A DNA stretch of 64,000 nucleotides. It comes from Herpetosiphonaceae bacterium. Lineage in GTDB: Bacteria > Chloroflexota > Chloroflexia > Chloroflexales > Kallotenuaceae. This document shows positions 1 through 64,000 of this stretch, piece after piece. The notes under the pieces are model-generated. The model ran no database searches and was not told the DNA's origin. It was given only the letters and a program-made list of their open reading frames with translations. A program made the position numbers and the translations under genes. Position 1 is the stretch's first letter. Each line of letters begins with the position of its first letter. The stretch covers positions 1 to 64,000 of the forward strand of contig JACDGP010000012.1 in the NCBI GenBank assembly GCA_013821605.1. Reading direction: 5' to 3'.

Positions 1-1
1 C

Positions 2-439
2 GCCACACTAGGCCGGATCGTCTTTAGCGACCCAGCCAAGCTCCAGCAGCTCGAAGCGATTGTGCATCCGGCCACACGCGCCGCAATTCATAGCTGGCTG
101 GCGGGTCTAGATCAAGCGGCAGATCGTGGTACAGAGGCTAAGGTAGCCGCCGTGGACGCGATCAAACTGATCGAAAGCGACTGGCCGCGCTTCTGCGATG
201 CCGTTTGGGTGGTCCGGTGCGATCTCGCGCAACAGCTGGAGCGTTTAATCAAACGGCGCGATATGGCTCGCGCCGACGCCGAGCAACGCATCGCCGCCCA
301 GTCACCCCAGCAAGCCAAGATCGCCGTCGCAGACGTCGTGATCGATAACAGCGGTACCTTAGCCGCGACTAGGCAGCAGGTGCAAACAGCATGGGCTGCG
401 ATGAAATCGGGAAAACAGACCTTACCGCCGCACGGTTGA
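2..439 (+). CDS. coaE: Dephospho-CoA kinase, C-terminal part (5' end outside the window)
   Basis: CoaE phosphorylates dephospho-CoA in the last step of coenzyme A synthesis, in the cytosol. The frame is open from base 2 and reads LGRIVFSDPAKLQQLEAIVHP, the typical CoaE segment ahead of the lid region, so the gene starts before the window; the GTG at base 62 is internal. Downstream come the DRGTEAKVAAVDAIKLIESD stretch, the WVVRCDLAQQLERLIKRR stretch and a final DVVIDNSG motif, all in normal CoaE order. The P-loop is missing only because it lies upstream. The gene runs tail to tail into the next gene, and the two coding ends overlap by 18 bases. Confidence 0.93.
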   Translation, partial: ATLGRIVFSDPAKLQQLEAIVHPATRAAIHSWLAGLDQAADRGTEAKVAAVDAIKLIESDWPRFCDAVWVVRCDLAQQLERLIKRRDMARADAEQRIAAQSPQQAKIAVADVVIDNSGTLAATRQQVQTAWAAMKSGKQTLPPHG

Positions 440-1201
440 CGCGATCAATCTTGCTACCTCGCCAGACTGGCCTGAGCCGTATTTGGCCTCCGAGTCTTTG
501 CCCTCGGGATTAAAGAAGCGATGGCAAGAGATATAGATGCCGTCACCGACCGGTTCGGCATATGCCTCAGCAAACAAATTTTGGATCTTGGCCACTTTGT
601 TGGCACCGAGATAACTCCGGCTCACGAAAAAGTCCTGGAAAGCATAGCTCCGCGCGTCCCTTCGTAAATCCTCGGGACACTCAAGACCATATTCGGTAGT
701 TATAGCGGCATATGCTGGCGCTAACGCCTCAACGAGGAGCCGAAAGCGCTCGTAGGTCTGCTGGCCCACCTTGCGCGCTTGACCGGCATGCGTCTTGGGA
801 AAGGTGCCGCTAAACAACTCGCCCTCGGTCCAAATCGCCACCGGATGGTGGTCGACACTTGCTGCTTCGTCCGAAATACTCTCGTAGGTCACGATCTCGG
901 CAACGTCTGCTATGGCACCGGTCGCACCACCCATAGAGACTTGCAACAAGCGCGTATTGGGATCGGAAGTCCAACGCGTGAGCGCCTCGCTATTCTCCAA
1001 CGGTAAAGGTTCGCGTAGCTCATCACTAAGGGAGCCGAAGGGCTGATCTCGCAGCCCTACTCCCTTATGTGCCTTACCCTCCCCCGTAAACGTCGCTCCG
1101 AACCCCACCAGTGTTGTAACCAGTTGGGTAAATGCTTCCCTTCCTGTTCGGTCTGCAAAGTAAAAGCTGAGTTCCAGAAATGGTGGATCAGGCTGTCTCA
1201 T
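422..1201 (-). CDS. Probable immunity protein for the adjacent toxin gene
   Basis: A 259-residue soluble protein that I do not recognise by family. It has no signal peptide and no membrane segment. Its start codon overlaps the end of the upstream toxin-like gene by 4 bases, so the two are almost certainly co-transcribed and translationally coupled. A small-to-medium cytosolic protein directly behind a gene with a variable C-terminal domain is the usual position of an immunity protein in polymorphic toxin loci, and this is the basis of the call. The segments SFYFADRTGREAF and GIYISCHRFFNPEGKDS look like globular alpha/beta sequence. The function is inferred from context only. Confidence 0.5.
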   Translation of the reverse strand: MRQPDPPFLELSFYFADRTGREAFTQLVTTLVGFGATFTGEGKAHKGVGLRDQPFGSLSDELREPLPLENSEALTRWTSDPNTRLLQVSMGGATGAIADVAEIVTYESISDEAASVDHHPVAIWTEGELFSGTFPKTHAGQARKVGQQTYERFRLLVEALAPAYAAITTEYGLECPEDLRRDARSYAFQDFFVSRSYLGANKVAKIQNLFAEAYAEPVGDGIYISCHRFFNPEGKDSEAKYGSGQSGEVARLIASTVRR

Positions 1202-2298
1202 TTAATGTGACCCAACAGTCGTAACATCGCCGCAAGTTGACCTTGATTGGGCACGAACGCCGTTGCCAGTTCGCCGGCGCGGGGACCGTCCTTGAAGAAC
1301 TGTACCACGAACCATTTGCCATCGATCCGCGCTAGATGTGCAGTCGTTTTCGCGGCGCCAGTGCTCCAATCAAAGACTTCACTGCTTTGTGCAGCCCGTT
1401 CGATCAACGCTTGCCACTGTGGCAAATACGTCGACCCGGGCACCTCGCGCCCAAACCATTGCGCTGCATGTTCACTAAACGAATGTTCAAGCCCACGTGT
1501 ACCCGCGATTTTGCCTAATGGGCAATTAGCTAAGGGGATCGCAAGCCCCGCAACACGACCTGTGGGTATGCCGAAGCCAACGCAGGGTATATAGCGCCCC
1601 ACTTTGCCAACATCGTCCAAGCCGTCCCCGGTCTTGCTCGCCACACGCGTGCCATCCACCAGCACCTCGTCAACCTTGGCTAACTTGCCAAGCTTATCGA
1701 GCCCGTGGTCGGCCACAACGAACGAGGCAATATCGAAGCTTACGCGTCCGGCTGCTTCGCCATAGTTGCCCGATTTCCAGGCATCCACAGCCGGGGCAAT
1801 AAAGCTCTTCCCCATCGCAAGCAAGGTACCACCTGGGTCTCGCTTAAAGGCGTCGATCAATGCACCGTATTTGTCGCGCGTCGCTTGGTCACCCATCGCC
1901 AGCTTGACGCCGTCGCTACCGAGCGTCCATAAGCCCTTGACCGTGTCAACCGCCCCTTCACCGAAGCCCTTGAAAAAGCCCCCCACCTGGCACCAACCAT
2001 CGCAGTGATGATCCTGCTTTGCTTGGTCGCCATTCGTTGAGCTACCTCCACTGGCTCCATTTCCGCCGGTCGTGCTCGCACCACCACCGTTACAGCTCCC
2101 ACTGCCACCACTAATGGCACCAATGACACAGTTAAAGGCGTGGTCGACTTGACCGGTAAACGAGCTGCGTAGGAGCACAAGTGCGCCGATCAGAGCAACC
2201 GTGAGAAGGGCGACTGCTGCCGCCTGTGCGACACTGCTGCCCCATTCCTCACTCCATCCCTTCGGTACACTGACGTGCTTGATTCGCGCTCGTGACAT
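1198..2298 (-). CDS. Membrane-anchored polymorphic toxin-like protein with Flp-pilin-like N-terminus
   Basis: A 366-residue protein. The ATG at 2298 is preferred over upstream starts because GAGG lies 8 bases before it. Residues 1-20 are basic and tryptophan-rich, followed by one hydrophobic segment (about residues 21-43, AAAVALLTVALIGALVLL) that resembles Flp/Tad pilin-like anchors. A Gly/Ser linker follows, then a pre-toxin-like region (KGFGEGAVDTVKGLWTLG and GEAAGRVSFDIASFVV). The last 100 residues form a compact domain with SFSEHAAQWFG, a TTAHLARIDGKWFVVQFF strand pair and a final GELATAFVPNQGQ. This resembles small RNase-type toxin tips, but I cannot name the family. The following gene is its likely immunity partner. 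Expected to act outside the producing cell or at its surface (inference). Confidence 0.55.
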   Translation of the reverse strand: MSRARIKHVSVPKGWSEEWGSSVAQAAAVALLTVALIGALVLLRSSFTGQVDHAFNCVIGAISGGSGSCNGGGASTTGGNGASGGSSTNGDQAKQDHHCDGWCQVGGFFKGFGEGAVDTVKGLWTLGSDGVKLAMGDQATRDKYGALIDAFKRDPGGTLLAMGKSFIAPAVDAWKSGNYGEAAGRVSFDIASFVVADHGLDKLGKLAKVDEVLVDGTRVASKTGDGLDDVGKVGRYIPCVGFGIPTGRVAGLAIPLANCPLGKIAGTRGLEHSFSEHAAQWFGREVPGSTYLPQWQALIERAAQSSEVFDWSTGAAKTTAHLARIDGKWFVVQFFKDGPRAGELATAFVPNQGQLAAMLRLLGHIK

Positions 2299-2455
2299 TC
2301 CCCTGGCCTCTCTATCTTTGTTGGCTATCATGTGTCGATTGCTACCATAATCATCTAGCCTACTTTGATAAGATACTATGGTATGCAATCAGAGATAAGT
2401 AATCAAGGGGAGTGTGTCACAAAAGTGTAAACGTTTCGCATTACTCCATAAACAT

Positions 2456-2487
2456 AAACGAGCAGGGCTTAGAAGCTCGGCTCGTTT
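2456..2487 (-). terminator. Hairpin downstream of nuoN, likely terminator of the complex I operon
   Basis: AAACGAGC and GCTCGTTT form perfect 8-base arms with a 16-base loop. On the minus strand the right arm is followed by a T-rich stretch (ATGTTTATGG). It lies about 25 bases past the nuoN stop and before the 5' region of the toxin gene, which fits termination of the long nuo transcript. Confidence 0.5.
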
Positions 2488-2510
2488 ACTGCATCAACCC
2501 ACAGAAGCCG

Positions 2511-4214
2511 TTACGGGGCCGGCTGATCGTTCGGGTCGCCGGGGTCGACAGAGGCGGGAGCGCCCGGTTGTGCTGCCCCGCCGGATGTACCAGCGGTAGT
2601 GGTTCCGGCGAGATGTGTAGTTGTACCGATAGCCGGCAAAAAGACCTGCGGGGCCAGACCCAACGCCAGCACGAGCAAGGCTGTGACGATCAGCGAGAAA
2701 TTCATGCCGCCGGGCACGCTGATCTTGCGGTCGTCGAGCGGCTCGGTAAAGAACATGGCCTTGAGCAGGCGCAGATAGTAGTACAGACTAATGATCGTGT
2801 TGAACAGTGCTAGGATTACCAACCAGGTCGCGCCGCTTTCCCAGCCGGCCTGGAAGACAAAGAACTTGGCCCAGAAGCCGCTGAGTGGCGGGATGCCGGC
2901 CAGCGACAGAATAAAGAAGACGAAAACGGCGGCCAGCGGTTGATTGCGGCGATGGAGGCCGTACATATCACTCAGGTCATCGCCGCCCACCACGCGGCTC
3001 ACGGCTGCTAGTGCACCGAAGGCACCCAGATTGGTGACGGTATAGGCGATCAGGTAGTAGATCAGCGAGGTCATGCCGAAATCGCTGAAATTACCGGTGC
3101 CCTTGCTGTAGACTGCCGTCAGACCAATTAGCAAAAAGCCGGCATGCGCAATCGAAGAGTAAGCCAGCATGCGCTTGACATTGCTTTGGGTGATGGCGGC
3201 GAGATTGCCCAGCGTCATCGTGAGCGCGGCGATGATCGCTAAGATGCTAGCCCAGCCACCGAAACTGCCTTCCACGGCTGCCGAACCGGCCAAAGGCTTA
3301 AAGGCCATGATCATGATCCGCGCCAGCATCAAGAAACCCGCCGTCTTGGAGGCCGTCGACAAAAAGGCTGTGACCGGTGTAGGCGCACCTTGGTAGACGT
3401 CGGGCGACCAGGAGTGGAACGGTACGACCGCCAGCTTATAGCCCATGCCCGCGATGATGAAGATTAAGGAGAGCAGCAAGATGGGCGAAAGGCCGTTGCG
3501 CGTCATAACGAGGACAATCGTGGAGAAACTGGTCGGGTTAGCCGCACCACTGCTGGCCGTGTAGCCATACAACAGGCTCAAGCCATAGAGTAAGATGCCG
3601 GAAGAGAGTGCCCCGAAAATGTAATACTTGATGCCTGCTTCAGACGATTTGGCTTCGCGCTTGAAGTAGCCGGCCATGATATATAACGAGACCGAAGCCA
3701 ACTCCAGCGACAGGTACAGTGTAATCAATTCCCCAGCACCGGCCATGAAGTCCATGCCGATGGTCGCAAAGACCAGCAGGCCAAAGAACTCGGCGGGGTT
3801 GTCGGCGTGGGCATAGTCCTGGGCCAATAATGCTGTAATAAAGGCCGAGCCGATAAAGATCAGGCGCCCGATCATCAAGAGGGGATCGACTAGTAGTGCG
3901 CCGTTGAGCAGAATGTTGTTGCCCGGCTGGTTGACACTTTGCAGATTGCGCAACAACCGTATCGCAGTACCGCCGATGCCACTCCCGACCGCATCTGCAG
4001 GATCAACGAGCCGGTTGATCAAGAAGCCGCCTTGCAGCATGACGACAATGAACACCAAGGCCAGGCCCAGTGCCGTAGTGCTGGCTGCGTCGCGGAAGCG
4101 CTGTTCTTCGCTTGCGTTGCCCGCAAACAAATCCCCGACCACGACCAGCACTGCCAGCAACGCCAGCATGAGTTCGGGCAATAGTTTCAGGACATCAGGA
4201 AAAGCAAATTGCAC
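2511..4214 (-). CDS. nuoN: NADH-quinone oxidoreductase subunit N
   Basis: Antiporter-like proton-pumping membrane subunit of respiratory complex I. The 567 residues are about 14 hydrophobic segments plus a hydrophilic tail. The TM7 lysine is in GMGYKLAVVPFHSWSPDVY and the TM8 lysine in STASKTAGF; NVKRMLAYSSIAHAGFLLIG is the family signature. The start is GTG with GGAG 6 bases before it. The C-terminus carries about 40 extra residues rich in Gly, Ala, Thr and Pro, ending GDPNDQPAP, beyond the last membrane helix. It is the last nuo gene of the operon, separated from the nuoM genes by an inserted Uma2-type gene. Confidence 0.95.
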   Translation of the reverse strand: MQFAFPDVLKLLPELMLALLAVLVVVGDLFAGNASEEQRFRDAASTTALGLALVFIVVMLQGGFLINRLVDPADAVGSGIGGTAIRLLRNLQSVNQPGNNILLNGALLVDPLLMIGRLIFIGSAFITALLAQDYAHADNPAEFFGLLVFATIGMDFMAGAGELITLYLSLELASVSLYIMAGYFKREAKSSEAGIKYYIFGALSSGILLYGLSLLYGYTASSGAANPTSFSTIVLVMTRNGLSPILLLSLIFIIAGMGYKLAVVPFHSWSPDVYQGAPTPVTAFLSTASKTAGFLMLARIMIMAFKPLAGSAAVEGSFGGWASILAIIAALTMTLGNLAAITQSNVKRMLAYSSIAHAGFLLIGLTAVYSKGTGNFSDFGMTSLIYYLIAYTVTNLGAFGALAAVSRVVGGDDLSDMYGLHRRNQPLAAVFVFFILSLAGIPPLSGFWAKFFVFQAGWESGATWLVILALFNTIISLYYYLRLLKAMFFTEPLDDRKISVPGGMNFSLIVTALLVLALGLAPQVFLPAIGTTTHLAGTTTAGTSGGAAQPGAPASVDPGDPNDQPAP

Positions 4215-4257
4215 AAGTCACTCCAAAAGTTCGCCGATAGTATTCCCTCATCGGCGT

Positions 4258-4824
4258 TTAGCTCCAAATCTTAGTGAGCGCGCACGAAAAACCAGGCAAC
4301 AAGGGTGAAGCGAGCTCATCATCTTGCAGTAAGGTCTGGGCCAGTTTGAGACTGCCTCGTTCTCGCCGGTAAACGGTAAGTTGCTGGAGGCGACCATCTA
4401 CCAGCCAATATTCTTGGACACCCTGCAAACTATAGAGTTTAAGTTTGGCTTGTCGATCGCGCGCCTCATTTTGTGGACCGGGCGATACTACCTCTACCAC
4501 CAGCTCGGGTGCGCCCATCAGATGGCCCGCCTGATCGAGCAGCGCCGCTAGCCGCTCATTGCTTGCCCAGGCTACATCGGGCACGACATTATCCGCATCG
4601 CTGAAGATAATACCGGGCGTTACACTGGCCTGTCCAAGTTCACTCAACTGTGACCAGGCACGCAACTCAGCATATAGGTTGCCACAAATTTGTTGGTGAT
4701 GCCAGTGCGGCTGGCGTGACATATATAGGTCTCCGTCAATGATTTCATAGCGGGTGCCATTATCGGGCAAGAGTTCGAGATCCGCCGTAGTCCACTGTAC
4801 TCGCTCAGTTGTAAGGTCGCTCAC
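4258..4824 (-). CDS. Uma2 family (DUF820) putative endonuclease
   Basis: A 188-residue protein of the Uma2/DUF820 family, a restriction-endonuclease-like fold common in cyanobacteria and Chloroflexi whose cellular role is unclear. Seen here: TTADLELLPDNGTRYEIIDG at the N-terminus, VVPDVAW holding the putative catalytic Asp, ELVVEVVSPG holding the Glu, and DRQAKLKLYSLQGVQEYWLV with the lysine and the conserved YWLVD ending. GTG start with a strong AGGAGG 5 bases upstream. It sits inside the complex I operon between nuoM and nuoN on the same strand, so it should be co-transcribed although it has no known link to respiration. Confidence 0.88.
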   Translation of the reverse strand: MSDLTTERVQWTTADLELLPDNGTRYEIIDGDLYMSRQPHWHHQQICGNLYAELRAWSQLSELGQASVTPGIIFSDADNVVPDVAWASNERLAALLDQAGHLMGAPELVVEVVSPGPQNEARDRQAKLKLYSLQGVQEYWLVDGRLQQLTVYRRERGSLKLAQTLLQDDELASPLLPGFSCALTKIWS

Positions 4825-4862
4825 GACAGCCTCCTGTGGCTCGTCACGCTTAACGTACCACG

Positions 4863-6401
4863 TTATTTAACTAGGAACGGCACTGGATTACCGAACTGCT
4901 GGACAACCTGGCTGGCTCCATTCAAGCGCTGCACAATCGGCGTAACGCTGGCATTAATCATCGGATGGCTCAGGTCAGGGAAGATGCCAAAGGCGATGAT
5001 CAACGTCGACAAGATGGCACCTGCCGTATATTCTTGCCAGGTGAGCCGGGGTAAACGCCGGAACTCGGGATTACGAATCTCACCGAAGAAGACCTGGCGC
5101 GTGACACGCAGAATATAGGCCGCCGTGATCGGGATCGAGAGCGCCGCAATGATCGCGATGACCGGAAAGCGCTGCCACAACCCGACGAAAATATTGAACT
5201 CGGCGAAGAAGCCCGCGAAGCCGGGCATACCCATTGATGAGAAGCCGCCAATGATCAACATGATCGCGGCGAAGGGCATGACCTGCGCCAGACCACCCAG
5301 TTCGGGCAGTTGGCGGGTGTGGGTGCGTTCATAGACCATACGGCCGACGACTGCAAAGAACAGACCGGTCATAATGCCATGCGCGAACATTTGCAGCACC
5401 GCACCGTTGATGCCGGTTTGGTTCATGGTCGATAAAGCCATGACGACCAAACCCATGTGCGATACCGACGAATAGCCGATCACATATTTAAAGTCGCGCT
5501 GGGCCATCGCGATAGTCGCGCCATAGACGACGTTGAGTAAGGTCAGTCCCACGATCACCGGGGCCCAGAACTGCGCGCCGACCGGCATCAGCCACATCGC
5601 AACCCGCAAACAGCCATACGCGCCGAGCTTCATCAAGACGCCGGCATGGATCATTGAGACAGCGGTAGGTGCGGCGACATGACCTGTCGGCGACCAGGTA
5701 TGGAACGGGAACATTCCGGCCAGCACCGCAAAGCCCAGGAACATCGGCATGAAGAAGGCGAATTGGAAGTTGCGGCTGAAGGTGGCCGTATTGGCCATCG
5801 CAATCAGGTCGAAGGTTCGGCCACCGGCGAAATAAACTGCCAGCATCCCAATCAGGACAAAGACCGAGCCGACCATCAGGTACAACGTCAGCTTCATCGC
5901 GCCGTATTCTTTGCGCGTGGAGCCCCAGATACCGATGAGCAGATACATCGGTAGCACAGCTAGCTCGTAGTATACGAACAGCAGGAACAGATCGAGCGAC
6001 AGAAAGACGCCGAAGACACCCACCACCAGCAGTAGCAGCAGGACATAATACTCTTTGACACGCTCATTGATGCTCCAGGAGATCAATGAGCCTGTGAACA
6101 TGATCACACCGGTCAGCAGGAGCATCGGCAACGAAATGCCATCGACGCCCAGGAAATAGCTGATGCCGAATTGTGGTACCCATGGTAGCCGCTCAACGAA
6201 CTGTAAGGTACCATCAGGTTTATATGACGCGTAAACCAGGACGCTCAACACGAGCGAGATCAGTGATGCCCCGGCCGCCGTCCAGCGCATACCATTCTTC
6301 CAGCTACCCGGCAGGACGGCGATAATGAGCGCGCCGATCAGCAGCGACAGCCAGATCATGCTCAGATACGGAATGCCCGTTGGCAAAGTGAACAAGTTCA
6401 T
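4863..6401 (-). CDS. nuoM: NADH-quinone oxidoreductase subunit M, second copy
   Basis: Antiporter-like subunit of complex I, 512 residues. The ATG at 6401 is chosen over an upstream in-frame GTG-type start because GAGGAA lies just before it and the upstream codons run into the preceding nuoM stop. Signatures: FVYYELAVLPMYLLIG with the TM5 glutamate, VLMKLGAYG with the TM8 lysine, RDFKYVIGYSSVSHMGLV, and GFFAEFNIF with the TM12 glutamate. The TM7 segment reads GFAVLAGMFPFHTWSPTGHV. The usual lysine before PFHTW is leucine here, unlike in the neighbouring nuoM. It is the NuoN-proximal member of a tandem nuoM pair. Confidence 0.93.
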   Translation of the reverse strand: MNLFTLPTGIPYLSMIWLSLLIGALIIAVLPGSWKNGMRWTAAGASLISLVLSVLVYASYKPDGTLQFVERLPWVPQFGISYFLGVDGISLPMLLLTGVIMFTGSLISWSINERVKEYYVLLLLLVVGVFGVFLSLDLFLLFVYYELAVLPMYLLIGIWGSTRKEYGAMKLTLYLMVGSVFVLIGMLAVYFAGGRTFDLIAMANTATFSRNFQFAFFMPMFLGFAVLAGMFPFHTWSPTGHVAAPTAVSMIHAGVLMKLGAYGCLRVAMWLMPVGAQFWAPVIVGLTLLNVVYGATIAMAQRDFKYVIGYSSVSHMGLVVMALSTMNQTGINGAVLQMFAHGIMTGLFFAVVGRMVYERTHTRQLPELGGLAQVMPFAAIMLIIGGFSSMGMPGFAGFFAEFNIFVGLWQRFPVIAIIAALSIPITAAYILRVTRQVFFGEIRNPEFRRLPRLTWQEYTAGAILSTLIIAFGIFPDLSHPMINASVTPIVQRLNGASQVVQQFGNPVPFLVK

Positions 6402-6417
6402 GCGGTTCCTCGGTACG

Positions 6418-8106
6418 TTACGTATGGCTAAAGAATTGCACCAGGGCAATGGCCGTCGAGTTTGCGATGCGCATCAGTGGTAGCGGGTAGATGCCCCAGA
6501 CGATTAGCAGTGCCAACAAGGGCAGCACCACGCCCCATTCGCGCAAGGTAAGGTCGGGTATGCCTCGCCAACGCTCGTTGACCGGGCCACTAAAAATGCG
6601 TTGGTACATCAGCAGCAAGGCGAGGGCCGAAATCACCAGTCCCAGCATGGCGAAGATCGTCAGTAGCGGCAAGGTCGTCCAAGTGCCGCGGAAGATAAAG
6701 AACTCGCCCACAAAGCCGGCCATCCCTGGCAAACCTAAGTTGGCGAACATCGCTACGCCCATGGCCCCGGCGAAGACCGGGATCAGGGTGCGCAACCCGC
6801 CAAAGTCGGGCAAGCGGTAGCTACCGGTGCGTTCTGCCAGAATGCCAGCCAGAAAGAAAAGCGCCCCGGTCGATAGACCGTGCGCCACCATTTGCATGAC
6901 GGCCCCATTGATCGCCGTCGCACGGCTGTCGACATTCGCCAGCCCTGCCGCACCGGCGGCAGCGATGGCCAGCATGACATAGCCCATGTGGTTGATCGAC
7001 AGATACGAGATCAAGCGCTTAACATCGGCATCGCGCTGGTTATATGCTACCCAGGCTCCAATAATAATAGAGGCAAAGGCCAGGAAGCCGAGGATCGAGG
7101 CATAGCGCTGCATTTGGGCCGGGAACAGCGGCAACATCAGTCGCAGCATGGCGTACGCGCCCATCTTGGTCAGAACGGAAGAGATCAGCATCGACCCGGC
7201 CGTGGGTGCTTCGCTATAGGCGTCGGGCAACCAGGTATGGAACGGCCATACGGCCAGCTTCACGGCCAGCGCCACGAAAACGGCCCAGAAGATGCCGCTC
7301 ATCATGCCGAAGGCACTCGCGCCGCCTAGCAATTCGGTAAAGCGTAGGCTACTGAAATAGGTATAAACAATGGTTTGGAGATCGCCGCGGAAGTTGCCGG
7401 CGGTCGCATTAATCTGGACGGGTAAGCCCTGCGCCAGCCGCGTCAATTCCACAATATCGAAGGTCCCCCGCCCCGCCTGGCTCGTTGCCAGATACAGAAA
7501 CTCGAAGCCCAACAGCATGCCGACCGAGCCGGCCATCGTATACACAAAGAATTTGAAGGAAGCGTAGCGCCGGTTTTCACGACCCCAGACCGAGATCAGA
7601 TAATAGCCGGGGATCAGGCTGACTTCCCAAAAGATAAAGAACAAGAAGAAGTTGAGCGACAAAAAGACACCCAGCATCGCGGTTTCCATCAGCAGCAGCA
7701 ACGCCAGAAAATAGCGCGGTCGGAACTGCAGATTAAAGGAGGCCAGGATGCAAACGGGTGTCATAATCGTGCACAGCAGCACCAACGGCAGTGAGATGCC
7801 GTCCAGCCCCAGAAAATACTGCACGCCCAGGACTGAGACCCAATTCAGTCGCTCAGGAAACTCATAGACCTGTTGCAGACCGTTATCGACCCGCGTGCCC
7901 TGGAATTGGGTGGCCAGCAAGATCGCAATGCCGAGTGGCGCTAGGCTAAGGGCAAAGGCACCCCATTTATTGGTGCGCGCATCCCCTCTTTCTGGCCAAA
8001 GCGCCGTCAGGAGTGCGCCAATCAGCGGCAGAAAGATCAGCAGGCTAAGCCATGGGATGCTATGGAGCGCGTCATTGGAGAATGCCAGATAGTTGGTGTT
8101 CAGCAT
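6418..8106 (-). CDS. nuoM: NADH-quinone oxidoreductase subunit M, first copy
   Basis: Antiporter-like subunit of complex I, about 562 residues. The ATG at 8106 has GAGG 9 bases upstream; the ATG at 8121 has no usable spacing. Signatures: FFIFWEVSLIPGYYLISVWG (TM5 glutamate), VALAVKLAVWPFHTWLPDAY (TM7 lysine present), SSVLTKMGAYAMLR (TM8 lysine), ADVKRLISYLSINHMGYVML and AGFVGEFFIF (TM12 glutamate). This copy keeps the full set of charged residues of the proton channel. It follows nuoL by 20 bases and precedes the second nuoM by 16 bases. The two copies differ clearly, so this is an old paralogue pair and not a recent duplication. Confidence 0.93.
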   Translation of the reverse strand: MLNTNYLAFSNDALHSIPWLSLLIFLPLIGALLTALWPERGDARTNKWGAFALSLAPLGIAILLATQFQGTRVDNGLQQVYEFPERLNWVSVLGVQYFLGLDGISLPLVLLCTIMTPVCILASFNLQFRPRYFLALLLLMETAMLGVFLSLNFFLFFIFWEVSLIPGYYLISVWGRENRRYASFKFFVYTMAGSVGMLLGFEFLYLATSQAGRGTFDIVELTRLAQGLPVQINATAGNFRGDLQTIVYTYFSSLRFTELLGGASAFGMMSGIFWAVFVALAVKLAVWPFHTWLPDAYSEAPTAGSMLISSVLTKMGAYAMLRLMLPLFPAQMQRYASILGFLAFASIIIGAWVAYNQRDADVKRLISYLSINHMGYVMLAIAAAGAAGLANVDSRATAINGAVMQMVAHGLSTGALFFLAGILAERTGSYRLPDFGGLRTLIPVFAGAMGVAMFANLGLPGMAGFVGEFFIFRGTWTTLPLLTIFAMLGLVISALALLLMYQRIFSGPVNERWRGIPDLTLREWGVVLPLLALLIVWGIYPLPLMRIANSTAIALVQFFSHT

Positions 8107-8126
8107 AGTGGACGGCCTCATCTCCC

Positions 8127-10379
8127 CTACTTGAAGGCAAACAGATAAATGACCGCCAGGATCAACACGCCGGTAAAGATCAAGGCGCCATAATCTTGGA
8201 TCTTGCCGGTCGTCGTTTGGCGCATGCCGTCGCCGGTATAGGTCGTCGCCTCGGCCAGTGTATCAGCACCCTGGTTCAAGAACAGATCGTCGATAATGAA
8301 GTTGAGCTTGGCTAGGAGCAAGCTGAGCTGCCCAACCCCATTGACCACGCTATCGACCATCTTATCGAAGACGGTCAAGCCGATGCCAAAGATGTCGGTC
8401 AGGCGCCCGATGGTCGCACCATAGAACTCATCAACGCCGAATTTGTTGTTGAGGATGCGGAAAATGCCAGGCATCATCCGTTCCAGCGGATCGGCATCGG
8501 TCGCGTAGGCGAAGGCCGGCCGGTATAAGACATAACCCAGGAAGATCCCTGCAAAGGCGAGCAGCGTGGCTATCGCGGTAGTCACGACATTGAAGCTGCC
8601 CTCTTCTTGCGCAAAGAAGTGTGAGAGCCAGCCTCCGTGAATACCAAACAAACCGGGCCAGTTCGCATAGCCGGCCCCAAAGGCAAAGATCGCCAGCACG
8701 AACAACGGTAAGAGCATGGTCCAGGGCGAATCATGCGGGTCATGCGTTTTATGCTCACTATAGATCGCCGCAGTATGCTCGTCATCTTCCTGTGCCGACC
8801 CCAGATCCGTATGGCCAGTTTTGACGACCGCTACCTTTTCGCTGGGTGCCGTTGCCGCCAGGGGACGTGGCTGGTGGCCACGAAAGTTGCCGAAGAAGAC
8901 GACCACAATCTGGCGTGTCATATAGAAGGCGGTCAAAAACGCAGCGATCGTGAGCAAGATATAGACGATTTGGCCGGTCAGCGGACTCACGACCCCGGCC
9001 TGTCCACCAAAGCCTACGCCAAACGCATCGGCCAAAATCTCATCTTTGGAGAAGAAGCCAGAGAATAACGGCACGCCGGCCAGCGCCAAATAGCCAATCA
9101 TATAGGGCCAATAGGTGCGCGGCATAAAGCGGCGCAGGTTGCCCATGTTGCGAATGTCTTGCGAGTTGCGGGAATCATGGCCGACTGTCGCCTCCATGCC
9201 ATGAATGATCGAACCCGAGCCCAGGAACAAGAGCGCCTTGAAAAAGGCGTGCGTGAGCAGGTGGAACATGCCTGCTACCCAGCCACCCATCCCCAGTGCC
9301 GCAACCATGAAGCCGAGTTGCGACAACGTTGAGTAGGCCAGGATGCGCTTGATGTCGAATTGCGCGACCGCGATCAAGGCAGCAAAAATGGCAGTAAACG
9401 CACCGATCAGCGCAACGACCGTGAGTGCATGGATACTGCTCGCGTCGGTACTGCCAGCGACGAAGATCGGATAGGTCCGCGCGACCAGGAACACGCCAGC
9501 CGCCACCATCGTTGCGGCATGAATCAGCGCCGAAACCGGCGTGGGTCCTTCCATGGCATCCGGCAGCCAGACGTGCAGCGGAAATTGCGCCGACTTGCCG
9601 ACAGTGCCCATAAAGATCAGCAGTGCAATCGCGGCGGCAACGCTCAGGCCAAAAGCCGTCGTTTGCTGGCTGACTTGGCTTAAAAAGGCCGGGTCGAAGA
9701 CCTGACCGGGGGCCGAGCCGAAGGTCAGCGAGCCTGATCGCTGATAAAGATAAAACAGCCCGAGCATCATGCCCACGTCGCCGATGCGTGTGGTAATAAA
9801 GGCTTTACGGGCGGCCATGTAGGCCGAGGGTTTGTAATACCAGAAGCCGATCAACAGATACGAGCAGAGGCCCATCAACTCCCAACAGATGAAGAAGAGG
9901 AGCAGGTTGTCGGACAGTACCATACCGAGCATTGAAGCGGTAAACAACGCAATAAAGGAGAAAAAGCGCGCGAAGCGTGGATCCTCGGCCATATACCCGG
10001 CCGAGAACAGGTGAATACAGGTCGCGGCCAGCGTAACCATCGCGAGCATAGCTGCGACGGGCGCATCAATGCGATCGCCCATTCGGAAGACGCTGTTACC
10101 GGTCGGTGCCCAGTCGAAGCTACGGGTAAAGGCCCCACCAAAGCCGCGGAAACCGGCTTCGCCCCCCGTCACTTGCGCTTCGGCAGGTGCCGCTCCAAAG
10201 CCACTGCGGGCTCCTTGCAGCAGAACGCCCCAGGCGATAAAGGTGGCGAGCACCATCAGCACGACCGCAATGATCGCCGTCGTACGCTTATCCTTGTAGA
10301 GCGGTGCGAAGAAGGTGATCACCACAAAGGCCACCAAGGGCAGGAGCGGGATCATCCAGGCCCAGTCGAAAAAAGTCAT
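8127..10379 (-). CDS. nuoL: NADH-quinone oxidoreductase subunit L with extended lateral helix
   Basis: Distal antiporter-like subunit of complex I, 750 residues against roughly 610-650 in common NuoL proteins. Signatures: FICWELMGLCSYLLIGFWY, MGTVGKSAQFPLHVWLPDAM (TM7 lysine), FDIKRILAYSTLSQLGFMV. There are two long additions. One is a hydrophilic charged loop rich in His, Asp and Glu (EDDEHTAAIYSEHKTHDPHD). The other is an extra stretch of about 27 residues near positions 693-719, inside the amphipathic lateral helix region between GVGQLSLLLAKL and GKIQDYGAL. From memory of E. coli NuoL, the distance between the conserved VDEFY-like and last-helix segments is about 28 residues longer here. 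This matches the presence of an extra NuoM in the operon. Confidence 0.93.
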   Translation of the reverse strand: MTFFDWAWMIPLLPLVAFVVITFFAPLYKDKRTTAIIAVVLMVLATFIAWGVLLQGARSGFGAAPAEAQVTGGEAGFRGFGGAFTRSFDWAPTGNSVFRMGDRIDAPVAAMLAMVTLAATCIHLFSAGYMAEDPRFARFFSFIALFTASMLGMVLSDNLLLFFICWELMGLCSYLLIGFWYYKPSAYMAARKAFITTRIGDVGMMLGLFYLYQRSGSLTFGSAPGQVFDPAFLSQVSQQTTAFGLSVAAAIALLIFMGTVGKSAQFPLHVWLPDAMEGPTPVSALIHAATMVAAGVFLVARTYPIFVAGSTDASSIHALTVVALIGAFTAIFAALIAVAQFDIKRILAYSTLSQLGFMVAALGMGGWVAGMFHLLTHAFFKALLFLGSGSIIHGMEATVGHDSRNSQDIRNMGNLRRFMPRTYWPYMIGYLALAGVPLFSGFFSKDEILADAFGVGFGGQAGVVSPLTGQIVYILLTIAAFLTAFYMTRQIVVVFFGNFRGHQPRPLAATAPSEKVAVVKTGHTDLGSAQEDDEHTAAIYSEHKTHDPHDSPWTMLLPLFVLAIFAFGAGYANWPGLFGIHGGWLSHFFAQEEGSFNVVTTAIATLLAFAGIFLGYVLYRPAFAYATDADPLERMMPGIFRILNNKFGVDEFYGATIGRLTDIFGIGLTVFDKMVDSVVNGVGQLSLLLAKLNFIIDDLFLNQGADTLAEATTYTGDGMRQTTTGKIQDYGALIFTGVLILAVIYLFAFK

Positions 10380-10382
10380 GGT

Positions 10383-10709
10383 TTAGCCCTTCAAGGTGTC
10401 GATTTCGTCGGCATTGATCGTCAGGCGCGTACGGTACACGGCGATCACCATCGCCAGGCCGACGGCTGCTTCGGCAGCAGCAACCGTAATTGCAAAGATA
10501 GTGAACAGCAAGCCGCTGGTGCGCTGTGGCTCCAGGTAACGCCAAAAGGCGATCAAATTAATATTGACTGCGTTCAGCATCAACTCTACACCCATCAAGA
10601 TACCGACGGTGTTACGTCGTGATAAGGCTCCCCACAAACCGAGGCAGAACAAGACGGCGGCGATCGTCAGCACATACTCCAGCGGTACAGCCGTAACGAT
10701 GGTGTTCAT
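10383..10709 (-). CDS. nuoK: NADH-quinone oxidoreductase subunit K
   Basis: Small membrane subunit of complex I linking the quinone-proximal region to the antiporter-like arm. 108 residues with three membrane helices. The second carries the conserved glutamate (ILMGVELMLNAVNINLIAF) and the third the second one (TVAAAEAAVGLAMVIAVYR). Length and motifs are normal. It is 10 bases downstream of nuoJ and 3 bases upstream of nuoL. Confidence 0.96.
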   Translation of the reverse strand: MNTIVTAVPLEYVLTIAAVLFCLGLWGALSRRNTVGILMGVELMLNAVNINLIAFWRYLEPQRTSGLLFTIFAITVAAAEAAVGLAMVIAVYRTRLTINADEIDTLKG

Positions 10710-10719
10710 TACTCTTTCC

Positions 10720-11532
10720 TTACCTGCGTTCCGAGCTATCGGTATTCATGCCACTCGTGCTGGCCGGTGCTTGATCGACCGGCCCTGGAATGGCAGTGAG
10801 CGGTGCAACCAATCCTGCACCCTTGAGCGAGCGACGGAGTGCTGTTTCTTCCGCTAAGGTCAGGACACGGCGGCGACGACTGCGCTCTTCGAAGGCGATC
10901 ACAACTGCACCAACCAGGGCGACCAGCAGCAAGATCGATGCAAGCTCGAACGGCAGCAAATACTCTTTCATAAAGGACTGGCCGATCTCGAAGGCTCCGG
11001 CGACTTGTGGTAGCGCGGCGGCCGGGCGGGCTGCCGTGGCCGTTGCATTAGCTGCTTGCGCCGTTGCGCCGGCTGCGGCCTGTGCTGTGGCAGTTGCATT
11101 AGCTGCTTGCGCCGTGGCTGCGGGTGCGAGCCGGTCGGCTCGTGTCCAACGTGTGTTCCCTTGGGCGTCGGCCGGCAGACCCGGATTACTGACGGTACGT
11201 ACAATCACGATCAGGAGGCCCAAGGCCACCAAAGCCGACAGCCACCAACGATCAAATAGTTGACGAGTCGCTTCACCTGTTACTTGCCGGGTTAACATAA
11301 TGGCAAACAGCACCAGGATCGAGACCGCGCCAGCATAAACCAGAATCTGTACTACGCCGATGAACGGCGCTTCGAGCAAGAAATACAGCGCTGCCACGCC
11401 TGCAAACGAAGCAATCAACCATAAGGCAGCATGAATAATATTTTTGACCCATACCACCATGAAGCCGGCAAACAAGATCAAGCTTGAAAGCGCGAAAAAG
11501 ACGACGTTTATCGCAATATTAGGTAAATTCAT
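10720..11532 (-). CDS. nuoJ: NADH-quinone oxidoreductase subunit J with Ala/Thr-rich repeat insertion
   Basis: Membrane subunit of complex I, 270 residues compared with about 165-200 in most bacteria. The family core is clear: VVWVKNIIHAALWLIASFAGVAALYFLLEAPFIGVVQILVYAGAVSILVLFAIML covers TM1-3, and LLPFELASILLLVALVGAVVIA is the last helix. Between the fourth and fifth helices is a low-complexity segment of about 60 residues made of Ala, Thr, Gln and Asn with two copies of ATAQAANATAT. The corresponding DNA repeats exactly over 23 bases with a 51-base period (11042-11064 and 11093-11115). The C-terminus adds about 50 hydrophilic residues. The insertion should lie in a loop outside the membrane (inference). 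Confidence 0.93.
   Translation of the reverse strand: MNLPNIAINVVFFALSSLILFAGFMVVWVKNIIHAALWLIASFAGVAALYFLLEAPFIGVVQILVYAGAVSILVLFAIMLTRQVTGEATRQLFDRWWLSALVALGLLIVIVRTVSNPGLPADAQGNTRWTRADRLAPAATAQAANATATAQAAAGATAQAANATATAARPAAALPQVAGAFEIGQSFMKEYLLPFELASILLLVALVGAVVIAFEERSRRRRVLTLAEETALRRSLKGAGLVAPLTAIPGPVDQAPASTSGMNTDSSERR
11042..11115. repeat. 51-base period direct repeat inside nuoJ
   Basis: GTTGCATTAGCTGCTTGCGC followed by CGT occurs at 11042-11064 and again at 11093-11115. It encodes the Ala/Thr/Gln repeat of the NuoJ loop, and the period is 17 codons, so copy-number change would keep the frame. Confidence 0.85.
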
Positions 11533-11615
11533 ATCGCTCCTGGGACATTACGCACTCCAATAATACTCGATCTCTTCGCATGCTTTGCAGTCCTACGATC
11601 ACAACCAAGACACAA

Positions 11616-11644
11616 GGAGACCAGCAGCCTAGCTGCTGGTCTCC
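11616..11644 (-). terminator. Strong hairpin between nuoH and nuoJ
   Basis: GGAGACCAGCAG and CTGCTGGTCTCC form perfect 12-base arms with a 5-base loop, starting just after the nuoH stop codon. On the minus strand the right arm is followed by TTGTGTCTTGGTTG, which is only partly T-rich. It lies in a 118-base gap that is the longest within the otherwise tight nuo operon. It could be a partial terminator or an RNA-stability element separating nuoABCDIH from nuoJKLMMN. Confidence 0.55.
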
Positions 11645-11650
11645 GCTTCG

Positions 11651-12874
11651 TTAAGCTGCAGTCACTTGTTGCGCGAGATATGACCGTGTTCGTCCCCGGT
11701 AAAGTGCCAGCGCCCCCATCACTGCAATCGCATTGAGCACGAGCGTGACGGCGAAGGCGGTTAGCGTGCGGCCCAGGCTGCCCGGCTGACCAACCAAGTC
11801 GTTCAAGAAGCCAAAGCCTTTATCGGCACCCCATTGCGTAACTGCGATCCATATGCCCATCGCAAAAATGTTGAACAGCGCGAGGGGCAGTAAAAACTTC
11901 CAGGCAAAGCTCATGAGTTGGTCAACCCGCAAGCGCGGGACTGTCGCGCGGATCACGACCATGAACCAGAACAACAGCACCACTTTGATGATTAAGTAGA
12001 TGATCGCCAGCAGGCCACCCAGATAGGGAATGCTTGTGCCGGGACCATTGCCACCACCCAGAAACATCGCGGCGGTGACGGCACAGATCGCGAGGTTGGT
12101 CATATAGTTCGCTAGGTAGAAGACCGCAAACTTCATGCCCGAATATTCCGTCATATAGCCGGCGACGATCTCGGAGTCGGCCTCGGGAATATCGAAGGGC
12201 GTGCGCTCGCCTTCCGCCAGTGAGGAGATGAAAAAGACTAGTGCTGCCAGCGCTCCGACCGGTGTGAAGATATGCCAGTTCAGATTCAGGCCACCGTTGC
12301 TTTGGTGGTTAATGACATCAGCCACCCGCATGGAGCCGACCCACATCACGATCGCCACAAGTGACATCACCTGGGGAATTTCGTAAGAGATCATTTGGGC
12401 TGCAGCACGCATCCCGCCTAGCAGCGCAAACTTGTTATTCGAACCCCAGCCGGCCATGAGCATACCGAGCGTGTGCAGGGCCGAGACGCCAATGATAAAC
12501 AGCACGCCGACGTTAATCTGGGAGGGATAGAGCTTGCCCAATGGGATGACTGCGAAGGCCAGCACGGTCGAGGCCATCATGACCACCGGGGCCAGGAAAT
12601 GCACCCAGCGGTCGGCTCCCACCGGCGTGATATCCTCCTTGGTCATCGTTTTAATTGCCTCTGAGATCGGCTGGAGGAGACCAAAGGGTCCGACGCGGTT
12701 GGGGCCCTTGCGATCTTGCATCAAGCCAATGCCGCGCCGTTCGATCCAGGTAAACAGCATCATGCCAACCGGCCCCACGACCAGGATCATGGTGGTCGTC
12801 AGAATGTAGCCGACCAGTGTGACCAGCCACGTTTGGCCCGTCCAACTGAGGAGAAAGTGTGAGATATCGTACAT
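11651..12874 (-). CDS. nuoH: NADH-quinone oxidoreductase subunit H
   Basis: Membrane subunit forming the quinone-access chamber of complex I, 407 residues. Signatures: [29 protein letters not shown] at the first cytosolic loop, [41 protein letters not shown]-like text, and [23 protein letters not shown] near the C-terminus. About eight membrane helices. It begins 3 bases after the nuoI stop. NuoH is encoded here after NuoI, whereas the common bacterial order places nuoH before nuoI. Confidence 0.96.
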   Translation of the reverse strand: [407 protein letters not shown]

Positions 12875-12877
12875 GCT

Positions 12878-13882
12878 TTATCCCCCGTGCCGTGCTTGGT
12901 TGCCGGCTCGAATCGCTTCCAGGCGCGCCACTTTTTCCGGCGACATATTCTTGCCAATTGCAGCAGCCGGTCCAGCTGGGCCAACACCCGCTGCTTCCGG
13001 AGCGACCGCTTCGGTCTGCATGACCGCCGGTTCGTCTTCGGCTACCGGGGTAGCGGCTCCACCAGCTTTAGCGGCACGGATGGCTTGGAGACGTGCCAGT
13101 TTGTCAGCCGACATGCTCTTACCTGCGGCGGCAACAGGCGCTTTTGCAGCGGCCGGTGCTGCAAAAGCGCCCGCAGCTACAGCGCGGGGGGCTGCCCCGG
13201 TTGCTGCTTTGACAACCTTGCCTTGCATTTGGGGCGCGACGCCGATGTTGCCGCTGCGACGCTTGACATTGTTCTGCAGCTTCTTGAGGGCCTGGTCACG
13301 TACTTCGCCCCACATTGTTGGCGCGATGGTTTCGTAGTACGAGACCGGCCGGTTCAAGCCACGCTTGTGGACATCCATCGATAAGTGGTTGGGCGTCGCA
13401 AGCTCGTAGACGTGGTCCATTTTAATCGCATCAAAGGGACACACTTCGGCGCAATAGCCGCAGGACATACAGGTGTCATACTCGATGACGAACTCTTCGG
13501 CGGCCGGCACCGGCTTGCCGGTGGTCGGATCTTTGGCTTGGGTGATATGGATCACCTGGGGTGGGCAAACGCGCTCGCACTGAAAGCATGAGGTGCACAG
13601 CTCCTGGCCACTTTTGTCCTCATATAGCAGGATCGGCATTTGCCGTGAGGCTTCGGGGAGTAATAGCCGCTCTTCGGGATACTGCACCGTGAACATGCCC
13701 ATCGTGTCCCGCTTGGAGCTTTGAACTTTGGCTAGCGAAGCACCGAAATGGCCTACGACGCGTAGCATGCCCTTAACCATACCTTGCCCGGCCCGAATTT
13801 GGTTGTCGTTACGCCGTACGACCACCACGTCTGCGATGGGCCGGTCAAGTGCGGTCGATGTTGATGCCGGGACGATGCTCAT
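12878..13882 (-). CDS. nuoI: NADH-quinone oxidoreductase subunit I with repeated C-terminal motif
   Basis: Ferredoxin-like subunit that carries electrons to the terminal cluster N2. Two [4Fe-4S] motifs are visible, [12 protein letters not shown] and [12 protein letters not shown], in the expected order. At 334 residues it is about twice the length of many NuoI proteins. The extra C-terminal half is Ala/Pro-rich and contains two copies of a 17-residue motif, [17 protein letters not shown] (about residues 254-270) and [17 protein letters not shown] (about 310-326). The motif looks like a short amphipathic helix on flexible linkers. Its start overlaps the nuoD stop by 4 bases. Confidence 0.95.
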
Positions 13883-14991
13883 CGGTCAACCTCCCCCATC
13901 ACGATATCGATTGAGCCCAAAATGACGACCACATCAGCAACCTTATGACCACGACACATATCACTCAGGGCCGATAGGTTGATAAAAGAAGGCGCACGGA
14001 CTTTATAGCGGTAGGCTTTGCCCGAGCCATCCGACACGAGGTAAAAGCCCAGCTCGCCCTTGGGCGTTTCTACGCGGCCATAGGCATCCCCGACCGGTGG
14101 CCTAAGCGACTGCTGCTTGACTTTCGAGTTAATATGGCTGCCTTTAGCATCCGGCAATTGTTCGATCGCCTGTTGGATGATGTGATAGCTTTGGCGCATC
14201 TCTTCGACCCGCACAAGGTAGCGGTCATAGATATCGCCGACCGAGCCGACCGGAATATCGAATTTAAAGCGGTCGTAGACGCTATATGGCTCGGCTTTGC
14301 GTACATCATAGGGCACGCCCGAACCGCGGAGAAGTGGACCGGTGACACTATACGAAATCGCAAGCTCTTGCGGTAGAATCCCGACGCCCCGTGACCGGAT
14401 CAGCATGAGCTCGTTATCCGACAAGAGCGCCTCGAACTCATCGAAGAAGTGCGGCAGGGCGTACATCAGGTCGTTTAGCTCGGCGAGCCATTCCAGACCG
14501 ATATCGCGCACCACACCGCCGAAGCGGAAGTAGTTGCACATCATGCGCGATCCGGCGACCATCTCATACAGATCGAGGATCTTCTCGCGCTCGCGCATGC
14601 CCCAGAGCAAACCAGTCTGCCAGGCACCCATGTCGTTGAGCATAAAGCCCAGCGCGGTGGCATGGTTCAGGATGCGGCTCAGCTCGGCCATCATCACCCG
14701 GATATATTCGGCGCGCTCCGGCACCTCGATCCCCGCCAGCTTCTCGACAGCCAGGGTATAGCCATGATTGTTCGCCATCGAGTTGAAGTAGTCCAAGCGA
14801 TCGGTGAACGGAATGTTCATCAGGTATGAGTTGACTTCGCCCAGCTGCTCGTGATTACGATGCAGATAGCCAAAGATGGGCTCGATATGAATAACCGTTT
14901 CGCCATCGATCGTGGCGACCAGCCGGAACACGCCATGTGTTGATGGGTGTTGTGGGCCAATATTAAGTTGTAGCTCTTCTGTTTTTAGCAT
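13879..14991 (-). CDS. nuoD: NADH-quinone oxidoreductase subunit D
   Basis: 49 kDa-type subunit that forms the quinone-binding pocket with NuoB, 370 residues. Signatures: [16 protein letters not shown] at the N-terminus, [29 protein letters not shown], and the C-terminal [19 protein letters not shown] and [12 protein letters not shown]. Length and motifs are normal for a stand-alone NuoD not fused to NuoC. A 20-base gap separates it from nuoC and it overlaps nuoI by 4 bases. Confidence 0.97.
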
Positions 14992-15011
14992 AACGAATGC
15001 CTTATCGCTTC

Positions 15012-15635
15012 CTACTCGCCACCGGTATCATGCGTGTACTTATCGCCCGTTTTGGGAAAGTCCTTGCGCAACGGGTAGCCCTCGAACTCATCCCACATAT
15101 AGATGCGGCGCAGGTACGGATGGCCGGGGAACTGAACGCCATACATATCGAAGGCCTCGCGCTCCTGTAGATTCGCACCCGGCCATTCACCCGTCAAGGT
15201 GGGAATAACGGGGTGTTCGCGCGGTACCCGTACGCGCACGGTTTGCGGACCACCACCGGCCAGGCTAAAGAAGTGGTAGACCACTTCAATCAGCCCTTGG
15301 GCCAAATAATCCACCGCTGTAATATTCGATAGGAACTCGTAGCCGTGCTGGTCGCGTAGATAGGCCGCGACCTGGGGGATAGATTGGGCATTAACGACTG
15401 CATCATACTCTTGCAGCAGCGGTCGCGCTCCGCCTTCACGACCTGCGCCCGGCTCGGCTTTGTCGATCGGTTCCGTTTGGGCTTTGGGTTCCTTGGGTGC
15501 AAGATCGGGATTGGTACCTTGGGCAGCTGTCTGGCCGTTGCCATTGCCGTTGCTCGCGGCGTGACCACCAACTGGTGCCAGCGCCTCGGGGAGGTCACGC
15601 GCCAGGAGTGCGCGTAGTTCGCCTTTAGCCAGCAT
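15012..15635 (-). CDS. nuoC: NADH-quinone oxidoreductase subunit C
   Basis: 30 kDa-type subunit of the peripheral arm, 207 residues with the ATG at 15635. That start is chosen because GGAGG lies 6 bases upstream, inside the end of nuoB; longer in-frame starts would reach deep into nuoB. The core carries [39 protein letters not shown] and [20 protein letters not shown] with the ending YPLRKDFP. Between a short N-terminal helix and the core lies a low-complexity linker of about 50 residues rich in Asn, Gly, Pro and Glu. The coding ends of nuoB and nuoC overlap by 11 bases, which indicates coupled translation. Confidence 0.95.
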
Positions 15636-16446
15636 TGGTGGCCTCCGTTGCCAAAAGCTTGCGCGGATCGTACGAACGCTCGGATACCGTGCGCGCCACG
15701 TCGGCGGCATGGGCGTCCTTGATGTTTAAGTCGAGCTTGCTGAGCACGGGTTTCGGCAGGTTGCCTTCCAGGGCTTGCGCATCGCTTTGTCGCTCGCCAA
15801 TCCCGCCCATGGCCGGTGACACAAAGGGTGCCATCTTGGGCAGACCACCGACCGGATCGGCCGTGCCTTCGAAGCCTGCGAGGATCAAGCCGTCCTTGCC
15901 ATATTGTGGTACCGCGAAGTCTTGATCCAGAATGCCGCGCTTGCCGTACCAGCGCACCTTGCGGATCGACTGCTGGTCGATCTGTTCTTGTAGGGTGATC
16001 AAGGCATGCAACATGGCTTCGGGACGCGGCGGGCAGCCCGGAATGTATACATCGACCGGCACATACAAGTCAACACCACGAACGACATTATAGCCGTCGC
16101 GGAATGGACCGCCCGAGGTTGCACAGGCGCCCATCGAAATCACATAGCGTGGCTCGGGCATTTGGTTATACAGCCGTACGATCTGGGGCACCATTTTCTT
16201 GGTCACGGTGCCCGAGACGATCATCAGGTCGGCCTGACGGGGCGAAGCGCGAAACAGTTCGGAACCGAAGCGCGCAATGTCATAGCGCGACGTCGCCGAA
16301 GCGATCATCTCAATCGCGCAACAGGCCAGACCAAATAACATGGGCCAAACCGATGAGCGGCGTCCCCAGTTATACAGTCCATTGACGGTAGAAAAGAAGA
16401 CGCCATTTCCTTCGAGTTCTTGTTGTAATTCTTCATCCGTGGCCAT
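15625..16446 (-). CDS. nuoB: NADH-quinone oxidoreductase subunit B
   Basis: Subunit that binds cluster N2, the final electron donor to quinone. The cluster ligands are visible as the tandem cysteines in [11 protein letters not shown], the cysteine in [13 protein letters not shown], and the one in [15 protein letters not shown]. At 273 residues it is about 80-100 longer than many NuoB proteins; the extension after RWYGKRG is hydrophilic and of unknown role. It starts 29 bases after the nuoA stop and its end overlaps nuoC. Confidence 0.97.
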
Positions 16447-16475
16447 AGTTCACCTTCGTTATAGAAGCTCTGAGC

Positions 16476-16832
16476 TTAGAACCATTCGAGCGCGCCCTTA
16501 CGCCAAGCATACACCAGTCCAATCGTCAAAATCGCCAGGAAGGTAAACATTTCGAACAAGGCAAATAAGCCGGATGCGCGAAAGTAGACGGCCCAGGGGT
16601 ACAGAAAGACCGTTTCGATATCGAAGACGACAAAGGCGAGCGCATAGAGGTAATACTGTACTTTGAACTGGACCCAGATTTCGCCGATCGCTTCCAGGCC
16701 GCACTCGTAGGTCGATTGCTTAATGTCGGTTGGCCGCTTGGGGCGTATGACGGCAGATATCAGCAGAGGGATCATCGGAAAGGTGATCGCGGCGATGGCA
16801 AAGATTCCGATAAACGCGTAATTCGATAGCAC
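16476..16832 (-). CDS. nuoA: NADH-quinone oxidoreductase subunit A
   Basis: Small membrane subunit of complex I, first gene of the operon, 118 residues with three helices. The conserved first loop reads [19 protein letters not shown] with the invariant cysteine, followed by [23 protein letters not shown]. Motifs and length are normal. The region ahead of it contains a candidate promoter and a cluster of short repeats. Confidence 0.96.
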
Positions 16833-16924
16833 AGTTGCGCTCCTACGTTCGGCTTTTGGGCATCCGGTTCATCAAAAAAGCGTAGGCAGCCTGCCGAGCT
16901 ACCCCTTTGTCTCAGACTATGTGC

Positions 16925-16930
16925 ATTATA
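16925..16930 (-). promoter_or_regulatory. Candidate -10 box for the nuo operon
   Basis: On the minus strand the sequence GTGATATAATGC holds a perfect TATAAT, about 93 bases ahead of the nuoA start. No convincing -35 box lies 16-18 bases further up, so the call rests on the -10 match and position only. Confidence 0.35.
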
Positions 16931-17227
16931 TCACAGATGGCTTGAGCATCCTTTAATCGCTGCCTGTAGTATAGATCGCTGCGGCGTCACACATTGACTA
17001 AGAGGAAGATCCAAGACGTATTGCTAGCAATGGGAATCGTGGAGTATGGACTTTTCGCATTGGGATGCGATATTCGGCGATTCGGAAGCAATGGGGAACA
17101 ATGTCCCAAGCTTGATCCATCATTGCTCTTTCCATCAAAAAGCAATAGAAAAACAATGCACGAACAATGATTTAACAACGGGATCAATGGGAGCAATAGT
17201 GAATTGGTGGTACAAGCACAGCCTCCC

Positions 17228-17335
17228 CGTGTTACACGGCTCCGCGCGTTTGGTTACAGTTCCCGTTCAGTTTGTTACATGTAACAGGCACTTTGTTACA
17301 GTTGAACGGGATTTTGTTACATGGTACTGTTACAC
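17228..17335 (+). repeat. Cluster of TGTTACA heptamers
   Basis: GTTACA-containing words occur at roughly 20-base intervals: GTGTTACACGG, GGTTACAGTTCC, TTTGTTACATGTAACA, TTTGTTACAGTTGAACGG, TTTTGTTACATGG and CTGTTACACTC. CCCGTTCAG and GTTGAACGG form an additional imperfect inverted pair. The spacing resembles iterons or multiple operator sites. No function is known. Confidence 0.6.
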
Positions 17336-17465
17336 TCGATTCGATGTTCCCTGGTACACGTCCTTGCGGACGAGGTATGGAACCGGAGACCAAGGTGGTA
17401 ACAAGTGGGGGGTATTATACCACAAACATCTGGAAAATACAAACATACGTTCTAAACGACTGGAA

Positions 17466-19027
17466 TCAGAAGCTCATGCTGCCGGTCGCCGCGTTGTGCT
17501 GGCTCACAAAGCCCGGCTCGTGGAAGTCCACCGTCAGCGGCGTTGTACTGCCACCTCCAAGCGTCGCCGCGCCGCCACCGCTTGCGCTCGCCGCGCCCGG
17601 CACGATGCTGTCGGCACTCGTGAAGCGCGCCAACGCCGGGTCGTAGTAGCGCGCATGGTAGAAGAGTAAGCCCGTCCCGTCCTGCTGCTGCCCCGTAAAG
17701 CTGCGCTTGGTCTGGCTCACACCGCCGACCCGCACCTCGCCCCATGGCGTGTAGTCCTGTGTGCTCAGCACTGCCCCGTTTGACCCATCCGTCGCCGCAG
17801 CCACGCTGCCCAACTGGTCGCCATGCAGGTACACCAACGGTCCCGTCCCGTTGGTCACCGTCCGTTGCGCCACCACCTGCCCCGCGAACTGATAATACAG
17901 CCGCGCCGTGCCCGTTTGCAGGTCTTCCTCGTACAGCCCGCCCAAGAAGACCGTCGTCAGCCCGCTGCGCGTGCGCAGGTCGCGTTCGCCATCGGCGTCG
18001 TAGCGATAGACCTCGGCCACCCCATCCGGACCGGTGATCTGTACCGGCTGGTTGTTCACGTTGTAGGTGTACGTCCGCCCCTTGCCGCTCGTGAGATTGC
18101 CGTTCGGGTCGTAGCTGAAGTTGCCCCACCAATCGGTACTCTGCACGGCGTGCGGCTGGCTGCTGCTCGTGCCGCTGGCCGGATAGTGATAGCCCATGCC
18201 GAGCTTGCTGACGAGGTTGCCAATGCTGTCGTAGCTCATGGTCGCGTCGTAGCCGCCGCTGCTGCTGCCGGTCGTCCAGCCGTGGAGCAGCCGGTCGCGC
18301 TCGTCGTAACGCAATTGTTGCGTCTGCCCACGCAACGTGTCGCTGATCTGCTGCACGTTGCCCCCGGCGTCGTACTGGTAGCTGCGATTGAGCACCCCCG
18401 GCACTGTCACCTGCGCCAAGCGTTGGGTTTGCGGTTGGTAGCTCCAGCTGACGGACAGGCGACTGCCCAGCGTCTGCTGCGTGGGTTGGTCGAGCGCGCT
18501 GTATTGTGCGTTGCCGGTATTGCCGACATAGCAGGGTCCCCACGAGGAGCAGACCCAGGCAGCGCGCCAGGCGGCATCATAGGAGTAGGTCAGGGTTTCG
18601 CCGTTGGGATAGGTCAGGGTGCGGACGCGGTCGGCACTGTCATAGGTATGCTGGATGGTGCGTGCGCCGGCCATCTCAGGGAGGGTGGAGTAGGCATTGA
18701 TTTGGTGGCCACGGGCATCATAGCCAAAGCCGGTATAGCTGTAGGTGGTACCAGTGAGCGTGGTGTGCATGCCGGTGCGCTGGCCGCGTCCGTTGGTGAC
18801 GTTCTCATCATAGGTCCAGCTGCTGCTCCAGCCGTCGCTGCCCTGCTTTGTCGTCAGGCGGTTGAGCGCGTCGTAGCTGAAGGTGATCGTCTGGTTCCTG
18901 TTATTAGTTTGGGACGTGAGATTGCCGAGCGGTGCGAGATCCTCGTTCGCCGCATAGGAGTAGCTCCTAGCTGCTCGGCTGGATGAGATAGAACCGCAGC
19001 CTGCACTTGTAGAGTAGGTGGTGTTGA
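17466..19027 (-). pseudogene. RHS/YD-repeat gene fragment, truncated at both ends
   Basis: Codes for about 520 residues of RHS core, the cage-forming YD-repeat protein that carries toxin tips. The open frame starts directly after a stop at about 19028 with no start codon, so the 5' part is lost; the ATG at 18770 is internal. YD-repeat units such as SYDALNRLTTKQGS, TLTYSYDAAWRAAW and YQYDAGGNVQQISD run through it, ending in the conserved ARYYDPALARFTSADSIVPG. After the Chloroflexi-type linker it stops at NAATGSMSF, just where the other copies continue to the PTGH junction. It therefore has neither N-terminal secretion part nor toxin tip and is a relic or recombination donor. Confidence 0.8.
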
Positions 19028-19184
19028 CCTATCAGGACCGGAGCAGGTGGACGTCTTTGGTATGAGCCGCGCTCGTGGTCCAGCGTTGATAACTATGGAT
19101 CACGCCCCAAAGATTCGGCATGTTATTGCTTGGGCTCTACACCTTAGCCCAAATCGTTTCAAATGCTTGCTGTGCTTCGACAAC

Positions 19185-19664
19185 TCATCCAACTTGCAAA
19201 GGATTTGACGGTCGGATTGTAATGGACGGTGGGAACTGGCGTAGCGCCTTCTCTAAGGTAGCAATCCATACTTTAATGGAGTTGTATTCAGCCTCAAACA
19301 CGAACTGCAGAAACGTCTCAATTGTGATATCTGGCTGAGCTCTAACGGTTAGGCGGATGATACCGAGCTTCGTAATATCAAATACGATGTGGAGGGTCTC
19401 TTCGCGTAACCGAAAACTGGCATGCGATGCACGACCAAACTCCTGCCATAGCTTTTGGAGCAGTATATGCAAGTTCACCAGTTCATGTGCTCCCAGCAGA
19501 AGAACATAGCTTCCTGAAAAGGTCCCCGTGTCAACATTAACGCTGGCGCGAATGAAATCACGATCCCATGCCGTCTCGGCCGATGGAAATGCTCGCTCAT
19601 TGAGCATCAACTGAAACTTCTGTAGTCCGACAGTAAAATCAATCGGAATGGTTACATGCTCCAC
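19185..19664 (-). CDS. Probable WapI/DUF6228-like immunity protein
   Basis: A 159-residue cytosolic protein. The layout WDRDFIRASVNVDTGTFSGSY, then a helix with ELVNLHILLQKLW, ASFRLREETLHIVFD, and a final FVFEAEYNSIKVWIATLEKA followed by FP, matches my recollection of the WapI-type/DUF6228 immunity families. It lies 33 bases downstream of the orphan RHS tip on the same strand and so is most likely its antidote. Family assignment is by pattern only. Confidence 0.6.
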   Translation of the reverse strand: MEHVTIPIDFTVGLQKFQLMLNERAFPSAETAWDRDFIRASVNVDTGTFSGSYVLLLGAHELVNLHILLQKLWQEFGRASHASFRLREETLHIVFDITKLGIIRLTVRAQPDITIETFLQFVFEAEYNSIKVWIATLEKALRQFPPSITIRPSNPLQVG

Positions 19665-19697
19665 TTAAGCCTCATTGATCTTAAGAACTAGGCTTTG

Positions 19698-20468
19698 TCA
19701 CTTAGTACTGCGAAATAACCAGTGCAGAATCCTATTATTCTGGGTGTCAACAACCAACTCCCACATACCACTTGATTCGTTCAGCGTACCCTCTACGTCC
19801 CATCGTAAAGCCCCGGGTGCCTCCTGCGGGTCTGCAATCGGTGTGCCGCTGTCCATAATCCATTGTACAATCCGCTGCCAGTTGCCGTAGTGCATGTATG
19901 GGCGAGCCCACGTACCTGCTTTAGACAGTTCATTATAATGGCTAGCTACTGTACCTGACCAGCTTAGGTCGTCCGCACTGGGAAGGAGTTTTTCAGTTGC
20001 GGCCTCACCGAGGCCGAGCAATGAACCAATCCAAGCAGCGCCGCCTCCGACTAACCAACCGAAACCACCACCAATGACTGCCCCCACACCAGCATATTGC
20101 AATGCTTCCCAGATATTGAAGTTATCATGATGGGTATAGGCGTAGTAAGCTAATCCTCCAAGAGCACCTAGGACTGCCCCAACACACCATGGGCAATGCC
20201 CGGTCGGATCGGTATACCTGAGGGGATTATTGAGAGTATAGCTATAGCGATTGAGCGCCTGGGGATTGGCCGGCCCCATCGGACTCTCAGCCTGGTGCTG
20301 CGCGTCGCCGCTCAACTGGAACCAGGAGCCCATGCTGCCCGTCGCCGCATTGTACTGGTTGAGCTGGCTCACAAAGCCCGGCTCGTAAAAGTCCACCGTC
20401 AAAGGCGTTGTGCTGCCACCTCCCAGCGTTGCTGCACCCCCATCGCTCGCGCTCGCCGCTCCCGGCAC
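19698..20468 (-). CDS. Orphan RHS tip: linker, junction motif and toxin-like C-terminus
   Basis: 256 residues from a GTG that is really an internal valine codon (IVPGAASAS). It carries the RHS linker, the junction NRYSYTLNNPLRYTDPTGH and then a unique tip. The tip begins with a hydrophobic glycine-rich segment (GAVLGALGGLAYYAY, AGVGAVIGGGFGWLVGGGAAWIGSLLG), then a basic/aromatic domain ending WELVVDTQNNRILHWLFRS. Upstream of 20468 the frame is broken: remnants of HGSA, DPVTGKLSPG and NIVPG appear in different frames up to about 20560. The element is thus a displaced tip module without its own RHS core. The tip activity is unknown; the last 60 residues resemble small secreted RNase-like tips only in general layout. 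Confidence 0.7.
   Translation of the reverse strand: MPGAASASDGGAATLGGGSTTPLTVDFYEPGFVSQLNQYNAATGSMGSWFQLSGDAQHQAESPMGPANPQALNRYSYTLNNPLRYTDPTGHCPWCVGAVLGALGGLAYYAYTHHDNFNIWEALQYAGVGAVIGGGFGWLVGGGAAWIGSLLGLGEAATEKLLPSADDLSWSGTVASHYNELSKAGTWARPYMHYGNWQRIVQWIMDSGTPIADPQEAPGALRWDVEGTLNESSGMWELVVDTQNNRILHWLFRSTK
20195..20468 (-). repeat. RHS junction repeat, copy 1
   Basis: About 270 bases encoding the linker and PTGH junction. It is nearly identical over long stretches to 21730-22003, including GCCCGGTCGGATCGGTATAC and GCGATTGAGCGCCTGGGGAT in both. The high DNA identity just upstream of unrelated tips is what recombination between modules would need. Confidence 0.85.
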
Positions 20469-20580
20469 AATGTTATCCTGGCGACAACTTCCCTGTTACG
20501 GGATCATGCTGATCCGTGCTCGTACAGCAAGTTGGTGTAGTTGAGGCCTGGAGTTCCATATCTTGCTTCAGTCTGCGTCG

Positions 20581-20853
20581 TTACTCCGAATCATTCCGTA
20601 ATTCTTCAAGCCAATGTTGGAAGTCAACAGTACCATAGAGGTATGGACGGTCAGTACTGATTAAGTCAGCTCCAAATAATGAGACAAGCGCGTCCCACAC
20701 TACGGCGGGCATATCTGGTGGAGTGTCCATTGTCACCCACTGTCCTGCCCAATCAACTACGTCTTCTCGCCGGCAACGTCCTGCCAGCAAGCATTGGAGT
20801 TTAGCTTCAACTTGCTCGCGTGAAGGAGGCATGTTCCTATCTTGTTCTAACAT
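20581..20853 (-). CDS. Putative immunity protein, paralogue of the upstream gene
   Basis: About 90 residues from the ATG at 20853, which has GAGG 9 bases upstream; a TTG start at 20922 is unlikely because it falls in a terminator hairpin. The pattern PSREQVEAKLQCLLAGRCRREDVVDWA, then WDALVSLFGADL and a final FQHWLEELRND is shared almost position by position with the gene at 20968-21255. I recognise this as a recurring small protein of polymorphic toxin loci but cannot name the family. It may protect against a toxin related to that of the main RHS gene, or be an orphan antidote kept after tip exchange. Confidence 0.6.
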   Translation of the reverse strand: MLEQDRNMPPSREQVEAKLQCLLAGRCRREDVVDWAGQWVTMDTPPDMPAVVWDALVSLFGADLISTDRPYLYGTVDFQHWLEELRNDSE

Positions 20854-20922
20854 AGTTCCCATCCTCATAAAGAGATGTGGACGTCCACCGTCAGCGGCAT
20901 CATGCTCAGTCCAAATAAACAA

Positions 20923-20946
20923 GGCCTGCTCAGAAGTAAGCAGGCC
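20923..20946 (-). terminator. Rho-independent terminator after the first immunity gene
   Basis: GGCCTGCT and AGCAGGCC form perfect 8-base arms around an 8-base loop. On the minus strand the hairpin is followed by TTGTTTATTTGG. It lies about 20 bases past the stop of the immunity gene at 20968, so it ends the RHS-immunity transcript and separates it from the paralogous immunity gene. Confidence 0.7.
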
Positions 20947-20967
20947 GTCGTCATCTATGATCCACTG

Positions 20968-21255
20968 CTAGCTGTCTTGAAGATCCTTTAGCCAACTGCG
21001 CATATTGGCAGTGTCATGAACGTACTCACCATCGATCATCTTCATGTCTGCTCCTGCAAGCGCGTCTAGGGCCTCCGATACTTCGAGAGGAAAGTCGTCC
21101 GGCTCATCTAGTGTAATCCAATACGCTGCCCACCGCGCTGCTTCCTCTCGTGAGCACTGGCCCTCGATCAAATCTTGCAGTTTTGCCTCAACTTGTTCTC
21201 GAGTGGGCCAGGGTCTCAGGTTATGGTGTACTTCCAATATAATTGCCCTCCTCAT
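20968..21255 (-). CDS. Probable immunity protein of the main RHS toxin tip
   Basis: Up to 95 residues. The ATG at 21255 overlaps the RHS gene end by 35 bases; a TTG at 21237 preceded by AGGAGG may be the real start. The sequence TREQVEAKLQDLIEGQCSREEAARWA, then EALDALAGADM and MRSWLKDLQDS is acidic and helical. Direct overlap with the toxin gene and a terminator immediately downstream make it the natural antidote of the tip encoded at 21221-21730. The paralogue at 20581 shows that the family has duplicated here. Confidence 0.65.
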   Translation of the reverse strand: MRRAIILEVHHNLRPWPTREQVEAKLQDLIEGQCSREEAARWAAYWITLDEPDDFPLEVSEALDALAGADMKMIDGEYVHDTANMRSWLKDLQDS

Positions 21256-21729
21256 CCAAATTATAGTGTCGACCCTTTACTCCACCAGGATATTCTGGGC
21301 GCACAATGCGTAATCGCCCTTCTTCGTCATACGTCTCCATCCACACACGTGTTTTTCCGGTGGCGGGGTCCCACTCTTTGACGCGGCGGAGGCCCGTCCA
21401 ACTACTCTTGGCAGAACTTGTTTTACCATAATACCGCCTTCGTCCATCTGGCAACTCTTTCCAACCTTCTTGGCCCTTTCTCGCAACTTGCCGTTGGTGA
21501 TAAGCTTCTTGCTCCTCAGTCAACTCCGATTGACGAGCAGATTGTTGGACCTGTTCTTGTGCTTGGGCCTGTTCCGAGGGAGTATCCGACCAGCTTTGTC
21601 CCTCACTAGTCCCCGCACTAGCATCGGCACTGCCACCGCCATCACCACTGGCCCCACCACCCCCTACTATGTCCGGTGGGGCCCATCCGCCGCCTTCACT
21701 ACCTTCACCATCTGTAGGAATGGCTTGAT

Positions 21730-22003
21730 AATGCCCGGTCGGATCGGTATACCTGAGGGGATTATTGAGCGTGTAGCTATAGCGATTGAGCGCCTGGGGA
21801 TTGGCCGGTCCCATCGGACTCTCGGCCTTGCGCCGCTCGTCGCTGCTCAACTCAAACCAGAAGCCCATGCTGCCCGTCGTCGCGTTGTGCTGGTTGAGTT
21901 GGCTCGCAAAGCCCGGCTCGTGGAAGTCGACCGTCAGCGGCGTTGTACTGCCACCGCCAAGCGTCGCCGCGCCGCCACCGCTGCCACTCGCTGGTCCTGG
22001 CAC
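21730..22003 (-). repeat. RHS junction repeat, copy 2
   Basis: The second copy of the linker-plus-junction DNA, inside the main RHS gene directly ahead of its tip. A third, shorter copy covering only the linker lies at about 17490-17630 in the truncated fragment. Confidence 0.85.
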
Positions 22004-22945
22004 AAGGCTATCCGGGCTCATCATCCGGCCTCGCGTTGGGTCGTAGTAACGCGCGTTGTAGAACACCAGACCGGTCCCATCCTTGCGCTGCCCGGTGAAG
22101 TTCAACGTCGTGGTTGGCAACGCGCTGTTCCGCTCCTCGCCCCACGGCGTGTACCGCTGTGTGCCCAGTATGCTCCCACTTGCCGTCGTCAGCGCCGACA
22201 TGCTGCCGAGGTGATCACCGAGCAGGTACACCACCGTATTCGACGTACTCGTCAACGTCCGTTCCGCGATGACCCGCCCTCCTAACGTGTACAGCCGCCG
22301 GATAACGCCCTGCCCCAGGTCGGCCTCGATCAAGCCGCCAATATAGGCCGTGTTGGCTCCTGCCCACGCTCGCGCGACCCGCGTGCCATCCGCCGCATAC
22401 GTGTAGCTTTCGTTGCCACTTCCCCCATACGTGATCGAGGTCGGCTGATTCTCGACGTTCACGGTCATGGTGTGATAGCCATCCTGGTACAGGTTGCCAT
22501 TGGCATCGTACGGGAATGGCCCGACACCATTATCGGTCAAAACGCCATGCGGACGTACACTATTGGGGCCGGACGCTGGATAGGTCAGCGTGTGGCTGCC
22601 TTTGGTCGTGAGGTTGCCAATCGCATCATAGTGGTAACTCTCACTCGGGCTGTTCGAGCTCCACGACGTGAGGCGGTCGCGTTCATCATAGGTGAAGGTC
22701 TGCAGTTCGCCGTTCAGATTGTCCCGGAGCGTTTTGACGTTGCCACCTTGGTCATAGGTATAGGTGTGGTTGAAGCCGTTGGCGACGTTGAGTTGGATGT
22801 TGTTGACGCGCTGGGTCGTAGCATCATAACTCCACGACTGCACGACATTATTGCCAAAGCCTTGTTGCGACGGCTGATCGAGTGCGGTGTAGGAGGTACT
22901 GTAGCCATAACACAGCAGGTTGCGGCTGCACACATTGACGGGACG

Positions 22946-22948
22946 TCA
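22946..22948 (-). other. In-frame TGA splitting the main RHS gene
   Basis: The frames before and after this codon are the same; the downstream open frame begins only five codons later at an internal GTG. The homologous position in the fragment at 17466-19027 is the tryptophan of SYDAAWRAAW, so one base change TGG to TGA explains the split. Read-through or a tRNA change cannot be excluded from sequence alone. Confidence 0.85.
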
Positions 22949-25900
22949 GGCAGCATCATAGGTATAGTCAACGTTTTCATCGACGGCATTGTTGGTGAGA
23001 TATTGGATGGTCGCGACCCGCTCAGCACTATCATAGATACGGGCCAAGCCGCGCGTGCTGCTCATGCCGGGGATCGTCCAGGTTTCCCGCACCTGATGGC
23101 CACGTGCATCATACTGCCACTGCGTCGTGGCAGCCGCGTTGGTCATCGAGGTGCGCTGCCCTTTGCCATTCGGCACGCCGGCCTCATCATAGTGGTAGGT
23201 GGCCGCCGACATGCTGGGAGTGTCCGGGTAGGTTTTCGTGGTCAGGCGGTTGAGCGCGTCGTAGCTAAATACAATCCGTTGCAGCTTGGCATCTCTTTGT
23301 TGCTGGAGATTGCCGTTCACGTCATATGTATACGTCCAGTCGCCCATATCGGGATCGTGCATGCTGAGCTTGCGCCCGGCCGTGTCATAGGTGAGCCGGG
23401 TTGTGTCGCCTAAGGTATCGGTGACCGTTGTGAGCAGATCGAGCGAGCTATAGCTGTAGAGCGTTGTGGCGTATGACGCCCATGGGCTGGAACTGCCATT
23501 TCCGGTATCTTCAACCACCTGTACGAGGCGCCCGAGGGCATCGGTCCGCTCATGCCGCTGGTGGCTGTTCGCATCGATCACTGCATGGGAGTCCCAATGC
23601 GTTGTGCCGTTGACATAGATGCCATAGCGATGCTGCACCATCGTCGTGTCTGGATTGGTGATCAGCAGCGGACGGCCCAAGCCGTCATAGGTCGTCGTCG
23701 TGGGATTGACCCACGTTGGCGACGTGTATTGGTAGAAGGTATTGCTCGACGTTTCCTGCAGATAATGGGGCTGCGACTGGCGAATCACATGACCAAGGCC
23801 GTCGTACTGCCAGTCCGCGACGATGTTCTGCGCCGCCTCCACGCGCTCGCTTTTCGTCTGAATCTGCCGACCCAGCCCGTCATAGAACTGCTGGAGTTCA
23901 CGGTAGTCACCTTGGAACGCGGCATCATCATGCACCTGGACCAGATAGTGGAATGGCTGTGCGGTATCATAGTAGGTCATCATCCGCGACGGCAGGTTGG
24001 CAGGATCACCCGGCTTGAAGAGCTTGGTCATGCGCCCAAAGCGATCATATTGGGCAGTGGTGGTATTGTTGTTGGGATCGGTCACGCTTGTGAGGGTGCC
24101 CATCTGGTAATCGTAGTCGGCACGCTCAGTCAAGGTCACACCATTGACACTCGGTGAGTCGACCTGGGTTGGCAAGGCATGGAAGGTGCCATCATAGGTG
24201 GTTGTGGTGGTCCAACTGGTCGAGCCATTCCCCGGCCCACTATAGCTAGTGCTTGAGCCATTGTACAACCGCGTTCCGGGCTGAGCGTAAACGGTCACAG
24301 CAGTGCGGTTGCCATAGGTATCGTAACCAAAGGTGGTATCAGTCGAATGGAGGGTGATCCCTTGGCTACTCGGTTGATCGGGCACATCATAGTACACGCG
24401 CTTCAGTGTCAACTGCCCTTGGCTGGTGACCCCCTCACTCGTGGTCGCGCCATCGTACATATACACCATCAATGCCTGATGATTCGTGTTCCCGGCATTG
24501 ACTAGATCGTAGTCAGGACGATCAACAATATAGTGCGTGCCATCATCCAAGGTATTGAACGAGTGAAACGTCGAGCGGATCAGCGTATTCGATTGGTCGT
24601 ATTCATCGATGTGTGTCAGGTTGCCATACTGTCTCCCACCCTGTTGCAGACTTGTATCGTAGAAATAATTGGTTGTTTTGGCGACCGACGCGCTCGTTCC
24701 TTCCCAGGCCATTTCGACTGCTTGCGTTTCATAATTCCAGGCGCGCCATAGACCAGTCAGTGGGGTTGTTGTATAATCCAGCAAGTCGCTTTTAAATTGG
24801 TGTTTTGTTTCCGCAAGGAGGAGGCTCCCAGCACTTGCGGGTCCCAAGATTCGGGTATCGTACTCGCGACCTTTCAGCGCTTCCTGTTCGCGCAACTGCT
24901 GGAAGCAGGCATCACCAATAATGTTGTTGCCGGTTGCTGTCGGCACACAGCCGGTGGTTCCCGTCGCGATGTCCTTGTCGCCCTGGATGAACCAATGTTG
25001 CGTTTGCGTCCCGTCCGGTGCCGTCTCTGTCATCTGGTGGTGCCCACGAAACTCTTTGTGCTCCTGGGTTGCTAGCCAAACCGTGTATGGGTGATCCGGA
25101 TCCCACTCCTTGTTGTAGTACAGGGCTGCCGAGTTCGGATAAGGATGCGTTTGAGCTTTGTCGCCACTAAATGACAAGATCGAGCCGATCGAGTTCAGTT
25201 CAGGCTCGGCGTAGCTGTACGTCCAGGTGTAGCTATGACTTTGCCCATCCGTGACCGTGCGCGTGGTAACCCGTCGGTAGTTGTTGAAGATTGAGTAGCG
25301 CGAGGCGACACTGATCTGTTCATAGCTGAAGCTCACGGTCCCACCCTGCCCATTATTGACGCCGTTCAGCCGATTCCAGTCTGCCTTCGGTACGGTAATG
25401 GTGGGGTCGGGATCGGTGTAGGTCGTGCCATAGGTGAAGGTTGTCAGGGGGAGGGCGGTCGTCCCATCCTTCCCAACTTGCTGTATGCTATTCAACCTCA
25501 GTTTCGGATAGCTGGTGTAGGTCGTCGCGCCCAGAGCATCTGTATACAGGTGATAATCCGCGCCAAAGTTGTATTGTCGCACCAACTCCCAGCCAATGGT
25601 ATCGTCACGCTTGCTGAGCACCTTGATAGCTTGCAGGAGCTGCGTTTCGTGGGGCTGGGAGCCTAAGTTCCGGCCAAGTTGGTTGTCGGCACCCTCATAC
25701 TGCGTGTCATTCGTGCGATCGGCCGACAGAAACTGGACTTGGTAGCGATCAATGCTCCTCGCCGTCGGATTGGCACCCCAGGTAATGCTGGTGGGCCATG
25801 CATCATAGTCGGATGCCACTGAACCATAGTTCCACCAGTCACAACTGCCGCTCACCGGCTGGCTCGTCGTCTTGCGACCATAGGTATAGGTGATCGTATT

Positions 25901-27171
25901 CTGGTGCGTGTCCGTGACGCTGTGTAACAGCCACTTATAGGCTTCGATCTTAATCTGATTGGCGGCAGCACACATATCCCAGCCGTACCATAAGTCTTCG
26001 CTGAACTCGTAGCGGGTCCCATCCTTGGTCCACAACAACCAACTCGTGCGCGGTAACCACGCGCCATTTTGCTGCCCACCATGCACGGGATGCCCATTGG
26101 CATCGGCGGTTGAGGTACCATGGTCGACGGCCTGGATTTTGACGTACTGCTCGTCGATGGCCTTCCAGTTCCAGTGGCTGAGGTTCGGGTCACTGGTGTC
26201 GGTATAGCCACTGATTAAGCCAGCACGCACGATGGTGAGTGCGGTACCATTGACCGCAAGGCTGTAGGTATCCACCCATGTGTCCGTACCGGGGTCAACC
26301 GGAATCTTGGTGCGAGCGATCATGCCGGTATCCAGGCTCCAGCCTTTACCCACCCAGCTGGCTTGCTGGAGCTGTCGGACCCCCGTTGCTCCATCCGTGG
26401 CCCCACTGTTATAGCTCAACTGCAGTTGGGGCTTGAGGCCACCAGGACCGGTCGGGACCTCGATCTCGTGCTGATAGGTTGCCGCGCCGGTAAAGGTATT
26501 GACCTGCCATCCTTGCAGCGACGGGAGGTAGGCTGCGGATGGCGAGGAACCATCGCTCAACTGAAAGGCGCTGAAATGGTCGACCAGCGCCGTGGCCGTG
26601 TGGGCAGCGCGGTCAAGCGTCGTGGCAATCGGAAGCCAGGCGGCATGGTGACCCCCTTTGCCAGCTGGGTTGTTGACCTGTTCGTCGTACCAGAAGAGTG
26701 TCAGATCGTCCTCGGCGATGTGGAGCGCCTGCAATTGCTGCGGGGTATAGCGCACGGTGAGCGTCACCGGCCGGGCGAAGTGATGGACCGCTTGGCCCGC
26801 CGTGTTGACGGCGTGGAGAAAGAACGCGCCAAAGCCACCTTGCAGAGATCGCTTGCGTTCCGCTGGGTAGTGGGAGGGTAAGGAGCGGAGCAACAGCGTG
26901 ATCATCCGCTTCGTTGCGTACCGTAAGCGTGACGCTGACGGTGGCTCCAATCTGTGGCACATCGGGCGTGACCTCCATCAAGAGATGGAGACTCGGCAAA
27001 TGCGGATCAGTGACCGGCGGCACGGTCTGCACTGCAGGTACGGGGGGGGAAGAGGGTCAAGCCCGCGCCACGTGGAGGCGGGACCGGCGTAGCATGCACC
27101 GTTGCGACGGGAACGAGACTGGACAGAATGGCGAACAGCAGGAGGAGCGAGCAGCGGCGGAAGCGATCCAT

Positions 27172-27531
27172 CCCAGCCTCATTTCTCAATCAACGGGTCA
27201 ACGGCGACCGACCAGCTAACGTGAATGACGTGAGAACTCAAGCTCAAGCGGCGGCACGTCCACAAGCGTGGCAGACAAACCAGTTTACGATGTACTGGTT
27301 GAGACCAGTATCAGACGGATGTTGTGGGTTCTGGTAGAAGTATCTGCGATAGGACCATCATGCTACAGGAACCATGATCTGATAAGTAGTACTTCGGTCC
27401 TCCATGTAGATAGTCCTGTGAGGGGGGTACGGGACGGACCAGCAGTAGACTAGGAGCCGATGACAACCTTCTTACCAGCGTCTCTTAGGCAACAGTTGTG
27501 GCCTGTGACAAGATGCCTATGCACGCAGTTG
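27172..27531. other. Non-coding region ahead of the RHS gene
   Basis: 360 bases without a supported gene. It should hold the RHS promoter. ACCAGT, ACTGGT and ACCAGT follow one another at 27279-27284, 27294-27299 and 27304-27309, giving overlapping inverted and direct repeats that could form a hairpin or serve as an operator. No clear -35/-10 pair was found. Confidence 0.4.
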
Positions 27532-27981
27532 CTAACGTGATAGCTTAAGATCGATGTGGCCTAGCTGGATCGTGTCGCCATAGGTTAGGGGCGCGGGCTG
27601 ATCGACCTCACGACCATTAAGGCGGGTCCCATTCGTCGACTCCAGGTCTTCCAGTAACCAGGTCTTGCCATCCCACTGTAATAGTGCGTGCTCGCTCGAA
27701 AGAAAGGTGTCATTAAGCGCCACATCGTTGGTCATTGCGCGCCCGATTGTGTTGACCTGATTCAGGGGAAAGCGCTTGCCGGGAGTCAGGCCGGTTTGGC
27801 CGGCGTTGACCACAACCAGGTGCCCGTACTGTGAGGCGACGCTCTGCTCGCTGCCGGCCGTACGCAACTCCCGCGTGATGGCGCGCAAGACCTGGTACAG
27901 AAACAGATACAGCAAAAAGATAACGGCAATCCGCAGCGCCAGGATAATGAATTCGATCGAGAGTTGCGCGAAGTTGGGCAT
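27532..27981 (-). CDS. fhaB: Membrane-anchored FHA domain protein
   Basis: 149 residues: an N-terminal membrane helix (FIILALRIAVIFLLYLFLYQ), a basic linker and one FHA domain that binds phosphothreonine. FHA signatures are visible as INTIGRAMTNDVALND-like text, FLSSEHALLQWDG and ESTNGTRLNGREV. It follows the DUF3662/FHA gene by 3 bases. This pair resembles the FhaA-FhaB pair that in Actinobacteria reads Ser/Thr kinase signals at the cell envelope; no kinase gene lies in the window. Confidence 0.85.
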   Translation of the reverse strand: MPNFAQLSIEFIILALRIAVIFLLYLFLYQVLRAITRELRTAGSEQSVASQYGHLVVVNAGQTGLTPGKRFPLNQVNTIGRAMTNDVALNDTFLSSEHALLQWDGKTWLLEDLESTNGTRLNGREVDQPAPLTYGDTIQLGHIDLKLSR

Positions 27982-27984
27982 AGA

Positions 27985-28731
27985 TTACCGTTGCTGAAAG
28001 GTCATCTCAAGACCGCCGAAAGATACAAGATCGCCATCGCGGAGCGGCTGTTCGGTGGTGATGGCTGTCCCATTCACATAGGTGCCATTGGTCGAGCCGG
28101 TATCGCCGATGAAATAACGGCGCGACTTAAAACGGAGTTGGGCATGCTGGCGTGATACGCGTGGGTCTTCCATAATTAGATCATTGTTCAGGCCGCGTCC
28201 AACCGTGATCAGGTTGGTGTCGAGTGGAAAGGTATGTGGTCCTTCAGGAGTTTGGAGCACAAGTTGCGCTAGGACCGGCGGGCGAGCAGGTTGATTGCCG
28301 GTATTGCCACCGGTCGGGATTACCTGGGTGCGATCAGGTGCCTGTGGGCCAGCACTGGCCGGGGCACCACTCATCTCAGCGACGACCTGGATACCACGGC
28401 GGGCCACGGCCGGATCGGGGGCCACGTCAACGACGGGGTGGGCTAGCATGGTAAAGCCACGTTCCTGGGCTAGGTCGCGTAGATAATTCGCCATTTGACG
28501 TTCGAGTTCATCCTGGATCGGATCAAAAACCTTGAAATCCTCAGGATTTAAGAAGGCGCGGTAATATGAAGGCACGATCACGCTATCGACGCTGATCGCT
28601 TGTTGCGACTCCATCGCACGTTCCAGACGACGCGCGATCTCAGCCGGTTGAACCGGCGAACGAAAGAGGCGCTGCACCGAGCCTTCAACGACGCGCTCCA
28701 TGAAGCCTTCAAAGCTAGACAACGCACTCAT
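27985..28731 (-). CDS. fhaA: DUF3662 and FHA domain protein
   Basis: 248 residues. The first 120 match DUF3662 (FEGFMERVVEGSVQRLFRS, then PAEIARRLERAMESQQ and VPSYYRAFLNPEDF). A Pro/Gly/Thr linker follows, then a C-terminal FHA domain with ITVGRGLNNDLIMEDPRVSRQHAQL and STNGTYVNGTAI. The architecture is that of FhaA, a phosphothreonine reader associated with cell-wall and division control in Actinobacteria. It is the first gene of a two-gene FHA unit and lies 9 bases from tsaB on the same strand. Confidence 0.9.
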   Translation of the reverse strand: MSALSSFEGFMERVVEGSVQRLFRSPVQPAEIARRLERAMESQQAISVDSVIVPSYYRAFLNPEDFKVFDPIQDELERQMANYLRDLAQERGFTMLAHPVVDVAPDPAVARRGIQVVAEMSGAPASAGPQAPDRTQVIPTGGNTGNQPARPPVLAQLVLQTPEGPHTFPLDTNLITVGRGLNNDLIMEDPRVSRQHAQLRFKSRRYFIGDTGSTNGTYVNGTAITTEQPLRDGDLVSFGGLEMTFQQR

Positions 28732-28740
28732 ACGTCTTCC

Positions 28741-29424
28741 TTAGAGCAGGGTCGCCCCGTACGAGAGACCACTAGGGAGCTCGCCGCGCACGGGGCTACT
28801 TAGATAGATCGGTTCTAAGCCAACGACATCGTCCACAGCACCATCCGCCAGCCGTGCCCACGCTAGCTCAGCGAGGGCAGCAGGACGGCGCACATTGTCG
28901 GCCGGCGTGGCCCAATGTCCAACGCTGCCAAGATGTGCTTGGAGCTCCGCGTCAATGTCGCCAAGATACAGTGCATCCATCACCGGCACCGCAGCGAGCT
29001 CATAGACTTGGACTGCGGAGGGAGCCGCGCAGGGCTGATCCACAGCGGCATATTGGGCTATGGCATAGCGACCCCGACCAAGCCGGATCACGACGAGGAG
29101 CGTTTGCTCAACGTGCCGCCAGCTCCAGGCCCATACGTCGGTGGTTGGTACGCCAATGATCGGGATGCCTTGAGCGACGACCAAGGCTTTCGCCAGGCTC
29201 ATGCCGACCCGTAAACCGGCCCAGCTTCCAGGACCGGTTGCCACCCCTACTGTAGCAAGATCCGCCGGCTTTACTCCAAGCTGGCGACAAAGCAGATCAA
29301 GCTGCGTGAGGAGCTGCTCGGTATGCTGCCGCCCGCTGCGCCACATCGCCTCGGCTTGCACACCCGCGGCATTATATAAGGCCAGCCCTGACCACTCGGT
29401 TGAGGTATCAATTGCCAGCAGCAT
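28741..29424 (-). CDS. tsaB: tRNA threonylcarbamoyladenosine biosynthesis protein TsaB
   Basis: Partner of TsaD in making t6A37 on tRNAs that read ANN codons. 227 residues with the ASKHA-type start LLAIDTSTEWSGLALYN and the loop GVATGPGSWAGLRVGMSLAKAL. The catalytic TsaD is not in the window. The start overlaps the end of tsaE by 17 bases; the tsaE-tsaB pairing is common in bacteria. Confidence 0.94.
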   Translation of the reverse strand: MLLAIDTSTEWSGLALYNAAGVQAEAMWRSGRQHTEQLLTQLDLLCRQLGVKPADLATVGVATGPGSWAGLRVGMSLAKALVVAQGIPIIGVPTTDVWAWSWRHVEQTLLVVIRLGRGRYAIAQYAAVDQPCAAPSAVQVYELAAVPVMDALYLGDIDAELQAHLGSVGHWATPADNVRRPAALAELAWARLADGAVDDVVGLEPIYLSSPVRGELPSGLSYGATLL

Positions 29425-29926
29425 GCGTCCTCATTTCCAGAGCGTTGAGTTGGTCCAGCATCTGCCGGTAGCGGAGGCCGTGGGGCTCCAGCCGGATTAG
29501 CCGCTCCCCGGCTGCTGCCAGCGCAATCTTAACGAGCAGGTGATCGGCAGGGAGCCAGCCCGCTGCATGCTCCGGCCATTCAATCACACAAATGCCCTCA
29601 TCGCTGAGCAATGTTTCGATGCCCATCGTCGCCAACTCGTGCGCTGTTTCGATACGGTATAGGTCGGCGTGGTACAGCGTAACGTGCCCGTGTGCCGGAT
29701 CGGTTATGTACTCGTTCACCAGCACAAACGACGGACTGGTAATGTCGTCTGGAGCAATCCCCCAGGCTGCCCCGATCCCCTTGGTCAGATGGGTTTTGCC
29801 GGCCCCAAACGGCGCTTGTAACAGGACCAGATCGCCGGGTTGGAGTAGCGCGCCGAGGCGTTGGCCAAAGGCAATCGTATCGGCTTCGCTATGACTTAGA
29901 CAGACCAGGACGTCGTTCGCACACAT
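29408..29926 (-). CDS. tsaE: tRNA threonylcarbamoyladenosine biosynthesis ATPase TsaE
   Basis: ATPase that resets the TsaB-TsaD complex. 172 residues with Walker A in APFGAGKTHLTKGIG, the switch segment DDITSPSFVLVNEY, Walker B-like LYHADLYRI and ICVIEWPEH. All family signatures are in place and the length is normal. It is the first gene of the tsaE-tsaB unit and is divergent from mltG. Confidence 0.95.
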   Translation of the reverse strand: MCANDVLVCLSHSEADTIAFGQRLGALLQPGDLVLLQAPFGAGKTHLTKGIGAAWGIAPDDITSPSFVLVNEYITDPAHGHVTLYHADLYRIETAHELATMGIETLLSDEGICVIEWPEHAAGWLPADHLLVKIALAAAGERLIRLEPHGLRYRQMLDQLNALEMRTHAAGN

Positions 29927-29990
29927 GGACGCATTGTAGCATACGGTCGTTGCCTGCGATGCCGTGGGCCATAGTTGGCACTGTTGCCCA

Positions 29991-29999
29991 TGCTATAAT
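29991..29999 (+). promoter_or_regulatory. Extended -10 promoter ahead of mltG
   Basis: TGCTATAAT is a perfect TATAAT with an upstream TG at the extended -10 position, 30 bases before the mltG start. The only -35-like word, TTGGCA at 29975-29980, is too close (13 bases), so the extended -10 probably compensates. Confidence 0.55.
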
Positions 30000-30029
30000 G
30001 CATGGATTCTGTACGGAGGAACCATAGGG

Positions 30030-31127
30030 GTGAATCGCTTACTACGCGCAATCATGGTCCTGGTCGTGCTCGGCAGTCTGGTGGTTGCCGGCGTCGCAAC
30101 CTTGGTCATTAATGAGATTAAAAGTTCAGCTGACACAACAAGTACTGACGTTGCTGACTTTGTTATCGACCCAGGCGATACAGCTGGCCAGATCGCTACC
30201 AAGCTCAAAGATCAGGGTTTGATCAAACAAACACTGTTATTCAATTTAATGGTGCGGGAGCGTAAGGTTGCAGGCAAGCTCCAAGCGGGGCAATACCAGC
30301 TTGAGAAGAGCTGGACGACGGGCCAAATTATTACTGCGCTGCAAAAAAGCCGGGTCGAGGAAAAGAAGCTGACGGTCATCCCCGGCTCACGTATCGAAGA
30401 GATCGCCAAAGTCCTGGTGGATGCGAAGCTCGCACCATCAACCGATGCTGCCCTAGCGACGATGAAGAACGCCGATTACTTCAAGAAAGCGCATCCACTC
30501 CTGAAAGACATTCCCGCCGGTCAGTCGCTGGAAGGCTATCTGTTCCCCGATACCTACCAGGTTGTCGCAACTGCTAAGATCACCGACGTCGTTGACACAA
30601 TGCTCAAGGGCTTCGAAGACCAATACAAGACCTTTGATGGTCAAATCCTTGTTAAGGGCCGTTCTACCCACGACATCGTGACTATGGCGTCGATTATTCA
30701 GCGTGAAGCGGCTAGTGATGCTGAGATGCCGCACGTAGCTTATATTCTGTGGAATCGCCTGGATCCCCGGTATGCAGCGGAAGTTGCAGGTCGCTTGCAA
30801 GCTGATCCTACGGTCCAATACGCAGCCGGCTATGATACGGCCACGCAGACTTGGTGGCGCAAGAATATCGATCAGTTTATCGATATTAATAGCCCCTATA
30901 ACACACGAAAAAACCAGGGGCTACCACCGGGACCAATTGATAGCCCCGCCCTTACAGCCCTCAAAGCTGCTGCGCGGCCCGGTGCTGATCGCCCCGATGC
31001 TTCACCGGGCGACAAGGACCTCTACTTCGTGGCAAAATGCGGCACAAATGGTACAAATTATGCGGCAACTCTTCAAGAGTTTAACAAGTTGCAAGCCGAG
31101 TACCTTTCATGCCCGAATCCGCGCTAA
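30030..31127 (+). CDS. mltG: Endolytic murein transglycosylase MltG (YceG-like)
   Basis: Cuts nascent glycan strands near the membrane and so sets peptidoglycan chain length. 365 residues from a GTG at 30030 with GGAGGA 9 bases upstream; the longer frame from 29964 would start before the promoter. One N-terminal membrane helix (IMVLVVLGSLVVAGVATLVI), a LysM-like region (FVIDPGDTAGQIATKLKDQG), GYLFPDTYQV, and the catalytic segment MASIIQREAASDAEMPHVAY with its glutamate, ending LPPGPIDSPALTALKAA. First gene of a mltG-aroE-peptidase unit. Confidence 0.94.
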   Translation: MNRLLRAIMVLVVLGSLVVAGVATLVINEIKSSADTTSTDVADFVIDPGDTAGQIATKLKDQGLIKQTLLFNLMVRERKVAGKLQAGQYQLEKSWTTGQIITALQKSRVEEKKLTVIPGSRIEEIAKVLVDAKLAPSTDAALATMKNADYFKKAHPLLKDIPAGQSLEGYLFPDTYQVVATAKITDVVDTMLKGFEDQYKTFDGQILVKGRSTHDIVTMASIIQREAASDAEMPHVAYILWNRLDPRYAAEVAGRLQADPTVQYAAGYDTATQTWWRKNIDQFIDINSPYNTRKNQGLPPGPIDSPALTALKAAARPGADRPDASPGDKDLYFVAKCGTNGTNYAATLQEFNKLQAEYLSCPNPR

Positions 31128-31984
31128 TGGCTGCTGGGCCGGTTACGACCGGCTTGATCGGTCTGCCCATAGCCCATAGTTTATCGCCCGCACTCCATCA
31201 TGCGGCCTTTCGCGCCTGTGGGCTGCCCGACAATTATGCACTGTGGCCGACCGAAGCCGATCAGTTACCTGCACGTGTGTCAGCACTCCGCCAGCCGCCG
31301 ATGCGTGGTGCGAACGTCACGATCCCCCATAAAAGTGCGGCACTTGCACTTGTTGACGCGCTTGACCCGGTTGCCCAAGCGATCGGTGCCGTCAATACGA
31401 TTGTCCGCCAAGCGGATGGTTCGTTGCTGGGCCTAAATACCGATAGTGCCGGTTTCGTGGCAGCACTGCAGCAGGCCGACTTTGATCCTTCGGGGCGCAA
31501 CATTGTGCTGCTCGGGGCCGGCGGGGCCGCCCGCGCCGTCGCGCATGGCTTAATAGCACATGGTGCCCGCTGCTTAACGGTGGTTAATCGGACTGCCGAG
31601 CATGCCGAGTCGCTGCTGGCTGATTTGCTTGCCGCGACGCCGTACGATCCCGACCTGTTTATCCTCGCCCCCAACGACCCCGATCTCCCCGACCTGTTAC
31701 GAGTGGCCAACCTGCTGGTGAATGCGACGCCCGTTGGTCGTGACGACCGGAGCCTGCCGCTCCCTCCTACCATGCTCCATGCTCAGTTGCTCGTATGTGA
31801 CTTGCTGTACCGCTCAACACCACTGCTGCGGGCCGCCCAAGCGGCCGGCGCTCATACGCAGGATGGGCTCGAAATGCTGGTGCAACAGGCCACGCTCGCG
31901 TTTACGGCATGGACTGGTTATGCAGCGCCGGTCGATGTGATGCGTGCTGCCGGTGAGCAAGCTCGCGCAACTGCCCACTCCTGA
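31127..31984 (+). CDS. aroE: Shikimate dehydrogenase
   Basis: NADPH-dependent reduction of 3-dehydroshikimate in aromatic amino acid synthesis. 285 residues from an ATG that overlaps the mltG stop (TAATG); a start at 31109 is also possible. Substrate site: GLPIAHSLSPALHHAAF and GANVTIPHKSAAL with the catalytic lysine, AIGAVNTIV, GLNTDSAGFV. The nucleotide-binding motif is VLLGAGGAARAV, and NRT follows after one strand. The ending DGLEMLVQQATLAF is typical. Confidence 0.94.
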   Translation: MAAGPVTTGLIGLPIAHSLSPALHHAAFRACGLPDNYALWPTEADQLPARVSALRQPPMRGANVTIPHKSAALALVDALDPVAQAIGAVNTIVRQADGSLLGLNTDSAGFVAALQQADFDPSGRNIVLLGAGGAARAVAHGLIAHGARCLTVVNRTAEHAESLLADLLAATPYDPDLFILAPNDPDLPDLLRVANLLVNATPVGRDDRSLPLPPTMLHAQLLVCDLLYRSTPLLRAAQAAGAHTQDGLEMLVQQATLAFTAWTGYAAPVDVMRAAGEQARATAHS

Positions 31985-31989
31985 CTGTC

Positions 31990-32676
31990 GTGCTGCCCTT
32001 CCTCGTGCTCCTCGGGCTGATCACCGGTAACGGCCTAAGCTGGTGTGTCGCACGCCAGTCCTGCATAAACGAACAACCTATCCCGCTACCGCGTCAGGCG
32101 CGCGACTGGTTACCGCTCGTTGGAGCGTTATGGTCGCACAACTGGTTCGCCCTGACCATCGAGTTGCTAACGGCGCTCACCACCGTGCTGCTATTTGTTC
32201 GCCATGGCTCTTCGACGCATTTCGCATTGTTGTGGCTGGGTGCGCTTGTGTTGATCGATACCGGCGCAGTTGATTGGCAGGTGAAGCTGATTGACGTACT
32301 ACTGCTGCTGAGCGCTGCGGCTGTCGCCGTCGCTAGTGCGCCGTGGCGAGCCTTGCGCTGGGATCGGTCGCTCGAAGGATTGGCGACCGCGCTGGTGCTG
32401 TTTCTGCTGTTTTTTGTGATGGCCAAGCTGCTGTATCCCGGCCAGGCCGCGCCTTTTGGGCTCGGTGATGTATATCTGGGGATGTTTATCGGGGCGCTGG
32501 TCGGCTTTTTTGACTTGCCTGGCCCTTTATTTTACGGTATGACACTGGCAGCCCTGGCCTCGCTCGCGATGATTGTGACGCTCGGCTACCAACGTGCCCG
32601 CCACATGCCGATCTCGTATGGCACGTATTTGTGCCTGGGCACGTTGATCTATATTACCGTGGGGCCGTACAGATAG
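31990..32676 (+). CDS. A24-type prepilin peptidase lacking the methylase domain
   Basis: Membrane aspartic protease that removes leader peptides of type IV pilin-like proteins. 228 residues with about seven hydrophobic segments. The two catalytic aspartates fit LVLIDTGAVDWQVKLIDV and the GxGD motif FGLGDVYLGMFIGALVG. The N-terminal cytosolic methyltransferase domain with its CxxC pairs is absent; only a short loop (ARQSCINEQPIPLPRQARDW) remains, so it is a minimal peptidase. GTG start 5 bases after aroE. No pilin genes lie nearby, though the Flp-like toxin anchor at 1198-2298 could be a substrate (speculation). Confidence 0.85.
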   Translation: MLPFLVLLGLITGNGLSWCVARQSCINEQPIPLPRQARDWLPLVGALWSHNWFALTIELLTALTTVLLFVRHGSSTHFALLWLGALVLIDTGAVDWQVKLIDVLLLLSAAAVAVASAPWRALRWDRSLEGLATALVLFLLFFVMAKLLYPGQAAPFGLGDVYLGMFIGALVGFFDLPGPLFYGMTLAALASLAMIVTLGYQRARHMPISYGTYLCLGTLIYITVGPYR

Positions 32677-32704
32677 GCAACGTCCCCTGCTTCATCCGCC
32701 GTCC

Positions 32705-33430
32705 TCATCCCTTCGCCTTCCGCCCTTCCCACTTCGTCAAGCAGACCGGGAATCGTTCGGCCAGGATGTCGCGGACGGCGAAGCCGTATTGTTGCGTTTC
32801 CCACTGTGCGTCGGGCTTGGTGCGCAAGTCAACCACATGCAAAAAGGCCTGGAGCGAGCCGGTCCAAATCCAAGAGGTATAGATGCTTTGCGGCAAGACA
32901 GCGCGCGCCTGCTCTTTGGCCACGCCGAACTCGCGTAGCTGCCCATAGGCGGCATAGGCGGCATCAAGACCGGCTTGATAGACAGCAGCAGCCTTGGCTT
33001 GATCCTCGATCAGCCCGGCACTGCCTTGCTTGTTGCTGGCGGATTGGGCGCGCCATTCTGCCGGAAGGTAGAACTCATCACGCAACTCGACATAACGTCC
33101 ACTCGCCTCATTCCAGCCCGTATCGCGGTGACCACCGGCAAAACCTGTAAACCGGTCTTCGAGATCAAACTCGGGCGAGATGCCAATGACGTGCTTCCAA
33201 AGCTGGCGGGCTACAAATAACGGTGCCTTGAAGCGAAACATGACCATGGCGTGGCGAAAGGGCGAAGTATGCTCGTGCTCGGCTAGGTAGGAGATCAGCT
33301 TGCGCTCGCGCTCCCCCAGTTGTGTTGCACCTTTATTGAAAGAGACCCGGGCGGCTTCGACCGTCGTTAAGTCACTGCCCATGCTGTCGAGCAACTCAAC
33401 GTGACCTTTATCCAGCACATCGATCTTCAT
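32705..33430 (-). CDS. thyX: Flavin-dependent thymidylate synthase
   Basis: Makes dTMP from dUMP using FAD and methylenetetrahydrofolate. 241 residues with AAGGAG-type ribosome site before the ATG. The C-terminal half of the ThyX motif is present as WNEASGRYVEL (N-E-x-S-x-R-Y). The first half, usually RHR followed closely by the NExS segment, reads RQLWKHVIG here. It is separated from WNEAS by about 20 extra residues (ISPEFDLEDRFTGFAGGHRD). The KH variant occurs in other ThyX groups; the spacer is unusual to me. PQSIYTSWIWTGSLQAFLHV and LRTKPDAQWE are the expected C-terminal motifs. Confidence 0.93.
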   Translation of the reverse strand: MKIDVLDKGHVELLDSMGSDLTTVEAARVSFNKGATQLGERERKLISYLAEHEHTSPFRHAMVMFRFKAPLFVARQLWKHVIGISPEFDLEDRFTGFAGGHRDTGWNEASGRYVELRDEFYLPAEWRAQSASNKQGSAGLIEDQAKAAAVYQAGLDAAYAAYGQLREFGVAKEQARAVLPQSIYTSWIWTGSLQAFLHVVDLRTKPDAQWETQQYGFAVRDILAERFPVCLTKWEGRKAKG

Positions 33431-33481
33431 GCCGTGATCTCCTTAACTCTTGGTGAGCTCAGTAGAGTGTTTCGTGGAATG

Positions 33482-34336
33482 TTAGCGATTATACTCCGTA
33501 AGCTCGGTTCGAATGAAGTCTAGCAATCGCTTTGTTGCTACGGACGCCGCCACATTTTCTGCAAAGCTTCCACAGGTTTCTGCCGTCTCGACGATCTGTT
33601 CAAGCAACTGACAGACGCCGTGGTCCATCGTCCGCGCTCTAGAGAAATCAAGTGCAGCAAAAAATGGTTCGAACTCGTCAGGACTGCTCATGCTATCTAG
33701 CTCTACATAGGCCCACGTGTTTAAACTGCTCCTCATTCCTACCCACTTCAGCTTTTGTTGCAAGCGTATCGTGGCCAGCCCATTCGCCATAGCCGAAGCA
33801 AAGCGCCAGGTCGTATAGCGGTGTTCTCGTTTCCGCGCCTTGACATAGCGTACGCCTCCAAAAAGTTGTCCAATGACAAAATGCTCCAGCGTCTCCAACT
33901 CAGGTACATATGGTGAGCCAAACGAGGGTGTGTCAATGGTTGCCGGCGTAATGCTGGCTTCCTGCTCCCAGAGGATCACTCTCGGACCTGCTAGCTTAGT
34001 GAGTACGTGCTCAATGGACGCGGTGGCGGTAAACCCAAGATCTACCTTGTGGTAACAACTTCGGTTATGAAAGAGAAAGGTTGACGCCCAACTATCTGAC
34101 GCACGAACGATTGGTAATTCGAGTGCGAGCAGATCAACGCGCTCAAGGATCTCGTGGCACGCAGCAACAGTGGCGGGGAGATCGGATGTCATCACCTGGA
34201 GATCGATGTCGGAGTACTGATCACCCGTTCCACCTGCTAACGATCCAAAGAGACAGAGCGCACGAGCACCTGGTAGCTCCCGTAATGCTTGAACGAGGGT
34301 GTGTTGCAGCCTATCTAGCCGCGTTTGGAGGTCCAT
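33482..34336 (-). CDS. Nucleotidyltransferase domain protein, aminoglycoside-adenylyltransferase-like
   Basis: 284 residues. The N-terminal nucleotidyltransferase core is clear: LCLFGSLAGGTGDQYSDIDLQVM gives the GS motif and the two metal-binding aspartates, and HKVDLGF holds the third. The rest is helical with aromatic clusters (KARKREHRYTTWRFASAMA). This is the layout of ANT-type and similar standalone nucleotidyltransferases; the substrate cannot be told from sequence. It is a single gene between thyX and a toxin-antitoxin pair. A resistance role should not be assumed. Confidence 0.75.
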   Translation of the reverse strand: MDLQTRLDRLQHTLVQALRELPGARALCLFGSLAGGTGDQYSDIDLQVMTSDLPATVAACHEILERVDLLALELPIVRASDSWASTFLFHNRSCYHKVDLGFTATASIEHVLTKLAGPRVILWEQEASITPATIDTPSFGSPYVPELETLEHFVIGQLFGGVRYVKARKREHRYTTWRFASAMANGLATIRLQQKLKWVGMRSSLNTWAYVELDSMSSPDEFEPFFAALDFSRARTMDHGVCQLLEQIVETAETCGSFAENVAASVATKRLLDFIRTELTEYNR

Positions 34337-34478
34337 TGATGGGCATCATCCTTAGTCACTCCAGCGATGATACTCGAAGACGGAGCCAGTAGTGTAACAA
34401 AAAGGTGAGGGAATCCATGTCGATGGCTTAGAAGGCACGACGAAGTGCGGCATTTGATAGCTTGGAGGCTCGTGACCT

Positions 34479-34739
34479 TCAACTGTGTTTGAGTAAACGA
34501 TCATATTCAGCGTGCGAACCAATCCAGAACCACACGAACCCTTCTGCAATTTCGACGGCTAACGCACGATGCCCCAATCCCACTCGAACACTCCAGAATC
34601 GACCAACTTGGTTGAATTGCAGTGATGGATGCTGCGGATTTTGCTTGAGAAGTGCGTAATTTTTGTCCGCAAGCTGTTGCACCTCTTCTGGTATGTGGGC
34701 GTAGAGTTGCCAGAACTCTGGACTGGCAACATGTTTCAT
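34479..34739 (-). CDS. RelE/HigB-like toxin
   Basis: 86-residue basic-aromatic protein. HVASPEFWQLYAHIPEEVQQLADKNYALL, then FNQVGRFWSVRVGLGHRALAVEI and a final FVWFWIGSHAEYDRLL matches the RelE-type toxin layout, including the C-terminal WIGSHAEYD that supplies the active-site residues in related toxins. The likely action is ribosome-dependent mRNA cleavage. Its ATG overlaps the antitoxin stop by 4 bases. Confidence 0.8.
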   Translation of the reverse strand: MKHVASPEFWQLYAHIPEEVQQLADKNYALLKQNPQHPSLQFNQVGRFWSVRVGLGHRALAVEIAEGFVWFWIGSHAEYDRLLKHS

Positions 34740-34936
34740 AGCTCCGTCGTTTGTCCATTGCGAAAGGCCTGCACAGCTTCTTCAGCTAAGCGGTCGAGCC
34801 GTCCTGCACTAATATCAGCCTCGATTTGTGCATCCCACTGATCTGCATCGAAGTGTTCATACCACGCCCGTAATTCCTGGAGGGCCTGTGGTGGTAGCCG
34901 GGTAATCGCTGTCTTGATTTCTTCTACCGTTGTCAT
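34736..34936 (-). CDS. Antitoxin of the RelE-like toxin
   Basis: 66 residues from the ATG at 34936 with GAGG 5 bases upstream. MTTVEEIKTAITRLPPQALQELRAW, then ADISAGRLDRLAEEAVQAFRNG is a common short antitoxin type that wraps the partner RelE toxin. It is acidic and helical, with the first half probably a dimerisation segment and the second binding toxin. It precedes and overlaps the toxin, which is the standard order. Confidence 0.82.
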   Translation of the reverse strand: MTTVEEIKTAITRLPPQALQELRAWYEHFDADQWDAQIEADISAGRLDRLAEEAVQAFRNGQTTEL

Positions 34937-35033
34937 GGCCACCTCTTGTAATGTCGTACTTACCCGTAAAGCCGTGTGCACTATATCGCTGGGCGGAAGG
35001 GAAGTATGTCTATCATTCAAATGTGTCCCTAAC

Positions 35034-37955
35034 CTACTCTTCCACCAGCTTTTGCAGTTCGTACAGCTTCGTCAACGCTTCTAGGGGTGTGAGCTGGGTC
35101 ACGTCGAGGGCTTTTAGCGCTTCGGTGACCGGCGAGGGCTCGGGGGGCGCGACGAAGAGCGGCATTTGTTGGCCGGCGGGCTCATGCTCACGGGCGGCTT
35201 TACGCATCGCTTCACGCTGGCGTAGTTTGTCGCCGCGCCCTTCGAGCAAGGCCAGTACCTCGTTGGCGCGCCGGAGGACCGTTGGCGGCATGCCGGCTAG
35301 CTCGGCGACATGGATACCGTAGGATTGATCGGCGCCGCCAGGCACGATCCGCCGCAGAAACACAATCGAACCGTCTTCTTCGGTGACAGCAACGTTATAG
35401 TTCCGCACCCGTGGCAGCACGTTAGCCATCTCGGTTAGTTCGTGGTAGTGCGTGGCAAAGAGGGTGCGTGCACCGAGGCGGGGATGATTATGGATATACT
35501 CGATCACCGCGCGGGCAATGCTCAGACCATCATAGGTGCTGGTGCCCCGCCCAAGCTCATCAAGGACGATCAACGACCGCTGTGTGGCATTGTGCAGAAT
35601 ATTGGCCGACTCGGTCATCTCGATCATAAAGGTCGATTGGCCCGTCGCGAGATCGTCCTGCGCGCCGATACGGGTAAAGATGCGATCAACCAGCCCAATT
35701 GTTGCTTCGTCGGCGGGCACGAACGAGCCGATCTGGGCCAGCAGGACGATCAAGGCTACCTGGCGCAAGTACACACTTTTGCCGGACATGTTGGGGCCGG
35801 TAATGACCAGCACCTGAGCCGTCTGGGTATCGAGGTAGGCATCGTTAGGCACGAACGCCTCTTCGATGGTCTGCTCTACGACCGGATGGCGACCGGCCAC
35901 AATCGCCAGTTCGGTCCCATCGGTTAGGGTTGGCCGAACATAGCGCCCCCGCACGGCCACATCGGCCAACCCAGCATACACATCCAACTCAGCCAAGGTT
36001 CGGGCACTGTGCAGCAGCCGCTTGGCCTGCGCCGCGATCAGGCCACAAACACGCTTGAAGGCTTCACGTTCTAGCTCGTTGAGCCGCCGCTCGGCGTTGG
36101 TCAGGAGCGACTCGTATTCCTTGAGCTCCTGCGTGATATAGCGCTCGGCTCCCACCAGCGTTTGTTTGCGGATGTACTCCTGCGGGATCATCTTCTCGGG
36201 CGTGGCACGCGAGATTTCGATGTAGTAGCCGAAGACGCTGTTCGAGTCAACCTTGAGCGACTTGATGCCGGTGCGCTCGATTTCGCGGGCTTGCAGGGAT
36301 TGCATCCAGCTACTGGCGTCGACATTCGCCTGCACAATTTGGTCGATCTGTGGATCAAAGCCGGGGCGGATCACATTCTGATCTTTGGTGCCGGTCCAGC
36401 CGCCGAGCAGCGCGGGCGGATCATCACAGATTGCGCGCTGCAAGAGCTTCAAAATGTCCGTACAGGGGTCGAGCACTACCGCAGGAAGGATAGTCGTTTC
36501 GTCCTCCGGGGGCTCGTCACCGAACAAATCGTCGTCGAAGGTAAAGGTGTCTTCGGGCGGCGGCTCGGCGATCATAGTCGCCTCGAAGGGCAGGCCCGCA
36601 ACTCGACTCAGCATCTCGACAAGGGGCGGCAAGCGCTCTAGCCCCTGGCGTAACGCTACCAGGTCGGTCGGACGCGCATTGCCCTGCACAACGCGGTTAA
36701 TGACGCGCTCAAGATCACCGACTCCTTTGAGTGAGTCGCGCACGCCGGCACGCAGCAACCCATCGTCTACGAACTGCGCAATCGCCGCCTGACGGTGTTC
36801 CAACCGTTCCCGTTGGAGCAAGGGCTGTGATAGCCACTGCCGCAGCAGGCGCGCACCCATCGGCGTCTTGGTTTGATCCAATACATCGATCAGCGAGCCG
36901 CTTTTGTGGCCCCCGCTGCCTTCGAGCAGTTCAAGATTACGCCGCGTCTGCGGATCGAGGAACATGAACTCGCCGGTACTATAGAGGCGCACACCGTTGA
37001 TCTGAGCGACCGCCGATCGTTGCGTTTCATGGAGATACTGTAAAAGCGCGCCGGCTGCCCGCAAGGCCAGCGGTGTGTCGCGTAGCCCGAAGCCTTCCAG
37101 CGAAGTCGTGCCGAACTGTTGCTTGAGTGCATCGGCACTGGTACGCGCTTCCCAGCGCCAACCGGACCAGGGCGTGACGCGTCCTTGTACCCAGGCCCCC
37201 GTTGCCGCTTCGCCCTCAACATGGCGCGCCACGCGCTCACTGGGCAGGAGCCGTTCGCGCTCTTCTCTGCGCATTGGCTCGATGTTGTGGGCCAGCCGGG
37301 CCGAGGCTGGCTCTAGCTGTGGCGGGCGTAGGGCAGGGTCATCGCTGACCAGCACTTCGGCCGGCTGCAGACGGGTCAGTTCGCCGTTCAAGCGCGTCAT
37401 AGCCTGCGGACCAGCGAGCTCGGTCGTCGCGAACTCGCTGGTCGAAAGATCGGCATACGCTAGGCCGATTCGTCCCCGCTCAATAATCACCGCCGCCAGG
37501 TAATTATTGGCTTTGGAGTCCATGAGTTCGGGCTCGGTTACTGTGCCGGGCGTCAGGACGCGTACCACCTCGCGATCAACCATCTCTTTTTGCGAGGCCC
37601 GATCACGCATCAAATCTTCGCGCTGGTAGCTGCTTTTGGAACGTACATCCTTTTGCGATGATTCGGTTGGCGAGGTTTGCTCGGCAATGGCCACGCGGTA
37701 GCCAAGGTCAAGCAGCTTGGCCACATATTTATCGACCGAATGATATGGCACGCCCGCCATCGGGAGCTCAGAGTTGTTGTTTTTGCCGAAGCTGCGCCGA
37801 GTCAGGGTCACGCCTAAAGCCGACGCCAGCAGCTTCGCATCGTCTTCAAACGCTTCATAAAAATCGCCCAGCCGCCACAGCAGCAGTGTATCGGGATATT
37901 GCGCCTTGATCTGGTGGTATTGGCGCATCATCGGGGTATCGGTACTCGTCGCCAT
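35034..37955 (-). CDS. mutS: DNA mismatch repair protein MutS
   Basis: Recognises mismatches and starts repair. 973 residues against about 850 usual. The start at 37955 has GGAG 7 bases upstream. Mismatch-binding segment: LLWRLGDFYEAFEDDAKLLA. Core and clamp regions are in order, then the ATPase with GPNMSGKSVYLRQVA, STFMIEMTESANIL, LDELGRGTSTYDGLSIA and ATHYHEL. The extra length is mainly an acidic, proline-rich insertion (PPPEDTFTFDDDLFGDEPPE) in the core domain near residues 470-500, likely a surface loop. No mutL in the window. Confidence 0.96.
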   Translation of the reverse strand: MATSTDTPMMRQYHQIKAQYPDTLLLWRLGDFYEAFEDDAKLLASALGVTLTRRSFGKNNNSELPMAGVPYHSVDKYVAKLLDLGYRVAIAEQTSPTESSQKDVRSKSSYQREDLMRDRASQKEMVDREVVRVLTPGTVTEPELMDSKANNYLAAVIIERGRIGLAYADLSTSEFATTELAGPQAMTRLNGELTRLQPAEVLVSDDPALRPPQLEPASARLAHNIEPMRREERERLLPSERVARHVEGEAATGAWVQGRVTPWSGWRWEARTSADALKQQFGTTSLEGFGLRDTPLALRAAGALLQYLHETQRSAVAQINGVRLYSTGEFMFLDPQTRRNLELLEGSGGHKSGSLIDVLDQTKTPMGARLLRQWLSQPLLQRERLEHRQAAIAQFVDDGLLRAGVRDSLKGVGDLERVINRVVQGNARPTDLVALRQGLERLPPLVEMLSRVAGLPFEATMIAEPPPEDTFTFDDDLFGDEPPEDETTILPAVVLDPCTDILKLLQRAICDDPPALLGGWTGTKDQNVIRPGFDPQIDQIVQANVDASSWMQSLQAREIERTGIKSLKVDSNSVFGYYIEISRATPEKMIPQEYIRKQTLVGAERYITQELKEYESLLTNAERRLNELEREAFKRVCGLIAAQAKRLLHSARTLAELDVYAGLADVAVRGRYVRPTLTDGTELAIVAGRHPVVEQTIEEAFVPNDAYLDTQTAQVLVITGPNMSGKSVYLRQVALIVLLAQIGSFVPADEATIGLVDRIFTRIGAQDDLATGQSTFMIEMTESANILHNATQRSLIVLDELGRGTSTYDGLSIARAVIEYIHNHPRLGARTLFATHYHELTEMANVLPRVRNYNVAVTEEDGSIVFLRRIVPGGADQSYGIHVAELAGMPPTVLRRANEVLALLEGRGDKLRQREAMRKAAREHEPAGQQMPLFVAPPEPSPVTEALKALDVTQLTPLEALTKLYELQKLVEE

Positions 37956-38103
37956 ACAAATGCTCCGGTTCATGGATGATCAAAAGTATACCATACATGC
38001 TCCGGGCGCGAACAAGTGTTCCACAAACTATCCCCAATCGTGAATAAGGAGAGCACAAGAGGTAGGTGGTATTGATGGAATGCACCTGCTCGTACACCGC
38101 CAC

Positions 38104-40181
38104 TCAGTCTCCTTTTGGCAAGACCAGTGTGACCTTCGTATACTGGCCGGGAACGCTCTCCGCACTGAGCGTCCCGCCCACTACTGCCATCATCGTGCTA
38201 TGGAGCGCGAAGCCCTGCCCGCTACCGCCGGCAGCTGTGCTTGCCCCCAACCGACCCCGTCATCCCGGATCGCGATTTCCCAGGTTCCGCGCCGGGATAC
38301 GCAAATCCATAACTGCAATGTTCGATCCGGAGCACTGTCCCGTCCGTGTTGTGCCGCGTTGCGTACCGCTTCCCGACCGGCGTAGAAAACGACCTCGGCG
38401 GTGAGCGGCGGCAGGCTCTTGAGCGCGGCTTCGCCACCTGGCTCGATCTGCCATGTAATGCCGTCAAAGGCACTCGCTAACTCCCGCTCGATTGCCTGCC
38501 GGAGCGCGCCTAGCACACCCAGTTGTGCGACTTCGGCTGTGGCCGTTGGCGGCAGCGCATGGAGTAGTTGTGCGATCGCCCCGTGGATGGTGCCAAGCTC
38601 TCCCACGGCCCTATCCATGGCGGACGCGGTGGCCGGTGTAGAACTGAGCTCAAGCATGATCGTGTGCAGTTGCGGCAGCACATCATCATGCAGCACACGT
38701 CGTGTGCGCCGGTCAAGCAGTTGTGTTTCGGCCAGGCGTGCGCGCTGCAAGCGCATTAACCGTCGCGCCATCTCGGCACTGGCTTCCGTATCGACCAGCC
38801 GCTCGCCCGTCAGCCGCGCAACGTCGATGGCTTCCTGCGTATACAAACCGCCATCGCACCTCGGTCCCAATAATAGCAGTCCTACTAGGCCGCGCTCGCC
38901 CCAAAGTGGTACCGCCCAGATCGCTCCGCCATACGCTCCCGGCTCAAGCGGGATGCACCTCAGCTCCGGTGTAGCAAAGTGCTGGATCAGGCCGGTGACG
39001 ACCGGGAGCGCTGTCACAGGTGGGTAGGCAAAGCCGCTGCCCAACAGCGGTCCAAGCGTACCTAGCGGCAGGAGGTAGACACGTTCGGCATCCAGGACAT
39101 CTTCACACAGTGCCCGTAGCGGTGATCCTCCGTCCTCCGGTGGTGTTGCCGTTGGCTGCAGCAGTTGCTCGTATCTCTGTTGGCTCCCGATCCACGGTCG
39201 CAGCCGCTGCATGCTCCGTTCGTATTCGCCATACGCTTGCCGGCTCAGCAACGCATAAAACAGCGTGATCACGACTGTCGTTAGGGCTAGATAGGAGATC
39301 GGATCGATCTGGAGCGGCAGCTTCACGACGACTGCCAACAGACTCCCGTAACCGCCGGCTAATAGCAAGGTGCGCCGCCAGTGCGTAAAAAGACCACCGC
39401 GTGGCAACGCTTTGCCAGTAAAGATTTCGTACCGCACGATCGCTTGTCCCGTCAGCACGACTGTGACCGCGACGAGGCTTGAGATAAGCAGATCAAAGCC
39501 CATGATCGCCTGGTCCGGGACACGCTGGACCGGGTTGGGTGCTGACCACGGAGCCCAGACAACCATCGTCCCAATGAAGCTCAGGTTGATCACCAAAAGC
39601 ACGAGCGCCGAAGCAGTTAACCAGGGTCGTGCTCGCTGCCGTGCCAGATCGCCCATTAGCCGATCCGAAGCCGCCGGCTGCCGCAAGGCCAGCAGCGCCA
39701 AGCCGATGCAGCCGCTGCTAAAGATCGGATTCATGACCAGAATGATAGCATCTTCCCAGGACAGACCGGCCTGTCTGCTTGCCACCTGTCCGGCAGCGTG
39801 AAGCACTAATCCGATCAAGGCCGCCGCAGTTGCTGCCATGAGCAGGACACGCTGCCGTTGGAGCCGTAGCACGCCCGTATAGCCGACCGTCACCACATAC
39901 CAGACATACGGCGCGCCGAGCACCGGGAGTGCGCCGATCTGCCACCACCACTGGAGGTCGCTTGACCACACCATCCCGCTCCGACCGATAACCGTGACAT
40001 GCGCGGCATACAACAGGCCGCCCAATACCATGCTGCCGCCGGTGGCCCACGTGACCCAGTTGTGTCGTTCGGCGTTCAGCAGTACCGCTAAGCCTAACCA
40101 CAGTAAGCTCATTGTGTTGAACAAGGCGAGCGCGATCAGCGCCCAGTTGAGGAGCAGGCTCACGTTTCGAGAGGTATCCAC
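38104..40181 (-). pseudogene. Membrane sensor histidine kinase (NarL-type) with C-terminal frameshift
   Basis: The uninterrupted frame (38190-40181, 663 residues) has about eight N-terminal membrane helices, a GAF-like region, the phospho-acceptor helix RRVLHDDVLPQLHTIMLEL and the N-box EAVRNAAQHGR. It then leaves the kinase frame right after DDGVGWG. The proper ending continues in another frame to 38104: AAGGSGQGFALHSTMMAVVGG and then YTKVTLVLP. One extra G in the G-run opposite C5 at 38244-38248 would join them as DDGVGWGASTAAGGSGQG. The lesion removes the G2 box and last strands of the ATPase domain. It overlaps its response regulator gene by 22 bases. A sequencing error is possible. Confidence 0.8.
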
Positions 40182-40897
40182 TCGCTCCGACTATCCAAAA
40201 CATAGGCAGTACCGTCCGCGTCCCACATCATTAACCGTCCTGCGCGGACGATCAATGCTGCACGGGTTCGCGCAATTTTTTCATCGGTGGCACTGTCATT
40301 CAGCCCCCAGGTCGTATAGATCTGACCATTGGTCCGGCTGATCGTGCGCTTATCACGAAAGCCCATGCGTGCAGCGATCTGCTCGTTGCTCAGCCCGGCT
40401 GCCAGCATCTTGGCAACCGCCCGCTCGTTGGGCTCCAGCAAGGCGAGCGGTGATTGTTCATCTTTCACCCGCACCTCTTGCACTCGTGCCTCGATCTCAG
40501 GATCGATAAAACTCCGGCCTGCGACAGCATCCTGCAACAGTGGTACGATCATTTGTGGGAGCAGGTAGTTCGACTTCCGTACATAGCCATAGTGACTTAA
40601 AATGCCTGAGCACCGGAAGCTGCGGTAATAGGTGTCGTCATCCTGGATCGAGTAGAAGACCACCGGCAAGCGCGGAAACTCCCGCCGAATAGCCACGGCC
40701 GCCTCGATACCATTCATTGTTGGTGACAGCTGCACATCCATCAGCATCACCTCTGGTGGCTGCTCCCAGCAAGCCGCAATCGCCGCTTCACCACTATCAC
40801 AGCTCGCCACGACTTCGACTGCCCCGGTCGCACTGAGGCCGGCAGCCAGTGCAGGACGCAGCTTAGGATTATCTTCGACCAACAGCAGCTTGAGCAT
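40160..40897 (-). CDS. LuxR/NarL-type response regulator
   Basis: 245 residues. Receiver domain: LLLVEDNPKLRPAL with the acidic pair, MLMDVQLSP with the phosphorylated aspartate, VVFYSIQDD, and VRKSN with the conserved lysine. The C-terminal helix-turn-helix is LEPNERAVAKMLAAGLSNEQIAARMGFRDKRTI-like, followed by an unusual longer tail. It is encoded directly before the histidine kinase with overlapping ends, which makes them a two-component pair. The target genes are unknown. Confidence 0.9.
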   Translation of the reverse strand: MLKLLLVEDNPKLRPALAAGLSATGAVEVVASCDSGEAAIAACWEQPPEVMLMDVQLSPTMNGIEAAVAIRREFPRLPVVFYSIQDDDTYYRSFRCSGILSHYGYVRKSNYLLPQMIVPLLQDAVAGRSFIDPEIEARVQEVRVKDEQSPLALLEPNERAVAKMLAAGLSNEQIAARMGFRDKRTISRTNGQIYTTWGLNDSATDEKIARTRAALIVRAGRLMMWDADGTAYVLDSRSEWIPLET

Positions 40898-40958
40898 GAG
40901 CAGGCACCTCCGCTTTGATTATGCCCAGCATGTCAAGCACCTAGGTGCAGCACCACCA

Positions 40959-42188
40959 TTACCGTGACCTGCTGCGGGCCATGTGCAGCTTTTGCTGCAA
41001 GCGCTCCTCGATCAACGTATTCATCTGGGCAGCGATCTGATCCCATTCATAGCGCTGCAGCAACTCCAGCTCACGATGATGGCGGTCGTCGCTCTCCCCT
41101 GCACTTTCCCCGAGAGCGGCCTCGATCTGCGCGACGAATGCTTCAGCAGTCGCAGCAATCCGCACTACCGAGCCGTACAAAGTACTGACATCCTTGATTG
41201 GCGTCGATACGATTGGTTTATGGGCTGCCATATATTCGAGCGTCTTAGTCGGGCTAATAAACTGTGTCGCCTCATTCAGCGCGAACGGCAGCATTGCCAC
41301 ATCGAACGCCCTGAGATATGTTGGTAAATCCCCATACGCTTGCTTGCCAAGATAGTGAATATTTACCTCGCGCGGCAAGCTCTGCTCCTCGATCTTAAGG
41401 ACCGGGCCGATCATCACCCAATTCCAATCGGGCCGTGCTTGAGCAGCCCGCGCGAGGAGCTCAAGATCGATTCGCTCGTCGATCACCCCAAAGAAGCCGA
41501 TGATCGGGTGCGGGAGATCGCGAAGTGCTAATGGTGCGGGCAACTCCTGGGCAAAATGTTGTCGGTCGACACCGCTGGGAAACAAATGCACATCCGGTCG
41601 GCGACTACGCCGTGCCTCGTACAGGCTTGGCCCACCCGTGAAGACCAGATCGGCCCGCTGCAAGAGTGCTTGCTCTTGTTGCTTAAGCCGTGGCGGCGCG
41701 TACTTAAAAGCTGTGAGTTCGTCCATCACGTCATACACGACCAGATCAGGCTTGAGCAGGTCGATGAAATTGGCGACGATCGGCGTATACAGCCAGAGCA
41801 CGAGTGGACCGTGCCGCCAAGCACTGACATACTCGACCACCTCGCGCTCCAGCCGCTCTTGAGCCGAGCTTTCAAACAACAAGCTCGCCTCGCGCAACTC
41901 CGCCGGCAATCTGAAATTATCGGCGCCCGATTGCGTCAATGTTTGCTTAAGCCGGCTCACGAATGTATCTGCGTCGCTACGCAAGATCAATCGCCCGAGT
42001 GTAAGATGTGGAGCTTCCTCGGTAATTTCAAATGCGTCGCTCGGTGGGCCTATCTCGATATGGGGCTCTTCCGTCCAAAACACGCGATGGTGCTGAGCCA
42101 ACCGGGTGATAAGCTGTTGTGGCCGTTGCCAAACCCAATTCCACCAGAGGTGCGAGATACACACCACATCTGCCTGCATTTCATCCAT
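40959..42188 (-). CDS. Glycosyltransferase, GT4-like
   Basis: 409 residues from the ATG at 42188. The start MDEMQADVVCISHLWWNWVWQ and QRPQQLITRLA is typical of a group of two-domain glycosyltransferases that open with a W-rich loop. The C-terminal domain has PIIGFFGVIDERIDLELLA, NWVMIGPVL, NIHYLGKQAYGDLPTYLRAFD and ISPTKTLEYMAAHKPIVSTP, which is the donor-sugar nucleotide site. Substrate and acceptor are unknown; a role in surface polysaccharide or glycolipid is likely. It is divergent from the ABC transporter operon. Confidence 0.85.
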   Translation of the reverse strand: MDEMQADVVCISHLWWNWVWQRPQQLITRLAQHHRVFWTEEPHIEIGPPSDAFEITEEAPHLTLGRLILRSDADTFVSRLKQTLTQSGADNFRLPAELREASLLFESSAQERLEREVVEYVSAWRHGPLVLWLYTPIVANFIDLLKPDLVVYDVMDELTAFKYAPPRLKQQEQALLQRADLVFTGGPSLYEARRSRRPDVHLFPSGVDRQHFAQELPAPLALRDLPHPIIGFFGVIDERIDLELLARAAQARPDWNWVMIGPVLKIEEQSLPREVNIHYLGKQAYGDLPTYLRAFDVAMLPFALNEATQFISPTKTLEYMAAHKPIVSTPIKDVSTLYGSVVRIAATAEAFVAQIEAALGESAGESDDRHHRELELLQRYEWDQIAAQMNTLIEERLQQKLHMARSRSR

Positions 42189-42510
42189 ATATCTCTTTCC
42201 CCCGGTGCACACGCGCTGACACAAGTATTTGCCTAACCATGTAGCAGCCACCATGCCAGTGCTCTACGACTACCATCCTTGTTCTGTGACACCATGCTAC
42301 TATTTAATGTTGAGAAGGAGCAATGGATGTTGGGAATTCCTGCTGCCTCTGCCCGCCGCTTGACAAAGCGCTATTACTACCCTTATAGTGCCAATCCATA
42401 TCAGGTGCTCTCCTCCTTTCCACTGGAAAGCTTTGACAGGGCGTTACCCGCACCGCTGGCGGATACCACTACTACAGGCACAGGGAAGGACAACCGCGTG
42501 GAGGGTTGGC
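42189..42510. other. Divergent intergenic region and ABC operon leader
   Basis: 322 bases between the glycosyltransferase and the first permease gene. It holds a good plus-strand promoter (42360-42389) and a leader of about 115 bases. The leader was read against FMN and TPP riboswitch signatures, which are known for transporters of this class, and neither is present. A short open frame at 42279-42518 has no support. Confidence 0.5.
42360..42389 (+). promoter_or_regulatory. Sigma-70-type promoter of the pyrimidine/hydantoin operon
   Basis: TTGACA at 42360-42365 and TATAGT at 42384-42389 with an 18-base spacer. The -35 is a perfect match and the -10 has five of six. Transcription would start near 42396, giving a leader of about 115 bases before the permease start at 42511. 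Confidence 0.65.
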
Positions 42511-43374
42511 GTGAGTGACGATCTCATCCTGCTGGGGCACGATGTACCTGCCGCATCGCGACGAGTACGGCCCTTGCTGCGCGAGAGCCGCACCTTCGCG
42601 GTCATCACGCTGGTTGTTGTGATCGTTGTGCTCTGGGAAAGCGCCAAATTGCTCTTCCATCTCCCAGACCGCAAACTGCCCCACATCGGCTCGATCCTCC
42701 TGGAGTTCGGTACGCGCACCCAGGGTGGCAGTGGCCCCTACTGGGGTGTGCTTATGCTTAATAATGCTGCTGCAACGCTGGGCGAGGCGCTGACCGGTTT
42801 TGTTCTGGGAGGCGTGCTTGGTTGTCTTTTGGCAGTCGTCTTTACTGCGTCGCCGTTGCTTGAGCGTGGCCTGCTGCCCTATGTTGTTGGCTCGCAGCTT
42901 GTACCTATTTTGGCGATTGCCCCAATGGTTGTGATTGGTATGGGTCATCTGGGTGCCCCGGACTGGCTCTCGAAGGCGATCATCGCCGCCTATTTAACCT
43001 TCTTTCCCGTGACCATTGGGATGTTACGCGGCCTACGTTCTGCGCCACCTGACTCGCTCCCGTTGATGCACTCGTATGCCGCGAGTAGTTCGCAAATCTT
43101 CTGGAAGTTGCGGCTCCCAGCGTCGCTACCCTATTTATTCACGGCGCTTAAGATCGCGGCAACGGCCAGCATCATCGGCTCGATCATTGGTGAACTGCCG
43201 GTGGGCGCGGCACGTGGTATTGGCGTTGTCGTCGTTAACGCGGCCCAGTACTACAACTCCCGCCCCCAAAACTTGTGGGCTGCGGTATTGGTAGCCAGTC
43301 TGCTGGGCCTTTGCTTCTATGGGGCCGTTGTGCTGGCCGAGCGCCTGATCGTTGGCCCGCAAGCCCAGACGTGA
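42511..43374 (+). CDS. ABC transporter permease (NitT/TauT type), first copy
   Basis: 287-residue inner-membrane permease from a GTG with GGAGGG 5 bases upstream. Six helices; the EAA-type coupling loop is LPLMHSYAASSSQIFWKLRLPASLPYLF. IAAYLTFFPVTIGMLRGL is also typical of BPD_transp_1 permeases in the NitT/TauT/THI5 group. It pairs with the ATPase and a second, different permease downstream, so the pore is probably a heterodimer. The operon context suggests uptake of a cyclic amide or pyrimidine. Confidence 0.9.
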   Translation: MSDDLILLGHDVPAASRRVRPLLRESRTFAVITLVVVIVVLWESAKLLFHLPDRKLPHIGSILLEFGTRTQGGSGPYWGVLMLNNAAATLGEALTGFVLGGVLGCLLAVVFTASPLLERGLLPYVVGSQLVPILAIAPMVVIGMGHLGAPDWLSKAIIAAYLTFFPVTIGMLRGLRSAPPDSLPLMHSYAASSSQIFWKLRLPASLPYLFTALKIAATASIIGSIIGELPVGAARGIGVVVVNAAQYYNSRPQNLWAAVLVASLLGLCFYGAVVLAERLIVGPQAQT

Positions 43375-43421
43375 TCGTTCACCGCGCTGCCTAAAATCAA
43401 ATTCGCGTGTTGGGATTTGTT

Positions 43422-44195
43422 ATGCAAGTACAAGCACCGGTTATTGCCATCAATAACCTAACCAAGACCTATGAGGGTGGGGCCGGCCAGGTCGTGGCCC
43501 TTGCGAATGTCTCGCTGCAGATCGGCGCCGGCGAATTCATCTCATTGATCGGTCCATCCGGCTGTGGCAAGTCAACCTTGATGCGACTAATCGGCGATCT
43601 GACGCAACCCTCAGCTGGCTCGATTGCGGTCAAAGGCAAAACGCCCACATGCGCTCGCCGGGATCGTGATTATGGCATCGTCTTTCAAGCCCCGGTGTTG
43701 TACGACTGGCGCACTGTCCAGCGCAACGTCGAATTACCACTGGAGATCATGGGTCAGCCTCGTTCCGAGCGTGCGCGGCGCTCGGCGGAGATGCTGAAAC
43801 TGGTGGGCTTATCTGAGTTTGAGCAGGCCTACCCCCGTCAGCTATCGGGCGGCATGCAGCAGCGCGTCGCGATCGCCCGTGCCCTGGTCTTTGCCCCATC
43901 GATTCTGTTGATGGACGAACCCTTCGGCGCGCTCGACGAACTCACGCGCGAACGCATGCAAGGCGAGTTACTCGAAATTTGGGCACGCACCAATGCCACG
44001 GTCATTTTTGTCACCCACTCTATTCCCGAAGCTGTCTTTCTTTCAGATCGGGTCGTTGTGATGTCGCCGCGCCCCGGTCGTATTGAAGCCATCATCCCGA
44101 TCGACTTGCCCCGTCCGCGTGATACCCTCACCCGCGAAGACCCGCACTTCTTCGCACTCGCTACGGAAGTTCGCGAGCGTCTGCGACATAGCTAG
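43422..44195 (+). CDS. ABC transporter ATP-binding protein
   Basis: 257 residues; a GTG at 43407 would add five. Walker A GPSGCGKSTLMRL, Q-loop in IVFQAPVLYDWRTV, signature LSGGMQQRVAIARAL, Walker B ILLMDEPFGALDELTRERMQ, H-loop in FVTHSIPEAVFLSDRVVVM. These are the markers of the NitT/TauT subfamily. It lies between the two permease genes and powers the same importer. Confidence 0.95.
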   Translation: MQVQAPVIAINNLTKTYEGGAGQVVALANVSLQIGAGEFISLIGPSGCGKSTLMRLIGDLTQPSAGSIAVKGKTPTCARRDRDYGIVFQAPVLYDWRTVQRNVELPLEIMGQPRSERARRSAEMLKLVGLSEFEQAYPRQLSGGMQQRVAIARALVFAPSILLMDEPFGALDELTRERMQGELLEIWARTNATVIFVTHSIPEAVFLSDRVVVMSPRPGRIEAIIPIDLPRPRDTLTREDPHFFALATEVRERLRHS

Positions 44196-44234
44196 CCAGT
44201 TCGGGACGGAAAACACGCTATCTTGTGGAGGCCT

Positions 44235-45050
44235 ATGGCTGTTGTACAGGCTAACTTGAAGCAACTGAGCCCTGCGGCGCGCGGACGCGCCTTCGCTTGG
44301 CGCTGGGGACCCGCGCTTGCCACCCTGCTCCTCGTGCTTGTGCTTTGGGAGGTGGGGGTCCGGCTCTTCCATGTCGCGGTATATCTGCTGCCGCCGCCTA
44401 GCCTCATCGGTGCGCGCCTGCTAGAACGTGGCAGCTTTCTGCTGGGCATCGGCTTATATACCTTTGAGGAAGCGTTATGGGGCTTCATCATCGGCTGTAG
44501 CCTCGGTGCGGCAGTAGCCGTGCTCAGCGTGCGCTGGCGTTGGATCGCTCATGGCCTCCTACCCTTCGCGGTAGCCTCAAATGCCGTGCCGATCATCGCT
44601 CTCGCACCTCTAGTCGGGATATGGTTTGGCTCGACGACACAGGGCTCCAAGATCGTGATCGTCGCGATTATGACCTTTTTCCCCACGTTGCTCAATACCT
44701 ACCGTGGCCTCTTGTCGCCTGCACCTGAAGCGTTGGAATTAATGCATTCGTACGCTGCGACCTCGACACAATCGTTTCTCAAACTCCGCGTGCCTGCCGC
44801 TCTTCCGTTTCTATTCAATGCCCTCAAAATTTCAGCAACGCTTAGTATCATTGGTGCGATCGTCAGTGAGTTCTTTGGCGGCCCGCTCAAGGCACTTGGT
44901 GTTTACATAACATCCCAGGCCGGTATCGGCCACTATGCCGAAGCGTGGGCTGCCATCGTGGTCGCTTGTGGGCTCGGTATGGCGTTTTATCTGGTGATCG
45001 TCGTGGCCGAGCGTCTTGTGATGCCTTGGAATACTACTGGGGAAAGCTAA
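44235..45050 (+). CDS. ABC transporter permease (NitT/TauT type), second copy
   Basis: 271 residues from the ATG at 44235; the GGAGG is unusually close, 3 bases away. Six helices, IAIMTFFPTLLNTYRGLL-like segment and coupling loop LELMHSYAATSTQSFLKLRVPAALPFLF. It is clearly homologous to the permease at 42511 (same MHSYAA(S/T)S loop) but diverged, supporting a heteromeric channel. Followed by a 105-base gap and the binding-protein gene. Confidence 0.91.
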   Translation: MAVVQANLKQLSPAARGRAFAWRWGPALATLLLVLVLWEVGVRLFHVAVYLLPPPSLIGARLLERGSFLLGIGLYTFEEALWGFIIGCSLGAAVAVLSVRWRWIAHGLLPFAVASNAVPIIALAPLVGIWFGSTTQGSKIVIVAIMTFFPTLLNTYRGLLSPAPEALELMHSYAATSTQSFLKLRVPAALPFLFNALKISATLSIIGAIVSEFFGGPLKALGVYITSQAGIGHYAEAWAAIVVACGLGMAFYLVIVVAERLVMPWNTTGES

Positions 45051-45155
45051 GTAAGGCTCTCCCTTGTTAGCAAGAAAGGAGTTTGATTGGCACGGAAGAC
45101 ACTCCGAGCCCGGCGGTATCTGCTTGGTTAATCCCTATACTGGTCAAAGGAGAAA

Positions 45156-46412
45156 ATGATGCAACGACAGAAACGCTTCGCGGCCCTGCCAATCGTGGCC
45201 TTATTTGCACTCGTGCTGGCTGCTTGTGGTCAAACCCCCGCGACAACTAGCCCCGCAGCGACGGCTGTTGCCGGAAGTACCGACACAGTCGCAACAATGG
45301 CTCCTGCCATGACTATGGCTGCGACCGACGCGGCGACAATGGCTCCTGCCATGACCATGGCAGCAACCGACGCGGCGACAATGGCGCCCGCGATGACCAT
45401 CGCAGCGACTGATGCTGCGACGATGGCCCCTGCCATGACCTCGACCACAGCCGCAGCGGCACCTGCTGCTGGCGGACCGAAAGACAAGGTCACCCTGCAA
45501 CTTAAATGGGTGGCGCAAGGCCAATTTGCCGGCTACTACGCTGCTAAGGAAAAAGGCTTCTATGATGCAGAAAACCTTGATGTGACGCTGCGGCCTGGTG
45601 GCCCCGACATCGTGCCGGAGCAAGTTGTCGCCGGTGGCCAGGCGCAGTTTGGGCTAGACTGGTTGCCCAGCTTGCTAAGTAATCGTGAGCAAGGCGTGCC
45701 GCTGGTCAACATCGCTCAGGTCTTCCAACGCAGTGGCATGCGTGAGATCAGTTTCAAGGATAAGAATATCAACGCACCCACCGATCTGAAGGGTAAAAAG
45801 GTCGGTGTGTGGGTCGGTGGCAACGAGTTCGAGCTTTATGCTGCGCTGGCCAAGAACAATATCGATAAAGACAAGGATGTCTCAATTGTCAGCCAGAAGT
45901 TCGATATGAACGCCTTCCTGGGTGGCGAGTTGGACGCTGCCTCGGCCATGACCTTTAACGAGTATTATCAGGTGCTGGCCGCTGGCCATAAGCCCGAAGA
46001 GTTTAACGTCATCGACTTCAACAAAGAAGGCACCGCGATGCTCGAAGATGGCATCTTCACCACGGAGTCGTTTTTGCAGGATGCCAAAAACAAAGACATC
46101 GCCGCTCGTTTCTTACGGGCTTCGTTCAAAGGCTGGGATTATTGCCGTGACAACGCCGCCGACTGCGTTAAGATCGTGCTCAAGAACGATGCTAGCGGTG
46201 TGATGAAGGCCGACGCGCAGCGATGGCAGATTGACGAGATCAACAAGTTGATCTATCCGCTGCCCAGCTGTGCTAAAGGTATTGGCTATATGTGCCCTGA
46301 TGCCTTCAAGCAAACCGCCGATATCGCTCAGAAGTTCGGCGTGATCAAGAAGGCCCCCGATGACAAAGCCTATACCCAGGAAATCTGGCAAATGGCTAGC
46401 GCAAAGCAGTAA
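45156..46412 (+). CDS. ABC substrate-binding lipoprotein, NMT1/THI5 family
   Basis: 418-residue surface receptor of the importer. Lipoprotein signal peptide with lipobox VLAAC (Cys24). Then a low-complexity stalk of four 14-residue repeats (ATMAPAMTMAATDA), after which the NMT1/THI5 domain starts: LQLKWVAQGQFAGYYAAKEKGFYD, LRPGGPDIVPEQVVAGGQAQ, LKGKKVGVWVGGNEFE. Related proteins bind pyrimidine precursors of thiamine, riboflavin or similar ring compounds. With dihydropyrimidinase downstream, a pyrimidine or hydantoin ligand is the simplest guess. The ribosome site AAAGGAG serves either of two adjacent ATG codons. Confidence 0.92.
   Translation: MMQRQKRFAALPIVALFALVLAACGQTPATTSPAATAVAGSTDTVATMAPAMTMAATDAATMAPAMTMAATDAATMAPAMTIAATDAATMAPAMTSTTAAAAPAAGGPKDKVTLQLKWVAQGQFAGYYAAKEKGFYDAENLDVTLRPGGPDIVPEQVVAGGQAQFGLDWLPSLLSNREQGVPLVNIAQVFQRSGMREISFKDKNINAPTDLKGKKVGVWVGGNEFELYAALAKNNIDKDKDVSIVSQKFDMNAFLGGELDAASAMTFNEYYQVLAAGHKPEEFNVIDFNKEGTAMLEDGIFTTESFLQDAKNKDIAARFLRASFKGWDYCRDNAADCVKIVLKNDASGVMKADAQRWQIDEINKLIYPLPSCAKGIGYMCPDAFKQTADIAQKFGVIKKAPDDKAYTQEIWQMASAKQ
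45291..45458 (+). repeat. Four 42-base tandem repeats in the binding-protein gene
   Basis: Units begin at 45291, 45333, 45375 and 45417, each starting near GCGACAATGGCTCCTGCCAT with a few changes. They code the Ala/Thr/Met stalk between the lipid anchor and the binding domain. The 14-codon period keeps the frame, so stalk length can vary by slippage. Confidence 0.9.
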
Positions 46413-46420
46413 CAGTGAAG

Positions 46421-46461
46421 ATGATAGGCCTGGGGGTGTTGGGTATCCCCAGGCCTATCAT
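46421..46461 (+). terminator. Long perfect hairpin after the binding-protein gene
   Basis: ATGATAGGCCTGGGG and CCCCAGGCCTATCAT are 15-base perfect arms around an 11-base loop, 8 bases past the stop codon. It is not followed by a T-run. It probably protects the upstream message or lowers read-through into the catabolic genes, which would give more binding protein than enzyme. Confidence 0.7.
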
Positions 46462-46481
46462 GAGTTTCGAAGGAGCGCTTG

Positions 46482-47483
46482 ATGCTCGACTTTGGTATTA
46501 CCTTGAAGCTCGATACCAGCCCAGAGCGTGCGGTTGCTCTGACGCGCCAAGCCGAGGCCGCCGGCTTCGGCTATGGCTGGGTCTTTGACTCACATGTGCT
46601 CTGGCTTGAACCCTATCCGATCTTGACCATGATGGCCCTCAACACCAAACACATGAGCTTAGGCACCTGTGTGACCAACCCGGCTACGCGTGACCCTAGC
46701 GTGACAGCGAGCGCGTTGGCCACGCTCAACCTGATCTCGGGCGGCCGCATGCAACTGGGCATCGGCCGTGGTGATAGTGCGCGCCGGGTGCTGGGCAAGA
46801 AACCGACGACCTTGGCCCGCCTGGAAGAGGCCATCCGCATCATTAAGGACCTTGGCAACGGACACGCCACCGATTACGACGGTGAGTCGATCCGCCTGCC
46901 GTGGGCAGAAGGCAATCTGCCCGTCTGGATCGCTGGCTATGGACCCAAAGCCTTGCACATGGCCGGGCGAATTGCCGATGGCGTCATCCTGCAGTTCGCC
47001 GATCCTCATTTGATTAAGTGGTGTATGGGCTTTGTCAATGAGGGCGCCCAGGCCGCCGGCCGTGACCCTCGTACGATCCAAATCATGGCTGCCGCACCCG
47101 TCTGGGTTTCGGACGATTTGGCCAAGGCGCGGGAGCAGGTGCGTTGGTTCCCGGCGCTTGTTTCCAACCACGTTATGGATTTGATCGCCCGTTATGAGCC
47201 CAGCGAGTTGCCGCAAGAGTTGATCGGCTATGTCCGTAACCGCACCGGCTACGACTACCTGCACCATGCCGATGTAGGCAGCAGCAACGGGGAGTTCGTT
47301 GATGACGAGGTTGTTGATCGATTCTGCATCGTCGGCCCTGTTACCGAGCACAAGCGGCGCTTGCAGGAGTTAGCGGAGCTTGGCGTTAACCAATTCAACA
47401 TCTACTTAATGAGCGGCGATGAGGAAGCGACACTGGAGGTCTACGGTCGCGAGATCCTCCCGTCGTTAAGCATGCAGCACTGA
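46482..47483 (+). CDS. LLM-class flavin-dependent oxidoreductase
   Basis: 333 residues from the ATG at 46482 with AAGGAG 6 bases upstream. A TIM-barrel luciferase-like protein: MLDFGITLKLDTSPERAVALTRQAE, GTCVTNPATRDPSVTASALATL, ISGGRMQLGIGRGDSARRVLG and LPVWIAGYGPKALHMAG are the usual flavin/F420 site segments. I recall related proteins (CPS_4043 type) being encoded with dihydropyrimidinase genes. It could oxidise or reduce the ring substrate before hydrolysis, or be a monooxygenase. The cofactor (FMN or F420) cannot be decided by reading. Confidence 0.85.
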   Translation: MLDFGITLKLDTSPERAVALTRQAEAAGFGYGWVFDSHVLWLEPYPILTMMALNTKHMSLGTCVTNPATRDPSVTASALATLNLISGGRMQLGIGRGDSARRVLGKKPTTLARLEEAIRIIKDLGNGHATDYDGESIRLPWAEGNLPVWIAGYGPKALHMAGRIADGVILQFADPHLIKWCMGFVNEGAQAAGRDPRTIQIMAAAPVWVSDDLAKAREQVRWFPALVSNHVMDLIARYEPSELPQELIGYVRNRTGYDYLHHADVGSSNGEFVDDEVVDRFCIVGPVTEHKRRLQELAELGVNQFNIYLMSGDEEATLEVYGREILPSLSMQH

Positions 47484-47503
47484 CCATTCAAAGGGAGCTT
47501 GCG

Positions 47504-48910
47504 ATGCGTACACTAATCCAAGGCGGAACCATCGTGACCGCCGCTGACATCTACGAAGCCGACGTATTGGTCGAAGACGAAAAAATTGCTACGATTGGCC
47601 ATGGCCTCTCGGGCGATACCACCATTGATGCCAAGGGCAAGTATGTGATCCCGGGCGGCATTGATGTCCATACGCACCTCGATATGCCCTTCGGTGGCAC
47701 CGTTTCTTCCGACGATTTCTTCACCGGCCATCGCGCTGCAGCCTTCGGCGGCACGACCATGCATATCGACTTTGCGATCCAGCCCAAAGGGGCGACCTTG
47801 CGCGAAACCTTTGACATGTGGACGGCCAAGGCCAAGGGCAAGGCCGCCGTTGATTACGGCTTTCATATCGCGATCACCGATCTGCCCGACCATATCATGG
47901 CCGAGATTCCGCAATGCGTTGAGTGGGGTGTTACCAGCCTGAAGCTATTTATGGCCTACAAAGGCTCGCTGATGGTCGACGACGCGACCCTCTTTCGCAC
48001 CATGGAAATGGCGGCTGCCAACGGCCTGTTGATTTTGGTCCATGCCGAGAATGGCGATGCCATCGATATTCTGGTCCACCAAGCTGAGGCTGCCGGTCAT
48101 CTTGAGCCCAAGTATCATGCCCTGACGCGCCCGGCTGCCCTCGAGGCCGAGGCGACCTACCGCGCCATCCGGCTGGCCGAAGTGGCCGGTGCGCCGCTGT
48201 ATGTGGTGCATCTAACGAACATTGGCGCCCTCGAAGCGGTACGTGGGGCGCGGGCGCGTGGCCAGTCCGTCTACGCCGAGACCTGTGTCCAGTATTTCTT
48301 CTTCACCAAAGACGACCTGGCACGACCGGGCTTTGAAGGGGCCAAGTGGGTCTGCTCCCCCCCCTTCCGCGAGCCAAGCGATCAGCAGGCATTGTGGCGT
48401 GGCGTCTTTGATGACTCGTTGCAGGTCATTTCGACCGATCATTGCCCCTTCTGGTTTGAAGGTGGCAAGGATGGACGTACGCCCGGCAAGGAGCTAGGCA
48501 AAGATGATTTTGCCAAGATCCCCAACGGTTGCCCCGGCATCGAAGATCGCATGATGGTGTTGTATACCCAAGGGGTGCGCGGCGGCAAGTTCTCGCTCAA
48601 CCGCTGGATCGAACTCTGTTGCACCAATCCGGCCAAGCTCTTCGGCATGTACCCTCAGAAAGGCACCCTGGCCCCCGGCAGCGATGCGGATATCGTCATC
48701 TGGGATCCCAATGCCACGCATACCATCAGTGCGGCGACTCAGCACCAGCGCACCGACTACAACCTCTATGAGGGCATGCAGGTCACGGGCAAGCCGAGTG
48801 TCGTGCTGTCACGCGGACGCATTCTGGTACAGGACGGTGAATGGAAAGGCGAGCAGGGTGCAGGCAAGTTCGTGCCTCGTAAACAATGGGACAAGCGCAA
48901 CGGCGCGTAG
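47504..48910 (+). CDS. hydA: Dihydropyrimidinase (D-hydantoinase)
   Basis: Zinc-dependent cyclic amidohydrolase that opens dihydrouracil, dihydrothymine or hydantoins. 468 residues. Metal ligands and catalytic residues: GGIDVHTHLDMPFGG, the carbamylated lysine in LKLFMAYKGSLMVDD, HAENGD, LYVVHLTN and STDHCPFWF; GTLAPGSDADIVIWDP is the usual ending. GGGAGC ribosome site 6 bases ahead of the ATG. The product of dihydrouracil would be N-carbamoyl-beta-alanine. Confidence 0.95.
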   Translation: MRTLIQGGTIVTAADIYEADVLVEDEKIATIGHGLSGDTTIDAKGKYVIPGGIDVHTHLDMPFGGTVSSDDFFTGHRAAAFGGTTMHIDFAIQPKGATLRETFDMWTAKAKGKAAVDYGFHIAITDLPDHIMAEIPQCVEWGVTSLKLFMAYKGSLMVDDATLFRTMEMAAANGLLILVHAENGDAIDILVHQAEAAGHLEPKYHALTRPAALEAEATYRAIRLAEVAGAPLYVVHLTNIGALEAVRGARARGQSVYAETCVQYFFFTKDDLARPGFEGAKWVCSPPFREPSDQQALWRGVFDDSLQVISTDHCPFWFEGGKDGRTPGKELGKDDFAKIPNGCPGIEDRMMVLYTQGVRGGKFSLNRWIELCCTNPAKLFGMYPQKGTLAPGSDADIVIWDPNATHTISAATQHQRTDYNLYEGMQVTGKPSVVLSRGRILVQDGEWKGEQGAGKFVPRKQWDKRNGA

Positions 48911-48926
48911 TACAGGGAGCCTTGGA

Positions 48927-50273
48927 ATGACCATCTCGGACCTTTCCCGACAAGATATTCTTGACCTTTCACGTGAAACCACGCTCTATGAGTGGACTGC
49001 CCAGAGCGCCATGAAGCCGCTCGTGATCGATCACGCCTCCGGCATCTACTTTTGGGATGTTGATGGCAAACGCTACATGGATTTCAACTCGCAGTTGATG
49101 TGCGTCAATATTGGCCATGGCGATAAACGCGTTATCGACGCCGTGAAAGCCCAGATGGACCAGTTGTGCTATGTTGCGCCCACGGTCGCTACCACGGCCG
49201 TGCGTGCCGAGCTTGGTCGCTTGCTCAAGGAGATCACGCCCGGCAATCTCAGCAAAGCCTTCTTTACGAACGGTGGTGCTGAGGCCAATGAGAATGCGAT
49301 CAAGATCGCCCGCATGTTCACGGGGCGCAACAAAATCATCGCGCGCTACCGTTCGTATCATGGCGCGACGGCTGGTGCGATGACCCTCACCGGTGATCCT
49401 CGCCGTTGGGCTGCTGAGCCGGGTATCCCCGGTGTCGTGCGGGCCATGGACCCCTACCACTACCGCTGCCGCTGGTGTGGCGATAAGCCCGCCTGTACCA
49501 TGGACTGTCTCAATAATATCGAAGATGTCATCATGTTCGAGGGGCCGCAGACCATTGCGGCAGTGATTGTGGAGTCGGTTGTTGGTACCAACGGCATCAT
49601 TATTCCGCCCGACGGCTATATGCAGGGGCTGCGCGACCTATGTACCAAGCATGGCATTTTGCTGATCTGCGACGAAGTCATGAGTGGCTTCGGCCGCACC
49701 GGCGAGTGGTTCGCAGTCAATCACTGGGGCATCACCCCCGATATCATGACCATGGCAAAAGGCCTCACCTCGGCCTATGTGCCGCTCGGTGCGACCATGG
49801 TCACCGACACGATCGCCGACTATTTTGAAGACCATCCTTTGTATGCCGGCTTGACCTACAACGCCCATGCCGTCGGCTGCGCGGCGGCGGTGGCCTGCAT
49901 CAACGTCTACAAAGAAGACCATCTGATCGAGAATGCTCGTACGCTTGGCGTGGTGCTCAAAAGCGAACTTGAGCAGCTCAAGGAGCGCCATCCATCGGTC
50001 GGCGATGTGCGTGCGATCGGTTTGTTTAGCCTGGTTGAACTGGTCAAGAACCGTGAAACGCGTGAACCCATGACGCCCTATAATCCCAAAGCGAACGAAA
50101 TGGGACCGATGCCGCAGTTCAACGCCTTTTTGCGCGAACATGGCCTCTTCACCTTTGTGCGCTGGAACAATTTCTTTGTCAATCCGCCGCTCTGTATTAA
50201 CGAGCAACAACTGCGCGAAGGGCTTGCGATTATCGATCAGGCCCTAGAAATTACCGACCGCGCGGTGGCTTAA
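48927..50273 (+). CDS. Class III aminotransferase (omega-amino acid type)
   Basis: 448 residues from the ATG at 48927, 16 bases after hydA. PLP-enzyme signatures: FFTNGGAEANENAIKIAR, YRSYHGATAGAMTLTGDPR, ICDEVMSGFGRTGEWFA and ITMAKGLTSAYVPLG-like text with the Schiff-base lysine. A cysteine-rich loop (HYRCRWCGDKPACTMDCLN) is typical of one subgroup that includes taurine and beta-alanine transaminases. In this operon it should convert beta-alanine or 3-aminoisobutyrate to the semialdehyde used by the next enzyme. Confidence 0.9.
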   Translation: MTISDLSRQDILDLSRETTLYEWTAQSAMKPLVIDHASGIYFWDVDGKRYMDFNSQLMCVNIGHGDKRVIDAVKAQMDQLCYVAPTVATTAVRAELGRLLKEITPGNLSKAFFTNGGAEANENAIKIARMFTGRNKIIARYRSYHGATAGAMTLTGDPRRWAAEPGIPGVVRAMDPYHYRCRWCGDKPACTMDCLNNIEDVIMFEGPQTIAAVIVESVVGTNGIIIPPDGYMQGLRDLCTKHGILLICDEVMSGFGRTGEWFAVNHWGITPDIMTMAKGLTSAYVPLGATMVTDTIADYFEDHPLYAGLTYNAHAVGCAAAVACINVYKEDHLIENARTLGVVLKSELEQLKERHPSVGDVRAIGLFSLVELVKNRETREPMTPYNPKANEMGPMPQFNAFLREHGLFTFVRWNNFFVNPPLCINEQQLREGLAIIDQALEITDRAVA

Positions 50274-50333
50274 ACTGCAAGCACTCTGTGGCATAATGGG
50301 GCCACAAGCGATAAGCTCAACGGGGAGAATCAT

Positions 50334-51812
50334 ATGATACAGGATGGACAGTTACTTAACTTTGTTAATGGCACCTGGCAGCGTTCGGCTGCCGGCGAGT
50401 TTCTTGATGTTCACAATCCGGCGACCACCGAAACGATTGTCCGGGTCCCGCTTTCTGAGCGCGCCGAGGTTGATGCTGTCGCCCAGGCCGCTAGCGTCGC
50501 CTGGGAGAGTTGGCGCCGTACCCCGCCGACTGAGCGGATCAGCTACCTCTTTAAGTTCCGCAGCCTGCTCGAAGCACACTTCGATGAGATCGCCCGCCTG
50601 ATTACCCAGGAGTGCGGCAAGACCCTCACTGAAGCACGCGCCGAGATGCGCCGGGCTGTCGAGAATGTCGAGGTCGCCTGCGGTATCCCGATGATGATGC
50701 AAGGTACCAACGTCGAAGATATTGCCTCGGGCATCGATGAACTCATGATCCGCCAACCGGTTGGCGTCGTCGCCGCCATTACGCCTTTCAACTTTCCCGG
50801 CATGGTACCGCTCTGGTTCTTGCCCTATGCGCTTGCTTGCGGTAACTGCTTCATTATTAAGCCCTCTGAGAAGACGCCCATCACCATGGGTCGCATTGTC
50901 GAGCTGCTGGTCGAGACCGGCCTGCCCTCTGGCGTCGTCAGCCTGGTTAATGGTGGCAAAGAAGCGGTTGACGCGCTGCTCGATCATCCCCTCATCCGCG
51001 CGATCTCATTCGTCGGCTCAACTCCCGTCGCCCGCTACGTGTATAGCCGCGCCGCTGCCAACGGTAAGCGCGCCCAATGCCAAGGTGGTGCGAAAAATCC
51101 GGTGATTGTGCTGCCCGATGCTGATATGGATATGACAACCCGCATCGTGACCGATGCGGCCTTTGGTTGTGCCGGCCAGCGTTGCTTAGCCGCCTCGGTC
51201 GCAATCACCGTGGGGGAGGCGCGCAATGTTTTTGCCGAGCAGATCGCTGATGCTGCTGCGTCGCGCAAGGTTGGCTACGGCCTAGACGACGGTATCGAAA
51301 TGGGTGCTGTCATCACCCCGCAGAGCCGCAGCAACATCGAAATGCTGATCGGCAAGGGCGCCAGCGAAGGTGCCGAGGTCATGGTTGATGGCCGCAATCC
51401 GGCGATTGCCGGCTACGAGCACGGCAACTTCGTCCGCCCCACGATCCTGCAGAATGTCGATCCCCGTAGCGAGATCGCCCGCACCGAGATTTTCGGGCCG
51501 GTCCTGAGCCTGATCAACGTCCAGACCATCGAAGAAGCCATTGCGGTGGTAAATGCTGGGGCCTACGGCAATATGGCCTGCTTGTTCACAAGTAGCGGGG
51601 CCGCTGCACGCCAGTTCCGCTACGAGGCTCGTGCCGGCAACATTGGTATCAACGTTGGTGTGGCAGCACCGATGGCCTTCTTCCCGTTCTCAGGTTGGAA
51701 AGACAGCTTCTTCGGCGATCTGCATGCCCAAGGCAGTGATGCCGTTGAGTTTTATACCGAAAAGAAAATCGTCGTTGAGCGCTGGCCCAAAGAATGGTCG
51801 CGCCACTTCTAG
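50334..51812 (+). CDS. mmsA: CoA-acylating methylmalonate-semialdehyde dehydrogenase
   Basis: Oxidises malonate or methylmalonate semialdehyde to acetyl- or propionyl-CoA with loss of CO2. 492 residues. [56 protein letters not shown] and the active cysteine in [15 protein letters not shown] separate this family from other aldehyde dehydrogenases. GGGGAG 6 bases before the ATG. Last gene of the operon, with a hairpin terminator behind it. Confidence 0.95.
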
Positions 51813-51848
51813 CCACAGGTCTGCCGTTCCTTACGGCGCTAGCTTCCC

Positions 51849-51873
51849 AAGGAGCAGGTATTCCCTGCTCCTT
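51849..51873 (+). terminator. Terminator of the pyrimidine/hydantoin operon
   Basis: AAGGAGCAGG and CCTGCTCCTT form perfect 10-base arms with a 5-base loop, 37 bases after the mmsA stop. The sequence after it (ATCATTACC) is only mildly T-rich. Confidence 0.65.
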
Positions 51874-52148
51874 ATCATTACCCTCTCAATTTTCCTCAGC
51901 AACAGCCTTCTGACCAGTTTTTGTGGTGCTTCATATAAACTGGTGCATCCAGCTATGTGTATTCGAACGAATATAGACCAGACAGCGAAATGAAATACTC
52001 ATTAAGCTGTGTGCTACCGGACCGGATGCACAATCAATTCCACGTAATCGAATCGATACGGACCGCATTGCGCAGTGCAGCACGTAATGAAGCGAAAACG
52101 TCGGCAAACTACAACTTGACTATTCAATACCTGCTGAGGAGTTCTATT
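51874..52148. other. Leader region of the surface protein gene
   Basis: About 275 bases with no supported gene. An in-frame extension of the next gene to 51957 exists, but the signal peptide and ribosome site place the start at 52149. TATTCG-AA-CGAATA at 51960-51973 is a short inverted repeat that could be an operator. No clear -35/-10 pair was found. Confidence 0.4.
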
Positions 52149-53465
52149 ATGCGGACCAAACTGTCGTTTTTGTTGGCCATCATGGTCATCGTGTTAGGAT
52201 TTGGCGCGGCGCGCCCCAGTTACGCTGCACCACAAAGTGCAACGGCCGGCGACCTCCGCGGCTTGCTCGATACGCAATTAGGTGAGCACGTACTGCTTGC
52301 TGCGTCAGCAACCGATGCAGCCTTGAACGGCCGCACCGATGAATTCAAGGCTGCTGCCGCATCGCTTGATGCCAATTCGGTCGCCTTGTCGAAGTCCATC
52401 GGTTCGGTCTACGGCACGGATGCTGAAAACGCCTTCCTACCCCTATGGCGCAAACACATTGGTTTCTTCGTTGACTATACCCAAGCTGTAGCGGCGAAGG
52501 ACGCGGCCAAGAAAGATATGGCCACCAAGAACCTGATCCAGTACGGCCAGGACTTTGGTGCCTTCATCAACTCGGCCAACCCCAACCTGCCCAAGCAGGC
52601 CGTCGCCGACCTCCTGGCTCCGCACGTCATGACACTGAACGCCGTTATTGATGCCCAGGCCGTCAAGGACTATCCCACCGTCTATACCGACCTCCGGAAA
52701 GCCTATACTCATATGGATATGGTAGCCAGCGCCCTGGCTGGTGGCATTGCTAAGCAGTTTCCCGACAAATTCACCGGTGCCGCCGACTCCTCGGCCAGTG
52801 GTTTGCGCTCGGCGCTGACCAATCTGCTCAATGAGCATGTCTATCTGGCGGCTGATGCCACGAATGCAGCCTTAGGTGGCCGCGACACCGAGTTCAAAGC
52901 AGCGGCTGCTGCACTCGATGGCAACTCGGTTGACCTCTCCAAGGCTATCGGCTCGGTCTACGGCACGGATGCTGAAAACGCCTTCTTGCCCCTTTGGCGC
53001 AAGCACATTGGTTTCTTCGTTGACTATACTCAAGGCGTCGCTACGAAAGACCAGGCCAAGAAAGATATGGCTACCAAGAACCTGATCCAGTACGGCCAGG
53101 ACTTCGGTGCCTTCATCAACTCGGCCAACCCCAACTTGCCCAAGCAGGCCGTCGCCGACCTCCTTGCCGCCCACGTTACAACCCTCAACGCCGTCATTGA
53201 TGCCCAAGGCAGCAAAGACTACACCGGCGCTTACACCAACCTGCGAGCCGCCTATGCTCACATGCCGATGGTCGCCAACGCTCTGACCGACGGCATCGTC
53301 AAGCAATTCTCGACCAAGTTCACCGATGCTGGCACGATCATGATGGCCATGCCGAACACTGGTGCCGAGAGCAACAGCGGGCCGTACATTCTAGCCTTCG
53401 CGACGGGGCTGCTGCTTCTGGTGACTGGTATGGGTCTCCGCCGCCGTTTCGCCTCGCTCAAGTAA
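52149..53465 (+). CDS. Duplicated helical surface protein with MPNTG-type anchor
   Basis: 438 residues from an ATG with GAGGAG upstream. A signal peptide (LSFLLAIMVIVLGFGAARPSYA) is followed by two copies of a domain of about 180 residues. Each starts LL(D/N)-x-x-LxEHVxLAA and contains GSVYGTDAENAFLPLWRKHI and NLIQYGQDFGAFINSANP, identical in both. The C-terminus has MPNTG, a hydrophobic helix and RRRF, the layout of sortase substrates. I do not recognise the domain; conserved His, Trp, Tyr and Asp residues and all-helical character would fit a metal- or cofactor-binding four-helix bundle, but this is a guess. A cupredoxin lipoprotein follows. Confidence 0.75.
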   Translation: MRTKLSFLLAIMVIVLGFGAARPSYAAPQSATAGDLRGLLDTQLGEHVLLAASATDAALNGRTDEFKAAAASLDANSVALSKSIGSVYGTDAENAFLPLWRKHIGFFVDYTQAVAAKDAAKKDMATKNLIQYGQDFGAFINSANPNLPKQAVADLLAPHVMTLNAVIDAQAVKDYPTVYTDLRKAYTHMDMVASALAGGIAKQFPDKFTGAADSSASGLRSALTNLLNEHVYLAADATNAALGGRDTEFKAAAAALDGNSVDLSKAIGSVYGTDAENAFLPLWRKHIGFFVDYTQGVATKDQAKKDMATKNLIQYGQDFGAFINSANPNLPKQAVADLLAAHVTTLNAVIDAQGSKDYTGAYTNLRAAYAHMPMVANALTDGIVKQFSTKFTDAGTIMMAMPNTGAESNSGPYILAFATGLLLLVTGMGLRRRFASLK

Positions 53466-53509
53466 ACAGCGACACACATCACTCTACTCAAATCGAACGG
53501 AAATACTGC

Positions 53510-53538
53510 ATGGGGCTGGAGTCAAACTCCGGCCCCAT
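53510..53538 (+). terminator. Hairpin between the surface protein and the cupredoxin gene
   Basis: ATGGGGCTGGAGT and ACTCCGGCCCCAT pair over 13 bases with one mismatch and a 3-base loop. It lies 45 bases after the stop and 27 before the next start, with no T-run, so it may be a partial terminator or a stability element. Confidence 0.5.
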
Positions 53539-53564
53539 CTAATACCCCGGAAAAGGTGCTCATT

Positions 53565-54218
53565 ATGCCTATACGAAGCAACATTTCGCCCCGGCTACTC
53601 ATGTATCCAGTCATCGGTCTACTCCTAGCCGCATGCGGAGCGACGCCAGCCACGACCAATCAGGTCACGGCAACCAGCATCGCGCAGGCAGCTGTAACCC
53701 CGTCTGCCACTGCTATGCCTTCAGCTACCCCGAGCGTCGCGCCAACATCGACCGACGCTCCGACCGTCACTGCAGCTCCAACAGATACAATGACCCCGGC
53801 AGCAACCACTGCACCAACAGGCACGAGTGCCCCTACCACTACCATGACCACGCCACCAATGCCAACCGCTGTTCCGGTCCAACCTACCCCAACAGGCGTT
53901 CCGGCTGCAGCTGCACCGGCGCCAACCACTCGCCCGGCTCCTGCTAGTGCAGCAGCGAAGGTTCTGGCTGAGATCAAGCTCTTCCAGTTCAAGCCGAACG
54001 TGCTTGAGATCAAAGCCGGTACAACTGTGGTGTGGACCAATGGTGACGCTATCGAGCATAGCGTCACAAGCGGCACCCCGCCCACAGCGAACGGAGCCTT
54101 TGACTCAGGCTTTTTCACTCAGGGTCAAAGTTTTACCTTTACCTTTACCAAACCCGGCACCTACTCCTACTTCTGTATGCGCCATAATTCGATGACAGGC
54201 ACTATTGTAGTAAAATAG
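53565..54218 (+). CDS. Cupredoxin (plastocyanin-like) lipoprotein
   Basis: 217 residues from the ATG at 53565. Lipobox LLAAC (Cys24), then about 90 residues of Thr/Pro/Ala stalk, then a blue-copper domain. The ligands are visible as the His in AIEHSVTSG, the Cys in YSYFCMRH, the following His and the Met in NSMTG. LEIKAGTTVVWTNGD is the typical strand before the first ligand. It should be a membrane-tethered extracellular electron carrier. Its neighbour, a duplicated helical surface protein, may be a functional partner. Confidence 0.9.
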   Translation: MPIRSNISPRLLMYPVIGLLLAACGATPATTNQVTATSIAQAAVTPSATAMPSATPSVAPTSTDAPTVTAAPTDTMTPAATTAPTGTSAPTTTMTTPPMPTAVPVQPTPTGVPAAAAPAPTTRPAPASAAAKVLAEIKLFQFKPNVLEIKAGTTVVWTNGDAIEHSVTSGTPPTANGAFDSGFFTQGQSFTFTFTKPGTYSYFCMRHNSMTGTIVVK

Positions 54219-54369
54219 GAACATCACCTGGAGTACTGCCTCCCGATCTCCGTGCCCTCTATACCATGCTTGTTTGCGTAGCCGATAGGCCGTTGCGAGG
54301 GCACGTTCTCCATCATGGTCGCTACTGCGGTTCTCGATATCAAGGATGGCCAAGGAGGAAGCACAACCG

Positions 54370-54639
54370 TCAGTCGCTTTCGGGCATCTCGTCTCGGCGG
54401 GGTGGTCTGACCCACTGCTTAGTCCGTTCCTCGGATGCACGAAACGCCAAGAAGTTCTTGCGGGCTTGCCAAAGGTGAACCGAATTCGGACCTCGTGGTC
54501 GCTCCGTTGCGGGTTGACCGTAGACTTCCGTTTCATCGTCATCTTCCCAGAAGCACACCGGACAGATATCATACCCGCCACGTTCGTCAAGGGTATAGTG
54601 ACCACAGCAAGGACACTGCTGTTTTTGTCGTTCAGTCAT
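54370..54639 (-). CDS. CPCC family cysteine-rich protein
   Basis: 89 residues with CPCCGHYTLDERGGYDICPVCFWEDD at the N-terminus, the signature of the Cys-rich CPCC family, where two CxxC pairs probably bind zinc. The rest is charged and helical (HLWQARKNFLAFRASEERT). Members are often found as small orphan genes and in toxin-immunity neighbourhoods; here it stands alone. Confidence 0.85.
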   Translation of the reverse strand: MTERQKQQCPCCGHYTLDERGGYDICPVCFWEDDDETEVYGQPATERPRGPNSVHLWQARKNFLAFRASEERTKQWVRPPRRDEMPESD

Positions 54640-54782
54640 CGTTTCCTGCTTAGTTCAAGGGTCCTTTTCATCAACCCTGACGAGAAAACGGGAAGTGTAG
54701 CACGTGACGTGTTACTGTGATACAAGTATCTTCCGAGGACGCCTACTGTTGAGAAGCCGGGTAATCGACGGCAGCAAGCGCA

Positions 54783-55250
54783 TCATTGTAGGCAGGAGCG
54801 TATGCGATCAACCATTGACTCATACTCTGGATCGCTCAATAGCACCTTCTGAGGAGCCTCTAACGTTACCCACACTGGGTAGCCCCATCGAGGGTCATTT
54901 TCATACCGCAGGATGATATGCCAATGCACGTGGGGAATGCCATTCCCCAAGCTGGCATAGTTCATCAAGTTAGGCCGAAACGCCTCGTGGACTGCCTTCG
55001 CTGCGTGATGTAGATCATCTGTGAAAGCTTTATATTCCTCAGATGTGAGTTGCTCGATCCCTGTCGCATGGCGGGGATCAAAGATCAATACGCTGTAGCC
55101 ATGAAATCGCTGATCACGATCAAGATATAAGGTTGAGACCGTAAGCTGGGCAATCTCGATCTTATAGGGGTCTGTCTTGGGACGTGGAGCACAAAGCGGA
55201 CAACGAGCACCGTTCATCCAGTTCCAAAACTCTGTCCAGGACGATCCCAT
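54783..55250 (-). CDS. HIT family nucleotide hydrolase-like protein
   Basis: 155 residues from the ATG at 55250, which has GGAGGG 6 bases upstream. A CPLC pair near the N-terminus and the histidine triad HVHWHIILRYENDPRWG are visible, with FHGYSVLIFDPRHATGIEQL as the preceding strand-helix. HIT proteins hydrolyse or transfer nucleotides from phosphoramidates and dinucleotides. The substrate is unknown. It is divergent from the second ABC operon. Confidence 0.88.
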   Translation of the reverse strand: MGSSWTEFWNWMNGARCPLCAPRPKTDPYKIEIAQLTVSTLYLDRDQRFHGYSVLIFDPRHATGIEQLTSEEYKAFTDDLHHAAKAVHEAFRPNLMNYASLGNGIPHVHWHIILRYENDPRWGYPVWVTLEAPQKVLLSDPEYESMVDRIRSCLQ

Positions 55251-55531
55251 CACCTTCCCTCCACGAGCCTGCTTTGCCCATGCTAAAAGCCAACAGTCGA
55301 TACCATCAATTATCGACACCAAGTATAGCAGCATGCTGAAAAGAACAGAACGACTGTTTTTCAGACGCGAGGCGTCGCTCGTTTAATGACCATGCCATTT
55401 AGTGGTATATTGTGAAAGTTTTCCCTACCTCTACCTAAGACGTCTTATGCGGAAGGTAGGATCAAGAATGGATAGCAATTCCTGGGTCGAAGCGATACGA
55501 TATAGTTGATTGTAATCAGGAGTTTCACTCT

Positions 55532-56638
55532 ATGAAACGTGTAACAGGGCATCGTAAATACTTAGCCTACATCGTGGTTATCCTCACTTCGCTGCTCGCC
55601 GCCTGCGGCGCTCCCGCCAGTCAAACTTCCACCGGCAGCCAAAGCGCTGCGCCGTCGGCAAGCACATCCGGCGTGAGTGCAAGTGCTGCCAGCACCACCT
55701 CTGCTGCGAGTGCAGGGCCGCTAACGACTATTCGGCTTGGCTATGTGCCGGTCATGATTTTTGCGCCCTTGTTCGTCGGCGTCGAACGTGGTTATTTCAA
55801 GCAGCAAGGCTTGGACGTCAAGCTCACGCCGGTACAAGGTGGCAGCGATTCGGTCGTGCAGTTGGCCGCCGGTAATTTCGATGTGGCGGTCGGCGGCGTA
55901 GGGGCCGGGCTGTTGAATGCGGCCAATCGGGGCGTCAAGTTTACAATTGTCGCACCGATGCATAGCGAACGACCACCCTTAACGACACCACTGGTGATCA
56001 GTGCCAAACGAACTGGTGAAATTAAGAGCGTTCAAGATCTGAAGGGCAAGAAGGTTGCGATTAACGCTACCGGTGCTGCCACGGAGTATTGGTTGGCTCA
56101 GGCGTTGGCGAAGGCCGGCTTGACCTTTAACGATATCAAGCTCACCTCGCTGGCCTTCCGCGATGTTCCGGCTGCCTTGGATAGCGGTGCCCTTGATGCA
56201 GCAATGCTCGGTGATCCGCTTGCGACGATTAATAAAGACAAAAACATCGTTTCGATTCTAAGTAATGACTTCATTAACGGCTTCACCTCGACCTTCGTGT
56301 ATATGGGTGATCCCATTCTGACCAAGAATCCGCAAGCGGCCGCCGGCTTTATGCGTGCTTATCTCAAGGCCTGTCGTGACCTCCAGGGCAACTATATGAA
56401 CCAAGATATCGCGAAGATTATCGAAAAGTACACACAGGTGCCGGCAGCGGAAATCCTGCGTAGCGCACCCGCCCAATACGATGCCAAGGGCCAGATACCG
56501 CTCGCTGATATCAATACCCTGCAGGATTACTTCTTGAAGCGTGGTGAACTAGAATATAAGACGCCGATCGACATGAGCAAGTTTGTCAACACGAGCCTGG
56601 CGACACAGGCCGCTGCTGACCTTGACCATAATCCATAA
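55532..56638 (+). CDS. ABC substrate-binding lipoprotein, NMT1/SsuA-like
   Basis: 368 residues. Lipoprotein signal with LLAAC (Cys25), a Ser/Ala/Thr stalk, then the binding domain: IRLGYVPVMIFAPLFVGVERGYFKQ, VQLAAGNFDVAVGGVGAGLLN, VQDLKGKKVAINATGAATEYW and ALDAAMLGDPLATI. First gene of a three-gene importer operon. The ligand is unknown; this family covers sulfonates, nitrate, pyrimidines and aromatic compounds. The proximity of tyrosine-degradation genes on the opposite strand does not prove a link. Confidence 0.92.
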   Translation: MKRVTGHRKYLAYIVVILTSLLAACGAPASQTSTGSQSAAPSASTSGVSASAASTTSAASAGPLTTIRLGYVPVMIFAPLFVGVERGYFKQQGLDVKLTPVQGGSDSVVQLAAGNFDVAVGGVGAGLLNAANRGVKFTIVAPMHSERPPLTTPLVISAKRTGEIKSVQDLKGKKVAINATGAATEYWLAQALAKAGLTFNDIKLTSLAFRDVPAALDSGALDAAMLGDPLATINKDKNIVSILSNDFINGFTSTFVYMGDPILTKNPQAAAGFMRAYLKACRDLQGNYMNQDIAKIIEKYTQVPAAEILRSAPAQYDAKGQIPLADINTLQDYFLKRGELEYKTPIDMSKFVNTSLATQAAADLDHNP

Positions 56639-56668
56639 CGAGCCCGGTGGCGAAAGCGAATAAGCGTA

Positions 56669-57469
56669 ATGACACCGAAGATTAATATTGATTCGCTACA
56701 GGTCATCTATCCGGGCCGTGGTCGAAACATGCCGGTTGAAGCTCTGGCAGGGGTATCACTCGCAATTGCCGATGGTGAGTTGGTGTGTGTCGTTGGGCCG
56801 AGCGGCTGTGGTAAGACGACGCTGCTCCGCATCTTAGCCGACCTGGAGCAACCTACCACAGGCCAGGCGATCATTGCACCCGATGAATCGAACCGCCCTC
56901 TGAAAGGGATGGTTTTTCAGGGCGCGGGCTTGTTTCCCTGGATGACCGTAGCCCAGAACGTAGCCTATGGTCTCCAGCTGCGGGGCGTAGCACCGCGTGA
57001 GCGTCTGACCCGCGCTCAACACTGGATCACCACGATGGGCCTTGAACGTTTCGCACAGTCATACCCGGCCCAGCTTTCCGGTGGCATGCAGCAGCGTGCC
57101 GGGCTGGCGCGCGCCTTTACCTATGATCCACAGGTCCTGCTGATGGACGAGCCCTTCGGTGCGCTTGATGCCCAGACCCGCCTCATCCTACAAGCCACGC
57201 TGCTCGATCTCTGGGAACAGGCGCGCAAGACCGTTGTATTTGTGACGCATAGTATCGAAGAAGCGCTGACGCTGGGCGACCGGGTGGTGCTGATGTCGGC
57301 GCGCCCCGGTCGCATCTTACATGAGGTCATGGTGCCCTTTGCTCGCCCGCGCGATCCGATCACGCTGCGCACCGACCCACGCTTCAGCGCGCTCTTCGCT
57401 GAGGTCTGGGGTGTCCTGCGCGCCGAGGTCGAGCACAGCAGGACGGCCGAGTTGGAGATGGCACCATGA
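56669..57469 (+). CDS. ABC transporter ATP-binding protein
   Basis: 266 residues. Walker A GPSGCGKTTLLRIL, Q-loop MVFQGAGLFPWMTV, signature LSGGMQQRAGLARAF, Walker B LLMDEPFGALDAQTRL and H-loop FVTHSIEEALTLGDRVVLM. It ends with a 4-base overlap into the permease-MenA fusion gene, so translation is coupled. Confidence 0.95.
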   Translation: MTPKINIDSLQVIYPGRGRNMPVEALAGVSLAIADGELVCVVGPSGCGKTTLLRILADLEQPTTGQAIIAPDESNRPLKGMVFQGAGLFPWMTVAQNVAYGLQLRGVAPRERLTRAQHWITTMGLERFAQSYPAQLSGGMQQRAGLARAFTYDPQVLLMDEPFGALDAQTRLILQATLLDLWEQARKTVVFVTHSIEEALTLGDRVVLMSARPGRILHEVMVPFARPRDPITLRTDPRFSALFAEVWGVLRAEVEHSRTAELEMAP

Positions 57470-59145
57470 AGCGCACGCGCACCTTATCCGTTATTGGACC
57501 ACTCGTGCTCCTCCTGCTCTGGGAAGCTGCGGTCCGCTTCGGCTGGATCAACCGTGCCTTCTTGCCCTCTCCCTCAGAGGTGTTTCATAGTCTGGGTGAG
57601 CTGATTGCGAGTGGGCAGCTGGCGCGCGACGTGTCGGTCAGCCTCATACGCATCGGTGCGGGCTTTGTGCTGGGTGCGTTGCCTGCCGTCGGCCTCGGGT
57701 TGTTAATGGGTGTGAGTCCGGTCGCGCGGGCTTTGATTCAGCCTTTCGCGGCTGCGCTTTATCCGGTGCCCAAGATTGCGCTGCTGCCGTTGATCATCGT
57801 TGTGCTCGGGCTGGGCGAGACGAGCAAGATCGCCACAATTGCCATCAGTGTCTTTTTCCTGGTGGTGCTGAATGTGTCGGCCAGCGTGCTCCAGGTTGAT
57901 AACCATTACTTTGAGGTCGCCCGCAGCTTTGGTGCGCGACCCCGTGATCTGTTCTGGACGGTCGCGCTTCCTGCCAGCTTGCCGGGCATCATGAATAGCC
58001 TTAAGCTCGGCATGGGCTTCGCCCTGACGTTGATCGTGGGCGTCGAATTTGTCGGCGCCAACGAAGGCATCGGTTGGCTGATCTGGAATGCCTACGAAGT
58101 GTATGCGATCGACCGCATGCTGGCCGGGTTGGTCGTGATTGCTCTGCTGGGCTGGCTCCTGACGGTAGCCTTAGATGAGCTAGAATACCTATTAGTGCCG
58201 TGGCAAAAACCGAGTCGGCGCATCAAGGAGGCGCGTGTGGGCAAAGGCATGGGTGTGTGGTGGAATGCGATCCGAATTTGGAGCTACACGGCGGCCACTA
58301 TTCCGGTCGTGTTAGGCGGCAGCATCGCGGCCTATGAGGGTCGCTTCCACCATCCCTGGTGGCTGCTGCTCGCCCTGATCGGTTCGATTGCGATTCAAGC
58401 CGGAACCAATCTGGTCAACGACTATTATGATTACAAAAAAGGCGCCGATGGCCCGCAGTCGCTAGGCAACGGCGGCTCGATCCGGCGTGGTGAGCTTACG
58501 CCCCGCCAAACGCTAGGGGGTGGCCTGCTAGCCTTTACCATCGGCTCGGTTATCGGGCTCTATCTGGTCTACGTGACCGGCCCGTTCATTTTCTGGCTCG
58601 GCTTGTTCAGCGTGCTGTGTGGCTACTTTTATACGGCGGGTCCCTTCGCACTGGCCTATGTTGGCCTGGGCGAGATCGCCGTCTTTATTTTCATGGGACC
58701 GGTGATGGTCATCGGCTCCTACTATGTGCAAACGCAACATGTCTCCGGGCTCGCGCTGCTGGCGTCGCTGCCGGTGGCCTGCCTGGTTGCTGCCATCCTA
58801 CATGCGAATAACCTGCGCGACCTCGACAGCGATCGACAGATCGGCAAGCGCACGCTGGCGACGTTGTTCGGGCGTGCCGGGGCCAATCTGGAATACTATG
58901 TGCTGGTCGGTGGGACCTATATTTCGCTGGCGGTGTTGGTGGTGCTCGGCCTCGTGCCCTGGCTGACGCTGATCAGCCTCCTGACGCTGCCGTTGGCAAT
59001 CCGCCTGATGCGCATCGTGGCGAATGAACATGAGCCTATTAAGCTCCAGCCCGTACTACGCCTCACTGGGAAGCTGCATATGCAATTTGGTGCGCTGTTG
59101 GTCTTAGGCTGGGTTGCGGCGTGGGCCTGGAGCACCTTTGGCTAA
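57466..59145 (+). CDS. Fusion of ABC permease and MenA-type prenyltransferase
   Basis: 559 residues in one frame. Residues 1-250 are a complete NitT/TauT permease: start LLLLLWEAAVRFGWINRAFLP, coupling loop YFEVARSFGARPRDLFWTV, end LEYLLVPWQKPSRR. Residues about 262-559 are a complete MenA/UbiA enzyme. NLVNDYYDYKKGADGPQ is the first Asp-rich motif, NNLRDLDSDRQIGKRTLAT the second, with eight or so helices. MenA attaches a polyprenyl chain to 1,4-dihydroxy-2-naphthoate in menaquinone synthesis. At the joint, AAGGAGG (58225-58231) lies 5 bases ahead of an in-frame GTG (58237), so the enzyme could also be made separately. There is no stop between the halves. The motifs fit MenA better than homogentisate prenyltransferase. 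Confidence 0.88.
   Translation: MKRTRTLSVIGPLVLLLLWEAAVRFGWINRAFLPSPSEVFHSLGELIASGQLARDVSVSLIRIGAGFVLGALPAVGLGLLMGVSPVARALIQPFAAALYPVPKIALLPLIIVVLGLGETSKIATIAISVFFLVVLNVSASVLQVDNHYFEVARSFGARPRDLFWTVALPASLPGIMNSLKLGMGFALTLIVGVEFVGANEGIGWLIWNAYEVYAIDRMLAGLVVIALLGWLLTVALDELEYLLVPWQKPSRRIKEARVGKGMGVWWNAIRIWSYTAATIPVVLGGSIAAYEGRFHHPWWLLLALIGSIAIQAGTNLVNDYYDYKKGADGPQSLGNGGSIRRGELTPRQTLGGGLLAFTIGSVIGLYLVYVTGPFIFWLGLFSVLCGYFYTAGPFALAYVGLGEIAVFIFMGPVMVIGSYYVQTQHVSGLALLASLPVACLVAAILHANNLRDLDSDRQIGKRTLATLFGRAGANLEYYVLVGGTYISLAVLVVLGLVPWLTLISLLTLPLAIRLMRIVANEHEPIKLQPVLRLTGKLHMQFGALLVLGWVAAWAWSTFG
58225..58239 (+). promoter_or_regulatory. Internal ribosome binding site and GTG start at the permease-MenA joint
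   Basis: AAGGAGG, five bases, then GTG in the fusion frame (codon 258); an ATG follows at 58249, which is 17 bases from the Shine-Dalgarno and so less likely. The site falls exactly in the hydrophilic linker, where the start of an independent MenA gene is expected. Confidence 0.7.
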
Positions 59146-59151
59146 GTCAGG

Positions 59152-60195
59152 TCACGTGCTATAAACGATCCTGTTCTTAAGGATGCCTAGTCCGGTTACT
59201 TCGAGCTCGATGATATCATCGGGCTCGAGCCAGCCACCTACGGCCTCAGGGGTGAGTTCGAGAATACAGCCGCTGCCAACGGTGCCCGAACCGATCACAT
59301 CGCCCGGATATAACGTTGCATCGCGCGAGGCCTGCGCGATCAACTGACCCCACCCGTAGTGCATCGTGTCGAGGTTGCCTTGCGAGTAGGTCCGGCCGTT
59401 CACCCGCGCCACCATGTCGAGCTGGAAGTTGGTCCCATCATTGGTGATGTAATCTTCAAGCTCGTCGGGCGTGACCAACATCGGTCCGAGCGCCGTCGCA
59501 AAATCTTTGCCCTTCGCCGGACCCATGCCCACACTCATCTCCTCTTTTTGCAGGTCACGCGCCGAAAAGTCATTCATGATCATGAAGCCCGCGATGTAGT
59601 CCCACACCTCACTCGGGTCGATATCGCGCCCTTCACGCCCGATAACACAGGCGACTTCGAGCTCATAATCGAGCTGCTCCGTGTGTGGCAACAGCAGCGG
59701 TTGGTCAGGACCGATGATCGCTTGATGGTTGCCAAAATAAAAAACCGGCTGCTTATACCAGAACGGTGGTATCGCGCGGCCCTTGGGGCGGGTATTGGCA
59801 ACATGTTGCTCGAAGGCAAAGAAGTCACGCAACGAGCGTGGTCGGGGCAAAGGTGCTAGCAGTTTCACGGCCGATCGGGGCAGCAGGAGTTCTGCCCCCC
59901 CGATCGACATGGCTCCGGCTAAATCGACGGAGTCCGGATCACCATCATCCTGCACAACATCCACCGCCCCGCCGATCTGTTCCATCACGGCATTAACGAT
60001 TTCGTTGGCCGCGTCTAAGCCAAGTCCCTCGTCACCTCCTTCGAGCAGCCGTAGCATATCCAGGTGCGTATCCTGCATATCTTCAAAGACCAGTGGCAAC
60101 GCGGCTTGCAGATCGACGACGCCATACGGCAGCAACACACCGGCGCGTGCTTCGCTGGCCCGCTCGAAGGATTGGCGAAAAGTGACAAGTTTCAT
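59152..60195 (-). CDS. Fumarylacetoacetate hydrolase family protein
   Basis: 347 residues. Core signatures: LDYELEVACVIGREGRDI with acidic metal ligands, FMIMNDFSARDLQKEEMSVG, GPAKGKDFATALGPMLVTPDE and GDVIGSGTVGSGC. The last enzyme of tyrosine breakdown, fumarylacetoacetase, belongs here, as do related hydratases and decarboxylases. Placement 1 base after the hpd gene supports the tyrosine pathway. Its stop lies 6 bases from the stop of the opposing fusion gene. Confidence 0.88.
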   Translation of the reverse strand: MKLVTFRQSFERASEARAGVLLPYGVVDLQAALPLVFEDMQDTHLDMLRLLEGGDEGLGLDAANEIVNAVMEQIGGAVDVVQDDGDPDSVDLAGAMSIGGAELLLPRSAVKLLAPLPRPRSLRDFFAFEQHVANTRPKGRAIPPFWYKQPVFYFGNHQAIIGPDQPLLLPHTEQLDYELEVACVIGREGRDIDPSEVWDYIAGFMIMNDFSARDLQKEEMSVGMGPAKGKDFATALGPMLVTPDELEDYITNDGTNFQLDMVARVNGRTYSQGNLDTMHYGWGQLIAQASRDATLYPGDVIGSGTVGSGCILELTPEAVGGWLEPDDIIELEVTGLGILKNRIVYST

Positions 60196-61323
60196 CTACA
60201 GATTACCGCGCAACTCTTGCTCACGCTCGATAGCCTGGAACAGCGCCTTGAAGTTGCCGTTACCGAAGCCCCGCGCCCCCTTGCGCTGAATAACCTCGAT
60301 AAAAACGGTTGGTCGATCCTGGAGCGGCTTGGTGAAGATTTGGAGCAAATAGCCTTCGTCGTCGCGATCAACCAGGATGTTGAGATCGCGGATCACCGTC
60401 ATATCCTCGTCGATGTGCCCGATCCGTTCGCCGAGGTCCTCATAATACGCTCCCGGTGTGCGTAGGAACTCAACACCATTGGCTTTGAGTTGGCGGACCG
60501 TCTTGATGATGTCGGAGGTCGTGAGCGCCAGATGCTGGGCTCCGGGACCGCGATAGAACTCAAGATACTCGTCGATCTGCGATTTGCGGCGGCCCTCCGC
60601 CGGCTCGTTGATCGGGAACTTAATGCGACCTGTGCCGTTTTGGACCACCTTGGACATCAAGGCCGAATACTCAGTCGAAATATCGTCGTCGGTGAACTGT
60701 TGCAGCTGGCGGAAACCTAGGGCGGTATTATAAAAATCGACCCACTCGTCCATCTTGCCGAGTTCGACATTGCCGACGATATGATCGATCGAGGCAAAGC
60801 CCACCTCGGGTGCCGGGGCCGGGTTTTGGATGCGGTTATACTGCGGCGCGAAAGCGCCGGTGTAGTCGCCGCGCTGGATAAAGGAGTGTACCGTGTCGCC
60901 GTAGGTCGCGATCGTCGCCTTAACGATCTGGCCTTTTTTACCTTCCAGTACGGTCGGCTCCATCACCGGTCGCGCACCCCGTGACACGGTCGCTTCAAAG
61001 GCGGCCCGCGCGTCGTCAACCAGCAAGGCAATATCTTTGACGCCGTCGCCATGCAGCTTCACATGCTCGGCAATCGGGCTATCGGGACTAAGTGCCGAGG
61101 TCAGGACCAAGCGAATCGTGCGCTGCTCAAGGACGAACGAACAGCGGTCGCGCACGCCGGTCTCAAGACCGGCATAAGCCAGGGGGGTAAAACCATAGGC
61201 CGTCCGGTAGTAATGGGCGGCTTGCCGGGCATTGCCGACATAAAACTCGACATAGTCAATACCCTTGAGCTGCAGGAAATCGCCTTCCTGAGCTCGGGTC
61301 ATTTCGCGTTCCGTGACTGCCAT
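60196..61323 (-). CDS. hpd: 4-hydroxyphenylpyruvate dioxygenase
   Basis: Converts 4-hydroxyphenylpyruvate to homogentisate with non-haem iron. 375 residues in two vicinal-oxygen-chelate halves. The iron ligands are the His of SIDHIVGNVELGKMDEWVDFY, the His of GPGAQHLALTTSDI and the Glu of PTVFIEVIQRKGARGFG; the last segment is diagnostic. GGAGG 10 bases before the ATG. It forms a two-gene operon with the fumarylacetoacetate hydrolase gene. Homogentisate dioxygenase and the isomerase needed between them are not in the window. Confidence 0.95.
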   Translation of the reverse strand: MAVTEREMTRAQEGDFLQLKGIDYVEFYVGNARQAAHYYRTAYGFTPLAYAGLETGVRDRCSFVLEQRTIRLVLTSALSPDSPIAEHVKLHGDGVKDIALLVDDARAAFEATVSRGARPVMEPTVLEGKKGQIVKATIATYGDTVHSFIQRGDYTGAFAPQYNRIQNPAPAPEVGFASIDHIVGNVELGKMDEWVDFYNTALGFRQLQQFTDDDISTEYSALMSKVVQNGTGRIKFPINEPAEGRRKSQIDEYLEFYRGPGAQHLALTTSDIIKTVRQLKANGVEFLRTPGAYYEDLGERIGHIDEDMTVIRDLNILVDRDDEGYLLQIFTKPLQDRPTVFIEVIQRKGARGFGNGNFKALFQAIEREQELRGNL

Positions 61324-61493
61324 AGTCAGGGCACCTCCATATAGTGTTTAGTCTATTCTACCATCCTTGGCCGCTGCTAATGCCCGGACCAGCCTTCAGG
61401 CGCTTGTGTCATGTTTTGCGCTCCGTGCTTGCGGCTGATTGTAGCAGCAACGGAATGAGCCTACAATGAAGGTAACGGAGGAAGGAAACAAGC

Positions 61494-62543
61494 TTGTTCA
61501 TTCATTTGCGGCGGCTGCGGCGGCTGCTAAACCGAGTCGCGCTGGGCCTCCTGCTGCTGCTAGGGGTCCTGGCAGCCGGCACAGTCGGCTACCACCTGAT
61601 CGAGGGCTGGGCGTGGGGCGAGGCGGCCTATGTGACGCTGCTGATCATCTCGACGCTTGGCTTCGGGCGCTTGGCACCGGCAACGCCGGCCGGTCAACTC
61701 TTGACCAGCGCCTTGATCATCTCGGGCGTGGGCACGCTCTTTTATCTGTTGAGTAATGTTGCTGAAACATTTATTGAGACCTCGCTAGGTCTAACAAAGG
61801 TACGGCGTATGGAACGCGAGATCGCGAAGCTGCGCGACCACTATATCATCTGTGGCTTAGGACGCGTGGGCCGGCGCGCGGCTCAGGAACTATCGGCACA
61901 AGACAAGTGCTTCGTGACGATCGACGCGGACGAAGCGACTGTGGCCGAGGCCCGTGATCGTGGTTGGCCCGCGATCCAAGGCGATGCTACCCACGACGAC
62001 ATCTTAAAAACTGCCGGTATCGAGCGTGCCAGTGGGCTGTTAGTGACCACCGCCTCGGATGCCACCAACGTGTTTATTACGCTCGCCGCCCGCATCTATA
62101 ACGAGCATATTGTGATCGTGGCTCGGGCGAATGAGGATGGCAGCGAGCCCAAGCTCGAAAAGGCGGGCGCAAACAAGGTGATCGCACCCGAGGCGATTGG
62201 CGGCCAGCGTATGGTTGGCCTTGTGTTGCGACCGGGTGCGACCGAGGTGATCGATACCCTGCTGCACGCCGACGACCAGGACAACTGGCTTGAACAAACA
62301 ACCGTATCTTCTGACTCAGACCTCCGTGGCCAGTCGCTCGGCGCTGCCCGGCTGGAAGATCGTACCGGTGTGCGCGTGATCGCCATTCGCCGGGCCGACG
62401 GTACCCTGGTGACCAACCCGCAGGGCGACGAGCTGATCCAGGAGCGCGACATCTTGGTCTGCGTCGGTGCGCGGGACCAATTTAGTGAGCTCGTGGCGCT
62501 CGCTCAGCCCAATCACCCTACCAACAGCCTTGCCAAAGCATAG
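61494..62543 (+). CDS. Two-helix potassium-channel-like protein with RCK domain
   Basis: 349 residues. Two membrane helices flank a pore loop with TLGFGRLAP at residues 54-62, where most channels have T-V-G-Y-G-D. A cytosolic RCK/TrkA-N domain follows (YIICGLGRVGRRAAQEL, IQGDATHDDILKTAGIERA) and a TrkA-C domain at the end (LRGQSLGAARLEDRTGVRVI). The layout is that of MthK-like gated channels. The start is TTG with AAGGA about 10 bases upstream. Selectivity for potassium is uncertain because of the filter change. Confidence 0.85.
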   Translation: MFIHLRRLRRLLNRVALGLLLLLGVLAAGTVGYHLIEGWAWGEAAYVTLLIISTLGFGRLAPATPAGQLLTSALIISGVGTLFYLLSNVAETFIETSLGLTKVRRMEREIAKLRDHYIICGLGRVGRRAAQELSAQDKCFVTIDADEATVAEARDRGWPAIQGDATHDDILKTAGIERASGLLVTTASDATNVFITLAARIYNEHIVIVARANEDGSEPKLEKAGANKVIAPEAIGGQRMVGLVLRPGATEVIDTLLHADDQDNWLEQTTVSSDSDLRGQSLGAARLEDRTGVRVIAIRRADGTLVTNPQGDELIQERDILVCVGARDQFSELVALAQPNHPTNSLAKA

Positions 62544-62550
62544 CTCCGGC

Positions 62551-63597
62551 TCACAGCAACGTCGTCTGAATCTCGTCGATAGGGATCGGAGCCGGACGGT
62601 CGAAATACGGCACGCCTAGGTGGTCGTAGGCGCGGCGGGTCGCGATACGCCCACGCGGGGTCCGTTGCAGCATACCAAGCTGAATCAAGAACGGCTCGTA
62701 CACATCCTCGACAGCATCAACCTCTTCGGCGGTCGCAGCGGCTAGAGTTGACAGGCCGACCGGCCCGCCGTTGAATAGCTCCACGATCGCTCGCAAGACG
62801 CGGCGGTCGTTTTCATCCAAGCCGAGTTGGTCGATCTCCAGTCGATCCAAAGCTTCACGCGCCACGGCCAAGGTCACGTGATCGCCCGCTTTGACCTGCG
62901 CGAAATCCCTGACACGCTTAAGGATGCGGTTGGCGATGCGCGGAGTGCCGCGCGAACGATGCGCCAGTTCCATGGAGGCATCGGGATCGATCTTCGTTTT
63001 GAGGATCTTCGCTGTGCGCGTGACGATCTGCTCCATTGCCTCAGGCGGGTAAAACTCCAGGCGGTAGACCGAGCCAAAGCGGTCGCGCAGCGGCGAGGTC
63101 AGCAGGGCCAGCCGTGTGGTCGCGCCCACGACCGTGAACTTGGGCAGCTTCAACCGCAACGCGCGTGCCGCCGGTCCTTTGCCGACCACAATATCCAGCA
63201 CCGAATCTTCCATCGCCGGGTACAACACCTCCTCGACCGCCCGCTGCAACCGGTGGACCTCGTCGATGAACAAGATGTCATCTTTTTTGAGGTTCGTCAG
63301 GATCGCGGCGAGGTCGCCCGCCCGCTCGATCGCCGGGCCGGAGGTAATGCGGATATTAACACCCATCTCGTTGGCAACGATCTGCGATAGTGTCGTTTTG
63401 CCCAGCCCGGGGGGCCCGTAGAACAACAAATGGTCCAGCGGCTCATTGCGCCCCTTGGCTGCACTGATCGCGATCTCAAGATTATTAATAACCTTGTCCT
63501 GCCCGATATACTCGGCCAGGCGCTTTGGTCGCAAACTTTTATCTACCGTCGATTCTTCGGGATGCTCGGCAGGGTCAACAATACGCTGTTCGTCCAT
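62551..63597 (-). CDS. ruvB: Holliday junction branch migration helicase RuvB
   Basis: Hexameric motor of RuvAB in recombination. 348 residues. [20 protein letters not shown], Walker [18 protein letters not shown], Walker [19 protein letters not shown], sensor [19 protein letters not shown] and the C-terminal winged helix with [20 protein letters not shown]. Length and motifs are normal. RuvA and RuvC are not in the window. Confidence 0.97.
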
Positions 63598-63840
63598 AAT
63601 TCCTCGCTAGGAGTATTATACCATGCGAACATATGAGCGTAGGATCAGACCACATTTTCTGTAGACGGCGCGTATATTGTGTTGGCCATCTAGCATCCGC
63701 TTGATAGCATCATCAAGAGCTTGTATACTAGGTCGGCAAAGCTCGCTTGAGGACGTTGGCCTCGGCTGAGGAGTCGTGATGAATCCCTTCCTACGAATGG
63801 CTGAGCTCAACCGCTCGTCTAGTGCTCAACGAGGCTGAAT

Positions 63841-64000
63841 ATGCCAGAACGTGCTGAACTCCTTGAAGCCCTCCGCCATGCTGACCCAGATGTCCGTCGG
63901 CGTGCTGCTCGCGCGCTCGATCACTTGCCGCTCGATGAGCGAACGGTCGAAGCACTGATCGAGCTTGCTCGGCGGGAGACGATTCCGGCAGTGCGCAGTG
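63841..64000 (+). CDS. HEAT-repeat protein, N-terminal part (3' end outside the window)
   Basis: The frame starts at an ATG with GAGG 6 bases upstream and runs open to the window edge. ELLEALRHADPDVRRRAARAL and LIELARRETIPAVRS are consecutive HEAT or PBS-lyase-like helices. Such proteins are usually scaffolds; no specific role can be given from 53 residues. Confidence 0.75.
   Translation, partial: MPERAELLEALRHADPDVRRRAARALDHLPLDERTVEALIELARRETIPAVRS

Follow-up and report, generated by a model that had tools for sequence, protein, structure and literature searches.

A conserved ABC permease-MenA fusion in Chloroflexota is a candidate menaquinone-precursor importer

Introduction

Respiration and phototrophy both require a quinone. 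In the making of menaquinone, the substrate of the prenyltransferase MenA is 1,4-dihydroxy-2-naphthoate (DHNA). UBIAD1, the prenyltransferase of animal vitamin K salvage, also completes menaquinone from an acquired ring, with menadione as the ring that it prenylates. Uptake by metabolic trapping is familiar from the sugar phosphotransferase system (PTS) and the vectorial acylation of fatty acids, in which the compound is chemically altered at the membrane, so that uptake runs in one direction.

For bacteria that have only menA and menG, Ravcheev and Thiele suggested an import of DHNA, with transporters yet to be predicted and then tested (PMC4746308). DHNA-dependent lactic acid bacteria have kept the late menaquinone genes, lost the early ones and take the ring from neighbours (PMC4746308, PMC10746273), and a 2023 study of L. 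plantarum still had no identified route of DHNA uptake (PMC10746273). The absence of quinone pathways from many Chloroflexota was singled out as striking in a 2026 survey (PMC13386864). In this same phylum, RibXY of Chloroflexus, a NitT-type permease with an NMT1-like binding protein, imports a ring-containing vitamin, riboflavin, as shown by E. coli complementation (PMC4418817).

Here we describe an operon in a 64,000-nucleotide stretch of DNA from a Herpetosiphonaceae bacterium (the window), in which a NitT/TauT-type permease and MenA form one protein. Whereas the importer of the lactic acid bacteria is unidentified (PMC4746308, PMC10746273), the candidate here lies in the same chain as MenA. 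UBIAD1, in contrast, has no transporter domain. Compared with the PTS and vectorial acylation, the driver here would be an ABC importer and the chemical change a prenylation, both within one covalent chain. We know of no member of this transporter family with a known DHNA ligand that could serve for comparison. In the full-text literature searched, a scope that left out subscription journals and preprints, we found neither a fusion of this kind nor a DHNA importer described; priority is not proven.

Results

A permease and MenA share one uninterrupted reading frame

The operon and its parts lie on the forward strand of the window:

55532-56638 (+): substrate-binding lipoprotein, NMT1/THI5-like, SsuA/TauA superfamily, lipobox LAAC at residues 22-25 (Pfam NMT1, E 2e-24)
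56669-57469 (+): importer ATPase (Pfam ABC_tran, E 4e-29)
57466-59145 (+): permease-MenA fusion gene, 559 aa (Pfam, NCBIfam, relatives, AF2)
57466-58209 (+): permease half, residues 1-248, EAA loop around residues 148-175 (Pfam BPD_transp_1)
58210-58251 (+): linker, about residues 249-262 (alignment of 30 fusions)
58225-58239 (+): Shine-Dalgarno-like AAGGAGG (58225-58231) and in-frame GTG (58237-58239), a possible MenA-only start (sequence)
58252-59142 (+): MenA half, residues 263-559, with NxxND..D at 315-322 and NN.RD...D....KRTL at 448-464 (TIGR00751)

The fusion gene runs from ATG to TAA with zero internal stops. The initial annotation had read it as a complete NitT/TauT-type permease and a complete MenA in one stop-free frame, and the reading frame, Pfam and TIGR00751 all agree with that description. 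Pfam matches above the gathering cut-offs cover residues 75-246 in the permease half (BPD_transp_1, E 1e-24) and residues 279-517 in the MenA half (UbiA, E 1e-39). Like MenA of the UbiA superfamily, the latter passes the NCBIfam menA equivalog TIGR00751 (168.2 against a cut-off of 102.15) and has both aspartate-rich motifs and the nine-helix fold. It differs from MenA in carrying an N-terminal ABC permease and in falling below the narrower NCBIfam MenA equivalogs (NF004749, 249.7 against 277; NF004751, 240 against 264), cut-offs that the unfused relatives L106, L108, and L165 likewise fail to reach.

Both halves had also been said to keep their signature motifs, which the relatives bear out. 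MenA residues N315, N318, D322, N448, N449, R451, D452, D456, K461, R462, T463, and L464 are invariant in 30/30 fusions, and the EAA loop is conserved in the permease half of the fusion alignment. The linker between the halves varies in length, at about 15-30 residues across the 30 aligned fusions. Values of dN/dS were 0.03-0.21 for both halves and, by this sequence-based measure, both are under purifying selection.

The same fusion was present in about 30 Chloroflexota assemblies at 48-74% identity. Relatives in which the two genes are always separate would have refuted the fusion; instead, it recurs uninterrupted in many genomes of the same order at 60-74% identity. A sequencing or assembly error that deleted a stop codon has next to no chance of being the source: only the draft state of the genomes (most are draft assemblies) speaks for it, and it is refuted by independent assemblies from many projects, all of which read through the joint.

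The Shine-Dalgarno motif and GTG at the joint, from which the initial annotation suggested that MenA may also be translated alone, are both present. Most Chloroflexales fusions have AAGGAG (codons AAG GAG) a few bases 5' of an ATG or GTG at the joint, and 11/11 Lys-Glu pairs there are coded AAGGAG, against about 0.35 expected for each from codon usage. Because the sequences are related, this bias is only suggestive. The motif with a start at the joint was absent from the Anaerolineae/Caldilineae fusions; therefore, production of MenA on its own is not common to all fusions, although in the window's lineage it remains possible and unproven.

An AF2 model of the fusion chain had a mean pLDDT of 87 and a pTM of 0.58. 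Foldseek matched one half to CmpB/NrtB and the other to UBIAD1, the closest solved structure to the MenA half. Since the model is of a single chain and its pTM is 0.58, the placement of the two halves relative to each other is not established. Six membrane helices are expected for the permease family and nine for MenA. From the helix count and this family knowledge, we infer that the joint and the MenA active site lie on the cytoplasmic side, where the importer would release its substrate.

The operon encodes a complete importer

The fusion gene stands third in the operon, behind the binding lipoprotein and the ATPase, and the end of the ATPase gene overlaps the fusion's ATG as ATGA. With a BPD_transp_1 permease, an ABC ATPase and an NMT1-type binding protein, the NitT/TauT-type importer set is complete in one operon. 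Families and gene order are those of SsuABC, TauABC, and NrtABC/CmpABC; unlike in those importers, the permease is fused to an enzyme and meets no substrate equivalog cut-off (126, 125, and 85 bits for TauC, SsuC, and NtrB, against 342, 347, and 209).

These neighbours are conserved. The ATPase lies beside the fusion at 47-74% identity, and an orthologue of the binding protein is found upstream of most fusions (47-72% identity) and in the fusion genomes searched except G048, G062, and G055. In G048 and G062 the operon runs off the contig end, and G055 has futalosine genes. The arrangement varies among other lineages: Thermoflexales-type genomes have a fusion that stands alone, with binding protein and ATPase together at another locus; the binding protein adjoins menA in G137 and G109; and in G071 menA and an operon for binding protein, ATPase and permease are transcribed divergently. 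No other gene conserved next to the operon across lineages was found.

The AF2 model of the binding protein (pLDDT 82) had its best Foldseek matches in SsuA, with others in THI5, ThiY-like proteins and the PQQ-binding PqqT, and the ligand cannot be read from these predicted structural likenesses. In the part of the RibXY report available, RibXY orthologues carry an FMN riboswitch and no enzyme fusion is described for them (PMC4418817). The fusion operon differs on both counts: no FMN or TPP riboswitch was found in window positions 50000-64000 or in 10-11 related loci, and we rejected a riboswitch-regulated riboflavin or thiamine transporter on that ground.

Several further observations concern the surroundings of the operon and its relatives. 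Convergent with it at 59152-61323 (-) lie a fumarylacetoacetate-hydrolase-family gene and a 4-hydroxyphenylpyruvate dioxygenase gene (TIGR01263 over cut-off); a functional link was considered and discarded, as these genes are not conserved beside other fusions. A lipoprotein-like copper protein of the plastocyanin/azurin family is encoded at 53556-54218 (+) (Pfam Copper-bind) and is possibly an auracyanin-type electron carrier. The gene at 51957-53465 (+) encodes a 502-aa protein with two similar domain copies, a C-terminal membrane anchor and no Pfam match. A second copy of the binding protein occurs in G036, far from the operon (55% identity; L201:6259-7152 (-), G036:C199:27258-28193) and a few kb from a fumarylacetoacetate-hydrolase-like gene. 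The fusion of G055 (L093, G055:C288) has no adjoining binding protein or ATPase; the importer may be in decay there, or the contig may be mis-binned.

The fusion is widespread and fits a single origin

Of 60 relatives examined, 18 carried the fusion (58-74% identity); these are Chloroflexales and span three families. This count includes G037, where it is broken across two contigs; for G054 the fusion was assumed from a piece of the permease half at a contig end. A scan of 84,980 species genomes added fusions elsewhere in Chloroflexota at 48-61% identity, with those of Caldilineaceae, Litorilinea, Thermoflexales/Roseilinea, and others at 48-52%. Some of these records are the same genomes as among the 60 relatives, and G330 and G061, being one genome, were counted once. 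The fusion was confined to Chloroflexota among the genomes scanned, with two sequences titled otherwise (L044, L060) matching contigs of same-order genomes, and the plasmid collection held separate halves only.

Whether built from the permease half or from the MenA half, the tree separated 18 Chloroflexales rows from 12 Anaerolineae/Caldilineae rows among the fusions. In the MenA tree, all fused rows and the unfused G002 fell on one side of a branch with support 93 (not starred), and grouping the fused rows without G002 was rejected (p-AU 0.0011). For the permease, one clade of the fused rows and the unfused G046 permease was compatible with the data (p-AU 0.45), and exclusion of G046 was marginally rejected (p-AU 0.045). 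G002 and G046 both nest inside the fused clade. G002 has kept the fusion-type MenA and lost the permease and binding protein; G046 has kept the transporter and not the fused MenA; and both of these secondary splits sit in genomes with MenB and MenD. Taken together, the trees and p-AU tests fit one old fusion that was later split twice, a history reconstructed from sequence relationships. In G286, from the same class and another family or order, the four genes are unfused and the permease stop overlaps the menA start as ATGA, which is likely the pre-fusion arrangement.

Because of its age, conservation and single origin, the fusion cannot be dismissed as the simple loss of a stop codon within an operon that the initial annotation had allowed for, and the breadth of its distribution and the trees exclude a recent loss. 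We consider it very unlikely that neighbouring membrane-protein genes were joined by chance around a transporter of an unrelated sulfonate, nitrate, riboflavin, or pyrimidine. The permease and binding protein do resemble SsuABC, TauABC, and NrtABC in sequence, and NitT-type transporters handle many substrates. Yet the fusion has survived across several classes, unfused and other arrangements still put the transporter beside menA, the TauC, SsuC, and NtrB cut-offs are far from met, and the FMN or TPP riboswitch sought at the window and related loci is lacking. Moreover, both halves and the binding protein track the presence or absence of ring pathways, as described below.

Most fusion genomes lack a ring pathway and retain MenG

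Both ring pathways were missing (no MenB, no MqnC) from 28/30 fusion genomes. The two exceptions keep a ring pathway alongside the fusion: MenB was found in G053 only, as was MenD over the cut-off (29 of 30 fusion genomes tested), and MqnC over the cut-off in G055 only. Matches to the MqnA/MqnD model were limited to G055 and a contig-end fragment in G070, and were absent from the other fusion genomes. MenG/UbiE, by contrast with the missing pathways, exceeded its cut-off in 26/30; it was missing or partial in G042, G048, G052, and G062, which are incomplete or fragmented assemblies. The fusion thus meets what is asked of a proposed importer, namely occurrence with late menaquinone genes in genomes without ring pathways.

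Within the same order, a ring pathway was present in 2/18 fusion genomes against 22/23 genomes without an intact fusion (Fisher p 2e-8), and the association persisted with one entry per genus and state (Fisher p 0.001). No phylogenetic correction was made beyond this collapse by genus, and the group of 23 includes the split descendants G002 and G046. The only genome of that group without a clear ring pathway was G005 (80% complete). Genus g2 holds both states, with the fusion and no ring pathway in G001 and G003, and futalosine genes and no fusion in G004. MenD and MenB were together over their cut-offs in 19/54 genomes tested, and MqnC over its cut-off in five, G055 among them. In the phylum sample, neither MenB nor MqnC was found in G000, G007, G036, G200, G330, or G286, and G286, with its unfused operon, had no MenG over threshold. 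MenD matches below the cut-off were treated as other thiamine-diphosphate enzymes. Weak MqnC matches, scoring about 325-340 bits, were not counted. The frames that gave them are roughly 790-900 aa long (one is in G003) and, judged by size and score only, most likely encode the two-domain F420 enzyme FbiC.

The window's genome is 99.6% complete and lacks MenB, MenD over the cut-off, MqnC, and MqnA/D. Its four UbiA-family proteins are the fusion, heme o synthase, (bacterio)chlorophyll synthase, and decaprenyl-phosphate phosphoribosyltransferase. Other menA genes, a check that the initial annotation had called for, were not found there, leaving the fusion as the sole MenA, and none of the four was identified as MqnP-type. 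From the heme o and (bacterio)chlorophyll synthases, the organism is expected to respire and is probably phototrophic, so that a need for a quinone is expected.

With no MenB or futalosine enzymes, these genomes have no known route to DHNA or its isomer, and import of the ring is therefore the simplest reading. An undiscovered third pathway that makes the ring, with the importer supplying an early aromatic precursor, seems distinctly unlikely to us. Many Chloroflexota lineages lack recognised quinone pathways, undiscovered quinones have been allowed for (PMC13386864), and non-orthologous replacements are known in quinone pathways (PMC4746308); however, an early precursor would leave unexplained the direct link to MenA, which acts after ring completion, and the operon has no further neighbour that is conserved across lineages.

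Import of a different ring for MenA to prenylate (1,4-naphthoquinone, menadione, 1,4-dihydroxy-6-naphthoate, or a phylloquinone breakdown product) is unlikely, though less so than a third pathway. The binding-protein family is broad, with Foldseek matches to PqqT and to sulfonate and pyrimidine binders, and the nearest solved relative of the MenA half is the menadione-prenylating UBIAD1. Against this, retention of MenG favours an unmethylated ring, which DHNA is and menadione is not; the MenA half passes TIGR00751; and the window's genome encodes four UbiA proteins, none of which was identified as an MqnP-type enzyme.

The missing pathway alone is no proof of import by this operon, since many Chloroflexota have MenA without MenB, MqnC, or the fusion (for example G312, G275, G174, G238, G157, G257, G075, and G281). 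A phylum-wide rule that MenA without MenB implies the fusion failed on many Dehalococcoidia and other lineages of this kind. Such Chloroflexota could possibly import precursors by other transporters or have unrecognised ring pathways.

A proposed route from an imported ring to menaquinone

The fusion is real, old, and conserved, and its distribution fits a menaquinone-precursor importer coupled to MenA, a function that we predict with fair confidence and that is not demonstrated. Uptake of a menaquinone precursor coupled to prenylation, one of the possibilities raised by the initial annotation, gains support from conservation across classes, the unfused operon of G286, and above all the loss of both ring pathways in 28/30 fusion genomes that came with retention of MenG. 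We observed the gene and its conservation, the operon around it, the absence of ring pathways, and the retention of MenG. On these grounds, the operon at 55532-59145 probably encodes an ABC importer, coupled to MenA, that takes up DHNA or a naphthoate very close to it; the substrate is inferred, without biochemistry.

In the proposed mechanism, the lipoprotein would capture the ring precursor outside the cell (DHNA binding is inferred), and two permease halves with two ATPases, an inferred dimeric assembly, would drive it inward by an uptake that is likewise inferred. The MenA half on each permease would then prenylate the ring at the inner face of the same membrane; both DHNA prenylation and channelling between the halves remain inferences. 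Because prenylation makes the product lipid-soluble, it would be trapped as (demethyl)menaquinone, which MenG would methylate to menaquinone. The cell would in this way finish menaquinone from a ring made by other organisms. In Chloroflexales, translation from the internal start may additionally yield MenA as a separate protein.

With more reserve, we lean towards regarding the operon as the first identified menaquinone-precursor importer, one whose permease is covalently the enzyme that consumes its substrate, so that the ring passes from pore to prenyltransferase, and as defining, among phototrophic and other Chloroflexota alike, a way of life that depends on DHNA. It is a concrete candidate for the missing DHNA importer, with a named binding protein, a clear genotype, and splits that track the ring pathway, and it also bears on the Chloroflexota that lack quinone pathways. 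If the proposal is true, some Chloroflexota rely on neighbouring organisms to supply their electron-carrier ring, among them a bacterium with a gene for bacteriochlorophyll synthase. The transporter family would then be a marker of ring dependence and a lead for culturing (adding DHNA).

A different MenA fusion was seen in Dehalococcoidia-like Chloroflexota, where a luciferase-like (F420/flavin-dependent) monooxygenase is joined in frame to MenA. It is found at L168:6060-8225 (-) in G290, with Pfam Bac_luciferase and UbiA matches, and at L208 in G253, as judged by N-terminal sequence. The same luciferase-like fusion may account for the long MenA frames (700-800 aa) seen in several further genomes from the phylum sample.
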